A DNA stretch of 64,000 nt from Candidatus Zixiibacteriota bacterium (GTDB lineage: Bacteria; Zixibacteria; MSB-5A5; SM23-73-2), in contig JAUWYR010000002.1 of the NCBI GenBank assembly GCA_030615745.1, positions 1 through 64,000 on the forward strand. Reading direction: 5' to 3'. A program made the position numbers and the translations under genes. The first letter of the stretch is position 1, and each line of letters starts with the position of its first letter. The notes under the pieces were generated by a model that had not been told where the DNA came from, did no database searches, and was given only the letters and a program-made list of their open reading frames with translations. Below are positions 1 to 64,000 of this stretch, piece by piece.

Positions 1-828
1 ATCGATGGGTATACAATGTCCTCCCAACCCGGGACCGGGATAGAACTTCATAAAGCCAAAAGGCTTAGAAGATGCTGCATCTATTATCTCCCAGACATCT
101 ATTTTTAACCTATCGCACATCAAAGCAACCTCATTTACCAGACCGATATTAACTGATCTGAAGGTGTTCTCCAGAAGTTTAACCATCTCCGCACTTTTGG
201 TCGAGGACATAGATATCACCTCAACTATTATCTGCTCATAAAAAAGTTTGGCAATCTCTGTGCATAATGGGGTGATACCACCTACCACCCGAGGAGTGTT
301 TTTGATCTTATATCTGGGATTTCCCGGGTCTACTCTTTCAGGAGAAAATGCTAAAAAGAAATCTTTTCCCACCTTAAGCCCGGTCGTCTCTAAGATTGGA
401 AGGATAAGCTCATCTGTTGTTCCCGGATAGGTGGTGCTCTCTAAAACCACCAGCTGACCACGATGCAGATATTTTTTAACCTGTTCTATAGCGTTTAAAA
501 TAAATGAGACATCCGGGTCTTTACTTTTGCTCAAAGGTGTTGGAACACAGAGACAGACACAGTCTATCTGTTTTAAAGAGGCGAAATTGGTGGTGGCTTT
601 TAATCTTTTATTCTTAACCAGACTAAAAACCTGCTTTCCAGATACATCGTCGATGTCCGATTTCCCTGAGTTAACTAAATCGACCTTCTTTTTACTTATG
701 TCAATTCCAATAACCTTAAAGCCCTCATCACCAAATCCTGTCGCTAAAGGGAGCCCAACATAGCCTAATCCTATAACTCCTACAAAAGCGCTCTTTTTTT
801 TAATCTTTTGCTCCAGTTGTTTAAACAA
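1..828 (-). CDS. nucleotide-sugar (UDP-glucose/GDP-mannose family) dehydrogenase, 3' end outside window
   Basis: Reverse strand from a TTG at 828 (AAAGGAGG upstream) reads ..KKKSAFVGVIGLGYVGLPLATGFGDEGFKVIGIDIS.. and ..STKSAEMVKLLENTFRSVNIGLVNEVALMCD..GPGLGGHCIPID, typical UDPG_MGDP_dh motifs; open to window edge. Confidence 0.9.
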   Translation of the reverse strand, partial: MFKQLEQKIKKKSAFVGVIGLGYVGLPLATGFGDEGFKVIGIDISKKKVDLVNSGKSDIDDVSGKQVFSLVKNKRLKATTNFASLKQIDCVCLCVPTPLSKSKDPDVSFILNAIEQVKKYLHRGQLVVLESTTYPGTTDELILPILETTGLKVGKDFFLAFSPERVDPGNPRYKIKNTPRVVGGITPLCTEIAKLFYEQIIVEVISMSSTKSAEMVKLLENTFRSVNIGLVNEVALMCDRLKIDVWEIIDAASSKPFGFMKFYPGPGLGGHCIPID

Positions 829-830
829 AT

Positions 831-1805
831 CTACCTCCTTTGATATCTTTCTCTTGATCTTCTGTGTATCCAAAATTTCAAGGTGTCCTCTAAGGTTTGT
901 TCAATTGATATTTTCGGTTTCCACCCAACCTCTTTTTTAATCTTTGTGTTATCTCCTAAAAGGATTGGAATGTCAGTGGGTCTTTTTTGAGTTTTTCCCC
1001 CAACTATTCTCACTTTTCTTTCAGTTAGTTTTAAAAGATGATTTAAAAGATACTTTATCCTGAATGTTTTACCTGAACAGACATTATAAGCATTTCCTGG
1101 CTTTCCTTTTTTAAGTAAAAGATGATATGCCCAAACCACATCCCTGACATCGGATAGATCCCTTTTAGCATCCAAATTACCAACTTTTATCAAGGGCTTG
1201 GAAAGACCTAAGTGAATCTTAGCGATCTGGGAGGCAAAATCAGGAATAACGAACCCCTTCGACTGTCTTGGTCCGGTGTGATTAAAAGACCTCGCCCTTA
1301 TGACTTGCACCCCAAAAGATTGAAAATACTGATATGCTAATAGATCGCCACAGGCTTTGCTTGCTCCATAAGGGCTTACTGGAACAAGACTATGAGTCTC
1401 TTTTATAGGAAGCTGGTTTCTTTTGACCTTACCATAAATATCAGCAGAGCTTACAACCAAAATTCTGATTTTTTTCTTTATATTTCTCAAGATCTCAAGC
1501 AGATACAAAGTCCCTCTGACGTTTATCCCGATTGTTTCCAAAGGCTTTTCAAAAGATTTGCCCACTGAGGAGAAAGCGGCTAAATGATAGATTTGATCGG
1601 GCAAAATCTTTTTCACCAGTTTAGATAGATGGTCAAAGTCTGTGATATCGCACTCGTAAAGAACTAAATTCTTTTTAACTGACTTGAGATTCTCCAAGCT
1701 TTCACCCTCAAGATAAGTTCCGAAAACCTCGGTATTTTTTTTTACCAAAAGCTCAGTCAGATGCGAGCCCACAAACCCAGGAATGCCAGTGATCAAAGCT
1801 TTCAT
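831..1805 (-). CDS. NAD-dependent epimerase/dehydratase (GDP-mannose dehydratase / GDP-6-deoxy-4-keto-hexose reductase family)
   Basis: [23 protein letters not shown] Rossmann motif, SPYGASKACGD; start placed at internal Met (ORF track extends to 1859 through a repeat). Confidence 0.85.
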   Translation of the reverse strand: MKALITGIPGFVGSHLTELLVKKNTEVFGTYLEGESLENLKSVKKNLVLYECDITDFDHLSKLVKKILPDQIYHLAAFSSVGKSFEKPLETIGINVRGTLYLLEILRNIKKKIRILVVSSADIYGKVKRNQLPIKETHSLVPVSPYGASKACGDLLAYQYFQSFGVQVIRARSFNHTGPRQSKGFVIPDFASQIAKIHLGLSKPLIKVGNLDAKRDLSDVRDVVWAYHLLLKKGKPGNAYNVCSGKTFRIKYLLNHLLKLTERKVRIVGGKTQKRPTDIPILLGDNTKIKKEVGWKPKISIEQTLEDTLKFWIHRRSRERYQRR

Positions 1806-1826
1806 ATTTGAATAATTTTTTATCCA

Positions 1827-1887
1827 GCGTAGCAGAGCCTTTATGGCTCTGACCTTCAAAGTGGAGGTATAAAACCTCCACTACGCG
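1827..1887. repeat. double-hairpin palindromic repeat (GCGTAG..GGAGG/CCTCC..AGAGCC/GGCTCT..CTACGC)
   Basis: Two nested hairpins bounded by GCGTAG / CTACGC arms; same architecture and words at 43904-43972. Confidence 0.8.
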
Positions 1888-4441
1888 GATTTTTACTTTG
1901 CCAACTTCCTTTTAATAATATCATTTTTTTTACCGTCTTATGCGCACCTGCTACAACTTTATAAAAATATACACCACTTGCTACATCGATTCCAGCGTCA
2001 TCTTTTCCATCCCAAAAGACCGTCTTGGATCCTTCTGTCTGGTATTGACCAATTAGAGTTTTGACTTTTTGACCAAGAAGATTGTAAATGGTTATCTTCA
2101 CCTCCGTTGGTTGTGATAGGTAATAATCAATTCTTGTGGAAGGGTTAAAAGGATTAGGGTAGTTCTGATGCAAAACAAAAGATGCAGGTAAAAGAATCTC
2201 CTCATCCTCTGCTACATCAGTTGATTGGTCATATTTTATAATTGCTCTTATCAACGGATCTGACAATAAAGAATCCAAATGCCAAATCTCATAACCAAGA
2301 GTATCCACATAAACATTATATTGGTTTGAATCTCTGGCAGCGTCTAACAGAATAAATGAATCCAGTGTGGTTGAGCTAAAGCCTACATAGAAATCTGAGT
2401 CAAAATGAAGTCCATAAGCTGAGATGTCAATTGTTTGCCAATTGGGATAGACGCTGGTTCTATTCACGTTAAGATTTAATTTTTCTGTTCCCGGTATACC
2501 GTAATATGAAGAATCTGAGAATATATGGAGCCATCCATTGCTACCTGTTGAATAAAATTGAGCAATAACAGCTTTCAAACTACATGGGGCATGAGGAGTA
2601 AACCTTACAGCCCAACGATAAAAAAAAACGCCTGGGCCAATATATCCGAAATAGACAGCATTTCCATCATCGTATACTAAAGTATCCGTTCCAACGCTAT
2701 AAAAATCTGTTATTCCCACTTGATCAAAAGCATAATCTATGGAATTAACAATATGGGTATAATTAGGTTCACTAAAATATAGGTCTTCTGCTGACTGGAG
2801 AAGTCCCAGTCTTAAATCTACGAACCTTGATTTTGGGAATAAATAATAGCAAAGGGTTTGATAATAAAGCTGTTCTGTGGTGTCTTTTGTAATAGCGGTG
2901 CCCAATAGATAACAAGCCTTATTAGGAATACCCATATTAATATGCACCCCACCGTTGTCATATTCTCCATTGCAAGGGAGATATTTATACTCGCTCATGT
3001 GAGCTGGTATGCCACCTCCCATGTAACCAAATGGATCCCCGTTGTGAGGATTCGCCATGTCCCTGAGCGCATCACCAGGTGTTCCTGGTGAATATACATC
3101 TTCTCCTATTAACCAGTCCTCTCTATCTATCATCGAAGCCCACATATCCGATAAATGTTCATTTAAAGCACCCCATTCTCCTAAATAAATTATCCCTCCA
3201 CTTCCTTGTGTAACTGCATGCCCAAATTCATGAGCTACACAATCCAAGCCCCCTGACAATGGAATAAACTGAGTTCCATCTCCGTCTCCAAAAACCATGT
3301 ACAATCCATTCCAAAAAGCGTTATTCTGACTTATCCCGTAGTGAACTTCAGCTTCTATCCTTGCCCCATTATCATCCCAGCTATTTCTGCCAAAGGTATT
3401 GTAAAAATAATCATAGACCTGCCCCATATAATAATGAGCGCTTACTGCCGCTTTTAGATATTCTGCATCATTGAAATGCCCGTCTGCATTGGGATCCGTC
3501 ACTACAATATCATTCAAAGGGTCTTCATCGTACAGTCCATCCCAGGTTATGATTACCCCCTTCAAACTATCTATTGGCGGTACATACATTGGTTTCGTTG
3601 CATCCAACAAATAAATAAAGCCACTTAAGTTATAAGCATTCAGCGAAACAGTATTTCCATTTACCATCATCCCATCCGCGGTTATCGGTCCATCGAATTT
3701 AACATCATTATACTTAAGTAAAATATTTCCGTTTTTGGCATTCACAAAATATATCCAGACATGAGCCAGATCAGGAATAAGAGTAACCTGCCAGGCAAGG
3801 TGGGTTTCTTTTTCCCAGGTGAAAATAAAAAGGTTAGAGGTTGGGTCTTTTAGCCACGGACCATCTGTTCCCAACTCATCTTTGGCAATTTGAAAAGCAC
3901 TGTCTTTTGATATTAATGGAGTAACATCAATTTGAGGAGTGGACTCCCATCTGCCGTTGACCAGCTTTATACAACCATCCCGGTCATAATGAACTAAAAG
4001 CTGTGCGCCCCAAACAGGGATTTCTTGGTAATATTGTCCAAAACGAATGTGGGTATTTCCGGCTTTGTCCATTTTTTCAGATTTCAGCTTCAATTCAATC
4101 TTTGGTTTCTTGAGTATAAAAAGACCCTTATACTCATCGAGAAAATTTAATGCAAACTCGACTTTGTCCTTTCCTGCTTGCTTGCTCAGCTTACCCTTCA
4201 AAAAAGTAGGAATGCCATTATCGGCGTAGCGAACCTCAATTTCTGTTTTTATATCTTTTTTCAATTTGGTTAAGGTCGAATCTCTGAAAGCTATCAGTTT
4301 TATTTTCTCTTCTGTCTCCTTTGTTTTCTGAATAGGTTTCCTCTTGCTAAATCCAAAAGATAAACCACAGCAAAGAAGCAAGAAACAAAATGAAAAGGTT
4401 AATACTTTGGTGAAACGCATAAGAGACCCCGTAGATTTCAA
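1856..4441 (-). CDS. secreted M4 (thermolysin-family) metallopeptidase with T9SS-like C-terminal domain
   Basis: CVAHEFGHAVTQGSGG..GALNEHLSDMWASMID (HEXXH..E), C-terminal NYPNPFNPSTRIDYYL..VKITIYNLLGQKVKTL..GVYFYKV; likely start at internal Met (~4420). Confidence 0.92.
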   Translation of the reverse strand: MKSTGSLMRFTKVLTFSFCFLLLCCGLSFGFSKRKPIQKTKETEEKIKLIAFRDSTLTKLKKDIKTEIEVRYADNGIPTFLKGKLSKQAGKDKVEFALNFLDEYKGLFILKKPKIELKLKSEKMDKAGNTHIRFGQYYQEIPVWGAQLLVHYDRDGCIKLVNGRWESTPQIDVTPLISKDSAFQIAKDELGTDGPWLKDPTSNLFIFTWEKETHLAWQVTLIPDLAHVWIYFVNAKNGNILLKYNDVKFDGPITADGMMVNGNTVSLNAYNLSGFIYLLDATKPMYVPPIDSLKGVIITWDGLYDEDPLNDIVVTDPNADGHFNDAEYLKAAVSAHYYMGQVYDYFYNTFGRNSWDDNGARIEAEVHYGISQNNAFWNGLYMVFGDGDGTQFIPLSGGLDCVAHEFGHAVTQGSGGIIYLGEWGALNEHLSDMWASMIDREDWLIGEDVYSPGTPGDALRDMANPHNGDPFGYMGGGIPAHMSEYKYLPCNGEYDNGGVHINMGIPNKACYLLGTAITKDTTEQLYYQTLCYYLFPKSRFVDLRLGLLQSAEDLYFSEPNYTHIVNSIDYAFDQVGITDFYSVGTDTLVYDDGNAVYFGYIGPGVFFYRWAVRFTPHAPCSLKAVIAQFYSTGSNGWLHIFSDSSYYGIPGTEKLNLNVNRTSVYPNWQTIDISAYGLHFDSDFYVGFSSTTLDSFILLDAARDSNQYNVYVDTLGYEIWHLDSLLSDPLIRAIIKYDQSTDVAEDEEILLPASFVLHQNYPNPFNPSTRIDYYLSQPTEVKITIYNLLGQKVKTLIGQYQTEGSKTVFWDGKDDAGIDVASGVYFYKVVAGAHKTVKKMILLKGSWQSKNPRSGGFIPPL

Positions 4442-4442
4442 G

Positions 4443-5426
<984 letters not shown>

Positions 5427-5645
5427 TTAAAAGTTAGAATATAATATAATTAACTAAAAAGATAAGTCAAACAAAGTTTTTTCAAAACCCTTTTCATCAT
5501 AACCCAACTTGATATTGGATGTTGGTCACGGGTTCCCTAACCCGTGACAATAAAAAAGTTTGAGATCTTGACAACGTTCTTTCCAGACCCACCTTATGGT
5601 TTTCTAAGAAATAACTTACCCCCTTTATGTGCCTTTTGGATTCTT

Positions 5646-5835
5646 AAATATCTTAGAGTGAAAAAAATTGAATCTTAGAATTTACTTAAAAATAAAACTT
5701 TTATTAGGTGCCTGTCGGGTCCCCTGACCCGACAGAGGTCTTGAGTCAAAGGAGAGTTGAAGGGCACTGATATTTCAGAGCGAAAAAAAATTGCATCGTT
5801 ATTATTATTAAAATTTACTTAAAAAGAAAATTTTT
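5646..5835. repeat. direct repeat (~60 bp, imperfect) flanking a GC-rich hairpin
   Basis: 5646-5702 and 5767-5835 align; between them TGTCGGGTCCCCTGACCCGACA hairpin. Confidence 0.65.
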
Positions 5836-5918
5836 GCCCACTTTTCTCTTGACAAATCTTTTAAAAAACTATTTTTTCAAGTTACGAGATTTTTTAGGGA
5901 AAGCAAAAAGGAGGAGAT

Positions 5919-7100
5919 ATGTTCAAACCCTATTTCGATATAAGAGATGTTTTTCGGGCTCCGAGGTTGGCGCTTTCAGGTAAAAAAATGATGATTCAAT
6001 TTTTCGGTCTTTTGACCGGATATTTGGGATTTCTGATTTTGACCTACATAGCATATCTTTTATCTAAGATGAGCCTTCCAGATATCTGGGAAAGCTACAG
6101 GTTTTTCCCTTTAAGCGATTTCGCTTTCACCAACTGGTATAGCTGGCTTATATTTATTATCGGAGTTCTGTTTTGGGTCTTCTGTTGGCTTCTATCCTCT
6201 GCTACGGTGGGAAAGGTTACCTATGAACAGCTTAAAGGTGATGAATTTTACTCAGCTAAAGACTCGGCGAAGTTTTTGAAAAAACATGGTCAGACGGTCT
6301 TAGCATCTCCTTTGTTTTTAGCTGGAGTGGCTTTCATCTTAATAATTGGTGGAATAATAATCGGGCTTTTAGGAAAAATACCTTATCTTGGTGAATTGGG
6401 TATAGGAGTGTTTTTTGCTGTTCCAATATTCGCGGTTGCTTTAGTCTGTGTATACCTGATATTCATTTTGGTCTTCTCCTTCCTTTTAGCCCCGGCTATT
6501 GTGGCTGCCACAAAGGAGGATATATTCGAAACCATTGTTCAGCTTTTCTCCACCATCTGGAGCCAACCCTGGAGATATTTTCTCTATACAGGTGTAATTT
6601 TGGTTTTAGCCAAACTTGGAGCTTTCATCTTAGGCTACTTCTGCTACCGCTCAGTTCAGTTGATCTATTGGTCCTGTGGGATTTTCATGAGTGCCAAGTT
6701 AACTGACATAACAGATGAGGCGTTTTCCTATGTTACTTTTCCAGATTGGTTTTTCAAATTCTTCACCAACATTTTTCCCGGGATAGATTTCAGATTTCAT
6801 CTTCCAGAGACGGGATGGCAAGGGTTTCTTTCCTGGTCAGAAAGCATCTCCGCTTTTCTTGTTGGAATAACTTTAATTCTTTTGATATTTGGTGTTCTAT
6901 CCTATGCTTTAGCTACTTTAAGCACCGGACAGACGATAACCTACATAATCTTGCGCAAGAAAAAAGATGAGGAAAACCTTTTAGAGAGAAAAACCGAGGA
7001 GGAAGAGGAACAGGAAAAAATAGAGGAGGAGGAAAAAGAAAAAGCTGAGGAAGTAAAAGAAGAACAAAAGACCGAATCAACTGAGACCAAACAAGATTAG
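5919..7100 (+). CDS. multi-pass membrane protein of unknown function with highly charged Glu/Lys C-terminal tail
   Basis: 393-aa ORF with AGGAG RBS; repeated hydrophobic segments; tail EEEEEQEKIEEEEKEKAEEVKEEQK. Confidence 0.8.
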   Translation: MFKPYFDIRDVFRAPRLALSGKKMMIQFFGLLTGYLGFLILTYIAYLLSKMSLPDIWESYRFFPLSDFAFTNWYSWLIFIIGVLFWVFCWLLSSATVGKVTYEQLKGDEFYSAKDSAKFLKKHGQTVLASPLFLAGVAFILIIGGIIIGLLGKIPYLGELGIGVFFAVPIFAVALVCVYLIFILVFSFLLAPAIVAATKEDIFETIVQLFSTIWSQPWRYFLYTGVILVLAKLGAFILGYFCYRSVQLIYWSCGIFMSAKLTDITDEAFSYVTFPDWFFKFFTNIFPGIDFRFHLPETGWQGFLSWSESISAFLVGITLILLIFGVLSYALATLSTGQTITYIILRKKKDEENLLERKTEEEEEQEKIEEEEKEKAEEVKEEQKTESTETKQD

Positions 7101-7127
7101 ACAATAATTTGATTTTTTCTGATAATA

Positions 7128-7156
7128 AACCCCGAAAAAGCTTCGGGGTTTTTTTC
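7128..7156 (+). terminator. Rho-independent terminator
   Basis: AACCCCGAAaaagcTTCGGGGTTTTTTTC. Confidence 0.9.
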
Positions 7157-7255
7157 TTTGATTAAATTTTCCAAATAATTTACCGATAAAAATATCGGTA
7201 TCAATCAAGAGATTGGTTTAAACCATTTATTTTTATACAAAAAGTTTTCTTTCGC

Positions 7256-7912
7256 ATGAAAAAAAGAATTAAATCTTCACTACGCTCTTATATAGAAGTT
7301 GTAATAATTGCTCTGGTCATAGGCTTAGCATTAAGGACTTTTGTAGTTCAGGCTTATAAGATACCAACCCATTCTATGGAGGACTGCCTTTTAGCTGGTG
7401 ATTTTGTTTTGGTAAACAAATTCATATGCAATTTCGCAGATCCCAAGCCAGGGGATGTGGTGGTATTTAAATATCCTTTAAATCCGAGCAAGGATTTCAT
7501 TAAACGGTGCGTAGCAACTGAAGGACAGATAGTACAGATAATAGACAAAGCCCTTTATGTAGATAGTAAAAGGATCGGCAACCCTCATTGGGAGAAGTTT
7601 GTTGATCCTCTTATTTATCCAGAAGAGTATTCACCTCGAGACAATTTCGGCCCTGTTCAAGTGCCTTTTGGGCAGATATTCGTATTAGGTGATAACCGGG
7701 ACAATTCCAAGGATTCGAGATATTGGGGATTTTTGGATACCAAATATATAAAGGGTAAAGCCTTTTTAATCTATTGGTCATGGGAGACAGATTCTTCTGC
7801 TCCCAAATTTAAATTCCCCTACATAACCTCCGCAATCCAGATCTTTTTCTATCATCTTGTTAATCTACCGGAAAAGGTGAGATGGGAAAGAATTGGTGAT
7901 TTGGTGAGCTAA
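7256..7912 (+). CDS. lepB: signal peptidase I
   Basis: IPTHSMEDCLLAGDFVLVNKF, GDVVVFKYP, FIKRCVA, VLGDNRDNSKDSRYWGF. Confidence 0.95.
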   Translation: MKKRIKSSLRSYIEVVIIALVIGLALRTFVVQAYKIPTHSMEDCLLAGDFVLVNKFICNFADPKPGDVVVFKYPLNPSKDFIKRCVATEGQIVQIIDKALYVDSKRIGNPHWEKFVDPLIYPEEYSPRDNFGPVQVPFGQIFVLGDNRDNSKDSRYWGFLDTKYIKGKAFLIYWSWETDSSAPKFKFPYITSAIQIFFYHLVNLPEKVRWERIGDLVS

Positions 7913-8320
7913 GAGTTTTCTATAAAAAAACAGACTAAACCTCTGTAGCTTTGAGAATATAGTGAAATACAAATAATTTCTATCAGGGCTGAATGCCCTG
8001 CCCTAAGATAAATAGATCCTTACCTTGATAGGTCGGGCACCCTGCTCGACCTATACCTTTAGAGCTAATATCCAGTGCTCGATAAACAGACCAACTACAA
8101 GTTTGTCTTATTTATTAATCATTCTTTCAAATTTTGAAGTCATCTGATATTTGAAAGTTTTTTTGAAGTTTTTTGTAATTTTCGTGATTTTTAGTTTTTT
8201 TATTAAAAATAATTTGTTTTTTCAATTTACAACATCTTGTATCAATTAAAAATTTTTTGACAAGATATTGTTGTATAAAGAGATAACTAAAAAGTCTTTG
8301 AAGTTTTTTAAAAAAACTCC

Positions 8321-8349
8321 TTGACAAATCAATTTTTACACGAAATATT
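8321..8349 (+). promoter_or_regulatory. candidate sigma70-type promoter upstream of orphan transcript
   Basis: TTGACA (8321-8326), 17-bp spacer, AATATT (8344-8349). Confidence 0.45.
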
Positions 8350-8358
8350 TTAAACATA

Positions 8359-8432
8359 TTGGGGGATGTTGCAAGAAGTGTTGGGTTGGTACCTGTTTTA
8401 TATTCTTATAACTATTAAGAGCGATCCCCCAA
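8359..8432 (+). ncRNA. candidate structured 5' leader / RNA stem
   Basis: TTGGGGGAT (8359-8367) complementary to ATCCCCCAA (8424-8432). Confidence 0.4.
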
Positions 8433-8530
8433 AACTTTGAAATTTTAATAAACAGTTTCTGACTTAACTTCTTTATATACTTTAGATAGAGGTAGTCGGT
8501 TTTTCATAGATAAAAAAAGGAGGTGGTTTT

Positions 8531-8605
8531 ATGGAACTGAAAGAACTAATCCTGGAGGAGTTGGAGGAGAAGATCGCTCCTGTGAGCGTCTCTGTTGGAG
8601 GCTAA
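8531..8605 (+). CDS. 24-aa small ORF MELKELILEELEEKIAPVSVSVGG
   Basis: ATG preceded by AAGGAGGTG, followed by a strong terminator at 8666; not in supplied ORF track because of its size. Confidence 0.5.
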   Translation: MELKELILEELEEKIAPVSVSVGG

Positions 8606-8665
8606 TTTAAACTGAATTTGCTTCCGGCTATTCCTTAAAGAAAATAGTTTTCCGACACCTCCTTG

Positions 8666-8702
8666 GAGAGGGTTGACCTTCTGGTTGACCCTCTCTTTTT
8701 AT
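8666..8702 (+). terminator. Rho-independent terminator of the orphan transcript
   Basis: GAGAGGGTTGACC ttct GGTTGACCCTCTC TTTTT, 13-bp stem with two G-T pairs. Confidence 0.9.
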
Positions 8703-8763
8703 TGGTGCAGGGCTGTGAACCTGCCCGGCTAGTGTCATTTCAACTAAATAATGCAAATTCTTC

Positions 8764-8840
8764 TGTAGGGGAGGGGCTTGTCCCCTCCCAAACACCAGCG
8801 GGAGACCACCCTGGCCGGGCAGGCAAGGGCCTCCCCTACG
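8764..8840. repeat. double-hairpin palindromic repeat with CCTGGCCGGGCAGGC core
   Basis: GTAGGGGAGGGGCTTGTCCCCTCCC...CCTGGCCGGGCAGG...CCTCCCCTAC. Confidence 0.8.
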
Positions 8841-8972
8841 TTTTAGATACTGGCAGGGCTAAATGCCCTGCCCTATGATAAAAAAATTACTCTCCTTCTC
8901 CATAGTGGCAGGAATTTATCCTGCCAGAAGGAGTTTTTTAGGCACTTGGAGCCTACCTAATAAATCAAACAA

Positions 8973-11900
8973 CTACTTTTCTTTCCCCACCAACATCTCT
9001 GAAATACTTTTTACATCCGATAAAAGCTCTATTTTTTTATCATCTTTTAGATAACTTTCTTTCAACTCTGGGTCTTTAATATTCTCACTCAGCTTTTTCA
9101 AAATCTCCCCTGCTTTTTCAAGCTCTTTATAAGCTTTTTCATATTCATACAATTCTATATACCATTTGCCCAAAAGATGGTGAAACCTCCACAAAAGCTC
9201 AAGCTTTTCTGTTTTTTTTGCTTTTTCTAATCCTTTAAAGATTAAGTTGAAGGCTTTTTCTTTTATGCCCCCTAACCAATTTTTTCTGGCTAAATTGAAA
9301 AAGTATACAGGCTGGTAAGCATCACTTTCGATCTCTTTTAAAAATTTTTCGCTTTTTTGTTGAAATTCCTGTGCTTTTTCAACCTGACCAAGATCTAAAT
9401 ATATTCCCCAGATATCTAAGTTTAAAGACAAAATCTCCTCAAATGCATTTAATTTTTGAGCAATTTTTAAAGCTTTTTCAAAAGATTCCAACCCAAAATC
9501 TCTTTTCTGATTTTTAATCTTTATTAAACCATCGAGTTGAAAAATTTTTATCGAAGACCTTTCATCCTTTATCACCTCAATAATTTCTTTAGCCAGAGCC
9601 AAACTTTTTTCTGCTTTTTCGATTTTGTTTAAAAGAAAGAAAAGCTTAGCTTGATTAAGCAGAATCTCTGCTTTCAGTCCCTTATCATCTATTTGACTGG
9701 CAATATCATTTGCCGCTTTTAAATTTCTTATGGCTTTAGAATATTCTCCCAGCTCACAATAATCTATACCCATAAACTTCAATATGTGCCCGCTCCTTTG
9801 AGCAAAATCTATCTCTTTTGACAATTTTAAGCCCTTTTGACAATATTTTAAACTTTTTTTGTAATCTCCTTTTCTTAGAACTGCATCAGCTAAATTCTCC
9901 AAGTTGAAACAAGTCTCTTTTTTGTTTCCCATTTTTTCATTAAGTTCAAAAGCCCGGTTAAAGGTATCTATAGCTTTATCATATTTCCCCAGAAGAACCA
10001 AAACTGCTCCAATATTATTTAATCCTCGTGCAATCTCCATCTGATCACTTAACTCCTTTTGTAACATCAAGGCCTGATTAAAATAGTCCAACGCCTTTTG
10101 ATATTGGTGCAAAGTAAAATAGATCGCACCAATATTATTCAGAGATAAAGCCATAGCATCTTTATTTCCCAAGGAGTTGTGAATCTCAAGTGCCTTGTGG
10201 TGGGTTTGTAAAGCTTTTTCATGCTCTGCATTCCCCCAATAAATATTAGCCATATTGTTCAAGGTTCGAGCCACTCCATTTTTATCTTCCATCTTTTGAT
10301 AGACTGCAAGAGCTTTTTCCAAAGAGTATAGACCTCTTTCATAATCGTGCTTAAGCCTATATATCTCTCCCATCTCCCTATACGTCTTTGCCTCGATTTT
10401 TTTATCACCATAATTTTGTGCCAAATTTAAAATGGACTGATAATCTTCTAAGGCAGAATTAAGCTCCCCAATCTTTTTCCAGAAATCTGCCCGAACCATC
10501 AATGCTTCGATTTTCTTTTCAGCTCTTTCTTTTTTCGGAGTAAACTTAGATGAGGTATCTAATGCATTCTTCAAATGATACAAGGTCTGTTTATAAGCAA
10601 ATTGGTCAGAAAAATCTTGAGCGCATAAAAGAGAATAAAAGTAGGCTTTTTGGTAATTTTGGGAGCGGGTGAAATGATAAGCTAAATCCTCTTTTTTCAC
10701 ATTTTTTTTCTCTAAATAGTCTCCTATCTTCTGGTGTAATTTTTTTCTTTCAAAAACAGGAATTTTAAGGTATAGTATCTCCTTTAAAGTTTGGCTGGGA
10801 AATTCATACCATAAATTCTCCCCAACTTTTTTTTGAGTTTGCCGAATAAAATCCTCTTTCAAAAGGATGGACAATATCTCAGCGACTTCTACTTCAGGAA
10901 ATCCGGTAAGGAATTGGATGGTCTCTAAATCGAATCTTTTTCTGGTCAAAGAAGCTGAATTCAAAAATTTTAACATCTTTTCATCAAGCCGAGCTAAATT
11001 TGAAAGCCAGACCTTCTCAACATTCTCAGGTATCTGAACAGATTCCAGCCCTTTTTGATCTATCCTCAACTGATTTTTATGGAAAAAGATGACTTTGTTT
11101 TTCAGAAGTAGTTTTAAAACTTCTAAGGAGAAAAATGGATTCCCTGATGCACTCCTGTAAAGATAGTCTACCAACTCTTCTGGTGGCTCTTTTTGGTAAA
11201 GGCTCGATTTTATAAGAAGTTTTGTCTCTTTTATGCTAAGAGGGCGAAGCTTTAAACACCTGAATTTTCCATCCCCGGAAAACTTATTAATCAATTTTTT
11301 TAGATATACATTTTTTCTTAGTGCCTCCTTGTGGAAAGAGCCACATAAAAAGAGCCTACCCTCATCTATTCTATCTATCAGATGCTCTAATATTTCTAAG
11401 CTACCTTCCTCAGCCCAGTGAAGGTCATCAAAGCACAAAGCAAAGGGGATAATTTTTGACCCTTTGATCAAAAGCTCTGCAATTCTTTTAAAGTAAAAAG
11501 ATATCAGCTTTTGATTAATATTTGATCCTTTAGGGAAAACCATTTCTGGAATGACCAAGCCCAATTCCTCTTTATATTCCTTTAAAAGCGATGGACAAAA
11601 ACTTTTCTCTTGATCTCCGACAAAATGAGGTGATAATTTACCCAAAGCCTCCTTTATCGGCTGATAGGGGGAGGTTTCGTTTTCAAAGCACCTCACCTCC
11701 ACAAACAAAATTCCCTCAAGCTGAGAATAAAGCTTTAACTCTTTTAAAAAAGTGCTTTTACCAATCCCGAGCTCCCCCTCAATTAAAAAAAGACTCCCCT
11801 CTCTTTTAACTGAACCTTCTAAGGCGCTTTTTATCGTTTTTAACTCTTTTTCTCTTCCTATCATCTGATTTGTGGAAAGATAGGCTAAAGGTAAAAGTTG

Positions 11901-12776
11901 GTCTTTATCGTCAACCTCTTGGTCCATACGGAGATGCTCCGCATAACTTTTTTTCTTTCCCCACAGACCTAAGACCCTCTCTTTGAGTTTCCTTGCTGAA
12001 CTAATCCTTCTTTCTGGATCCTTTTCAAGAAGGTTTAATACCAAATCATTTAAACCTTGAGGGATCGAATCATTTAACTTTTTGGGTGGGACAGCTTCTC
12101 TTTCGAGATGTAGTGTTATAAGATGAACCGGGTCTTCTGCCTCAAAAGGCAGGGTGTCAGTCAAAATCTCATATAAGATTATCCCTAAAGAATATAAGTC
12201 TGCACGATAATCCACATCCTTTTTTTTAAAAACTTCTGGAGCCATATAAGAAAGTGTTCCTTTGGGTTTTTCCCATCGCAAAGATTTAACTTTTTCAGCT
12301 AAACCCAGATCTAAAAGTTTCACACCAAAAATGCCTTTTGTCAATTTGAAGTTCTCAGGTTTAAGGTCACCATGCACAATTCCCTGGGAGTGAAGATATT
12401 CTAATGTCTCTGCGATTTTGACTAAGATTTGATAAAACCTGTCAAGGTTATTTTTATAATTTTTTTGAGATAAATCCACCCCTTCCACAAGCTCCATTGT
12501 AAAATAGGGGATTTTCTTTGAGGTGTAGTTGAAATCGAAAGGCTCGACCAGACCAGGATGCTTTAGCCTTTTTAATAACTTAAACTCCTGTTTGAATTTT
12601 TCCAAAAGCTTAGGCACTTTAAGTATTTTTAATGCAACAAGCTTCTTATCCCAAAAGTCCCAGGCTTTCCAGACCTCACCCATCCCACCCTCACCTAATT
12701 TTTGAACAAGTTTATATCGAAAAGAAAATTTTGGGGTGACTTTTTTTTCAGCTTTACTTAAGAGTTGATGGTTCAT
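8973..12776 (-). CDS. Ser/Thr protein kinase fused to AAA ATPase and TPR repeats
   Basis: LGEGGMGEVWKAWDFWDKKLVALKIL, HGDLKPENFKL, DLGLAEK; EGELGIGKSTFLKEL Walker A; many TPR units. Confidence 0.93.
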   Translation of the reverse strand: MNHQLLSKAEKKVTPKFSFRYKLVQKLGEGGMGEVWKAWDFWDKKLVALKILKVPKLLEKFKQEFKLLKRLKHPGLVEPFDFNYTSKKIPYFTMELVEGVDLSQKNYKNNLDRFYQILVKIAETLEYLHSQGIVHGDLKPENFKLTKGIFGVKLLDLGLAEKVKSLRWEKPKGTLSYMAPEVFKKKDVDYRADLYSLGIILYEILTDTLPFEAEDPVHLITLHLEREAVPPKKLNDSIPQGLNDLVLNLLEKDPERRISSARKLKERVLGLWGKKKSYAEHLRMDQEVDDKDQLLPLAYLSTNQMIGREKELKTIKSALEGSVKREGSLFLIEGELGIGKSTFLKELKLYSQLEGILFVEVRCFENETSPYQPIKEALGKLSPHFVGDQEKSFCPSLLKEYKEELGLVIPEMVFPKGSNINQKLISFYFKRIAELLIKGSKIIPFALCFDDLHWAEEGSLEILEHLIDRIDEGRLFLCGSFHKEALRKNVYLKKLINKFSGDGKFRCLKLRPLSIKETKLLIKSSLYQKEPPEELVDYLYRSASGNPFFSLEVLKLLLKNKVIFFHKNQLRIDQKGLESVQIPENVEKVWLSNLARLDEKMLKFLNSASLTRKRFDLETIQFLTGFPEVEVAEILSILLKEDFIRQTQKKVGENLWYEFPSQTLKEILYLKIPVFERKKLHQKIGDYLEKKNVKKEDLAYHFTRSQNYQKAYFYSLLCAQDFSDQFAYKQTLYHLKNALDTSSKFTPKKERAEKKIEALMVRADFWKKIGELNSALEDYQSILNLAQNYGDKKIEAKTYREMGEIYRLKHDYERGLYSLEKALAVYQKMEDKNGVARTLNNMANIYWGNAEHEKALQTHHKALEIHNSLGNKDAMALSLNNIGAIYFTLHQYQKALDYFNQALMLQKELSDQMEIARGLNNIGAVLVLLGKYDKAIDTFNRAFELNEKMGNKKETCFNLENLADAVLRKGDYKKSLKYCQKGLKLSKEIDFAQRSGHILKFMGIDYCELGEYSKAIRNLKAANDIASQIDDKGLKAEILLNQAKLFFLLNKIEKAEKSLALAKEIIEVIKDERSSIKIFQLDGLIKIKNQKRDFGLESFEKALKIAQKLNAFEEILSLNLDIWGIYLDLGQVEKAQEFQQKSEKFLKEIESDAYQPVYFFNLARKNWLGGIKEKAFNLIFKGLEKAKKTEKLELLWRFHHLLGKWYIELYEYEKAYKELEKAGEILKKLSENIKDPELKESYLKDDKKIELLSDVKSISEMLVGKEK

Positions 12777-12817
12777 TCAACCGCACAAAGGAGGGAAAGA
12801 TTTTAAATTTCTGAAAT

Positions 12818-14560
12818 TCAGTTTTTTGTTTTATTCTCCTTTTTAATTGGCAAAGACAAAGTAAAAATACTACCCTTTCCTACCTTGCTTTCAACCGATA
12901 TTCTTCCTTTATGGTTTTTGGCAATCCTTTCACAGATAACTAATCCAAATCCATGTCCTTTCTTTTTGGTGGTAAAGCGGGGCTCAAATACCTTTTCCAA
13001 ATTCTCCTTGTGGATCCCTGCTCCATCATCCTCCACTTTTATCTCCGCTCTGTTTTTATCCCGGTTATAAAAAGTGGAAATAGAAATCTTTCCTCTTTTT
13101 TCCTTTTTTCTACCTATAGCATCAGCAGCGTTGTTGATCAAGTTGATCAAAACTTGCTGAATCTGACCCACATCTATATTTAATTTAGGCAAATCAGAGT
13201 CGAAATTCGTCACAAAATTTATCTCGTAAAACTGCTTTTGAGGCTTCATTGAGAATAAAAGGTCCTCTATCAAATTTCTCAGGTTGTAGTTGACCTTCTG
13301 GGTCTCCAAACTGGAGAAATCCATAAGACCATCGGTGAACCTTTTCATTGTAGTGACCGATCCGAAAATTGCTTTAGCATTTGATTTAACCTTCTCAAAC
13401 TCACCCTTTTTGAGATTTAAGGGCAAAAGTTCAGCATTGTTTAAAATGATGGTGAGGTAATTGTTAAGCTCATGACCAATAGATGCAGCCATCTCACCTC
13501 TGGCCGCAAGCTTCTCTGAGAGGATAAGATGTTTCTCCAGTATCACCTTCTCAGTTATATCCTCCAAAACAATTATAAGTCCCATGATCTTATTATCTAT
13601 ATTGTGCAAGGGACTAACCTTTAAAGACAAAGCTAACTCTTCACCTTGAAACCTATGATAGGAACGAGCTTCCTCAAATGGGTTGCCAGTGTAAAGAACT
13701 TGATAGCATATCTTTTTCCATTTATTCTTCTCCTGTGAAGGAACTAAATCCAAGATGCTTAAATTCTTAAAAGGGAAAAAATCAAGACCTTCTTTCCATC
13801 CAGCTTTTTTAAAGATATCCTGAGATGTTTTGTTAGCAATGGTTATCTTAAGGTTTTTGTCAACCACTATTATTCCAATTGGTGTGAGATTAACCACATT
13901 CTCACTGTATAATTTCATCGCCAGAAGGTTCTCATAAAGCTTAGCATTCTCAATCGCTATGGCAGCCTGCCCGGCAAAAACCTCAAAAAGACGAAGATCC
14001 GATTCCAAAAAGATGCTTTTCTCAGATGAGTTGTCCAGGTATAGGATACCTATGATCTTCTCCTTGCTTTTCATAGGCACACACATAATAGACTTCAAGT
14101 TGAGCTCCACTATGCTTTTCTGCTTGGAGTATCTTTTATCCCTCTGAGCATCGCTGGTGTAAATCGATTCCCCAGATTGTGCCACCTTGTTAGCAATTGA
14201 CATGCTTATCTTCAAATCCTCTTTGGATAAAGATTCCTTACAGATATTATGTGCGGTCTTGAACTGGAGATTCCCCTCATCATCCAAAAGCATCAAGAAA
14301 CCTCTTTCTGCTCCAAAAAGCTTTATCGCACGCCTCATAACCATCTGCAAAATATCTTCTAAAACCAATGTTGAATTAATAGCCTTACTTATATCCAATA
14401 AAGCTTCCAGATCATTATTCTTCAGCTCGCTTTCCTTTTGATCAACTACAAGACGGGGACGAGAGGAACGGACCTTCTCGAACATAGTCCCCATCTCAGA
14501 GAGGATGTCAACTGATTCTTTCGGGGGGTTTTTCTTTTTCTTCTTCTCTTTTGTTTTCAT
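12818..14560 (-). CDS. GAF-PAS sensor histidine kinase
   Basis: GAF region, PAS-like segment, EMAASIGHELNNYLTII H-box, LINNAADAIG N-box, VEDDGAGI, GHGFGLVICERIAKNHKGRISVES. Confidence 0.93.
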   Translation of the reverse strand: MKTKEKKKKKNPPKESVDILSEMGTMFEKVRSSRPRLVVDQKESELKNNDLEALLDISKAINSTLVLEDILQMVMRRAIKLFGAERGFLMLLDDEGNLQFKTAHNICKESLSKEDLKISMSIANKVAQSGESIYTSDAQRDKRYSKQKSIVELNLKSIMCVPMKSKEKIIGILYLDNSSEKSIFLESDLRLFEVFAGQAAIAIENAKLYENLLAMKLYSENVVNLTPIGIIVVDKNLKITIANKTSQDIFKKAGWKEGLDFFPFKNLSILDLVPSQEKNKWKKICYQVLYTGNPFEEARSYHRFQGEELALSLKVSPLHNIDNKIMGLIIVLEDITEKVILEKHLILSEKLAARGEMAASIGHELNNYLTIILNNAELLPLNLKKGEFEKVKSNAKAIFGSVTTMKRFTDGLMDFSSLETQKVNYNLRNLIEDLLFSMKPQKQFYEINFVTNFDSDLPKLNIDVGQIQQVLINLINNAADAIGRKKEKRGKISISTFYNRDKNRAEIKVEDDGAGIHKENLEKVFEPRFTTKKKGHGFGLVICERIAKNHKGRISVESKVGKGSIFTLSLPIKKENKTKN

Positions 14561-14651
14561 TTTTTCACCAAAATAGAAAGTGTTAAGAAACCTTTTATAT
14601 TATCGGTAGATAGGCGAATTTGTTTACTGAACAAAAAAGAGGAAAAAAGAT

Positions 14652-15311
14652 TTATAAAATGCTTTTGTAAAAATCTTCGATCACCTGTTGGTGGGCAGCA
14701 AAGGCGATATTTTGTGGGATTTTATTTTCAGGAAAGTATTTTGCCTCAGCTGCATCGTCCCCTGGCTTTAAATCTCCACCCAAAACTTTAGCTAAATAAA
14801 CGATCAAAATTGCATTGGTTCTCGGGTCATCTGACCCAGAGTAGACATCAAATAACCTGGTAAGTTTAACATTTAGATTAGTCTCTTCTTTAGCCTCTCT
14901 TATAGCGCAACTTTCCGGTGATTCATCGTATTCGATAAATCCAGCAGGAAGACTCCAGTCCCCTTTGAAGGGATTGTATTTTCTTTTGACCAAAAGGATT
15001 TTATTATCTTGGGTTAAAATAATAGCTGTTGCAGGGGCAGGATTTTTGTATAATACAAACCCGCAAACCGGGCACACCTTCCTTTTTTTGTGCTCTATTT
15101 TTTTCTCAACTAACTCTGCTGAACATTTTGGACAATATCTGTAATCTTTTTTTAAGAGCTCGAAATCACACTCGAGCTCTTTTTTGGAGTCATATCTCTT
15201 TTTACCTTTTCTGGTGTAAGCCTTTTCGCTTTCTTTGATCTTAGTAACCGGTGAGATTTCCCAGGTATGTCTTTTTTTAGGCTTTTTTATTTCTATTTTA
15301 TTCTTTTTCAT
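14652..15311 (-). CDS. NUDIX hydrolase with N-terminal zinc ribbon
   Basis: CPKCSAEL..CPVCGFVLYKNP and GFIEYDESPESCAIREAKEETN Nudix box; start set at MKKNKIEIKK because the upstream extension lies in a repeat. Confidence 0.9.
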   Translation of the reverse strand: MKKNKIEIKKPKKRHTWEISPVTKIKESEKAYTRKGKKRYDSKKELECDFELLKKDYRYCPKCSAELVEKKIEHKKRKVCPVCGFVLYKNPAPATAIILTQDNKILLVKRKYNPFKGDWSLPAGFIEYDESPESCAIREAKEETNLNVKLTRLFDVYSGSDDPRTNAILIVYLAKVLGGDLKPGDDAAEAKYFPENKIPQNIAFAAHQQVIEDFYKSIL

Positions 15312-15338
15312 CACGTCACCAAAAAAATCCCTCAAATC

Positions 15339-15474
15339 AATTAAAGAAAACTGTTCTCGTTGGTAATGGACACCCTGTCCATTACCATAAAGCATCACGG
15401 ACCCATACGGGCAAGCTGAGGGCGTCCGTGACGAACAAGAGATTTTACTAAAATTAATTAAAGAAAACTATTCT
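15339..15474. repeat. ~20-bp direct repeat flanking a two-hairpin palindromic element
   Basis: aaTTAAAGAAAACTGTTCT (~15339-15357) and aaTTAAAGAAAACTATTCT (~15456-15474) flank GGTAATGGACACCCTGTCCATTACC and TCACGGAC..GTCCGTGA. Confidence 0.7.
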
Positions 15475-15524
15475 TTTTGTCAATTAGAAATATAAATGGA
15501 GTGCAAAAACTTGTTTTCGCGAAT

Positions 15525-15575
15525 TCGTCATTCTTCATCCGTCATACGTCATTCTTTATCCGTCATTCTTCATTT
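15525..15575. repeat. short imperfect tandem repeat (CGTCATTCTTyATC / CGTCATA units)
   Basis: cgtcattcttcatccgtcatacgtcattctttatccgtcattcttcat. Confidence 0.7.
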
Positions 15576-15825
15576 TTTAATTGATTTTTTGCTTGACTTT
15601 TGAGGGGGGAAAGGTTTAATTTTAAACCTAAACGAACAATGTGAAAAAAAATGATTAACTTTAAAAGAAGGGAGTAAATAGGCAATGCGTCTATACTTCT
15701 GAATTGGAATGCTATCAGCAATGCGATTAAGAACAAAAGATGCAAAACCGTGGCTCTTCTTCGTGAACAGTCTTATGTCGTGAAATGGAGATATTTCTCA
15801 TTTTCCGGCCTTAGGAGATGAAATA

Positions 15826-16818
15826 ATGGAACAGGCTATTCAATTATTTGGATATCTAATACTTACTTTTTTGGGCATCGTGGCACCAATCATGGCAATT
15901 TTGTTATCTGTATTTAATGAGGGGATATTGAAGTTAACTACCCAATATGAGAATGAAAAAGCCCAAAGTGAAGCAAATATCAGAGAACAAATGAAAGGTA
16001 AAGAAGAAGCAAAAGGGTTAGATATAGCAAAGATAGAGCAGAGTTTAAAGGAACTCAAAGCAATCAAGAAAAGCGCCAAAATTAAGCTATCTTTTCTAAA
16101 TCCTAAAAGGGTAGTATCACGCGTATTTATATTACTCCTCATTTCTTTTCTAGGAGTGATACTATCCCTTTTGAGTGATAGTAACAGTTATATCTGTTAT
16201 GCGTCTGTCCTAGTAAGCATAGCATGTTTCTGTTATGCTCTATTTATTCTTTGGAAATTACTGGGCGTTGTAATTGAAGTAAGAAAAACCATAGACGAAG
16301 AGAAGAGAGATATATATATGAAAACAATAGAAAGAGATATGAAAACAATAGAATTATTATCAGCATTAGTGCGGAAGGAATCACAGTACTTTTTAAAGAA
16401 TGTTTATATAGCCATAGATGACAAGAAAATTAAAGATAACGCAGGTGAAATTACAATGTCTGCCTATAAGAAACAAGAACTAAAAATCGGAATAATAAAT
16501 AGTGAACTCCGAATGGCAAAGAATATAGAAATAGGTTTTACTTTCCCATCTGATTTTATTGTTGAAAAAACAGCTTACTATTCAATTTTTACTAGTAAAA
16601 CAAGCCAAGTTGTTCGTTACAAATCAAGCTTTATCCATGGGAATACAGATCTAAAATTGAGCCCTTTAATTATTACACCGATTAAAGTAGGCGAGTATAA
16701 AATAGGAACCTTTATAAAAGCGGAAAATATTGAAACTATTAATCGGGATTTGAATCTTAAGGTTACTCCAGGCTGGCTATTTTCAGAAATATTCAAAGAC
16801 ATGCTCTCCAAACCATAA
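15826..16818 (+). CDS. membrane protein of unknown function (N-terminal TM, coiled coil, paired TM helices, cytosolic domain)
   Basis: 330-aa ORF with hydrophobic segments; immediately followed by SNase-like ORF. Confidence 0.7.
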   Translation: MEQAIQLFGYLILTFLGIVAPIMAILLSVFNEGILKLTTQYENEKAQSEANIREQMKGKEEAKGLDIAKIEQSLKELKAIKKSAKIKLSFLNPKRVVSRVFILLLISFLGVILSLLSDSNSYICYASVLVSIACFCYALFILWKLLGVVIEVRKTIDEEKRDIYMKTIERDMKTIELLSALVRKESQYFLKNVYIAIDDKKIKDNAGEITMSAYKKQELKIGIINSELRMAKNIEIGFTFPSDFIVEKTAYYSIFTSKTSQVVRYKSSFIHGNTDLKLSPLIITPIKVGEYKIGTFIKAENIETINRDLNLKVTPGWLFSEIFKDMLSKP

Positions 16819-16828
16819 AAGGAGCAGA

Positions 16829-17113
16829 ATGACGACTTTTAAAGTTACGAAAATAATCGATGGAGATACCTTTGAAGTATCGCCTAATTGGAAATTGAAT
16901 AACCAAACGGGGAGTGTCGTAAGGGCAAATGGTTATGATACGCCCGAAGAAGGTAAACCAGACTATCAAACTGCGAAGGACAAACTTGAAAACTTAATAC
17001 TCAATAAGGAAGTCGAACTCAACGACCCAATAAGGATTACTTATGGTCGCTTACTATGTGATGTTTATTATAAGGGGAAGAATATAGCTGATTATTTTAC
17101 TGAATATCAGTAA
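16829..17113 (+). CDS. thermonuclease/SNase-like protein
   Basis: KVTKIIDGDTFEV..VVRANGYDTPEEG..RITYGRLLCDVYYKGKNIADY. Confidence 0.85.
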   Translation: MTTFKVTKIIDGDTFEVSPNWKLNNQTGSVVRANGYDTPEEGKPDYQTAKDKLENLILNKEVELNDPIRITYGRLLCDVYYKGKNIADYFTEYQ

Positions 17114-17117
17114 AAGT

Positions 17118-17141
17118 AACCCCGATTTCTAAATCGGGGTT
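17118..17141. terminator. hairpin between convergent genes
   Basis: AACCCCGATTTctAAATCGGGGTT. Confidence 0.7.
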
Positions 17142-17142
17142 A

Positions 17143-19377
17143 TCAGCACACCTTCAAAACCACCAAAGTGAAATCATCCCAGAAAGTCGCTCCTCTGGAG
17201 AAGTTGTTTACCTCTTTGACTAAAATATTTTTAATCTCATCTGCTGTTTGATGGCGGGAGGCCTCAAGTAAATCCAAAAGCCTCCTTTCCCCGAACTGCT
17301 CTTCAGATTTATTGAATGCCTCGGTTAAGCCATCGGAATAAAAGACTAAAATATCTTCTGAATCCAAAAACTTCTCACCTTTCTCATAAGTAGCAAAAGC
17401 AAAGGCTCCTAAGATCAATCCCCCCTCTTTTAAAAACTCGATTTCACCGGATTTACGCAAAAGCACTGGATAGTTATGACCGGCATTGCAATAACAAAGA
17501 CTTTTTTTCTGCGGGTCGAATTCACCGTAAAACATAGTGGCGAACTTCTCGGTGGAGGTTGAGGAATAGATTAGCTGATTTACGTTAGATATTACAAGAT
17601 TCGGAAGGGGCGAATTTTTCGCCTCAGCCCTTAAGGATGCGTGGAGCAGAGATACTAAAAGTGCCGCTGGGATCCCCTTTCCAGTGGCATCGGCTATTGC
17701 TATCCCAAATGATTCATCCCCAGTTTTTATGAAATCGTAATAGTCTCCACCAACCTGCCTGGCAGGCTGTATATATGCTGAGACCTCAAATCCCTTACCA
17801 GTTGGAAGGGTCTTTGGAAGAAGGGCAAGCTGAATCTGCCGGGCAACCAAAAGCTCCTCCTCTAATTTTTGCTTTTCTAAAGACTCCGCATAAAGCTTTG
17901 CATTGTCAATCGCCACAACAAGCTGATTAGCTAAGACATTCAACAAGGTCAAATCCTCATAGGTGAACCTGAAACGAGTAGCCTTCTGAGATAAGCCGAT
18001 AAACCCAATAAGTTCTTCTTTCTGAGAAAGAGGAACCGCCAGATGCAATCCACCCTGGCCGAGCAGGCCCGGAAACAAAAGCTTACTCATGGGAGTATCA
18101 TCTGTTTTTATCTCCAACTCATCAATATAAACCGGATTTTTTTTACCTTTTAAAGAAAGCAAAAATTTATCATCCTTCTCAAAATAGAATCTCCCCTCCT
18201 CAGCAAAGAGGACAAACTTACCTTCATTATCCTGATAAACACACAAAAAGACCTTTTCCACCAGCATATTCCTCTTCAAGGTATCAAATACCGTCTCCTT
18301 CAGCTGGTCGAAATCAAAAATTGTAATAATCTTTCTGCTGAAAGTCTCCATCATATTTCGGTAGTCAGAGGTATCTCTGATAAACATTCTCTTTATGAAA
18401 TTATCCAGCTGACTCATTATAGGTTGAAAGAAAACCAGCGCTAAAATCACATAACTTATCTCTAAAATCGGTGTGGGACGCCCTAAGAAACCCTGGACTG
18501 CTTTTCCCAACTGAACCACAACCAAAAAATAAAGCCCGACTAAAAGACCCGAGGTCAAAGAATAGACCAAGCTTTGTCTGACCAAAAGCCTTATATCTAA
18601 AAACTGGTGTTTGATTATAGCCCAGGCAATAGAACTTCCTCCAACAACCAGTGCTGTGATTGTCAAAAAATATTTCAGGTTATCTGAGATTTTTATAGGG
18701 GTAAGAACCGGGATTATGAAAGCCAGAGCATAAAGCCCTGTAGCAGACCATATCCCCCGGACTAAAAATTTGACCTGACGCTTTAGCCTCTGAATTTTAA
18801 CCTTTTTGTAACCGAGATAAAGAAAAAAGACTGCTAAAAAAAGGTAAATCAAATTGACAACCGAGAAGAACTGAAGATGAAAACTATACAAAACACCCAT
18901 CAGGGTGGCAAAGATTTTAACCACAAAAGCAAAGGGTTCTAAAAGCCATCCAAAAACAAAACCTGTTTTCCAAGATTCTAAAGATCTAACCCAGCTATCC
19001 GGATCATAAAAAATTAGCATAAGAAAGATATGGAAAATGTGAGGTAAAAATAAAAGCCATTTAACCTTTGGAAAATCAAAAAGAAACTTTTTCTTTTCAG
19101 GAAAAACAAAGGAGAAAAGCAAAAGAAATGGGAAAAAAAGCTCCCACAGGTAAAAGATATTGGTGTAGAAAATCGATCGGGATATCTCCGGGGAGATGTC
19201 TTTAGCAATTGTTCCTAAAGCTCCCAATAAAGGTCCTAACCCAGCAAAAAAAAGCATCAGGCTGGTTATCCTGTTGATTTGGGCTTTGGGGTTCTCTCTG
19301 AAAATTACAACTGCCAAAAAAAATAGAAAGATACCACCAACTAAATAAATTGCTGCGACAATGGTTGAAAGGTTCAA
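17143..19377 (-). CDS. membrane-bound GAF-domain PP2C (SpoIIE/RsbU-type) phosphatase
   Basis: N-terminal multi-TM region, GAF, then ARQIQLALLPKTLP..ARQVGGDYYDFI..GIAIADATGKGIPAALLVS..CYCNAGHNYPVLL..ILVFYSDGLTEAFN. Confidence 0.93.
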   Translation of the reverse strand: MNLSTIVAAIYLVGGIFLFFLAVVIFRENPKAQINRITSLMLFFAGLGPLLGALGTIAKDISPEISRSIFYTNIFYLWELFFPFLLLFSFVFPEKKKFLFDFPKVKWLLFLPHIFHIFLMLIFYDPDSWVRSLESWKTGFVFGWLLEPFAFVVKIFATLMGVLYSFHLQFFSVVNLIYLFLAVFFLYLGYKKVKIQRLKRQVKFLVRGIWSATGLYALAFIIPVLTPIKISDNLKYFLTITALVVGGSSIAWAIIKHQFLDIRLLVRQSLVYSLTSGLLVGLYFLVVVQLGKAVQGFLGRPTPILEISYVILALVFFQPIMSQLDNFIKRMFIRDTSDYRNMMETFSRKIITIFDFDQLKETVFDTLKRNMLVEKVFLCVYQDNEGKFVLFAEEGRFYFEKDDKFLLSLKGKKNPVYIDELEIKTDDTPMSKLLFPGLLGQGGLHLAVPLSQKEELIGFIGLSQKATRFRFTYEDLTLLNVLANQLVVAIDNAKLYAESLEKQKLEEELLVARQIQLALLPKTLPTGKGFEVSAYIQPARQVGGDYYDFIKTGDESFGIAIADATGKGIPAALLVSLLHASLRAEAKNSPLPNLVISNVNQLIYSSTSTEKFATMFYGEFDPQKKSLCYCNAGHNYPVLLRKSGEIEFLKEGGLILGAFAFATYEKGEKFLDSEDILVFYSDGLTEAFNKSEEQFGERRLLDLLEASRHQTADEIKNILVKEVNNFSRGATFWDDFTLVVLKVC

Positions 19378-19389
19378 CTCAATCCACCC

Positions 19390-19818
19390 TTACTTTTTCA
19401 AGTATTTAACCATCTTGACAATGGTGCCGCCTTCCGGCTGGAAAATAAAGTTGACTTTATCCATCAAGGATTTTAAAATGAAAACCCCCCTTCCAACTTT
19501 TTTTAAAATATTTTCACCCTCTACCGGTGAGCTCAAAGACTCTGGGTCAAACCCATCTCCCTGATCTTCGACTGTGATCACTATCTTTAATTTTTCGATT
19601 TTTAAATCTATTTTGACCTTCTTCCCCCTATCGTTTTTATTTCCATGAACAATCGCATTGGTCACCGCCTCAGTAACGGAGATAGCCACATCAGCCAACT
19701 GGCTTTGATCCAGCCCGAGCTTTTTTAATTTTCCCTCAACGAACTCATCAACATCCCTAAGATAATCCAAAGAGCTTGGAACAGAGATTTTATTTTTCCC
19801 TTTTACGATTTTTCCCAT
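19390..19818 (-). CDS. RsbW-like anti-sigma regulatory Ser/Thr kinase
   Basis: SVTEAVTNAIVHGNKND..VEDQGDGFDPESL..GRGVFILKSLMDKV HATPase_c_2 motifs. Confidence 0.9.
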   Translation of the reverse strand: MGKIVKGKNKISVPSSLDYLRDVDEFVEGKLKKLGLDQSQLADVAISVTEAVTNAIVHGNKNDRGKKVKIDLKIEKLKIVITVEDQGDGFDPESLSSPVEGENILKKVGRGVFILKSLMDKVNFIFQPEGGTIVKMVKYLKK

Positions 19819-19895
19819 TTCTTTTCCTAAAGAGAAAAGGTAGGCTTGTGACCTACCCCATCCAATCTTTTTTTTAAAAAATTTGCCAGATGAAA

Positions 19896-20234
19896 TTATT
19901 TGAAGCTCTCAATTGCCTTCTCCAAAGAGTCGAATCTTTCGAAAACAGTGAGCAACCTGGTTATTTCCAGAAGCTTCTCGATTTTCTCAGTTACGTTTGC
20001 AAGCTTGAGTTCCCCCTGATTGTTGCGTATGGTGGTTAAAGCGGAGATCAGAATTCCAAGTCCAGTGGAGTTCATCCAGTCCACTTTAGATAGATCGATT
20101 ACTATCCTTTTTTTATTCTGAGAAATAAGATTACGAAGCTTATCGTGTAATTCGGTCGCATCCGGTCCGCCCATAATTTTCCCCTGAGGAGAGATCACCA
20201 CCACACCTTTTTTCTCACTGATAGTAAACTCCAT
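19896..20234 (-). CDS. STAS-domain anti-anti-sigma factor (RsbV-like)
   Basis: MEFTISEKKGVVVISPQGKIMGG..KRIVIDLSKVDWMNSTGLGILI; start at internal Met with AGGAGG RBS. Confidence 0.92.
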   Translation of the reverse strand: MEFTISEKKGVVVISPQGKIMGGPDATELHDKLRNLISQNKKRIVIDLSKVDWMNSTGLGILISALTTIRNNQGELKLANVTEKIEKLLEITRLLTVFERFDSLEKAIESFK

Positions 20235-20357
20235 AAGAAATCCTCCTAAAATATGAACCTTTTTAAATTCTACGAAGGAAAAAAAATTGCGTTTCAACAA
20301 AAAAATAAAGCCACCACAGATGACTTTTCGAATTTTGGGATAAAATATTTTGAACTC

Positions 20358-20774
20358 TTATTTGAACAAAGCTTTTATTTTACCCCAGGTGGTCAATTTT
20401 ACATTCAGGGAGGAAACAGTTATTTTTTGTCTTATTGTGCCAGAAAAAGCTTTAATCGGGGGGGTGGCTTTTTGCCCATTGACCTTCAAAACTATAATAT
20501 CATCCTCTGACCATCCATCCTTTTTCTGAGTATCTGGGTCATCCTTTGGTATACATAGAGAATATTCGCCATCTTCTGTGGTGGTCTGGGCTACTAGATT
20601 ATTATCTATATATGCGGTTACTTCATATCCATCCTCAGCTGGCGCACCCCGGTAGTCTACTTCACCCCACAGACAACAAAAAGAGGACTTATGTTGAGCA
20701 AAAAGTGTCCCTGAAAAAAGAAAAAGAAGTATCAAACTTAAAATTGAAAGAACCTTTATTTTTCCCCCGCTCAA
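20358..20774 (-). CDS. predicted exported protein, carboxypeptidase-regulatory-like fold possible
   Basis: Signal-peptide-like N-terminus; WGEVDYRGAPAEDGYEVTAYIDN..TTTEDGEYSLCI. Confidence 0.6.
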   Translation of the reverse strand: MSGGKIKVLSILSLILLFLFSGTLFAQHKSSFCCLWGEVDYRGAPAEDGYEVTAYIDNNLVAQTTTEDGEYSLCIPKDDPDTQKKDGWSEDDIIVLKVNGQKATPPIKAFSGTIRQKITVSSLNVKLTTWGKIKALFK

Positions 20775-20854
20775 ATTTGAACCCCTCCGCTATTTTCTCT
20801 TCATTTTATGTTTTTTCTCGGATTTGTCAAGTAAAAAATTTAATTTTTTTTAAA

Positions 20855-21478
20855 TTAAATCTGGTTAATCAGGGCAAAGGAGAGATGTTCTAACTCCATT
20901 GCCATGTTCACTGTTCTTAAAAAGACTTGATCTGGAACTTTTATATTAGCTGGGGCGAAGTTTAATATAGTTCTTATACCTGCTTTGACAACCTGGTCTA
21001 CAACTTTTTGGGCTTGGTCTGCTGGAACTGCTATTATCACCATCTCGATTTTACTCTCCTTCAATTCTTTGACCAAATCTTTCACATCCTTAATTATAAT
21101 CCCCTTGTGATTTTTCCCTATTTTCCTTTGGTCGTTATCAAATAAAAGCTTTATTAAAAATCCCTGTTTTGCAAATTCTTTGTATGATACTAAAGCGGAG
21201 CCCACATTTCCAACGCCGATCAAGGCGACCTTCCAGGTTTTGTCCAACCCAAGAATCGAGGCGATCTTTTCTTTCAACTCCAATACCTTATAACCTAACC
21301 CTCTTGTTCCAAAGCTTCCAAATAAAGACAAATCTTTTCTTACCTGAGCCGGGGTGAGCTTTTCTATTTTTGCCAACTCTTTTGAAGAAACAGTAACGTA
21401 TCCTTCTTTTTCCAATAAGCGGAGCACACGATAATATCTCGAAAGCCTCTTTACCGTGGATTCTGACACTTTTCTCAC
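20855..21478 (-). CDS. rex: redox-sensing transcriptional repressor Rex
   Basis: VSSKELAKIEKLTPAQVRKDLSLFGSFGTRGLGY, ALIGVGNVGSALVSY, ILNFAPANIKVP. Confidence 0.95.
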   Translation of the reverse strand: MRKVSESTVKRLSRYYRVLRLLEKEGYVTVSSKELAKIEKLTPAQVRKDLSLFGSFGTRGLGYKVLELKEKIASILGLDKTWKVALIGVGNVGSALVSYKEFAKQGFLIKLLFDNDQRKIGKNHKGIIIKDVKDLVKELKESKIEMVIIAVPADQAQKVVDQVVKAGIRTILNFAPANIKVPDQVFLRTVNMAMELEHLSFALINQI

Positions 21479-21817
21479 AAAAATTTATCCTTTCTTAACC
21501 TTGTGAACTCTTTCACAATTATGAAGGAAAAAGTTAAATTGTCAAGGGAAAAATGGCAGTATTTTACACTGAAGAGAAAAGATTACCAACAGATGAAATG
21601 GACTACAAAAGATTGTATCCAACATTTGAGTTTCTGGAGTGTAAAGCTTCAGCTTTACCTTATGGAGAAATAATCTTTTTTATCATAGGGCAGGGCATTT
21701 AGCCCTGCCACAAATTATCTTTTGAAATTTTTTTATGAAACTTTCCTTTATCTTCTGAGTAAAACACAAATGAGAGGAAAACCTCACCTCTTTTTATAGC
21801 TGCATTCCTCCTTTTTC

Positions 21818-21849
21818 AAGGCTGCCTCGCTTTAAAAGGCAGCCTTTTG
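21818..21849 (+). terminator. Rho-independent-like terminator of unassigned + strand transcript
   Basis: AAGGCTGCCTcgctttaaaAGGCAGCCTTTT, 10-bp stem. Confidence 0.6.
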
Positions 21850-21933
21850 CAATTGACAAATTAGATTCTAAAGCGTAATCGGAAAAAAGACAAAAGTTAA
21901 AAACAGATTTTATAAAACAGGATACCAGTTTTT

Positions 21934-22191
21934 TTAAAATATCTTCCCCACTACCCAGATTATAATAAAAACTGAAATCAAAGAGTTCAAGATAACCAAC
22001 AAAGAATACTTGACATCCCTTTTGGATATATCCTTTTTGAAAGAAAGATTGGTCAGCAAAAAATTAAATCTTTTACCGGTTCTTTTAACAGATACTTTCT
22101 GCCAGCCTAAAAGGATTAGTTTTAAAATAAAAATAAATAACAAAAAAATAAGGGCTATCTTTAGCCCATCCACCCCGGATGATTGAAACAT
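21934..22191 (-). CDS. small two-helix membrane protein, unknown
   Basis: 85-aa ORF with N- and C-terminal hydrophobic stretches. Confidence 0.5.
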   Translation of the reverse strand: MFQSSGVDGLKIALIFLLFIFILKLILLGWQKVSVKRTGKRFNFLLTNLSFKKDISKRDVKYSLLVILNSLISVFIIIWVVGKIF

Positions 22192-22299
22192 AATTTTTGA
22201 ACTAAACTTTCCAGAGTATAAAAACTGTAAACTAAAAAAACTCTGACTACTGCCTACCTCCTACAATATCTCTTTTCCCAAATCTCAGCTCTCGAATCT

Positions 22300-24732
22300 C
22301 TATTCTTCTTCAGCTTTCATAACCCTGGCGATATCTACCACCTTATCCCCTTCATCTAAATTTATCAGCCTCACACCCTGAGTCGCTCTTCCAATCGCCT
22401 TAATCTGTTTAGCAGGTTGTCTGATTATCTTTCCCTTCTGAGTTATAATCAAAAGCTCATCCTCATCCTCAACCATCTTGATAGCAACAGCTTTTCCATT
22501 CCTTTTGGTTGTCCTTATGTTTATTATCCCCTTTCCCCCACGATTGGTTATTCTATAATCAGAGACATCGGTTCTTTTACCATAGCCGTTCTCAGTGATA
22601 ACTAAGATTTTTGTATCTTTTTTAATGATCTCCATTCCAATAACAAAGTCCTTATCCGAAAGATTTATTCCTCTAACTCCATAAGCATTTCTTCCGGTGG
22701 GTCTGATTTTGATCTCAGGAAATCTTATAGCAACCCCACCTGTTGTGGCTAAAAGTATATCATAGGTCCCATCAGTTATCGTCGCTTCAATCAACTGATC
22801 ATCTTCAGGAAGATTTATTGCGATGATCCCTCCCTTTCGAGGATTGGAAAAAGCATCCAGCTTTGTCTTTTTTATCACTCCTTTTTTAGTTGCCATCACA
22901 ACAAAACGCTTCTCATCGAATTTATCCACCGGAACAAAAGCAGTTATGTTCTCATCTTTACCTAAATCCAAAAGGTTAACTATAGGCTTCCCTTTTGTCA
23001 ATCTCCCCCCCTGTGGAATCTCATAAACCTTTAGCCAGTGGCATCTGCCTTTGGTAGTAAAGAAAAGTATATAATCGTGGGTGAAGGCGATAAACAGATG
23101 TTCAACAAAATCTGTTTCCTTGGTCCCAATCCCTATAACTCCCTTTCCACCTCTGGACTGACGCTTGTAAGCATCGACACCCAGCCTTTTTATATATCCC
23201 TGATGAGTGATGGTTATCACCATATCCTCCTCAGCTATCAAATCCTCTAAGGTGAACTCCTCCTCCTCCTCTTTTATCTCAGTCCTTCTCGGGTCCGCAT
23301 ATTTTTTCTTTAACTCTAAAAGCTCCTCTTTTATAAGTTGCATCCTTTTGACTTTGCTTTCGAGAATCCCTTTAAGTTGAGCAATCAATTTTATAAGCTC
23401 TAAGTATTCATCCTCAACTTTTTTCCGCTCAAGCCCGGTAAGCCTCGAAAGCCTCATATCCAATATCGCCTGCGCCTGGATCTCAGTTAATTCGTAATTT
23501 TTTATAAGTCCCTTTTTAGCATCATCGGGGGTTTTTGATCTTCTAATCAATTTTATTATCGCATCTAAATACTTTAAAGCGATTTTAAATCCCTCTAAGA
23601 TGTGTGCCCGCTTCTCCGCTCTTTTTAATTCGAATTTCATCCTTCTTGTGATAACCTCATGGCGATGTTCCAAAAAGTGCGAAAGAAGCTGTTTTAAGGT
23701 CAAAATCTTTGGCTGACCATCAACCAGAGCTAAAAGTATTACCCCGAATGTGCTCTGCATTTGAGTTTGCTTGAAGAGCTGATTCAAAATCACCTCAGCC
23801 GGAGCATCCCTTTTTAACTCAATCACAATCCTCATCCCTTCTCTGTCGGACTCATCCCTTAAATCAGAGATCCCTTCGATGACCTTATTGTTCACCAAAC
23901 TTGCAATCCTTTCCAGAAGGTTGGATTTGTTGATCTGAAAAGGTATCTCTGTTATTACAATCGATTCCTTTCCAGATTTTTGCTTCTCTGCTTTTGCCCT
24001 TGCTCTTAAGATGATCCTTCCTCTTCCTGTCCTGTAAGCTTCTGTTATCCCCGAAGTGCCGTAGATTATTCCTCCGGTTGGAAAGTCAGGACCAGGAATA
24101 AAGTTTAAAAGGTCCTCATCCTCTGTTTCAGGCTCCTCTATTATGTTTACCAATGCATCTACAACTTCACCCAGATTATGGGGGGGAATGTTTGTAGCCA
24201 TTCCAACAGCGATGCCGGAGGAACCATTGCATACCAAATTAGGGAACCTGGAGGGCAAAACCACTGGTTCTTCTCTGGTCTCATCGTAGTTGGGTTGAAA
24301 ATCCACTGTATCCTTTTCTAAGTCAGAAAGGATCTCCGTAGCAAAGAATGAAATCCGTGCCTCAGTGTATCTCATAGCTGCCGGAGCATCTCCATCGATG
24401 GACCCGAAGTTTCCCTGCCCATCCACCAAAGGATATCTTAAGTTGAAATCCTGAGCCATCCTCACTAAAGTGGGATAGACCACCTGTTCGCCATGGGGAT
24501 GATAATTACCCGAGGTATCTCCGCAGATTTTAGCACACTTCCTGGGAGGTCTCTCAGGGGATAAACCCAAATCGTTCATCGCCACTAAAATCCTTCGCAT
24601 CGATGGTTTTAAACCATCCCTCACGTCTGGCAATGCACGGGAAGTTATAACAGACATAGAGTAGTCTATATAGGAGGATTTCATCTCCTCCTCAATATAG
24701 ACCGGAACGACTTTCTCTTTGTTTCCTAACAT
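22300..24732 (-). CDS. gyrA: DNA gyrase subunit A
   Basis: [83 protein letters not shown]. Confidence 0.98.
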
Positions 24733-25142
24733 TATTGTTGACCTTCAAATACCTTTATCTTCTCCCCTAAGCTCTTCTGCAAAAAAGAGGCAATTTTTAT
24801 TACATTGATACCATCTTTTCTTTTGATTTCTACGTCAAAGCGACCTGTTGCCTCTTTGCTTTTATTAAATGCCCAATAAAGATTCCTCATAGATATTTTG
24901 GAAAATTTCCTTGCCTCTGCATAAAATTTCCAAAAAGAATTTAGTATTCCAATACTTGAACGAGGAAGTCTTTCTTTTTTTAGGATAAGCAAACCTCTTA
25001 AGGAAAGTTCCAACGAGTGATACCCTGTGTATACAGCTAAACGAGCCAAGCCCACTTTTAGGCTTTCTTTTGAACCGTACAAATACTCTTTTGAAAGTTT
25101 AAAAAAATCTAATGCTTTGTATTTTTTCTCTAAAAGACTCAT
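24732..25142 (-). CDS. HEPN-like domain protein
   Basis: RLAVYTGYHSLELSLRGLLILKKERLPRSSIGILNSFWKFYAEAR..NKSKEATGRFDVE resembles HEPN helices; stop codon overlaps gyrA ATG (TAATG). Confidence 0.65.
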   Translation of the reverse strand: MSLLEKKYKALDFFKLSKEYLYGSKESLKVGLARLAVYTGYHSLELSLRGLLILKKERLPRSSIGILNSFWKFYAEARKFSKISMRNLYWAFNKSKEATGRFDVEIKRKDGINVIKIASFLQKSLGEKIKVFEGQQ

Positions 25143-25214
25143 ACTTGAGATCTTAAACGTTGTGTTTACTCAACTTTTAATTTAAAAAATTGTTAAATTA
25201 TTTGTCCTAATAAA

Positions 25215-25280
25215 CATACGCATTTATATAGGAAGATTTCATCTCCTCCTCAATGTAGACTAGAAAGATTTTCTCTTTGT
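25215..25280 (-). pseudogene. degenerate copy of gyrA 5' end
   Basis: Translates [20 protein letters not shown] versus gyr[21 protein letters not shown]. Confidence 0.85.
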
Positions 25281-25360
25281 TTTAATACATCTTTAAATAT
25301 TAAAAAAAGGGGTTAGCTCTTTGTTTTGAGTTCTTCTGTAATCCTTTATGGAAAAGCTGA

Positions 25361-25400
25361 GCAAAAATAAATTTCTGCACTCCAAACCTATCGATCAAAA
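25361..25400. repeat. second copy of the gyrB 3'-end sequence (direct repeat of ~25947-25982)
   Basis: gcaaaaataaatttctgcactccaaacctat versus gcaaaaataaattttgcactccaaacctat. Confidence 0.8.
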
Positions 25401-25423
25401 TTTATTACATAGTTAAAATATCT

Positions 25424-25651
25424 TTAAAGTTTATTGAATTCCTCAATTGAGAGCTTAGCTTGATGAATCACAATGTTTCTCAAGGTTCCGATGGGGATAT
25501 CTTTTCCATGAAGAGGCACCACCGCAATTCTTCCAGTCTTGGGATTTTTAAGAGAAACATGACTTCCTCTTTGATGGGTCCTTCGAAATCCGGCCTTTTC
25601 CAATTTTTTTATCACTCTCCTTGCCGAAAGAGCTTTTAATCTCTCTGACAT
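25424..25651 (-). CDS. hicA: HicA-family toxin (mRNA interferase)
   Basis: LSARRVIKKLEKAGFRRTHQRGSHVSLKNPKTGRIAVVPLHGKDIPIGTLRNIV. Confidence 0.93.
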   Translation of the reverse strand: MSERLKALSARRVIKKLEKAGFRRTHQRGSHVSLKNPKTGRIAVVPLHGKDIPIGTLRNIVIHQAKLSIEEFNKL

Positions 25652-25914
25652 TAAGATCTCGACGAAGTTTTTTTCGTCACATATAATTTTATGTAAGTTC
25701 CTTCAGTCCGAAAAACAGGCTTAGGGATAGGCCTTTTCTCCTTTTCAAGTGTTTCTAAATAACATAAAGCTGCCTCTTTAACATTTGCTTCCGCTTCAGC
25801 AAATGTATCACCAAAAGATGAAACATTATTCAATTCAGGAATGGTGGCTATTACCCTGCCCGTTTTTTTGTCCACTTCGTATTCAATCCTGAAATTGTAC
25901 TCCTTTTTAGTCAT
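25651..25914 (-). CDS. hicB: HicB-family antitoxin
   Basis: YEVDKKTGRVIATIPELNNVSSFGDTFAEAEANVKEAALCYLETLEKEKRPIP; overlaps hicA. Confidence 0.92.
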   Translation of the reverse strand: MTKKEYNFRIEYEVDKKTGRVIATIPELNNVSSFGDTFAEAEANVKEAALCYLETLEKEKRPIPKPVFRTEGTYIKLYVTKKTSSRS

Positions 25915-25971
25915 GCTCTCCTTCCATATAAGTTATTTAAAAAAGGCAAAAATAAATTTTGCACTCCAAAC

Positions 25972-28253
<2,282 letters not shown>

Positions 28254-28389
28254 ATATCTAATCTATTAAGATTATACGTAAATAGCAAGTAAATTTTCTT
28301 TAATTTTTTGTATAAAAAATATCTGTCCTGCAGGGAAAAACAACCCCCTTCTGCCTAAAAATTAGAGCCTTAAATTAAAAATCCATATC

Positions 28390-28439
28390 TGCGTATGCCG
28401 AAGGTCAAGAGACATGCATCGGAGATCAAGAGATACGCA
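28390..28439. repeat. short dispersed repeat (TGCGTATGCCGAAGGTCAAGAGACAT...GATCAAGAGATACGCA), bounded by 7-bp inverted repeat
   Basis: Same sequence at 57446-57500; TGCGTAT/ATACGCA ends. Confidence 0.75.
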
Positions 28440-28441
28440 TT

Positions 28442-29587
28442 CTACTCCACCAGCCTTAAAGGCATCAAAAGACAGAGATATTCCTCTCCCTCTTTTTGCG
28501 GAACAGAATATATAATTCCTGCAGATACAGAAGTGGACAGCTCAAAAGTTACCTTCTCTCCTTCCATCTGCTTCAAAACATCCAGCACATAGTTGGCGTT
28601 GTATCCTATCTCCATATCTTCCCCTGTATACTCACAGGGGATAGTCTCTTTTGCCTCACCCCCAAGATCAAAATTAACCGAGGATAGTTCTAAACTCCCT
28701 CCACTTGCCCCGGCACCCCTTTTTAAACCAAACTTGACTTGATGAGTCAAAGTATTTGACAAAATTGCAACTCTTCTAACCGTGCTGGTTAAACTCTCTA
28801 TATCTGCCACAAGTTTTTTGTCGTTATCCTTGGGTATAACCTGTTCAAAATTAGGATAAGGACCCTCAATCAAACGTGAAGATAAAATAACATCCTCGAG
28901 AGAGAAAATGATATTATTCTCACCAAATATAATCCCCACATCATATTCTTCTTCACCGATGAATCTTGTCAGAAGGTTTAGAACTTTTGGTGGTATGATC
29001 ACATCCTCATGCATACCTTTTAGCTTTTTATTAATCAAAGAGATCTTTGCCAACCTATGACCATCAGTTGCAACCATCTCCATCCTGTCTCCTTTGGTTC
29101 GCCACAATACTCCATTCAAAGCCGGGCGAGTCTCATCAGTTGATACTCCAAATATAGTCTTTCTGATTAAATTAGTTAGGTCAGCTCCGTTAATCTTTAT
29201 CTGTTTGGCTAAGTTCACCTGGGGCAATTTTGGAAAATCATCTTTGGGAAGACCTGATATTTTGTAAACTCCCTTTCCGAACTTGATCTCAACACGCGTA
29301 TCAGTCGAACTCACCTCGATCTCTGTCTCAGGGGCTTCCCTCACAATATCTGCGAACACTTTTGCCGGAATTGTTATATTCCCTAACTTCTTAACATTTA
29401 CAGGTAGGGTCTTTATCACAAAAGTGTCCAGATCTGTAGCAGCTAACCTAAGTTTTCCAACACCTTTTGTATTATCAGTCTCAAGCAAAATATTTGACAA
29501 TACTTGAAGCGTAGTCCTGGTTGGAACTACACTTAATACACTTTGGAGCGCTTGTAATAGTTCACTTTTTGCAACAGAGAATTTCAC
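28442..29587 (-). CDS. dnaN: DNA polymerase III beta subunit (sliding clamp)
   Basis: MKFSVAKSELLQALQSVLSVVPTRTTLQVLSNILLE..ATDGHRLAKI..LMPLRL. Confidence 0.97.
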   Translation of the reverse strand: MKFSVAKSELLQALQSVLSVVPTRTTLQVLSNILLETDNTKGVGKLRLAATDLDTFVIKTLPVNVKKLGNITIPAKVFADIVREAPETEIEVSSTDTRVEIKFGKGVYKISGLPKDDFPKLPQVNLAKQIKINGADLTNLIRKTIFGVSTDETRPALNGVLWRTKGDRMEMVATDGHRLAKISLINKKLKGMHEDVIIPPKVLNLLTRFIGEEEYDVGIIFGENNIIFSLEDVILSSRLIEGPYPNFEQVIPKDNDKKLVADIESLTSTVRRVAILSNTLTHQVKFGLKRGAGASGGSLELSSVNFDLGGEAKETIPCEYTGEDMEIGYNANYVLDVLKQMEGEKVTFELSTSVSAGIIYSVPQKEGEEYLCLLMPLRLVE

Positions 29588-29821
29588 TTTATCCTCCTTA
29601 TAATTTTAAATTTTTAACTTTAAATTTTAAATTAATAGTAATAGCTGTGTTAAAATGTTAACAAAGTAATTCAATTTCCTTTAACTTTTTTTCTCATTTG
29701 AGATTAACTTCATCACCTGACAGTTTTTTTATGTTAATAAGATATTGAAATATATAACTTTTTTCAACAAGAATTAACTAATTCTATTTTTAAACAGACC
29801 TTCCACATTTTTTTAACCTAT

Positions 29822-31165
29822 TTATCCATATAAGGAATTTATAATTTCATCAACTTTAAGTTTGAAATCTTGGTCCTTTTTAATATTTTCTGCAACAAGA
29901 TTACATGAGTGAATTACAGTTGAATGATCCCTTCCACCGAATTTAAGACCGATAGACTTCAAGGAGAAATCAGTAAGATTTCTACAAAGATACATCGCCA
30001 CCTGCCTGGCCCAGCAGATCTCCTGAGTCTTTCTTTTGGAACATAAAAGTTCTGGAGACAGCTTAAAATATTCACCGACCTTTTTCTGAATATCCTCAAT
30101 CGATATTTTTTTACTCTCATTTCTTATAGTATCTTTCAAAACATCCTTTGCTAATTCCAAAGTAAGCTCTTTTTGGTGAAGAGAACAATAGGCTAAAAGG
30201 CGTATCAATGACCCCTCCAGTTCCCTTATATTGGAGGTTACATTGTCAGCTAAAAAACCAGCGACATCATCAGGTATAGTTATATTATCAGACTCAGTTT
30301 TCTTTTTAATTATAGCTATTCTTGTTTCCAGATCAGGTGGTTGGATGTCGGTCACCAGACCCCAGCCGAATCTTGAAAGAAGCCTCTCTTCTAATCCTTT
30401 GATCTCTTTGAGTGGTCGGTCTGAGGTTAAAACGATCTGCTTACTACTCTGGTATAGTGCATTAAATGTGTGGAAGAATTGAACCTGAGTGCTCTCCTTT
30501 CCGGTGAAGAACTGAATGTCGTCCAAAAGCAGGAGGTCCACACTTCGATAAAAATGGACAAAATCCTGAAGGGTTGATGCCCCAATTGATGATATGAAGT
30601 CGTTGGTGAACTTCTCGCTTGTGACATATAAAACCTTTGCATCTTTTTTAAAATCTTTCACAAAATGTCCAATAGCCTGAACCAGATGTGTCTTGCCCAA
30701 GCCAACACCTCCATAGATGTAAAGTGGGTTGAATTTGGTTTTTCCTGGGGCTTCAGCAACTGCCATAGCAGCCGCGTGTGCAAACTGATTGTTCTCCCCT
30801 ACAACGAAGCTCTCAAAAGTGTATTTTGGATTTAAGATTGTGCTTTGCTCGGAAGATAGATTTAAATCCCTTTTTTTTGAATTAAAGGATATCTCTGTTT
30901 GATGACCTCCTAACTCATTTCTTATGCACAAAGATAGGTTCAATTTTTCATTAGTTATCTTTTGGACAGCTTCCTTTATCAAATGTGAATAATGTTCCTC
31001 AAGCCACTCAGCAACGAATTTGTTCGGGACTGCGACCTTCAAAGAACTGTCATTGCTTGGAAGCCCTTTAGTGGGCTTTAACCAGGTTAGAAAGCTTTGT
31101 CTCTTTATCTTGGTGCTCAAATAATTAAGACATTCATCCCAGATTTTCACACTGTCTATAGGCAT
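29822..31165 (-). CDS. dnaA: chromosomal replication initiator DnaA
   Basis: YTFESFVVGENNQFAHAAAMAVAEAPGKTKFNPLYIYGGVGLGKTHLVQAIG..LLLDDIQF..FGGRDHSTVIHSC. Confidence 0.98.
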   Translation of the reverse strand: MPIDSVKIWDECLNYLSTKIKRQSFLTWLKPTKGLPSNDSSLKVAVPNKFVAEWLEEHYSHLIKEAVQKITNEKLNLSLCIRNELGGHQTEISFNSKKRDLNLSSEQSTILNPKYTFESFVVGENNQFAHAAAMAVAEAPGKTKFNPLYIYGGVGLGKTHLVQAIGHFVKDFKKDAKVLYVTSEKFTNDFISSIGASTLQDFVHFYRSVDLLLLDDIQFFTGKESTQVQFFHTFNALYQSSKQIVLTSDRPLKEIKGLEERLLSRFGWGLVTDIQPPDLETRIAIIKKKTESDNITIPDDVAGFLADNVTSNIRELEGSLIRLLAYCSLHQKELTLELAKDVLKDTIRNESKKISIEDIQKKVGEYFKLSPELLCSKRKTQEICWARQVAMYLCRNLTDFSLKSIGLKFGGRDHSTVIHSCNLVAENIKKDQDFKLKVDEIINSLYG

Positions 31166-31660
31166 AGCGAACTTCTTTTAAAGTTAAACTTAAATATCGA
31201 CACCTTTTCCACAATTGTGGGGAAAAGATAACTCTTTTATTTACATATAATTAGGTGATTCTATTTAGAAAAATAAAAAGTTTTCCACAAAAGAGTTACA
31301 AATCAGGCAAATTTTATCTTTTGTGGCACAACCACTTAAAAAACCACCCTCGACTTTCCACATCTTATTAACAGACTTTAACTTACACTCATCTTTTCAC
31401 AAAGGTAAATCCGAAAAAACTTTTGTCAAGAGATTTTATTAAATTACTTTAAAAAAATTTTAACCTTTTAAGAAAACAACTGTTAGAAAGCCCACGAAAA
31501 AATATTTAAATAAAAACATTTTCACTTTTAAAAAATTCAAAAAAAAGAAAAAACCCAATCCATCTTCTTAGAAATTAAAATGATATAGTTTTGGCTTTTC
31601 AAAACATTATTAATATAACTAATAAAGCTTCATTTTCAAAACTCCATTAAAAGAGTTTTT
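31166..31660. promoter_or_regulatory. candidate oriC with TTTTCCACA-type DnaA boxes
   Basis: TTTTCCACA at 31205-31213 and 31281-31289, CTTTCCACA at 31354-31362, very AT-rich flank, upstream of dnaA at the overall strand switch. Confidence 0.6.
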
Positions 31661-31782
31661 TCGATTTTGCTGATTAGAGTATCTCCATTGTGCAGAGAGC
31701 ACTTACATCGTCCCTCTCTGGTTCGAATTCCGAGCTCGTCGAGTATTAGTTGGATGCTTATCAGATTTTTTAGTTTTCTAAA

Positions 31783-31947
31783 TCAATCTTCATTCAAAAT
31801 CTGTTTGATCTGCGAGATAATCACAGGTTTCATTTTCTCGATCTTATCCCGCAAGTTTTTTTCTTCTTCCAGGTCATCGTAATTGGGAACAAAGGTCACT
31901 TTATAGCCATTTTCTTCTTTAGTGACGGGAATCTGCAGAATAGCCAT
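31783..31947 (-). CDS. 54-aa protein of unknown function
   Basis: MAILQIPVTKEENGYKVTFVPNYDDLEEEKNLRDKIEKMKPVIISQIKQILNED with AGGGAGGTG RBS; immediately downstream of the DUF5659-like ORF. Confidence 0.6.
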   Translation of the reverse strand: MAILQIPVTKEENGYKVTFVPNYDDLEEEKNLRDKIEKMKPVIISQIKQILNED

Positions 31948-31950
31948 CTT

Positions 31951-32214
31951 TCACCTCCCTTCTTTTGTTTTTTGCTTTAATTTTTGAACCACAAAAGTTG
32001 CTGATTTCAGGGATTGGAATGCCTCAAAAAGTCTTATTGTGGAGACAGTTTGTGATCCGTTGTAGAATCCCAGGATTACCTCTTGGGAGGGAGCAGGTTC
32101 AAAAATGAAGGTCTTTCGACCCGCTCCATTATCTTGGATATCCTTGAGAGTGGAATATCCTGAGGCGATTAAAAAAGAAGCGAAAAACAAGTCGGTGGTC
32201 TCGTAATGGTTCAT
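31951..32214 (-). CDS. DUF5659-like small protein
   Basis: YETTDLFFASFLIASGYSTLKDIQDNGAGRKTFIFE..VILGFYNGSQTVSTIRLFEAFQSLKSATF. Confidence 0.6.
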   Translation of the reverse strand: MNHYETTDLFFASFLIASGYSTLKDIQDNGAGRKTFIFEPAPSQEVILGFYNGSQTVSTIRLFEAFQSLKSATFVVQKLKQKTKEGR

Positions 32215-32261
32215 ATCATCTTTTGTTTTTCTTCATCACGTTCATCCTGCTTTCAAAAACA

Positions 32262-32300
32262 AAAAATCCCTGTAAAGATTTTATAATCCTTACAGGGAAA
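32262..32300 (-). terminator. Rho-independent terminator downstream of the 354-aa ORF
   Basis: Minus strand TCCCTGTAAGGATTATAAAATCTTTACAGGGATTTTTTG. Confidence 0.8.
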
Positions 32301-32376
32301 AATCTATAGCCCCTCTTGTGAAAAGTCAAAGACGCTACAAGATTCTTAGAGAATCCCCAGGAAAATCAAACTGCTT

Positions 32377-33441
32377 TTATATTTCCTCCTTTTCGACCTT
32401 GTCAAATGCCATGAAAGGATATCTGCGACTGCCTTTCACCTTTGGCACCATTACCATGTTCTTAATGTCCTTTTCCATCCGCTTTATTGCCTTCTTTATG
32501 ACATCCACAAAAGGAACCGGAGATTTCATCACCTTTCCTCTTTCGTTTCTGCTCTGGCCAGTGATATAAAAGCTTCTCTCATCTTCAAAGTCCTGTGCGT
32601 ATTTTGGAGACAGAAAACCAGATTTTACTTCTCTAATCAAGGCAAAATCATCTAACTCTTTCCCTTTCCTATCTTCTTTGCTGATCTCTTTCTTAATTCC
32701 TCTGATAACCAACAAATCGATATCTTCAGGATGCAATTCAGCCCAGATTTTGGCTATTTCTGATGGTCTGAGTTTGCACTCTTTAGCCAAATCGTACCAA
32801 CACAAATCTCTATTAAAATTTGTTCTACCTTCCCTTTTGCCCCAGAACTCATTTTGCAATTCCTCAATTCTTTTCCATTTCGCTCGAATATCTTCGAGCG
32901 TTGTCCACTCGTTTATACGTATCTCAAGCCATATTCGCCCCGTTTCGTCGTTCCAAGTATACCTAATTTCTGCAGGATCGCTCAGATAAATAGACAAAGA
33001 ATCGATCTTTCCGTCCCACCTGTGACCGATATCCCAACGTCTGCAGAAGTCTTCCCATTTGAAAGTGTATTGTTGAAACACTATACCTTTGTTCCAAATC
33101 CTTTCATGCAAATTCCTAGGGTTGTAATACTGTTGACAGTCTAGATCTTCAGCGTCTTTAAAATATCTGTCCTTTGGCTTCCGGCCTCTGCATTTCCTGG
33201 TCTTGGGATAGTCTAATCTTAGCCATAGATTCTCTTCAGACTCTTCTTCGAGTTTCTCCCTATAGCGCAAATCATAGTGAAACTTCTTCAATTCAAAAAA
33301 AGTGCCTCCTCCCAATCTCTTGGCAATCCCCTTTAATTCCTCCAGAAATGTCTTATTTCTTGCTAACAACTCCGCCCGTTGAACTCTTTTATCAGAGATT
33401 TGGCGATGTTTTTCCAATATCTTCTTTACTTTCTCGTCCAC
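32377..33441 (-). CDS. 354-aa protein of unknown function, accessory
   Basis: Long ORF rich in Trp/charged residues (LCWYDLAKECKLRPSEIAKIWAELHPEDIDLLVIRGIKKE); no family recognised. Confidence 0.7.
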   Translation of the reverse strand: MDEKVKKILEKHRQISDKRVQRAELLARNKTFLEELKGIAKRLGGGTFFELKKFHYDLRYREKLEEESEENLWLRLDYPKTRKCRGRKPKDRYFKDAEDLDCQQYYNPRNLHERIWNKGIVFQQYTFKWEDFCRRWDIGHRWDGKIDSLSIYLSDPAEIRYTWNDETGRIWLEIRINEWTTLEDIRAKWKRIEELQNEFWGKREGRTNFNRDLCWYDLAKECKLRPSEIAKIWAELHPEDIDLLVIRGIKKEISKEDRKGKELDDFALIREVKSGFLSPKYAQDFEDERSFYITGQSRNERGKVMKSPVPFVDVIKKAIKRMEKDIKNMVMVPKVKGSRRYPFMAFDKVEKEEI

Positions 33442-33854
33442 CTTTTCCTCACATTTTCAATACCAAAATATAGCAATTCAAAACCCAAAAATCAACTAAA
33501 TTTGTTGAAGTGACCGACCTATTTTCCCATAAAAAGAGAACAAGGCGAAAGCATAATCCCAAAAATCGCCTTTGGAAAATCTAAGGATAAGACACACAAA
33601 GGGGTTCCTTTGTCCCTGTTGATAGGGGTATGGGGTGGGCATACCCCCTACCCCCCTGTTTCAATTTTGTTTCAAATCCACTTATGTTTTCTTACGTTTT
33701 TATGGGTTATGGTGGGTTCAGTGAATATAAGCTATCTTATGTCTTTCTTTCTAACAGCAAGCAATTCGAGAACTTGAGATGCCCCCCCTTAATTTTCCTT
33801 GACTAAAAAATTGAATGTTTTATTTTAACTTTCGTAGTCAAAAGGAGATGAAAG

Positions 33855-34007
33855 ATGAAAAGAACTTATCAACCTTCGAGGATCAAAAGGCTTAGAGACC
33901 ATGGGTTCAGAAAAAGGATGTCAACCAAAGGGGGAAGGAAAATCTTGAATAGAAGAAGGGCTAAAAAAAGAAAGAGACTCACTGTCCAAGTCACCACAAA
34001 AAGATGA
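33855..34007 (+). CDS. rpmH: ribosomal protein bL34
   Basis: [50 protein letters not shown] with AGGAG RBS; read directly from sequence. Confidence 0.97.
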
Positions 34008-34375
34008 TGAAATCCGAAGGATTCATAGAAAAAGAGGGCTTTCCTAAAGAGATAAGGATTAAAAAGGATTTAGAATTCAAAGAGGTCATAAAAAAAGGGG
34101 AAAAGAAAATTGGAGAAAAATTAATTTTATTCATACTTAAAAAAGATAACACTTCTTTGAAGTTTGGTATAAGGGTCGACAAAACCATTAAAAAAGCTAC
34201 GAAAAGAAACAGAATAAAAAGGATTATAAGGGAGATTCTGAGAAAGAGCAAGGATAAATTTTTACCTGGTGAGAGGGTAGTGATTGTCTATAAATCTTTG
34301 GAAGAAAACGTAAAATTAAAAGAGCTTCAAAAAGATTTCGATAATTTAGTCGGTATCGATCAAGAGATGAGATGA
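34004..34375 (+). CDS. rnpA: ribonuclease P protein component
   Basis: [48 protein letters not shown]; context rpmH-rnpA-yidD-yidC. Confidence 0.93.
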
Positions 34376-34605
34376 GAAATTTTAAATTTAAAAAAGCCTT
34401 GATGGTTTTTATTATTACATTGATAAAGTTTTATCAGATAAGCTTTAGATTCCTTTTTCCCCCCAGCTGTAGGTTTTATCCATCTTGCTCCGAGTACTCT
34501 ATTTCAGCTTTGAAAAAATATGGTTTTTTAAAGGGAGGGTGGCTGGTGGTAAAAAGAATCATCAGGTGTAATCCCTTTAATCCGGGCGGATATGACCCAG
34601 TATAA
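34372..34605 (+). CDS. yidD: membrane protein insertion efficiency factor YidD
   Basis: [61 protein letters not shown]. Confidence 0.96.
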
Positions 34606-34638
34606 ATTTTTAAGATAAAAATCGGTATCGATCAAGAG

Positions 34639-36300
34639 ATGGACAGAAGAACCCTTTTAGCTTTTATATTAATCGGACTTATTTTAGTCCTTTACCCTTT
34701 ATATGTCGACCTTATCACTGGCGGGAAAAAAAGGACCTTGCCAGAAAGAAAAGATAGGGTCGAGTATGATACCACCAGTGCTGTCATAGACACATTTCCC
34801 GGAGAAGAGATCGCTGAAAGGGAGTTAGCTTTCCCTTTTGTGGAAGATACATCTTTGGAGGAGAAAAAAGTTTTGGTCGAAACCGATCTATACGAGGCTG
34901 AGTTTACTACCAGAGGGGGTAACCTTGTTCGCTTTATCCTCAAAAAATATAAGTATTCAGATGATAGTAATATCCAGCTTGTTCCTCAAAATCGATTCGA
35001 AGCTTTAAACATTGAATTTCCAGATGCGGGGATTGATTTCTCAAATTTGGTTTTTCAGGTCGAAAAAGAAAATGTCTTTGTGAATGAAATAAACCTAAAA
35101 GATTCTTTAGTATTCATACACAAGACTTTTGATGGCGTTCTTTTTAAAAAAAGTTTCATTTTTTACCATAATAAATACCATATTGACTTAGAGTTCGAAA
35201 GCTCTGGTCTTGATATGGGAAGGCACTATCTTTTGAGCTGGAAGCCCGGGCTACAGGTTACCGAGAAAAATTTCAAGGAAGATTTGGGACATTTTGCAGC
35301 TTACGCCAAGATGGGAGATGAAATAGCTAAAATAAACAAATTCAGACAGCCTAAGGGTTCTTCTGTTGGAATTTTAGATGAGTCTCGTTCTGGAAAGACC
35401 AAATGGATTGTAACCAGAAGTAAATACTTTTTAGCTTCGATCATACCTACATCGAAGGTTGCCTCTGGTTTTGTGGCTAAAGGGGAAAGGGAAAGAGAAG
35501 TTGAGGATGATGTCACTCTGGAAAGCAAAAGAATAGGGGTAGCTTTAAAGATGCCTATAGAACAGAGAGACTATTTGAAAGATAGCTTTGTGGTTTATAT
35601 TGGTCCACTCGATTATCATATTTTAAAAGGGTATAAGATTGGACTGGAAAATATCGTGGATTTGGGCTGGAAAATCATTCGTCCGTTTTCTATTTTTGTT
35701 TTGTGGATTTTTTCAAATCTTTTTAAGATCTTAGGTAATTATGGACTGGTGATTATCTTTTTCACTTTGGGGATGAAGGTTTTGTTTCATCCTTTGACTC
35801 GTAAATCGGTCAAAGCCACCCATAAGATGCAGGAGATTCAGCCCCTTATGGCTCAGCTTAAGGAGAGATATAAAAAAGACCCTCAGAGGCTCAATAAGGA
35901 GATGATGAAGCTTTACAAGGAGCGAGGGGTCAATCCTCTTGGGGGGTGTTTGCCCCTTATTTTCCAGATGCCTTTATTCTATTCTCTTTTTGTGGTCTGC
36001 AGGAGCACAATTGAGTTAAGAGGAGCTAAATTTATTTTCTGGTTAAAAGACCTCTCCCAGATGGACCCCTATTATGTTCTTCCTATTGTGATGGCTGTTA
36101 CGATGTTTTTGCAACAGAAGATGACCATAAAAGACCCGAAGCAGATGGCTTTGGTCTATTTTATGCCCATTTTGTTCTTTTTTATGTTCAAAAGTTTTCC
36201 CGCGGGGCTGACTTTGTACTGGACCTTTTTTAATATATTTTCCCTTGTCGAACAGTATTATATAAAATGGAAGACCAAGCCTCAGCCAGCTCCAGTGTAA
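34639..36300 (+). CDS. yidC: membrane protein insertase YidC
   Basis: MDRRTLLAFILIGLILVLYPLYV..ILKGYKIGLENIVDLGW..KATHKMQEIQPLMAQLKERYKKDPQRLNKEMMKLYKERGVNPLGGCLPLIFQMP. Confidence 0.97.
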   Translation: MDRRTLLAFILIGLILVLYPLYVDLITGGKKRTLPERKDRVEYDTTSAVIDTFPGEEIAERELAFPFVEDTSLEEKKVLVETDLYEAEFTTRGGNLVRFILKKYKYSDDSNIQLVPQNRFEALNIEFPDAGIDFSNLVFQVEKENVFVNEINLKDSLVFIHKTFDGVLFKKSFIFYHNKYHIDLEFESSGLDMGRHYLLSWKPGLQVTEKNFKEDLGHFAAYAKMGDEIAKINKFRQPKGSSVGILDESRSGKTKWIVTRSKYFLASIIPTSKVASGFVAKGEREREVEDDVTLESKRIGVALKMPIEQRDYLKDSFVVYIGPLDYHILKGYKIGLENIVDLGWKIIRPFSIFVLWIFSNLFKILGNYGLVIIFFTLGMKVLFHPLTRKSVKATHKMQEIQPLMAQLKERYKKDPQRLNKEMMKLYKERGVNPLGGCLPLIFQMPLFYSLFVVCRSTIELRGAKFIFWLKDLSQMDPYYVLPIVMAVTMFLQQKMTIKDPKQMALVYFMPILFFFMFKSFPAGLTLYWTFFNIFSLVEQYYIKWKTKPQPAPV

Positions 36301-36310
36301 TTACAAGGAA

Positions 36311-36517
36311 ATGAAAGAGTCTTTTAGTTATATTTCCCAAAAAGATGATACCATAGTGGCTATAAGCACCCCATTAGGCACAGGTGGATTAGGTGTTGTC
36401 AGAATCAGCGGCAAAGAAACATTTTCTATAGCTGTGCTCCTGCTGGATGTTATCATCCAGCAGGACGGGAAGACGGATGATAACATCCGTCCAAGAGCAG
36501 AGATTTTGGGATATTAA
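36311..36517 (+). pseudogene. truncated 5' copy of mnmE interrupted by a palindromic repeat
   Basis: DTIVAISTPLGTGGLGVVRISGKETFSIA versus mnmE DTIAAISTPLGEGGLGVVRISGREAFVIA; then TCCTGCTGGATGttatCATCCAGCAGGA (36438-36465) and GACGGATGataaCATCCGTC (36472-36491). Confidence 0.9.
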
Positions 36518-36548
36518 AAGACTGGAATTTGATTGAAGGGATAAATAA

Positions 36549-37541
36549 ATGTCGAATCGAGTTTTAACTAAAAGTAAAATCTCTATAACACCAAAAGTTA
36601 AGTATGAGGAATACCTTCTTATAAATGGGAAAAGACAAGTTTTAGTTGAACGGGTAAATGATGGCTCGATAATTAAACGTTTTGACAAGACTCCTTTACC
36701 TGAAAAAGCTACTGATGTTATCTGCCCGCATTTTCTTGAGTTGAAATGGGCTTACGGTTGTCCTTTTGATTGTAGCTGGTGCTATCTTAAAGGGACCTTC
36801 AGATTTAGACCAGAAGGGATAAAACCAGCATTTAAGCCTCTGGAGAAAATTAAATCACATGTTGAGGCTTTTCTCGAACAAGTGGATACCCCGGAGATAC
36901 TTAATACCGGTGAGATTGCAGATAGCCTGATGAAAGAGGATAAAATCTCTCCTTTCTCTAAGTTTATCATCTCAATGTTTCAAAGACAAAATATTCATAA
37001 GGTTCTTTTTGTAACCAAATCAACTAATATAAAAAATCTTTTAGAGATATCCTCTAAGGGACAGGTTATAATAAGTTTTAGCCTGAATGCAATACCTGCT
37101 GCGGAGAAGTGGGAAAAGAAAGCACCCCCTGTTAGCAAAAGGTTGGAGGCGGCAAGTAAACTTTACCAGGCAGGTTATGAAGTAAGAATAAGGATCGATC
37201 CCATTGTGCCGATTGATAATTGGCAGAGGTATTATTTACAACTCATAGATAAGATATTCTCAAAATTCAAACCATCACGAATTACCTTAGGAACTTTACG
37301 AGGACTTCAAAGCACACTTAATGGTACAAAAGACCATTCTTGGGTACATTTTCTAAAGGAAAAATCTAACTGGGGAAAGAAGATTGACTTTACTACAAGA
37401 TACAACTTGTATAAAACCATAATGAAACACCTTAGGGAAAACTTGAGCTACTCCGAGGTTGCCTTATGCAAGGAAACAATGGCAATGTGGGGAAAATTAG
37501 GAATGGACTGGCAAAACATAAGGTGTAATTGTATCTGGTAG
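36549..37541 (+). CDS. radical SAM protein, spore-photoproduct-lyase-like
   Basis: ELKWAYGCPFDCSWCYLKGTFRFRPEG; CxxxCxxC motif and SPL/COG1533-like layout. Confidence 0.8.
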   Translation: MSNRVLTKSKISITPKVKYEEYLLINGKRQVLVERVNDGSIIKRFDKTPLPEKATDVICPHFLELKWAYGCPFDCSWCYLKGTFRFRPEGIKPAFKPLEKIKSHVEAFLEQVDTPEILNTGEIADSLMKEDKISPFSKFIISMFQRQNIHKVLFVTKSTNIKNLLEISSKGQVIISFSLNAIPAAEKWEKKAPPVSKRLEAASKLYQAGYEVRIRIDPIVPIDNWQRYYLQLIDKIFSKFKPSRITLGTLRGLQSTLNGTKDHSWVHFLKEKSNWGKKIDFTTRYNLYKTIMKHLRENLSYSEVALCKETMAMWGKLGMDWQNIRCNCIW

Positions 37542-37696
37542 GAGTATTTCTTGAAGAACAGAAACGAGTATAACCTTCATCGACGACCCTTTTCACTGCG
37601 TAGATAATCAAGAGAGCTTTTAGATAAATCAAAAAAGAAATTGAAGAGTTTATTGAAGAAAAAGATAATTAAAACATCTCCTGATCAGCGTTTTTA

Positions 37697-39115
37697 ATGC
37701 AAGAGAACCAAATGAAAAAAAATTTCAAGTCGACATCTCTGGATGAAGATACTATTGCTGCTATCTCCACACCACTGGGAGAAGGTGGATTAGGTGTTGT
37801 CAGGATCAGCGGCAGGGAGGCTTTCGTGATAGCTGATAAGATATTCAGGGGTAAAGTTAAGCCCTCAAAGGCACCCTCCCACACAGTTCACTATGGTAAG
37901 GTGGTTGTTCTGAATACAGATGAGGAGATAGATGAGGTTTTGTTAACTGTTATGCATCCGCCTAAAACTTATACTAAAGAACCTTTGGTGGAGATAAGCT
38001 CTCATGGAAGTTCTTTTATCTTGTATAAGATTTTAAATCAGGCAAAAGAGGCTGGAGCAAGATTGGCCAATCCGGGAGAGTTCACCTTAAGAGCCTTTTT
38101 AAATGGGAGAATTGACTTAGCTCAGGCTGAGGCAGTGGCTGAGTTGATAAAAGCTAAGACTGATTTGAGTCTGAAAGTTGCTCTTTCACATCTCAAAGGA
38201 GAGCTATCTTTTAAACTCAATTCATTTCGAGAAAATCTGATTGAGATCTTAGCTAACTTAGAAGTTCAGATCGACTTTCCTGAGGAGGATTTAGAGCCAA
38301 AGGATAAAGAATATATCTTAAAAGAGTTAGATAATATCAAAGGTGGTATCGATAAGTTATTGGATACATACGATGAAGGCAAGATTCTAAAGGATGGATT
38401 AAGGGTAGTGATAGTTGGAAAGCCGAATGTTGGTAAGTCCAGCCTTTTGAATGCTTTATTAAAGGAGGAAAGGGCAATTGTAACACCAGTTCCAGGAACA
38501 ACAAGGGATGTGATATCAGAAGATGCTAATTTCAAAGGTGTTCCAGTAAGACTTTTTGATACAGCTGGTTTTAGAGTATCTAAAGATACAATTGAGGCAG
38601 AAGGGATAAAAAGGACAAAGCTTGAGATAGGAAAAGCAGATATGATCTTGTGGGTAGTGGATGCTTCCAGTGGTCTTGATAAAGATGAGCTCGAATTGGA
38701 AAAGCAGATCGAAAGTTTCAAGCATGTGGTGGTATTAAATAAGATAGATTTAGGCTCTGAGGATTCGATTTCAAAGCTTTTGGATAGATTTGAAAATAAA
38801 ATCTACAAAGAAATATGCGCGATAAAAAGAGAGGGAATTGAAGATTTGATTGACGCAGTTGCAAAAGAAGCCATAACTTTTGATAGGGATGCAAATGGCG
38901 ATGTGGTCTTATCCAATTTTCGTCACAAAGATGCTTTGCTAAGGTCAAAGGAGGGCTTATCAAAGGCAAAAAAATCTTTAACTGAAAAGTTAAGCCTTGA
39001 GTTTATTGCCTTAGATTTAAGAATAGCCTTAGATGCCATAGGTGAGATAATAGGAAAAACAGTAACAGAGGATATTTTGAATAAGATATTCTCAGATTTC
39101 TGCGTTGGGAAATAG
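37697..39115 (+). CDS. mnmE: tRNA modification GTPase MnmE
   Basis: DTIAAISTPLGEGGLGVVRISG..VVIVGKPNVGKSSLLNALLKEERAIVTPVPGTTRD..C-terminal FSDFCVGK. Confidence 0.97.
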   Translation: MQENQMKKNFKSTSLDEDTIAAISTPLGEGGLGVVRISGREAFVIADKIFRGKVKPSKAPSHTVHYGKVVVLNTDEEIDEVLLTVMHPPKTYTKEPLVEISSHGSSFILYKILNQAKEAGARLANPGEFTLRAFLNGRIDLAQAEAVAELIKAKTDLSLKVALSHLKGELSFKLNSFRENLIEILANLEVQIDFPEEDLEPKDKEYILKELDNIKGGIDKLLDTYDEGKILKDGLRVVIVGKPNVGKSSLLNALLKEERAIVTPVPGTTRDVISEDANFKGVPVRLFDTAGFRVSKDTIEAEGIKRTKLEIGKADMILWVVDASSGLDKDELELEKQIESFKHVVVLNKIDLGSEDSISKLLDRFENKIYKEICAIKREGIEDLIDAVAKEAITFDRDANGDVVLSNFRHKDALLRSKEGLSKAKKSLTEKLSLEFIALDLRIALDAIGEIIGKTVTEDILNKIFSDFCVGK

Positions 39116-39160
39116 AAGGGAATTACAGCGTTCAAATTTATCCAATAAGATGAAAAAGTT

Positions 39161-41524
39161 ATGTTAAAAAAGATTGATCTCTTTATTTGCCTGATTATCT
39201 TTTTGCTTTTAAAATTTAACTTATGTTTTTCTCAAAATAATGTAATTGAGGATGGATTAAAACTATACGAAAAGCTTAAAGGTCTGAGTTTAGATGATTC
39301 GAAAATAGCAGAAGTAGTTGATTTATCTATTAAAAAAGATGTTGCTACTTTTAATTTAAATAGAGGGAAGATATATTTTTTAAAGCCTTTTTTGGAGAAA
39401 ATCACAGGTTTTGTTTTCATCGGAGAGGGGACATTTGAGTTTACCCCGCCTACTGAGATCGAGAAATATCAATTGGAAAGGTTTACCAAAACAAGAAAGT
39501 TGAATCTGAAGTTTACCCAAGCTTATTTCAGATTTACAGACAACACCGTAGAGGAATTCGAAGGCAAATTACGATTAGCCTCAGGAGAGATTGAAAGTAG
39601 AGCAAAAAAGATTTTAAAGGATGGGCAAAAAAGGGCTTTGAGGAAATTAAAAGAGAATTTGAATGTTAGGATTTTAAAAGACCTTTGTGAAGAATCTTCA
39701 AATGGATTTTTCTACTGTGATATTTTTCCTAAAGATGAAAGTAGGGTGTTTTTCAGCTATTACCCAGATGAGTTTGAGGAAGTATTATTGAAAAGAGAGA
39801 GTCCGGGTGAAATAAGCCAGACAGATGTTGTTTGTTCATTTCATAAAAAATCCGAAGGACTCTTCGAGAAGGATTATGAGAAAAGATTCCCAACAGATGA
39901 AACGGATGAAACAGATGATAAGGATGAAATAAGGATTGAAAATTATAAGATGGATGTTAAGATAAAGGCTTCAGGTGAACTGGAAGCAGAGGTGGAGATA
40001 GCTCTTATCCCTCTTTTAGATGGGATTAGGGTTTTGAAATTCTATTTAAGTGATAAACTTAAAGTAAAAGAGGTAAAGGACGAAAATGGAGATTCTTTGG
40101 GTTTTATTCGTGAGAAAAATCTTTACGACCTTTTTGTGATTTTACAAAAGCCTTTGGAAAAAGAAAAAAAACTTAAGCTTTTCTTTAAATATTCAGGAGA
40201 TGTCTTGGACCAGAACTGGTATGGGGATTATTATATAAAATCGACGACTTACTGGTATCCGAGGTATGGGTATTTTACCAGGTCAAGTTATGATTTAACT
40301 TTCCGAACGCCCGAACAGTATAAGTTCGTCTCCATTGGAAAGAAGAAAAAAGAGAAAAAAGAGGGTGAGTATCTTATAACTTCATGGAAAGAGGATTTTC
40401 CAGTATCAGTTGCATCTTTTAACATGGGTAACTTCGATATATACGAGATGAAACATAAGGGTTTGCCAGATGTGAAAGTCTTTTATGTAGAGGAAAGCCA
40501 CAGGAGATTTACTCAGGATTTTAACAGATATCTGGCTAAGTATGATCTTTCAGCTGACATAATGACACGTGGCGCTCATATGAAGGAGAATATCGGTGCG
40601 GATGTTACAAACAGTATAAATTTCTTTCAAAAAACATATGGAAAGCTCCCCTTTTCCAAGATCGCGGCAACTGAGATCCCGGCATCTTATGGTCAGGGCT
40701 TTCCGGGTCTTTTACATCTTTCCTGGGGAAGTTTTCAAAAGGAGGAGGAGTTCAAGCTTGAAGCATTCAGAGCACACGAGGTCTCCCATCAGTGGTGGGG
40801 TCATATAGTTGGCTGGAAAACATATCATGACCTCTGGTTATGCGAAGGTTTTGCTGAGTATTCTGGTTTATGGTTTGCCCAGCTTTCAACCAAGGATAAC
40901 AAAAAATTTTTCACGGAGCTCGAATCTTTTAGAAAGGATATTTTAGGAAAAGGGAATCCTTACTCAGATGGTTCAAAAGCAGGTCCTTTGTGGCTCGGAT
41001 ACCGGCTCGATTCCTCAAAATCAAAAGACTACGTAACCTTGGTATATGAGAAAGGTGCTTATATTTTGCATATGTTGAGGAATATGATGATCGATTTTTC
41101 AAATTTCAGCGATGATAAATTCAAAGACATGATGAAGGATTTTGTTAAAACCTATTATGGTAAAGATGCGAGCACCGGGGATTTCAAAAAGATAGTTGAT
41201 AAACATACAGGCGAGGATATGTCCTGGTTTTTCGACCAGTGGGTTTACGGCACTGAGATTCCAAAATACACTTATTCATATTCAATAGACAATGTTGATA
41301 ATAAATTTCAAGTTACCATCAGGGTTAAGCAAAAGAATGTTTCACCCAACTTCAAGATGCCGGTTCCTATTGTAGTTGTTTTTAAAGATGAATCATATTC
41401 TATATTCAGGATAATGGTTGACAAGCCAAAAGATGAGATTAAATTACCTTTGGTGGAAAAAGAGGTAAAAGAGGTTGTTTTCAATCCTTTTCATTCGGTT
41501 TTGTGTGAGGTGGAAAAAGAGTAG
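39161..41524 (+). CDS. exported M1-family (gluzincin) aminopeptidase
   Basis: AFRAHEVSHQWWGHIVGWKTYHDLWLCEGFAEYSGLWF. Confidence 0.9.
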   Translation: MLKKIDLFICLIIFLLLKFNLCFSQNNVIEDGLKLYEKLKGLSLDDSKIAEVVDLSIKKDVATFNLNRGKIYFLKPFLEKITGFVFIGEGTFEFTPPTEIEKYQLERFTKTRKLNLKFTQAYFRFTDNTVEEFEGKLRLASGEIESRAKKILKDGQKRALRKLKENLNVRILKDLCEESSNGFFYCDIFPKDESRVFFSYYPDEFEEVLLKRESPGEISQTDVVCSFHKKSEGLFEKDYEKRFPTDETDETDDKDEIRIENYKMDVKIKASGELEAEVEIALIPLLDGIRVLKFYLSDKLKVKEVKDENGDSLGFIREKNLYDLFVILQKPLEKEKKLKLFFKYSGDVLDQNWYGDYYIKSTTYWYPRYGYFTRSSYDLTFRTPEQYKFVSIGKKKKEKKEGEYLITSWKEDFPVSVASFNMGNFDIYEMKHKGLPDVKVFYVEESHRRFTQDFNRYLAKYDLSADIMTRGAHMKENIGADVTNSINFFQKTYGKLPFSKIAATEIPASYGQGFPGLLHLSWGSFQKEEEFKLEAFRAHEVSHQWWGHIVGWKTYHDLWLCEGFAEYSGLWFAQLSTKDNKKFFTELESFRKDILGKGNPYSDGSKAGPLWLGYRLDSSKSKDYVTLVYEKGAYILHMLRNMMIDFSNFSDDKFKDMMKDFVKTYYGKDASTGDFKKIVDKHTGEDMSWFFDQWVYGTEIPKYTYSYSIDNVDNKFQVTIRVKQKNVSPNFKMPVPIVVVFKDESYSIFRIMVDKPKDEIKLPLVEKEVKEVVFNPFHSVLCEVEKE

Positions 41525-41786
41525 GTCAAAAACTTCTTATGTTAGTCAAGGGTGCTCTCACACTTGACCATATGAGGATCGGGGTAAGGTACCCCGATCC
41601 AACAAGAATGGACAGATAAGTCTTTAAAGTTGGTTCGGGAATTGCCTGTCCGGCCAGGAAATTCCCGAACCTAAGATTCCTGCGGGAAATCCCCCGCCTT
41701 TGGCGGGGTCTTGACGACAATTCCCGCAGAAACAAAACAAATTGTTTTAGGATTTCGTAGAGCATATTAAAACTCGCTAAGAAGTA

Positions 41787-43649
41787 ATGATCACCTACGA
41801 GGAAAAATTTGACATAATAGTTGTTGGAGCTGGGCATGCAGGGTGTGAGGCGGCTTTGGCTTGTGCGCGGATGGGGTGCAAGACTTTGCTTTTGACCTCG
41901 AATAAGGAGACCATTGCCCAGATGTCCTGCAATCCTGCTGTTGGTGGACTGGCTAAGGGTCAGCTGGTTAAGGAGATCGATGCACTAGGCGGAGAGATGG
42001 GTTTTATAACTGATAAAGCAGGAATACAGTTCAAGACTTTGAATAAGAAAAAAGGACCTGCTGTTTGGTCTTCTCGGGCTCAATGTGATAGAGTCTTATA
42101 TAGAGTTTATATGAGAGAATCCTTAGAAAATCAGAAAAATTTATGGCTTAAACAGGCGATAGTCACAGAGGTTCTTATTGATAATGGAAAGGCAAAAGGG
42201 ATTTTGACAAATATAAATAGTGCTTATTTATCCGATGTTGTCATTTTGGTTTGCGGGACTTTTTTAAATGGATTGATTCATATAGGCTTAGAAAACTTCC
42301 CCGCCGGAAGGGCAGGTGAGTTTCCTTCTTTGACCTTATCAGATAAGCTTAAAGAATATGGATTTGAAGTAGGAAGATTAAAAACAGGAACACCTCCGAG
42401 ATTAGATGGAAAAACAATAGATTTTTCCAAAACAATTCCTCAATATGGTGATGAAAATCCTAAGCCCTTTTCTCTAAAAACAAAAAAACTGCCAGAAAGG
42501 CATTATCTATGCCATTTGACACATACAAATGGAGAGACTCATAAGATAATATTAGCAAATTTGGACAGGTCACCACTATATAGTGGAGTAATAAAAGGAA
42601 TTGGCCCAAGATATTGCCCTTCCATCGAGGATAAGGTTGTAAAATTCAGGGGAAAACCAAGACATCAGCTATTCTTAGAACCTGAAGGTGAAAATACAAC
42701 AGAATATTATGTCAATGGTTTTGCAACATCTTTATCTGAAGATGTTCAATTAAAAGCGATAAGAACAGTTTCCGGTTTGGAAAAAGTTGAGATGACACGT
42801 CCAGGATACGCAATAGAATACGATTTTTTCCCTCCCACTCAATTGAATCCAACACTGGAGACGAAATTGGTTGAAAACCTCTTCTTTGCCGGTCAGATAA
42901 ATGGAACCTCGGGTTACGAGGAAGCAGGTGCTCAGGGGATAATGGCTGGAATAAATGCGGTCTTGAAATTGAGAAAAAAACCACCTTTTGTTTTAAAGAG
43001 GTGCGAAGCTTATATCGGGGTTTTAATCGATGATCTGGTCACAAAAGGGACAAAAGAGCCATATCGTATGTTCACCTCCAGAGCAGAGCATAGATTGGTC
43101 TTAAGAGAGGATAATGCAGATCAGAGATTGCTCGAATACGGCTATAAGTTCGGTTTGGTCTCAGAAAAGATATACCTTGAGTTCAAAAAGAGGAAGGGAA
43201 TAATAGAAAATGAGAAGAAGAGATTAAAAAAGGTGAAAGTCTCGGTTTCTGTGTTTGGTAAGTTAACAGAGGATATGGAAAATCACAAAAGGGTTTCTTT
43301 AGCCTATGCTTTGAAAATCCCGGATATAACTTACAAAGACCTTGCTAAAATTGATAAGGATTCAAAAGAGGTTCCTCAAAGGATTGCTGAGCAGGTTGAG
43401 TTAGAAATAAAGTATGAGGGATATATCAAAAGGCAAAACCAGGAGATTGAGAAGTTCAAGCGATTAGAATCGATGCTCATACCCCCGGATTTCAAGTATG
43501 ATGAACTTACCGGTTTCAAGCATGAAGCAAAAGAAAAGCTCAAAGATGTTAATCCGATCTCAGTTGGTCAAGCATCCAGGATTTCCGGTGTTTCACCAGG
43601 CGATATTGCGGTTTTGATGGTTCATTTAAAGAAGTTTTTATCGAAATGA
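41787..43649 (+). CDS. mnmG: tRNA uridine-5-carboxymethylaminomethyl modification enzyme MnmG
   Basis: DIIVVGAGHAGCEAALACARMGCKTLLLTSN..SCNPAVGGLAKGQLVKEIDALGGEMG..NGTSGYEEAGAQGIMAGINA. Confidence 0.98.
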   Translation: MITYEEKFDIIVVGAGHAGCEAALACARMGCKTLLLTSNKETIAQMSCNPAVGGLAKGQLVKEIDALGGEMGFITDKAGIQFKTLNKKKGPAVWSSRAQCDRVLYRVYMRESLENQKNLWLKQAIVTEVLIDNGKAKGILTNINSAYLSDVVILVCGTFLNGLIHIGLENFPAGRAGEFPSLTLSDKLKEYGFEVGRLKTGTPPRLDGKTIDFSKTIPQYGDENPKPFSLKTKKLPERHYLCHLTHTNGETHKIILANLDRSPLYSGVIKGIGPRYCPSIEDKVVKFRGKPRHQLFLEPEGENTTEYYVNGFATSLSEDVQLKAIRTVSGLEKVEMTRPGYAIEYDFFPPTQLNPTLETKLVENLFFAGQINGTSGYEEAGAQGIMAGINAVLKLRKKPPFVLKRCEAYIGVLIDDLVTKGTKEPYRMFTSRAEHRLVLREDNADQRLLEYGYKFGLVSEKIYLEFKKRKGIIENEKKRLKKVKVSVSVFGKLTEDMENHKRVSLAYALKIPDITYKDLAKIDKDSKEVPQRIAEQVELEIKYEGYIKRQNQEIEKFKRLESMLIPPDFKYDELTGFKHEAKEKLKDVNPISVGQASRISGVSPGDIAVLMVHLKKFLSK

Positions 43650-43686
43650 GAGTTGATTCAATGTTAATCGATTTGTTACCCTATTT

Positions 43687-43762
43687 GTCATTGCGAGCGT
43701 TAGCGAAGCAATCTCATCAAACTCAAAAGATTGCTTCGGGACTTTCGCCCCCCGCAATGACA
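43687..43762. repeat. palindromic intergenic repeat (GTCATTGCGAG..GAAGCAATC..GATTGCTTCG..CGCAATGAC)
   Basis: Outer arms TGTCATTGCG / CGCAATGACA, inner arms GAAGCAATC / GATTGCTTC. Confidence 0.9.
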
Positions 43763-43815
43763 GGCTAAAATATGCGGAAGCATCAAGAGATAATGTTATT
43801 TTGGAAACATTTCAC

Positions 43816-43972
43816 CAGAGCCATAAAGGATCCCTGGTCGGGCAGGCAATGTGGGTTAAATAAGCCCCACCTTATGGGCAAGGTGGGGATACGATGATAT
43901 TTTGCGTAGCGGAGGGTTTATCCCTCCGATGCAGAGCCATAAAGGCTCCCTGGCCGGACAGGCTGCTACGCG
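43816..43972. repeat. palindromic repeat cluster: two copies of CAGAGCCATAAAGGmTCCCTGGyCGGrCAGGC plus full double-hairpin (43904-43972)
   Basis: 43816-43847 and 43932-43963 align; outer GCGTAGC / GCTACGC. Confidence 0.85.
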
Positions 43973-43992
43973 ATTAATTAGATTAGCTTAAT

Positions 43993-44008
43993 TGTTTCAC
44001 GTGAAACA
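43993..44008. promoter_or_regulatory. parS centromere site
   Basis: Perfect palindrome TGTTTCACGTGAAACA. Confidence 0.96.
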
Positions 44009-44021
44009 AACTTATCTCTTG

Positions 44022-44675
44022 ATGGGTACCCATCTCAAAAAATTTCAAAAAGCCTGTAAATCTCTTGAAATAGAGCTGACCGAGGAGCATTTAGATAAAT
44101 TCAAACTATATTCAAAAGAACTTGCAAAGTGGAATGAAAAAATTAATCTTATCTCAAGAAAATCTGATACACCAAAAGATATTTATAGACATTTCCTCGA
44201 TTCCCTTTTAATACTCAATGCTATAAAGATTCCTTTTCAAACGAATTTATTAGATTTAGGCTCAGGAGCAGGCTTTCCAGGCCTCCCTTTAAAAATCTTA
44301 AGAAAAGATATATTTTTGATCCTCTTAGAATCAAAAAGGAAAAAGGCTTTTTTTCTCGAACATATAGTTGACATCTTAAACCTAAAAAATACAAATGTGA
44401 TAAACCAGAGAGCAGAAGAGTTGAGCTTAAATTCAGATTATATTGAAAAATATGATTTGACAACAGCAAGATTATTAGGGAAATTAGATAAGATAACCAA
44501 AATTGCTCACTCTTTTTTAAAAGTCGGAGGACTTTTAGTCTGCTATAAAGGAAAATCAGTTGAAGAGGAGTTAAAAAAACTCTCAAAAGACTTTGAGCTT
44601 GAAAAGAAATTCCTTTACGAAAACTCTGTGTTTGGCTTGCAAAGAAATTTGATTATTTTAAAAAAAATCAAATAA
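44022..44675 (+). CDS. rsmG: 16S rRNA (guanine527-N7)-methyltransferase RsmG
   Basis: KWNEKINLISRKS..HFLDSLLIL..NLLDLGSGAGFPGLPLKIL; ATG at 44022 preferred over upstream TTG inside parS. Confidence 0.92.
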   Translation: MGTHLKKFQKACKSLEIELTEEHLDKFKLYSKELAKWNEKINLISRKSDTPKDIYRHFLDSLLILNAIKIPFQTNLLDLGSGAGFPGLPLKILRKDIFLILLESKRKKAFFLEHIVDILNLKNTNVINQRAEELSLNSDYIEKYDLTTARLLGKLDKITKIAHSFLKVGGLLVCYKGKSVEEELKKLSKDFELEKKFLYENSVFGLQRNLIILKKIK

Positions 44676-44738
44676 ACTTCTTGCTTTTTCAAAAAAAATA
44701 TTTTATAAAAATGAAAACTTATAAAGCGAGAGGAAATT

Positions 44739-45515
44739 TTGGCGAAGGTTATTGCTATTGCCAATCAGAAAGGGGGAATGGGAAAGACCACAACAGCGGT
44801 AAACCTCTCAGCCTGCTTTGCCATTTCGGAGAAAAAAACCCTTTTGGTGGATTGTGACCCTCAGGCTAATGCAACAAGTGGATTGGGGATTGATAAAAAC
44901 AATCTGAGAATCTCTGTCTACGATGTCCTGATAGAAAAGCTACCAGCACAAGATGCTATATTGAAAACAGAGCTCCCACTTTTGGAGATTTTACCCTCCA
45001 ATATCAATTTAGTTGGAGCAGAGATTGAGCTGGTGAATGTTACGGGTAGGGAAAAAAGATTGAGATCCAAACTTGAGCCTTTGAAAAATCTTTATGATTT
45101 TATCTTATTAGATACTCCTCCCTCTTTAGGTCTTTTAACCATAAATACCTTAACTTCTGCTGATTCCGTTTTAATCCCTATCCAGTGCGAATATTATGCA
45201 TTGGAAGGTTTGGGTCAACTTCTGAATACAATATCTCTGGTTAAAAAAAATTTAAATTCTAACCTCGAAATCGAGGGTGTCCTTTTAACTATGTATGACT
45301 TAAGGCTCAATTTATCAAAGCAGGTTGCAGAAGAGGCGAAAAAGTATTTTGGAGATAAAATTTTTAATACGGTTATTAAAAGGAATGTCAGATTATCAGA
45401 GGCTCCGAGTTTTGGCAAGCCTATTATATTATATGACATCCAATCAACCGGAGCTTTTAACTATATAAAATTAGCAAAGGAGATCTTAGACCATGACCAG
45501 GCAAGCATTGGGTAG
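44739..45515 (+). CDS. parA: chromosome partitioning ATPase ParA/Soj
   Basis: [38 protein letters not shown]. Confidence 0.97.
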
Positions 45516-46338
45516 AGGGATCGAGGCTTTAATACCCAAGGAATCAGATTTTTTAAAAAAGAAAGATTTGATAGAAATAGAGGTTGAAAAGATAAAGCCA
45601 AATCCCTATCAGCCAAGAGAAAGTTTTGATGAAAAAAGGCTTTCAGGGTTAGCTGAGTCTATAAAGGAAAAGGGTATGATTCAGCCGGTGGTTGTGAGGA
45701 AAAAACAAGATGGGTTTGAAATTGTTGCTGGGGAGAGGAGACTTCGCGCTGCAAAGTCGATCGGGCTAAAATTGATCCCAGCTATAATAATGGAAGGACT
45801 TTCAAAGCAGTCGATGCTTGAATTGACCCTGGTGGAGAATGTTCAAAGAGAGGATTTAAATCCAATTGAGGAGGCAAAAGGATATAAAAGACTTCTTGAG
45901 GAGTGTGGATTAACCCAAAAAGAGCTATCTAAAAGGGTTGGAAAAGACCGCTCATCAATTGCTAACACCTTGAGACTGTTAAACTTACCTGAGGAAGTGC
46001 AAAACCTAATTTTATCTGATATAATTTCAGAAGGTCATGCAAGAGCCATTTTGGCATTATCTACGCCAAAAGAGCAGATAAATTTAGCGAAAATAATCAA
46101 AGAATTATCCCTTTCTGTAAGAGAGACCGAAGAATTGGTTTATAGGAAAAAGAAAAAAATCTCCCCAAAAAATAAAAGACCAAAACTTTCTTCTGAGCTA
46201 AAAGATTTAGAAGAAAGATTGATAAAATTTTTTGGCACAAAGGTTAAAATCGTAAAAGGAAAAAAAAGGGGCAAAATTGAAATAGAGTTCTTTTCAGAAA
46301 AAGAGTTAGAGCGGATTTTAGAGCTTTTGAATATTTAG
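45493..46338 (+). CDS. parB: chromosome partitioning protein ParB/Spo0J
   Basis: [81 protein letters not shown]. Confidence 0.97.
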
Positions 46339-46358
46339 GTAGAGAAAGGATTTTAGAT

Positions 46359-47240
46359 TTGTCAGTTGCAAAAATCAAAAACATCTTTAAAAAGCTAAAG
46401 GAGGGAAAATACTTACACATAATGCTTTTGCCCGATGGTAAAAAGGGTCTAAGGTTCAAAATATCTTTGAAATTAGCCTATTTTTTAGCCTTTTTAATCG
46501 GTTTATTCCTAATATTTGTGATGGTTCTGGTGATATCTTATGGAAAGGTTTTTTATAAAGCCCTTCAGGCAAAATCATTAGCTTTGGAGAACAGACGCCT
46601 TTCCGAATATAACGCTAAAGTGACAGAGCTTGAAAAACAGTTAAAAGCTTACAGAAGTTTTATCCAAAAAATTGGAAAGTTAGCCGGGGTAGAATATCCA
46701 ACAAAAAATGAGCCAAACATAGATTATAAAAAGGATTTCTACACAATGTTGGAGGAGGCAAGTTCTGATAGTAAAAGTTTTAATAAGTTTGACTTTTTTG
46801 GTCGATTGCGAAAGTCATATATTAACCCTTTTTTTGAGGATTTCATACCGAGAGGTTTCCCAGTGGGGGGTTGGATAACAAAGGGTTTTGTGGAAAAAAA
46901 AGAGAAGTTGGGTGTGGAACACCCTGGAGTGGATATAGCATGTAAGGAGGGAACAGAGGTGAAAGCGACTGCTTGGGGGTGGGTAAAATTTGCTGGCTGG
47001 GACCCGGAATACGGGAATCTTTTAATCTTAGAACATCGAGAAGGTTATTCAACATTTTATGGTCATAACAAAAAGCTAAAAGTTTTAGAGGGTGAATTTG
47101 TTGAGAGGGAAAAAGTGATTGCCCTATCAGGGAACACCGGAAGGAGTTCTGCTCCCCATCTTCATTATGAGATCAGAAAAGATGGGGTGCCAGTCGACCC
47201 AAAAAACTTTTTAACTATAGAGGAAAAAGATGAAAAATAA
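46359..47240 (+). CDS. M23-family (LytM) peptidase, membrane anchored
   Basis: HPGVDIACKEGTEVKATAWGWVKFAGWDPEYGNLLILEHREGYSTFYGHNKKL..SSAPHLHYEIRKDG. Confidence 0.93.
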   Translation: MSVAKIKNIFKKLKEGKYLHIMLLPDGKKGLRFKISLKLAYFLAFLIGLFLIFVMVLVISYGKVFYKALQAKSLALENRRLSEYNAKVTELEKQLKAYRSFIQKIGKLAGVEYPTKNEPNIDYKKDFYTMLEEASSDSKSFNKFDFFGRLRKSYINPFFEDFIPRGFPVGGWITKGFVEKKEKLGVEHPGVDIACKEGTEVKATAWGWVKFAGWDPEYGNLLILEHREGYSTFYGHNKKLKVLEGEFVEREKVIALSGNTGRSSAPHLHYEIRKDGVPVDPKNFLTIEEKDEK

Positions 47241-47613
47241 AAAAGGAGAAGGAGAGTTGAACACCATTATCGGGAAAGGGACAATTTTTGAAGGAACCCT
47301 TACTGTTCAAAGTGGATTAAGGATTGATGGGACAGTCAAGGGAAAGGTTTCTGGTGCCGATACAATATCAATTGGGGAAGATGGGAAACTCGAAGCTGAC
47401 CTTAATGCAAAAATAATAATTGTTGGTGGGAACGTGACAGGTAATATTTTTGCAAAGGAGAAAATTGAGCTTCAACCTAATTCCGTTGTCACTGGAGATT
47501 TGACAACTAAAAGCCTTGTTGTTGAGGAGGGTGCGATCTTTTGTGGAAAATGCAATATGAAAGAGGAAAAGTATAGTCAAAAAAAGTCCGAAGGATCTTC
47601 TGATTGTGGATAA
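47230..47613 (+). CDS. bactofilin (polymer-forming cytoskeletal protein)
   Basis: TIIGKGTIFEGTLTVQSGLRIDGTVKGKVSGADTISIGEDGKLEADLNAKIIIVGGNVTGNI. Confidence 0.93.
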   Translation: MKNKKGEGELNTIIGKGTIFEGTLTVQSGLRIDGTVKGKVSGADTISIGEDGKLEADLNAKIIIVGGNVTGNIFAKEKIELQPNSVVTGDLTTKSLVVEEGAIFCGKCNMKEEKYSQKKSEGSSDCG

Positions 47614-47701
47614 CTAAAAGATTGTGTTGAAAAGATGTTAATTGTTTTATTATCAACGAGTTAGCTTAATGAATTGACCGTTTTCAGCTTAGTTATCCAC
47701 A
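47605..47701. promoter_or_regulatory. pair of perfect inverted DnaA boxes
   Basis: TGTGGATAA (47605-47613) and TTATCCACA (47693-47701); TTGTGGATAACTAA arms. Confidence 0.8.
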
Positions 47702-47793
47702 AAATTTAAAGGTAACTTTTTAAGATGATTTAACTTAAACCAAGCTAAAAAAACCTTTTGATTAAGTGGTAAACAGAATCGATTGAAGTACCT

Positions 47794-48507
47794 ATGCTTG
47801 AGATGAAATTGCCAATTTTTGGAACAATATTTTTTATTTTAGGTCTTTTTTTCTTATTATATCTTTTTGTAAGGATTTTGCGTCCAATTCTTCAGAAGAA
47901 CAAAAAAAGTAAAAGAAGAGTCAACTCTCAATCGAGTGTAGTTGATTCATCTTTATTTATTATTGCTTTGGTTTTTCTTTTATTTTCCTGGTTTTTTTTC
48001 TGGACTGGAAGGTCATTAAGAGGATTTCATACATTTTATCCCCAAACTCAGGTTGGAGAAATGGAAGTGATTCCGGAGACTCAAACCGCCTCAAGGTTAG
48101 TTTTAACCTTTTTCGGGTCAAATGGGAAAAGTTATATCCAAAGCCTTTTCATCTCCGGGGACAAATTGCGGATCGAGGCTGAATATTTGAATTTTAAACC
48201 CTGGGTAAAAGGATTAGGGGTTTATCCTTGTTACAAGATAGTTAGAATAAATGTTCTGGATATATCTGATCCCAAATTAGGTGAGGGTGAAGTTAAATCA
48301 ATAATATCCGAAGGATTTCCGAAGGACTCTTCGAGCATAGAATTTGAGCTTTTAGAGGGAGGGACTGATCTATTTTTTTGGACTGAAAAGTTCGATAAGG
48401 TCTTACCCTGGGTACAGACAAAGGTTTTGAAAAGCGAATATTTTTCTATTGCTCAACAAGTGGTAAAAAAGATTTACATCACAGAAGAAAAGATCGACTT
48501 AAGCTAA
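47794..48507 (+). CDS. membrane protein of unknown function
   Basis: 237-aa ORF, two N-terminal TM segments. Confidence 0.65.
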   Translation: MLEMKLPIFGTIFFILGLFFLLYLFVRILRPILQKNKKSKRRVNSQSSVVDSSLFIIALVFLLFSWFFFWTGRSLRGFHTFYPQTQVGEMEVIPETQTASRLVLTFFGSNGKSYIQSLFISGDKLRIEAEYLNFKPWVKGLGVYPCYKIVRINVLDISDPKLGEGEVKSIISEGFPKDSSSIEFELLEGGTDLFFWTEKFDKVLPWVQTKVLKSEYFSIAQQVVKKIYITEEKIDLS

Positions 48508-48725
48508 ATTACTACAACTTAGGCTTTTTTCTTCATGGTAAGTTTCAGTTTTTCATCTGTTTCATCTGTTTAATCTGTTGGGATTTTTTCATCTTTTGGC
48601 AATCTTTTATCTTCTCCGTATATATAATTGAGTTGACAATTAGAACCCATTGAATTAATTTAAAAATGGGTTAAGTTTTGGGTTTTTTTGACTTTTTACC
48701 CGAAAAAAGTTTTTCTGGAGGAATA

Positions 48726-49736
48726 ATGGCTGAACAAAAGATTGAGAAAAAAGACATTGAGGCAGTAGAGAAGTTAAAAGAGGCAAGGGATAGAATAAAA
48801 AATGAGATAAAAAAAGTAATTATCGGGCAGGAAAAAGTTATTGATGAGCTATTGATTGCTCTTTTGTCCAATGGGCATTGTCTTTTGATAGGTGTTCCCG
48901 GGTTAGCTAAGACACTTTTGATCTCCACAATAGCTAAGATTTTAGACTTAAAGTTCTCAAGAATTCAGTTCACCCCTGACCTTATGCCCTCGGATATCAC
49001 AGGAACTGATATAATTCAGGAAAATGTAACAACTGGGGAAAGGTCTTTCAGATTTGTAAAGGGTCCCATCTTTGCTAATATAATTTTGGCAGATGAGATC
49101 AACAGAACCCCTCCCAAAACTCAGTCAGCTTTACTTCAGGCGATGCAGGAGCATGAGGTCACAGCAGGTGGGACAACCTATAAGTTGTCTGAACCCTTCT
49201 TTGTTCTGGCAACTCAGAATCCTATTGAGCAGGAGGGGACATATCCATTGCCAGAAGCTCAACTCGATAGATTTATGTTCAATGTCTATATAGATTATCC
49301 TTCAGAGGAGGAGGAAAATCTGATTGTCAAGACCACCACCTCTGCATATTCCTGGGATCTAAAAAAGGTGATGGGAGCAGATGAGATAGTAAGATTACAG
49401 AAGCTTGCAAGAAGGGTTCCGGTGTCTGACCACGTGATAAACTATGCGGTAAGACTTGCTCGAAGCACCAGACCTAATCCATCAAATTCTTTTGAATATA
49501 TCAAAAACTGGATTAGCTGGGGAACAGGACCAAGAGCATCCCAGTATATGATCTTAGGTGCAAAGATCATGGCGATCCTGGATGGAAGATATACTCCATC
49601 AGTTGATGATGTGAGAGGAGTAGCACGCCCGGTTATGCGACACCGGATCGTAACAAGCTTCAATGCGGAGGCAGATGGAGTCGGGACACTGGATATAATA
49701 AATAAGTTGTTGGAAGATGTTAAAGAAAAGGGATAA
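48726..49736 (+). CDS. MoxR-family AAA ATPase
   Basis: VIIGQEKVIDELLIALLSNGHCLLIGVPGLAKTLL..ADEINRTPPKTQSALLQAMQE..ATQNPIEQEGTYPLPEAQLDRF. Confidence 0.96.
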   Translation: MAEQKIEKKDIEAVEKLKEARDRIKNEIKKVIIGQEKVIDELLIALLSNGHCLLIGVPGLAKTLLISTIAKILDLKFSRIQFTPDLMPSDITGTDIIQENVTTGERSFRFVKGPIFANIILADEINRTPPKTQSALLQAMQEHEVTAGGTTYKLSEPFFVLATQNPIEQEGTYPLPEAQLDRFMFNVYIDYPSEEEENLIVKTTTSAYSWDLKKVMGADEIVRLQKLARRVPVSDHVINYAVRLARSTRPNPSNSFEYIKNWISWGTGPRASQYMILGAKIMAILDGRYTPSVDDVRGVARPVMRHRIVTSFNAEADGVGTLDIINKLLEDVKEKG

Positions 49737-49761
49737 ATAAATTGTAAAAGTTACACAGGAG

Positions 49762-50178
49762 GTGAAGGTGAGGTTGAAAATTTGTAATTTAATTTTTTTC
49801 GTATTTTTGATTTTTACTTTTTTAATTTTTAACTATTCTACACCTTATGCTCAAAAGTTGGGCTTCAAAAAAATCACCAATGAAGTCTCTTTATATCAGA
49901 ACCGTTACGATGATTTTCTAAATGCGGGGCAGACCTTTCAGTTGGTCTGTATAAACAGTTTCCGGCTTTTGACCTGGTTTAATTTGGAGATAACCTGGGA
50001 TTTGAATTATGATTTAGAGAAAGAGGATAAATTCACCCATTATGTTGAAGTAGGTATAGTCAAAGAGCTTTTACCTCACTTCAGCGTAAACTACCAGAGA
50101 ATACATGGCACCTTTATAGGGCCCTGGCGCAAAAGTTCTGCGCCTGTAAATCAGGTAGGGATAAGATATTCTTTTTAA
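49762..50178 (+). CDS. predicted exported protein, unknown
   Basis: 138-aa ORF with signal-peptide-like N-terminus and beta-strand-like C-terminus (INQVGIRYSF-type end). Confidence 0.6.
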   Translation: MKVRLKICNLIFFVFLIFTFLIFNYSTPYAQKLGFKKITNEVSLYQNRYDDFLNAGQTFQLVCINSFRLLTWFNLEITWDLNYDLEKEDKFTHYVEVGIVKELLPHFSVNYQRIHGTFIGPWRKSSAPVNQVGIRYSF

Positions 50179-50240
50179 GAAGAGGCGATTAGGATGAGAA
50201 GAGGGTTCAGCGAATAGAGCGGTTTTTAATTAATAAGTTT

Positions 50241-51587
50241 ATGGTGACAAAGATTAAAAATAAGTCTAAAGCAAAAACTCAGAAAGCGGTCTCGGTTAAA
50301 ACTAAGAGAAGTAGAAAAAAAACGAGTTATAAACTGGCTAATTTTAGAGAGTGTCTGCTTGGAGAAAAGCCGATTACATATGCTATAGATAGAAAAAAGA
50401 TAAAGAAGTTAGAATTGACGCTTATTCCAAATATACAGTTCATATATGAATTAGCCTTAGCGAGATTTGAGTTGAGAGCATTAGGCGCAGATTTTGAGGT
50501 TGTTAATAATCTGAGGTCGTTCAATGTATTAAATGATGTTGATGAAGATTTTCTGTGCAGACGCTTGGCATATTTTGAAAATGTAGGTTCACGAAAAACT
50601 GATTACTATTGCCTTCAGCAATACAATATAACACGTTCTGTCAATCAATATCTCACTCACTGGATTTATCCTTATAAAGGTAAGTATCATCCTCAGATGA
50701 TTAGAGCATTGTTGAATATTATAGGGATAAAAGAAGGTGAAACGGTACTGGACCCGTTCATAGGAAGCGGAACTACGGCAGTAGAGTGTCAGATATTTGG
50801 GATAAATTGTATAGGTATAGATGTTTCTCCATTGTGTGTTCTTATTAGTAAAGTAAAGACGGAATCAATTTATGCGTTGGATGAAATAGCTAAAAATATT
50901 AGCAGTGTAAAACCTAATAAAATTGTTCTCAATCAAGGTGATATTTTTGCTGAAACAGAAATAGTCAAGATAGGTAATGACCGAGTAGAGAATTTCTTCA
51001 CGATGGCTGAAATGATTGCGCATAGTGATAATAGTCGCAGAGGTAAAAATTTCGAAAAATCCTTTTATGAAAATGAGAGGAAGATGATAGCATCTATAAA
51101 AGATTTCAAAAGTGCTGTGGAGAGATTCAATTTAAGATTGGGGAAAATGCGAATTGAAGAGGGAGATGCACGAAGTTTGAATATTAAATCGAACTCAATC
51201 GATGGAATTATTACCTCTCCTCCTTATTCAATTGCATTGAATTATGTTGAAAACGATGCGCATTCTCTTGAAGCATTAGGGTATGATTTAAAAAGAATAA
51301 AAGATGATTTTATAGGAGTTAGAGGAACAGGGTTTAAAAAATTTGAACTTTACTATGATGACATGTATAAATCAATCCAAGAAATGCATAGGGTTTTGAA
51401 AAAGGGTAGATATTGTGTAATTGTTATTGGAAATGTTACTTTTCAAGGAAAAGAGATAGATACAGCCAATAAAATAATTAGTTTTTGTCGAGATGTTGGT
51501 TTTAAATATGTCAAGAAGATAGAAAAAATCATTTATGGATTATATAATGTGATGCAAAAGGAATATATCTTAATTTTCAAAAAGTGA
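50241..51587 (+). CDS. DNA (N4-cytosine or N6-adenine) methyltransferase, SPPY class
   Basis: DPFIGSGTTAVECQIFGINCIGIDVSPLCVLIS and GIITSPPYSIALNYVENDAH. Confidence 0.9.
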   Translation: MVTKIKNKSKAKTQKAVSVKTKRSRKKTSYKLANFRECLLGEKPITYAIDRKKIKKLELTLIPNIQFIYELALARFELRALGADFEVVNNLRSFNVLNDVDEDFLCRRLAYFENVGSRKTDYYCLQQYNITRSVNQYLTHWIYPYKGKYHPQMIRALLNIIGIKEGETVLDPFIGSGTTAVECQIFGINCIGIDVSPLCVLISKVKTESIYALDEIAKNISSVKPNKIVLNQGDIFAETEIVKIGNDRVENFFTMAEMIAHSDNSRRGKNFEKSFYENERKMIASIKDFKSAVERFNLRLGKMRIEEGDARSLNIKSNSIDGIITSPPYSIALNYVENDAHSLEALGYDLKRIKDDFIGVRGTGFKKFELYYDDMYKSIQEMHRVLKKGRYCVIVIGNVTFQGKEIDTANKIISFCRDVGFKYVKKIEKIIYGLYNVMQKEYILIFKK

Positions 51588-51617
51588 GAGAGTTGCAACG
51601 TTTTACAGGAGGTTACA

Positions 51618-52010
51618 ATGCCGTTTATCACTCGGGCCAGAAATTTTGTAGATAATCCACAACCCGATCACGCATCGCATCCTCGATTTCCGGTTATGGT
51701 TGAAACCGTTCGCTATTTGCTCGACTGTGCTATTGGAATAGAGAATGCAGTTTCAACTAACGAGATAATAGATTTTCTACATGGAGCTGGGCACGATATA
51801 GACAGGGAAACATGGCAGATTGAGGTTTTAGGATATCTAAGAGATAATGGAATATTCATTGGTTCCAGCGGACAGAGAGGTATGTTTCTTATTCGAGACC
51901 AAAACGATGCAAGGGAAGCACGGAACTTTATCCGTAACAGGATCGAAAGAGAAAGACAAAGATTATCGGCTTTGGAGAATTTAATGGGAGAAGCAGGATG
52001 GACAATTTAA
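51618..52010 (+). CDS. 130-aa protein, probable winged-helix-like, part of methylase/nuclease cassette
   Basis: AVSTNEIIDFLHGAGHDIDRETWQIEVLGYLRDNGIFIGSSGQRGMFLIRDQNDAREARNFIRNRI; located between methylase and nuclease. Confidence 0.6.
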   Translation: MPFITRARNFVDNPQPDHASHPRFPVMVETVRYLLDCAIGIENAVSTNEIIDFLHGAGHDIDRETWQIEVLGYLRDNGIFIGSSGQRGMFLIRDQNDAREARNFIRNRIERERQRLSALENLMGEAGWTI

Positions 52011-52048
52011 AGAGAAGTATTGAATAGAAAACAACAAGTTTTGCAATT

Positions 52049-52702
52049 ATGGAAGAAGATTATATTAAACAGTTGGAAGCCACGATTTCAAAATTCATGG
52101 CTCCTATAAAGAATATACCTTTCCCCGTAGCGATAAAAGCCCTATCAGGTTACAAGGTGATCGCATTCGATAAAAGCTCTAAAGAAGACTGTAGACTATT
52201 GGACAAACTGAAGACTGCCGCTCGAAGTGCTGGGGAAAAGGCTAAACAGGTAGGATTTGAGAGGAACAGACCTAACGAGGTTGGGAATGATATTGAACCT
52301 TATGTGAAGAAAGCCTTATCTGATGTAGGGTTGAAGGCGGAAACACCAAGAAATGTCAAAGGTAAAAGGCAAGGTCTGGCTTACCCGGACATAGAAATTA
52401 CAGAGCCTAATGGGAGAATTACTTACTTAGAATGCAAAACCTACAACATAAAAAACATTGCTACCAGCCAACGAGCTTTCTATTTTTCACCTTCAGTAAA
52501 AATTACTAATGATGCAAGGCATCTTTTACTAAGTTACCAAATTGAGCGAATACGAAGGCAAGAGAAAACAATATTTGTGCCTGTGCATTGGCGTATTTAT
52601 ACTATTGATGATCTTCTGGTCTCAGTAAAACACGAATTCAATGCGAGCAATCGTGATATGTATAGAGAGGAAGCACTCTTGGTAGAGGGTTCAATAATAT
52701 AG
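52049..52702 (+). CDS. putative PD-(D/E)XK restriction-type endonuclease
   Basis: GLAYPDIEITEPNGRITYLECKTYNIK motif; adjacent to methylase. Confidence 0.75.
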   Translation: MEEDYIKQLEATISKFMAPIKNIPFPVAIKALSGYKVIAFDKSSKEDCRLLDKLKTAARSAGEKAKQVGFERNRPNEVGNDIEPYVKKALSDVGLKAETPRNVKGKRQGLAYPDIEITEPNGRITYLECKTYNIKNIATSQRAFYFSPSVKITNDARHLLLSYQIERIRRQEKTIFVPVHWRIYTIDDLLVSVKHEFNASNRDMYREEALLVEGSII

Positions 52703-52710
52703 TAAATAAT

Positions 52711-52800
52711 ATGGTCAAGGATAAAAGAATAAAAAAAATCATAAAAGATATTGCAAAAAAGATTGTGAAGGAGTATAAGCCGGAAAAGATTATTTTTTTG
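52711..52800 (+). pseudogene. truncated MNT-type nucleotidyltransferase N-terminus
   Basis: IKKIIKDIAKKIVKEYKPEKIIF resembles the segment that normally precedes the GS motif; continues into palindromic repeats (GGTCGGGCACGCTTGCCCGAC). Confidence 0.55.
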
Positions 52801-52965
52801 CCTCTTATATTTACTGGGAATAGAGTTTTGCCTATTCCCCCTGATAGGTCGGGCACGCTTGCCCGACAAGAGATTCAATGCGGGGCTGGGAGCCCCGCCT
52901 ATCATCAGGAGATGAAAAAATAGAAAGAATGTCGGGTATAATACTATGATTAATAAGAGCTATTT

Positions 52966-53877
52966 ATGAATGAAAATTCGAATAATTTTTCCTATCGAAG
53001 GTTTTTAAAACCGGATGTGGTCTCTAAACTATCCGGAATTGAGATAAAGGCGAGATTGGTGGTGGAGGGGTTTATCGCTGGTCTGCACAGGTCTCCTTAT
53101 CACGGGTTCTCTGTTGAGTTCGCAGAACATCGTCAGTATATGCCAGGAGACCCGATAAGAAATATCGACTGGAGGGTCTATGCTAAATCTGACAGATACT
53201 TTGTCAAAGAATTCGAGGAGGAAACTAATTTAAAAGCCTATATTCTGCTCGATACCTCCGGGTCTATGGGGTATAAGTCCAATGGAATCCATAAATTAGA
53301 ATATAGCTTATATCTTTCAGCCTCCTTAGCCTATCTTATGCTTAAACAAAGGGACTCAGTTGGCCTGGTCGTATTTGATGAGCATATAAGAAAATATATA
53401 CCTCCTAAATCAACTATGAGCCATCTTCATAACCTTTTAAAAGAGCTGGATAGATTAGAGCCATCGAAAACGACTAATATAAGCTCAACTTTACATGAGA
53501 TGGCTGAAAGGATTAAAAGAAGGGGGCTTATTATTGTTATCTCAGATTTACTTGATGATCCGGATCTTGTAATAAATGGATTAAAGCATTTCCGACACAA
53601 AAAACATGAGGTTATAGTTTTTCATATCTTGGACCCAAAAGAGAGAGATTTCGGTTTTCCAAGGGAGGCAATTTTTAAGGACTTGGAAACCGGTGAGGAG
53701 ATTTTGACCTCTCCCTGGCAGATAAGAAAAGATTATAAACAAAAGCTTGAGCAAATAATTAAAAGATACACTCTCGAGTGCAGGGAAAGTATAATCGATT
53801 ATGTTCTTTTAGATACCTCTGTTCCATATGATATCGCTTTATTTTCTTATCTGAGCAAAAGGAAAAGACTTTTTTGA
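52966..53877 (+). CDS. DUF58 (VWA-like) protein
   Basis: GFSVEFAEHRQYMPGDPIRNIDWRVYAKSDRYFVKEFEEETNLKAYILLDTSGSMGY. Confidence 0.95.
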   Translation: MNENSNNFSYRRFLKPDVVSKLSGIEIKARLVVEGFIAGLHRSPYHGFSVEFAEHRQYMPGDPIRNIDWRVYAKSDRYFVKEFEEETNLKAYILLDTSGSMGYKSNGIHKLEYSLYLSASLAYLMLKQRDSVGLVVFDEHIRKYIPPKSTMSHLHNLLKELDRLEPSKTTNISSTLHEMAERIKRRGLIIVISDLLDDPDLVINGLKHFRHKKHEVIVFHILDPKERDFGFPREAIFKDLETGEEILTSPWQIRKDYKQKLEQIIKRYTLECRESIIDYVLLDTSVPYDIALFSYLSKRKRLF

Positions 53878-53883
53878 GAGTAA

Positions 53884-54026
53884 GTTGTTAGTTGTTAGTT
53901 TTTAGTGGTTAGTTTGGTGTTGTTGCTGCATTTTAAATGCAGCAACAACAAGAGAGAGCAAATTGTTAGTGATTAGTGGTTTTTAATTTTTTTACTAACA
54001 ACTAATAACCAACAACTAAAAACCAA
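53884..54026. repeat. composite inverted repeat: GTTAGTTGTTAG-rich arms around a 15-bp perfect hairpin
   Basis: GTTGTTGCTGCATTT t AAATGCAGCAACAAC (53919-53949) within arms gttagttgttagtttttagtggttag / ctaacaactaataaccaacaactaaaaacc. Confidence 0.85.
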
Positions 54027-54040
54027 AAACGAAGTTTTTC

Positions 54041-54883
54041 ATGATTCTTTTAGGTGCGCACACCTCAATTGGTGGTGGGGTTTTCAAAGCACTCTTAAGA
54101 GGAAAGGAGCTTGAGTGCACAACTATCCAGATATTTACCAAGAACGCTAACCAGTGGTATACAAAAGAGCTCAAAATTGAGGATATTGAAAAATTTAAAA
54201 AGACTCAAAAAGAAACAGGGATAAAACCAGTGGTTGCGCATAATTCATATTTGATTAATATTGGCTCAAAAGATAAAGACTTGTTGAAAAAATCACAGGA
54301 ATCACTTCTTTTAGAGCTTACCCGAACAGAGAAATTAGGCTTACAATATCTTGTTATGCATCCTGGTTCAAATCCTGATGAAAAAGATGGAATAAAAAGG
54401 ATAGCAAATTCTTTAAATTGGGTTCACCAGAAAACTCCTCAATATAAGGCTATAATCTGTTTGGAGACAACTGCTGGACAGGGAAACACTTTTGGGTGGA
54501 GATTTGAGCAATTAGCTCAAATTATTGAATTAGTTGAAGAAAAAGGCAGATTAGGCGTTTGTTATGACACCGCACACACCTTTGCTGGAGGCTATGATAT
54601 AAGGGATAAGAAAGCTTATGATGAGACCTTCAGAGAGTTCAATAAGATTATTGGACGAAAAAGGATAAAGGTTATCCATTTAAACGACTCAAAAAAAGGT
54701 TTGGGAACAAGGGTTGATAGACATGAGCATATCGGAAAAGGCTTTATAGGTTTGGTCGCTTTTGAAATCTTAATGAATGATTCAAAGTTTGAAAAGATTC
54801 CAAAGATAATCGAGACCCCAAAAATTGAAGATTGGGATAGGATAAATTTGAAATTGTTAAAGAGTTTGGTGAAAAATAAATAA
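54041..54883 (+). CDS. nfo: endonuclease IV
   Basis: LLGAHTSIGGGVFKALLRGKELECTTIQIFTKNANQW..CYDTAHTFAGGYDI..VIHLNDSKKGLGTRVDRHEHIGKGFIG. Confidence 0.97.
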   Translation: MILLGAHTSIGGGVFKALLRGKELECTTIQIFTKNANQWYTKELKIEDIEKFKKTQKETGIKPVVAHNSYLINIGSKDKDLLKKSQESLLLELTRTEKLGLQYLVMHPGSNPDEKDGIKRIANSLNWVHQKTPQYKAIICLETTAGQGNTFGWRFEQLAQIIELVEEKGRLGVCYDTAHTFAGGYDIRDKKAYDETFREFNKIIGRKRIKVIHLNDSKKGLGTRVDRHEHIGKGFIGLVAFEILMNDSKFEKIPKIIETPKIEDWDRINLKLLKSLVKNK

Positions 54884-56788
54884 ATGAAAAAGCTCTTTTT
54901 ATTTTTCCTCATTTTATTCTTTTTATGCACATCTTTTACCTTTTCATACCAATCTCTTGATGCATACGCATATATTCAGTTGAAAATAATGGTGGAGGAG
55001 GGTAGTGAAAAAGACTCTTCAGGTTTTCAGCTTATAGACCAAAGAAAAATGATTTTAAAAGAGGGAAAAGAGAATTTCTGTTTTTTAGGGAATTTCACCC
55101 TTTATGTAACTCCGACAATAATCGAGGATAAAATCTTTTTATCAGTTGAGCTTTATACCTTGGGACCTCAAGTTCAAAAGATCTCAAAGGAGCTTTTAAC
55201 ATCTTCAGGTGAGCTTTTGGAATTTGGTAGGGTGAGGGTCAAAGAAGATAGGGTCTTTCGGGTCTGGATTTCTCCTTCTTTGTGGAATGTAGGAAAAAGA
55301 ATTGATTGGTGCGACTTTTCACCAAAAGATCCGGATGATTTTTATTCTGAGGTGAGTATTCATTATACATTCTATTGTATGAAAAATTCCTTGGCAGATT
55401 TTCACTGGCTTAAAAACAAGGATTTTTTGGAGAAAGTTTATAAAAAGCACAAGAAATCCTGGATGTTTTCCTACCCTGAGAAAATAGATTATTTTCTTTC
55501 CCCCTGTTATCTATCAGGGGTGGGATGGGATTTTCGGTTCGAAAGCGCTCTGGATCCAGTTAAAAATAGCGTATTTGTTGTCTATAACAAAGAAAAAAAA
55601 GGGCTCTTCTCACCTTTTGCAATGGAGTTGCTTTATTACAGGTATTGGGGTTATGCTCCGAAGTTTATAGTAGAAGGACTTGCTGGAGAAAGAGATTTAG
55701 CTCACTTTTATGCCAAAAAACTTAAAAAGAAGAAAAACTTAATTCCTTTAAAAAAGCTTATATTATCAAAAGATTATAGAAGCTATCCGAAAGATTTGGC
55801 TTTTTATTCCGCCTCATCCTTTGTGAGTTTTTTGATTGAGAAATACGGGCAGGGTGAGTTCAAAAAATTTTATAATGAGGTTACTGACCTCACATTGGAT
55901 GAAGTCCTTTTTTCAATTTATAAAAAAAACATTTGCGAATTAGAAGCTGAGTGGCACAATTTTTTGGATGAATACTCTCCTTCTGCCTGGAAACTATTGG
56001 AATTCGCAACAACTAAATTATCCTATAATGAGTATGACCAGGCAATAGTTCTTTTAAAAGATGCGCTTGAGCATATAAGCGAAGAAGACATTCTCACACC
56101 TTTGTATCATCTTACCAATGCTTATTTTATGGCTGGCAGATACTCAGATGCGAAAGAAAGTGTTAATAAAATGCTTGAGATAAAACCAGAAGAACCAGAG
56201 CTATGGAATGCCTTAGGTAATAATTATTTTTTTGATGGAGAGGACTCTTTGGCAAAAAAAGCTTTTTTTAAAGCCTTAGAACTCGCTCCTGATTATGGTG
56301 ATTGTTACTTTAAGTTGGGCAAAATTTCTCTAAGACAAAAAGATTTTGGGAATGCTATAACTTATTTTTCAGAGGCAGAAAGTTTAGCAGGGAATTTATT
56401 GGATTTAATTGAGGTTAATCTCTGTTTTGGCGAAGTATATGATTTTTTATGCGATGATAGTCTGAAAAACGATAAATACAAAAAAGCCTTAGATTATTCA
56501 AAAAGGTTTACTAAAAACGCACCGGAAAGTCCTCTTTCTTATCTTAAGATGGGTGAATCCTTTTTAGGATTAGGCGATCTTGGTTCTGCTATAGATTATC
56601 TGAATACAGCTTTGTTTTTGGAGAGAAGACCCAACCTGTTAGGCGAAATCTATTTAGCCTTGGGCAAAGCTTATCAAAAAAAAGGCGATCTGTCTATGGC
56701 TAAAACCCTTTACAAAAAAGTTCTTTACACAACTTCAAACAAAAAAGATTTAGAAGAGGCTAAGAAATCTTTAAAAGATTTGGATTAG
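54884..56788 (+). CDS. exported TPR-repeat protein with peptidase-MA-like region
   Basis: Signal-peptide-like start, YGQGEFKKFYNEV..; C-terminal TPR units. Confidence 0.75.
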   Translation: MKKLFLFFLILFFLCTSFTFSYQSLDAYAYIQLKIMVEEGSEKDSSGFQLIDQRKMILKEGKENFCFLGNFTLYVTPTIIEDKIFLSVELYTLGPQVQKISKELLTSSGELLEFGRVRVKEDRVFRVWISPSLWNVGKRIDWCDFSPKDPDDFYSEVSIHYTFYCMKNSLADFHWLKNKDFLEKVYKKHKKSWMFSYPEKIDYFLSPCYLSGVGWDFRFESALDPVKNSVFVVYNKEKKGLFSPFAMELLYYRYWGYAPKFIVEGLAGERDLAHFYAKKLKKKKNLIPLKKLILSKDYRSYPKDLAFYSASSFVSFLIEKYGQGEFKKFYNEVTDLTLDEVLFSIYKKNICELEAEWHNFLDEYSPSAWKLLEFATTKLSYNEYDQAIVLLKDALEHISEEDILTPLYHLTNAYFMAGRYSDAKESVNKMLEIKPEEPELWNALGNNYFFDGEDSLAKKAFFKALELAPDYGDCYFKLGKISLRQKDFGNAITYFSEAESLAGNLLDLIEVNLCFGEVYDFLCDDSLKNDKYKKALDYSKRFTKNAPESPLSYLKMGESFLGLGDLGSAIDYLNTALFLERRPNLLGEIYLALGKAYQKKGDLSMAKTLYKKVLYTTSNKKDLEEAKKSLKDLD

Positions 56789-56795
56789 AGATTAT

Positions 56796-58931
56796 ATGTT
56801 AGGTTTTTTAAATCCCTTAATTTTACTTGCCACTCCAGCTACATTGATACCGCTTCTTATCCACATATTTAATCGCAGGAGATTAAAGAAGTTAGATTTC
56901 AGCTCGATTCAGCTTTTAAAATCTTTTGAGAAGACCAAGCTTAAAAGGATAAGATTAAAGGAGCTTCTTCTTCTTTTATTGCGCTGTTTGATAATCTTTT
57001 TAGTTGTGATGGCATTTGCTCGCCCTACCTGGAAAGGTAGCTTAGAGACTTTTGGCTCTTCTGCACAGACATCCGCAGTGATTTTACTCGATAACTCTTT
57101 TAGCACAAAATTCGAGACCAAAGAAGGCAGCATTTTTGAGATTGGCAAAAAAAGGGCAAAAGAACTTTTAACTATTTTTGGAGAAAAAGATGAAATTAGC
57201 CTGGTTGTTTTCAACTCTGAGTTAGAGCTTTTGACCTCTGAGCCGAGTTCAGATATAAAAGCTTTAAAAAACTTGATAAAAGAGGTCTCTTCATCTTTTT
57301 TCTCGACTGATATAAAAAAAGCATTGTCTTTTGCAAAGGAAAGACTGAAAAGCTCAAAGAATCTTAACAAGGAGATATATCTTTTATCAGACCTTCAAAG
57401 AGCTGGATGGTTGGGCAAAAATTTATCTTCTATCGGTGATGAGAGTATGCGTATGCCGAAGGTCAAGAGACATCAAGAGATCGGTATCGATCAAGAGATA
57501 AGGTTATATGTGGTTGGGTTGTGGGAGGAGAAGAAAAAAAATGTTGGGATAGTCAAAACAGGTTTTGGGGAAGAGTTAATCCTCAAAAACAGGCCCTTCA
57601 GGTTAAATGCTAAACTCCGTAATTTTTCCCAAGAACCACAAAAAGACCTTTTGGTGGCTTTGTATTTAGATAAAAAAAGGGTGAGTCAGACAGACATTGT
57701 TCTTGAGCCTCAAAGCGACTTTGATTTAGGATTTGTTCAATCGGAGGACGATGTTGGACTGCATCACGGTTTTTTCGAGATAGAGGATGATGAGCTTTTA
57801 GTTGATAACAGAAGATATTTTGTCTTTTATGTTCCTGAAAAAATTAAAGTCTTAATTTTAGGTGAAAATTTAGGTGATAACTATTATCTCAATTTAGCAT
57901 TAAACCCAACTGAGGAGAAAAATTGGCACTTTGAGATCAACTCAACCACCTTGAAATCATTTAAAAAGCCATCATTTTCCGAATATGATGTTGTTATTTT
58001 ATCCAATGTGAAAAGTTTAAACTCAAGTCAATTAAATAACTTAGAGACTTTTATAAAAAGTGGTGGTGGTCTTGTTTTAGGGTTGAATAAAAAAATCGAT
58101 TTCGAATTTTATAACCAGAAGATAATGAGTAAATTTTTTGGCACAAAGATTTCAAAAATTAACTCCTCAAAAAAGAAAGGATTTTTCCCTTTGGGCAAAA
58201 TAGATTTTGACCATCCTATATTTCAGGTATACAAAGATGAAAAGGAAATCCCTATGGTCAAATTCTACTATTATTTCGATTGCCCCGAGAAAAGAGGTTT
58301 AAAAGTTTTAGTTAGATTGAGAAACGAAAAGCCAATTCTTTTGGAGAAAAGCTATGGCTTAGGTAAAATTTTAGTTTTTTTGAGTTCCTTTGACTCAGAT
58401 GGAAATGATTTAGTCCTGCACACTTTCTTTGTTCCTTTTGTTCATCGCTGTGTTGAATATCTGAGCAAAACTCGGTTCAGTCTGGGATTTGATAAAGATC
58501 TTTTAGTGGGAACTAAAATCGAAAGGGAGCTTGACCCATCCTTTTTTGGAAAAAAGATCAAATTGGTTGAGCCTCAAAAAAAAGAATTTTTTTTAAAACC
58601 AGATTTTGTTCAACAAAAATTGAAAGTGAGAACACCCAAAACCTCTTTGCCAGGGATATATTCTATATTAGCTGATAGCTTAACTGTTGACCGGTTCGCT
58701 CTGAATGTGGACCCTTCGGAGTCCGATTTAGAGGTTTTAAAAGATAAGGAGATAAAAAAGATATTAAAAGGGTGGAACATAATCTTTATAAATCCTCAAG
58801 ATGACATTTTAGAGAGGATAAAAAGTTCACGTTACGGAAGGGAGTTGGGAAAAGTTTTTTTGTGGTCAGCCTTTTTCCTTTTGTTTTTGGAGCTTTTTTT
58901 ATCGAGGACAAAAGGAGAAGAAAAGTATTAA
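56796..58931 (+). CDS. BatA-like membrane protein with VWA domain
   Basis: MLGFLNPLILLATPATLIPLLIHIFNRRRLKKLDFSSIQLLKSF..RLKELLLLLLRCLIIFLVVMAFARPTW..VILLDNSFST. Confidence 0.9.
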   Translation: MLGFLNPLILLATPATLIPLLIHIFNRRRLKKLDFSSIQLLKSFEKTKLKRIRLKELLLLLLRCLIIFLVVMAFARPTWKGSLETFGSSAQTSAVILLDNSFSTKFETKEGSIFEIGKKRAKELLTIFGEKDEISLVVFNSELELLTSEPSSDIKALKNLIKEVSSSFFSTDIKKALSFAKERLKSSKNLNKEIYLLSDLQRAGWLGKNLSSIGDESMRMPKVKRHQEIGIDQEIRLYVVGLWEEKKKNVGIVKTGFGEELILKNRPFRLNAKLRNFSQEPQKDLLVALYLDKKRVSQTDIVLEPQSDFDLGFVQSEDDVGLHHGFFEIEDDELLVDNRRYFVFYVPEKIKVLILGENLGDNYYLNLALNPTEEKNWHFEINSTTLKSFKKPSFSEYDVVILSNVKSLNSSQLNNLETFIKSGGGLVLGLNKKIDFEFYNQKIMSKFFGTKISKINSSKKKGFFPLGKIDFDHPIFQVYKDEKEIPMVKFYYYFDCPEKRGLKVLVRLRNEKPILLEKSYGLGKILVFLSSFDSDGNDLVLHTFFVPFVHRCVEYLSKTRFSLGFDKDLLVGTKIERELDPSFFGKKIKLVEPQKKEFFLKPDFVQQKLKVRTPKTSLPGIYSILADSLTVDRFALNVDPSESDLEVLKDKEIKKILKGWNIIFINPQDDILERIKSSRYGRELGKVFLWSAFFLLFLELFLSRTKGEEKY
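57446..57500. repeat. short dispersed repeat inside the BatA-like CDS
   Basis: tatgcgtatgccgaaggtcaagagacatcaagagatcggtatcgatcaagagata; shared with 28390-28439, 34350-34369, 34621-34640. Confidence 0.8.
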
Positions 58932-58939
58932 ATAAAAAA

Positions 58940-59070
58940 TGGGGTTGTTGCCGAAGTCTACAAATGTCACCCTGAACGAAGTGAAGGGTCTTTTATTTCG
59001 TGGGAAAAATGAGATTCTTCCCCCGCCAAAGGCGGGGTCAGAATGACACAATGGGGTTGAGCAACAGCCC
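58940..59070. repeat. nested palindromic intergenic repeat
   Basis: TGTCACCCTGAACG...CCCCGCCaaaGGCGGGGTCAGAATGACA inside ggggttgttgc / gcaacagccc arms. Confidence 0.8.
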
Positions 59071-59072
59071 AA

Positions 59073-60281
59073 ATGTCGCGGATGTTGAGTAAAAAAAGCT
59101 TTGATTTTAAAGATAGATATGCTTTAAGGTTAAATGTGCTTGAACCATATCTTTTCTGTAAGTTGGCTGAAGCGAAAAAGAGGTCAAAAAAAGAATTAAT
59201 CGATTTAGGTGCAGGAGACCCTGACCTTTTCCCTCCAAAAAAGATAATTGAAACTATAAAAAAGGAGGCTTTAAAACCAGAAAATCATCGCCATCCTGTT
59301 TATGAGGGTATTTGGGAGCTGAAGGAAGCCATAGTTGAGTGGTTTTATCAAAGATTCAGGGTGAAACTTGATCCTAAAAAAGAGGTTTTGGTCTTAGCTG
59401 GTTCAAAAGAGGGTCTTGGTCTTATAAGCTGGGCTATTTTGAATCGAGGTGAGGAGGCTTTAGTTCCTGATCCAGGATATCCGATCTACAGAAGGTCTGT
59501 TCTACTTTGTGGTGGCAAGCCAGTTTTTTTCCCTCTCTTAGAAAAGAATGATTGGCTTTTAGATTTTGAAAAAATAAAGATTGGACCAAAGACCAAGCTT
59601 TTATTTCTAAATTATCCTCATAATCCGACTGGAGCGGTTCTGGATTCAGATTTTTTTGAAAAAATATATTCTTTTGCTAAAAAAAACCAGATTATTGTGT
59701 GTAATGATATGGCATATTCGGAAATCACTTTCGATGGTTACATCTCCCCGAGCTTTTTGCAGATAAAAGGTGCAAAAAATCTCTGTCTTGAGTTTTATTC
59801 ATTTTCCAAGACCTATTCTATGAGCGGATGGAGGCTTGGATTTGTGGTGGGGAATAGAGATTTGATCGATGCGCTATTTAAGGTTAAGGTTACTTCTAAC
59901 TCAGGAGTTTTTCACCTGATTCAGAAGGCGGGAATAACAGCTTTGAGACTTCCAAAAAAAGAGGTCGAAAAGATAAAAGAGATTTATCAGAAGAGGAGAG
60001 ATATTTTAACTGATGGATTGATGAGGCTTGGTTGGAAGGTGAAAAGACCGAAAGGGACGATCTACCTCTGGGCAAAGATTCCGAATTTTTCTTCTAAAAA
60101 AAGAGATTCAAAAAAGTTCTGTTTGAATCTGCTCAAAAAAAAAGGAATTTTAACCACACCGGGCGCAGGCTTTGGTGAAAACGGGGAGGGATGGGTTCGT
60201 TTTTCCCTGACCACTAAAGTTGAAAATATAAATCGGGCTTTGAAAAGAATGGAAAAATTTGATTTTCAGGAGTTAAATTGA
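59073..60281 (+). CDS. PLP-dependent class I/II aminotransferase
   Basis: LIDLGAGDPDLFPPKKI..LNYPHNPTGAVLD..FYSFSKTYSMSGWRLGFVVGN. Confidence 0.93.
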   Translation: MSRMLSKKSFDFKDRYALRLNVLEPYLFCKLAEAKKRSKKELIDLGAGDPDLFPPKKIIETIKKEALKPENHRHPVYEGIWELKEAIVEWFYQRFRVKLDPKKEVLVLAGSKEGLGLISWAILNRGEEALVPDPGYPIYRRSVLLCGGKPVFFPLLEKNDWLLDFEKIKIGPKTKLLFLNYPHNPTGAVLDSDFFEKIYSFAKKNQIIVCNDMAYSEITFDGYISPSFLQIKGAKNLCLEFYSFSKTYSMSGWRLGFVVGNRDLIDALFKVKVTSNSGVFHLIQKAGITALRLPKKEVEKIKEIYQKRRDILTDGLMRLGWKVKRPKGTIYLWAKIPNFSSKKRDSKKFCLNLLKKKGILTTPGAGFGENGEGWVRFSLTTKVENINRALKRMEKFDFQELN

Positions 60282-61192
60282 GCAAAAAAGTTTTTGAGGA
60301 GATAAAAAGCTTAATCACAGAAAGTCCTAATCCAGAGACCGAAAATATCGATTCAAAATCGACCAAAAAGATTTTAGAGTTGATAAACAAAGAGGACCAG
60401 AAGATAGCAAAAGAGGTAAAAAAAACAATACCACAGATAGTAAAGGGTGTTGACCTTATTGTGTCATCACTTAAGGGCGGTGGGAGACTTTTTTATATAG
60501 GTGCCGGGACAAGTGGAAGGCTTGGAGTCCTGGATTCTGCTGAGTGTCCCCCCACTTTCGGAACAGACCCAAAAAAGATTTCGGGGATAATAGCTGGAGG
60601 ATATAAAACCTTAGTCAGGTCAAAAGAGGGAGTGGAGGATGACTTCTCCTCTGGTGAGGAGGATTTGAAAAAGAGAAATCTAAATAAATGCGATGTGGTC
60701 GTTGGAATAGCTGCTTCCAGAAGAACACCTTATGTCTTAGGTGCTTTAAAATATGCTAAAAAAATTAAAGCTAAAACCATTTTTTTGTTCTGTAATCCCT
60801 CGTCTCAACTTGAAATCAAGCCCGATGTTGTTATCTCCCCTGTTTTGGGCCCGGAGGTTATCGCTGGCTCCACTCGAATGAAGGCAGGGACAGCACAGAA
60901 GCTTATTTTAAATATGCTCTCAACCTGTGCTATGATTAAGCTCGGGAAAGTCTATAAAAATTTAATGGTAGACCTCCAGGCAAAAAGCAAAAAGCTTGAA
61001 GAACGCTCCAAAAGGATAATAATGATTTTAACTGGTTTGGATTATGAAAAAGCAGGAGTGTATCTGAAAAAGGCTGATGGAAAAGTGAAAAAAGCTTTGT
61101 TGATGATTCTGGCTAAAGTCGATAAAAAGGAAGCGGAAAAGAGATTGAAAAAATCTATGGGCTTTGTGAGGGAAGCTTTGGAAGAAAAGTAA
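60278..61192 (+). CDS. murQ: N-acetylmuramic acid 6-phosphate etherase
   Basis: GGRLFYIGAGTSGRLGVLDSAECPPTFGTDP..GPEVIAGSTRMKAGTAQKLILNMLST. Confidence 0.96.
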   Translation: MSKKVFEEIKSLITESPNPETENIDSKSTKKILELINKEDQKIAKEVKKTIPQIVKGVDLIVSSLKGGGRLFYIGAGTSGRLGVLDSAECPPTFGTDPKKISGIIAGGYKTLVRSKEGVEDDFSSGEEDLKKRNLNKCDVVVGIAASRRTPYVLGALKYAKKIKAKTIFLFCNPSSQLEIKPDVVISPVLGPEVIAGSTRMKAGTAQKLILNMLSTCAMIKLGKVYKNLMVDLQAKSKKLEERSKRIIMILTGLDYEKAGVYLKKADGKVKKALLMILAKVDKKEAEKRLKKSMGFVREALEEK

Positions 61193-61203
61193 AAAATCCC
61201 GAT

Positions 61204-61312
61204 TTAAAAAGAAAAGGTATTTATGGTATTATCTCCCCATCTCCAACCATTTTTAACCTTAAAAGTATCTCCATCAATTACTTCGCTCACCGTAAATTCT
61301 GCCTTCGCCCCC
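61204..61312 (-). pseudogene. truncated SNase-like N-terminus
   Basis: Minus-strand translation AKAEFTVSEVIDGDTFKVKNGWRWGDNTINTFSF*, in a frame different from the upstream SNase gene. Confidence 0.75.
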
Positions 61313-61585
61313 CTATTGTTTTATTTTTTTCTGCATTTTCTTATTTACAGATTCACGGCCTAAGTAGACATTGGCGACTGCTCTGCCATATTTATCACGA
61401 CTAACAGTATCAATTCTTACTTCCTCTCCCTCAATCATCCTACTAAGAGCCTCTTTTGTTTTAGCAGAACCACGCTGTCCTTTCTCTGGGGCATCTACAT
61501 TCGCAAGCCTTACAGGGTTCTTTCGGCTGGCTGTTTCAAATGTATCGCCATCGATAATCTTTGTAACTTTTTCCTTTCTTGCCAT
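61313..61585 (-). CDS. SNase/thermonuclease-like protein
   Basis: MARKEKVTKIIDGDTFETASRKNPVRLANVDAPEKGQRG..SRDKYGRAVANVYLG. Confidence 0.88.
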   Translation of the reverse strand: MARKEKVTKIIDGDTFETASRKNPVRLANVDAPEKGQRGSAKTKEALSRMIEGEEVRIDTVSRDKYGRAVANVYLGRESVNKKMQKKIKQ

Positions 61586-61602
61586 TATTTTACTCCTTTC
61601 TA

Positions 61603-64000
61603 TCAAATAAATAATGTTCCTTGGGCTTGGGCGATGATTTGATCACAAAGTCCCTGGCATAAAGGAACGAGTGCCTCAAATCCTAATCCCTGGTTATTCT
61701 TAAATAACCCTTCCGATAATAATAGATATTCCCACATCTGAGGTTGACTATAATCAGATGGAGAGAAAACTGTTGAAGCCTGCTCACACCACGCCATCGC
61801 TGCTCGCACTTTTACTGCCACATTCGGACTACCTATGTCTTTGTCGGCTTTTGTTTCTACCAAATACATTTTATCTTTTGTTTTTACAATAAAGTCTACT
61901 TCGTAATTTCTCAAAATACCTGTATGGTCTCGATATGTTATCTTCAATCTATGTCGCCTATCCAGTTTGGAATAGGAAAGAACTTCTGTTGAAGGATTAA
62001 GAATCTTAAGCATGAAATCTCGTTCAAAACCACCGCCTTTAATTTGGTAGCCAATCCGGGGATAGATACTTTTATCAGTCTCTACAGATTTACTTTCTCT
62101 AACCATGACTCTTGGGACTTCCGACAGTTTCCCCCATACACCTTTTACCTCATATTTGTATCCTTCGATTAATTTCACGATTGCTTGATTAATAGTTTGA
62201 ACAATATGGTCATAGACAAGAATGTAATTCAAAACCGAGTAGTTCTCCTGCTTAGTAAAGTCGACAGATTCACCAAAACAATAATCCGTAACATAATCAT
62301 CTATAAGCTGGGCGATTTCTGCCTGCTTTGCAGTAAGAATTGATTCTTTACCTCTTGTCGCTACTGCTCTGGATGCTTGTCTCAGGAAATATGAATAATC
62401 AAAATACTCATTATCCAGTTTCCATGTCTTTGTTTTTTTACCGCTTTCCACATGTATTTCCTGAATTATCAATTTTGAAAGCCAATTTTTCAGTTGCTGA
62501 AAATCACCGCTATATTTAGGAAGGCTACTAATGTCTATTTGTGAAAGTTCCGGCATGCGTCCTTCATCGAAAACTTGAATCGGCCAAGCAATATCATATT
62601 CCTTAATTCTTTCTGTTACTGCATCGACTGGCATTATATCACCAGTAGAAGTTGTACCACTGGAATCACCACCACCTATGATGTATCCTTCTTGTTTCAG
62701 GCTCTCATAGAACTCACGGAATCTTGGATGTTCAACAACAAAAAGAAAGTCTAAAGAGTTGGAAGGTATCTTATTTTTTCGGATTTCAAGGAAGGCTTCT
62801 TTCTTTGCTTCCTGCAATTCGGGGAAACCATATCCAGGGAACATAAGTCTCAAACCTCTCCCTACAATCTGCTCTAAAAGAAGATCTGCCTCAGTTGCCC
62901 TTAAAACCACAGTTACACAGATATTGTTTTTGTCAAACCCTTCCCGCAGCATCAGCACAGAGACAACCACCCTGAGCGAATCATCATCAATATCAATTCT
63001 ATCAAGCCTTTTCCTAGCGTTTTCCAGAGTGGTGCCGTGCCTCGCCTCGGTAAGGTCAGAGTGAATTACCATTACTTGGTCATCATCATAGTAGTTTCCA
63101 TTCTCATCAGTTAGTGTGGCGAAATGGTCTTTGGTCAAATCTGCAACTCTTGTGTCTTCACATAGCACCATCATTACAGGTTTTTTCTCAAGTCCTTTTT
63201 GCTTAAACTCCGAAGCTAATTGTTCCAGTTTCAAACGACCGATTTCCAAGAGAAGTTTCTGACCAGCAGAAAGAGACTTAATTTCACCACGTCGATGTCC
63301 CCCTTCAGGCTCGTATCTCTCTGCCCGAAAGTCAAGATCATCCAATGACTCACCGCCAATAGACTGACGCTCTTCCAGAAAGAGTTGTTTAACTAACATA
63401 TCCTGCATTGCTGTTCTCAACTCGTAGTCATAGACAATATGAGGAAAGTATTCTCTCTTCTCAGCACTTCCATAAAATGGAGTTGCCGAGTAGTCTATTT
63501 GGATAAATGGTCCAAAGCCATCTTCGTGACGTTCTTTTAATCTCTCGTAAAGTGCATTCATAAACTGGCGCCAGACCAATTCTTCTCCAGTAGCAGTTTT
63601 TTTTCCATGAACATGATGAGCCTCGTCATTCATTACAATCAGATCAGGATATTGTGAAAGAAAATCGAGGATAATTTCCCCTCGGGGCATCTCCTCCACA
63701 TCCTCACCAGTATACTGAGCCCAGAGATTCTGGGCACCGGTCTTAAGGCGAAACTGCTGCCAGTTTGTAATATAGACAAAAGGACCATCCGGAGGAGTTG
63801 TGTTGGAATTAACATCTTGCGGTTCAAATATCTCCCAATGGAATCTATCTCTCCAACGTGCTCCTTCTGGCATAAATAAAGAAAGTTTATAATCAGAGGT
63901 CTCTGGATTTCGATTCCCGGTTTTAAGGTCTCTCTTACCTCTAAAAGAATCAAGTAGTCGATCCAAGACTTCACGTCCTGGGGTAACTACCAGAAAACGA
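61603..64000 (-). CDS. type III restriction enzyme Res-like / DEAD-family helicase, 5' end beyond window
   Basis: DLIVMNDEAHHVHGKK, VVSVLMLREGFDKNNICVTVVLRATEADLLLEQIVGRGLR, C-terminal nuclease-like VDFIVKTKDKMYLVETKAD; frame stays open to 64000 (RFLVVTPGREVLDRLLDS). Confidence 0.88.
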   Translation of the reverse strand, partial: RFLVVTPGREVLDRLLDSFRGKRDLKTGNRNPETSDYKLSLFMPEGARWRDRFHWEIFEPQDVNSNTTPPDGPFVYITNWQQFRLKTGAQNLWAQYTGEDVEEMPRGEIILDFLSQYPDLIVMNDEAHHVHGKKTATGEELVWRQFMNALYERLKERHEDGFGPFIQIDYSATPFYGSAEKREYFPHIVYDYELRTAMQDMLVKQLFLEERQSIGGESLDDLDFRAERYEPEGGHRRGEIKSLSAGQKLLLEIGRLKLEQLASEFKQKGLEKKPVMMVLCEDTRVADLTKDHFATLTDENGNYYDDDQVMVIHSDLTEARHGTTLENARKRLDRIDIDDDSLRVVVSVLMLREGFDKNNICVTVVLRATEADLLLEQIVGRGLRLMFPGYGFPELQEAKKEAFLEIRKNKIPSNSLDFLFVVEHPRFREFYESLKQEGYIIGGGDSSGTTSTGDIMPVDAVTERIKEYDIAWPIQVFDEGRMPELSQIDISSLPKYSGDFQQLKNWLSKLIIQEIHVESGKKTKTWKLDNEYFDYSYFLRQASRAVATRGKESILTAKQAEIAQLIDDYVTDYCFGESVDFTKQENYSVLNYILVYDHIVQTINQAIVKLIEGYKYEVKGVWGKLSEVPRVMVRESKSVETDKSIYPRIGYQIKGGGFERDFMLKILNPSTEVLSYSKLDRRHRLKITYRDHTGILRNYEVDFIVKTKDKMYLVETKADKDIGSPNVAVKVRAAMAWCEQASTVFSPSDYSQPQMWEYLLLSEGLFKNNQGLGFEALVPLCQGLCDQIIAQAQGTLFI

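Follow-up and report, generated by a model that had tools for sequence, protein, structure and literature searches.

Duplicated gene ends flank small cassettes inserted at the gyrB-gyrA junction and at other conserved genes of a Zixibacteria genome

The DNA analyzed here, referred to as the window, is a stretch of 64,000 nucleotides (positions 1-64,000) of contig JAUWYR010000002.1 from Candidatus Zixiibacteriota bacterium GCA_030615745.1 (G000), an assembly of 74 contigs. On the minus strand, gyrB (27915-25972) is followed by hicB, hicA, a non-coding stretch, an ORF of 136 aa and gyrA (24732-22300). Both gyr genes are intact; gyrB encodes 647 aa and gyrA encodes 810 aa, with GyrA orthologues 75-86% identical across the order. 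Upstream of gyrA, on the same strand, its 5' end is present a second time in decayed form (25215-25290). Codons 4-22 of gyrA (24667-24724), the core of a functional repeat copy that spans 24667-24732, recur as a direct repeat at 25225-25282, with 52 of 58 positions identical (90%), a spacing of 558 bp and a blastn E value of about 1e-14. The duplicated segment is about 58-77 bp long. The best direct score against DNA upstream of gyrA was 86, compared to 25 for the best inverted control among 83 gyrA loci. A candidate gyrA stub at another locus (L012) scored 25 and was rejected as no better than the inverted controls. The stub in the window begins ATG TAT TAA AAC AAA GAG; it keeps the ATG (25290-25288) but is dead, since TAT and TAA follow directly. 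The translated gyrA frame of the stub spans 25222-25281. The duplicate noticed in the sequence-only reading, placed there at 25215-25280, is thus real, with limits that were off by a few bases.

The 136-aa ORF (24732-25142, minus strand) is present between the stub and intact gyrA, as first described. Its TAA (24734-24732) and the gyrA ATG (24732-24730) have one A in common, and the TAATG overlap (24734-24730, minus strand) that had been reported is borne out. A GAAGG sequence lies 9 nt 5' of the gyrA ATG, within the last codons of the ORF. Judging from this arrangement, the ribosome-binding site of gyrA is probably located within the ORF, and translational coupling of gyrA to the ORF is possible. 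At accC, described below, the cargo stop codon and the accC ATG do not overlap, so the stop/start overlap is not an invariable feature of such insertions. A sigma-70 promoter scan around the gyrB-gyrA locus gave matches at chance level only.

The ORF had been labeled HEPN-like and a possible toxin or RNase. The reading frame stands, but the HEPN label is weak. The PF05168 (HEPN) profile scored 19.7 bits, below the curated cut-off of 22, and over residues 14-71 only. The RX4-6H motif is absent from the ORF, in which the sole histidine is H42 (R34-x7-H42), and no nucleotidyltransferase (MNT) ORF occurs between the stub and gyrA. Searches of PADLOC, NCBIfam and PHROGs with the ORF returned no match. 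Homologues were absent from a collection of genome contigs, from plasmids and from 131 class relatives; the weakest matches had E values of 0.02-0.04 and contained stops. The fold model is helical with a pLDDT of 53, and structural matches to it are meaningless, while hhalign against four HEPN proteins of the genome gave a probability of 23%. Based on the profile, motif, neighbor, database and fold results, the assignment as a HEPN toxin or RNase is unsupported and was dropped. The ORF is probably the leftover of an MNT-HEPN cassette that has lost its partner. It may perhaps have been kept because gyrA has come to be expressed through it, with the ribosome-binding site in its last codons.

The original observation is real but captured only part of the rearrangement, since the hicBA insert and a duplication of the gyrB 3' end were overlooked. 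Positions 25361-25414 and 25946-25998 are 83% identical over about 54 bp, a repeat made up of the final nine codons of gyrB, counting the stop, plus roughly 26 bases downstream. The copy at 25946-25998 is the functional end of gyrB (25972-27915, minus strand), and the copy at 25361-25414 is a decayed stub with downstream bases, which encodes NYVINFDR before its stop codon, compared to KYVKNLDV in gyrB. The repeat is short, AT-rich and in part non-coding, which weakens the case. Between both copies stands hicBA, also on the minus strand. The hicA toxin gene (25424-25651; 75 aa) matches PF07927 with an E value of 1.3e-18, above the Pfam cut-off. The hicB-like antitoxin gene (25651-25914; 87 aa) lies immediately 5' of hicA with a 1-base overlap and matches PF15919 (E=1e-5) at 26.2 bits, just under the cut-off of 27, as well as the HicB-like PHROG 497 (E=4e-12). 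With a HicA domain above the cut-off and hicB directly upstream, the pair resembles known HicBA toxin-antitoxin systems, but differs in its location within the gyrB-gyrA junction and in the duplication of the gyrB end. Judging from its position between both stubs, 25291-25360 (minus strand) is likely the original gyrB-gyrA spacer. The whole of 25215-25414 would then be the old gyrB-end, spacer and gyrA-start junction, stranded between two cargo inserts.

The nearest genome, candidate division Zixibacteria SM23_73_2 (G001), whose GyrA is 86% identical, has only a spacer of about 250 bp between gyrB and gyrA, and lacks the ORF, hicBA and either stub. The arrangement is therefore not conserved at the genus level. 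The f2-family genomes with sequence across the gyrB-gyrA junction also lack the ORF. Among the positions that vary, three bases are common to the stub and gyrA but differ in G001, and one is common to the stub and G001 but differs in gyrA, which favors duplication of gyrA within the G000 lineage. The stranded spacer does not align to the spacer of G001, so the empty site at gyr rests on the absence of cargo, not on base-by-base colinearity. In a genome from another family of the same order (G005), a gyrA 5' stub (28/31 nt) also lies upstream of gyrA, with different cargo consisting of hicBA (HicA 30% identical) and a membrane-protein gene. With its own cargo and stub, G005 indicates that the gyrB-gyrA junction has been invaded more than once. 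At the G005 locus (L068, 527-1031), the distantly related hicBA comes first after gyrB, then the membrane-protein gene and the short gyrA stub.

Similar scars occur at other genes. A third case in the window lies between yidC and mnmE on the plus strand, where copies of the mnmE 5' end flank a radical-SAM gene. A decayed mnmE 5' stub (36309-36434) precedes the radical-SAM/SPL-like gene (36549-37541; PF20903, E=4e-20), and intact mnmE (37697-39115) carries the duplicated segment of about 126 bp at 37710-37835. No mnmE orthologue was found in G001. Elsewhere in G000, an MNT-HEPN pair is located at the 5' end of accC (biotin carboxylase), where the duplicate is identical at 29/29 nt. The sister accC leader aligns over 143 bp with the stub side in G000 and then runs straight into accC, and the DNA ahead of the working accC in G000 matches the sister over the repeat only. 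From these alignments, the MNT-HEPN module entered at the start of accC, and the gene's first 28 bases were left in place as the stub. The order of stub, MNT, HEPN and gene at accC parallels the order of stub, HEPN-like ORF and gene at gyrA. A genome of another family (G009) contains a related MNT-HEPN pair ahead of accC (65%/48% identity) without a gene-end stub. In G003, the DNA upstream of accC (L265) resembles, by eye, the terminal part of a REP-associated tyrosine transposase, and the carboxyltransferase-accC junction may be another often-invaded site. A methylase-MntA-HepT module lies at the 3' end of a ptsN-like (PTS_EIIA_2) gene with a 37-bp duplicate. The modules at accC and the ptsN-like gene carry MNT plus HEPN as in the MntA-HepT type, with which the gyrA ORF shares its weak PF05168 match but from which it differs in lacking the MNT partner and the RX4-6H motif. 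Finally, a ThaI-family restriction endonuclease and methylase (Type II R-M) are flanked by 57-bp direct repeats. On contig C17 (L192, 3359-5113), these repeats begin a small reading frame (MIKRLARKDIYPN). On contig C69 (L232, 192-2180), there is a direct overlap between HEPN and MNT genes and the 3' end of a hisS-like gene.

Gene ends with a unique duplicate within 5 kb were surveyed over 1.32 Mb of G000, direct versus inverted. Direct duplicates numbered 20 and inverted duplicates 0, compared to 0.58 expected per strand from the rest of the sample; some of the direct cases (C38, C35 and C8) are cargo-free tandem copies of part of a gene. Control stretches of 200 kb contained none (G026) and one REP-like repeat (E. 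coli), and are too short to prove the lineage special. Flanking direct repeats with a score of at least 49 were found at 5 of 12 HEPN, HicA or DNA-methylase loci versus 27 of 500 random ORFs, and the p-value of 4e-4 serves as a guide only, given that the 12 modules are few and were picked by family search after the pattern was seen. The hicBA pair on C64 was rejected as a gene-end scar due to palindromic flanks, and is still counted within the 5 of 12. The C16 DUF3795 and ExbD-like pairs were also set aside as they look like tandem paralogues. Less strict criteria had earlier given 31 "cassette-type" repeats over 644 kb; this number was reduced, as many of them are palindromic, low-complexity or dockerin-like. 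Palindromic or multicopy elements account for many of the remaining direct repeats around genes.

Taken together, these results indicate, with a probability of about 0.7, that two separate insertions split gyrB-gyrA of G000 after it parted from SM23_73_2, as one case of a recurring process. One insertion would have placed hicBA behind gyrB and copied some 54 bp from the 3' end of that gene; the other would have placed the HEPN-like gene ahead of gyrA and copied some 58-77 bp from the 5' end of gyrA. Both times the working gene would have retained one copy of its end, with the second surviving as a dead stub. The recurring process would insert small cassettes, frequently toxin-antitoxin or restriction modules, next to either end of a conserved gene. 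Even an essential gene could tolerate this, as its end would afterwards be present twice. The sequence-only reading had likewise proposed that the entry of cargo duplicated the 5' end of gyrA and so kept the gene intact. That cargo was inserted, that a gene end was duplicated and that this is the derived state is supported by the absence of ORF and stub in G001, the recurrence of the scar at other genes and the empty accC site.

The manner of insertion we can only infer. Our tentative preference, held at somewhat less than even odds, is a one-sided capture, in which incoming DNA with cargo beside the same gene end would pair with the chromosome there, and its other end would join illegitimately a few dozen bases away. 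The duplicates at gyrA, mnmE and accC begin at or beside the ATG, where homology to a cargo-bearing donor would begin. The related MNT-HEPN pair ahead of accC in G009 and the presence of ComEC in G000 also count for a capture. No Ku gene was found in G000, which counts the same way and led to the rejection of Ku-type end joining. Against a capture, the gyrA and accC 5' regions show no foreign look or divergence step as a donor signature, and the G009 module lacks a gene-end stub. The identical accC duplicates also fit a purely local duplication. Indeed, the 29/29 match is expected of a recent local copy if the modules themselves or an enzyme that works on them make widely spaced nicks in the target (about 30-130 bp), insert and fill in, in the manner of a transposon but with a long and variable duplication. 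Such dedicated insertion is a serious contender, which we consider slightly less likely than a capture. It agrees with reports for R-M systems, and both R-M and toxin-antitoxin modules carry the scar here. However, the inserts are small and lack a transposase or integrase, no common insert ends were seen, an ordinary gene (radical SAM) bears the scar too, and duplicates that begin at the ATG would be a coincidence.

Explanations other than insertion with duplication were given little weight. The cargo-free tandem partial duplicates on C38, C35 and C8 raise the prospect that the gyrB-gyrA region was duplicated in tandem and then deleted to gene-end remnants, with cargo arriving later by other means. 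This is unlikely, as several precise deletions would be required at each of many loci, the accC site is simply empty in the sister, and the gyrB and gyrA stubs each adjoin different cargo. It is very improbable that the ORF and stub are an ancestral, conserved arrangement that regulates gyrA. The gyrA stub in G005, a member of another family, would fit such an arrangement, but the cargo of G005 is different, the ORF is without a homologue in 131 relatives, and G001 refutes the arrangement at the genus level, with the ORF also missing from the f2-family genomes that span the junction. Although the assembly is in 74 contigs, a chance repeat or assembly artifact deserves almost no credence; scores are far above the inverted controls, the copies differ from each other by 10-25%, a level that assembly errors do not create, and both copies have reading frames in common.

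To our knowledge, the movement of chromosomal toxin-antitoxin modules without a transposase is not well understood. The insertions described here display the scar directly, as a duplicated gene end flanking the module at gyrA, gyrB, accC and the ptsN-like gene. Insertion with long target duplication has been described for restriction-modification systems (Nobusato 2000; Furuta 2010; review PMC3874152). As in those systems, small transposase-free modules are flanked by direct target copies of variable length, from tens to about 100 bp (gyrA 58-77, gyrB 54, mnmE about 126, accC 29, ptsN-like 37 and R-M 57 bp), one module is itself a Type II R-M (ThaI), and a relative has the empty target, base by base at accC and by absence of cargo in G001 at gyrBA. 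Unlike those systems, the modules are mostly of toxin-antitoxin type, plus an ordinary gene, and conserved genes are targeted at their ends, where the 5' copies run from the start codon, in a Zixibacteria lineage. A pattern known for restriction-modification systems is thereby extended to toxin-antitoxin modules. Homology-facilitated illegitimate recombination (PMC3240628) combines a homologous and an illegitimate junction, which would likewise yield a duplicated gene end, but differs in that no donor junction was identified here. A more speculative idea, which we regard as unlikely, is that toxin-antitoxin and R-M modules here spread via an uncharacterized process that homes in on either end of essential genes, duplicates 30-130 bp of the gene end and so ties the module to an indispensable gene. 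Gene-end stubs flanking short cassettes provide a search rule for any collection of genomes. Separately, the intergenic DNA of the order (e.g., L006, L012 and 36430-36500 of the window) contains many short palindromic repeats, such as GGATGTTATCATCC, that are possibly mobile.
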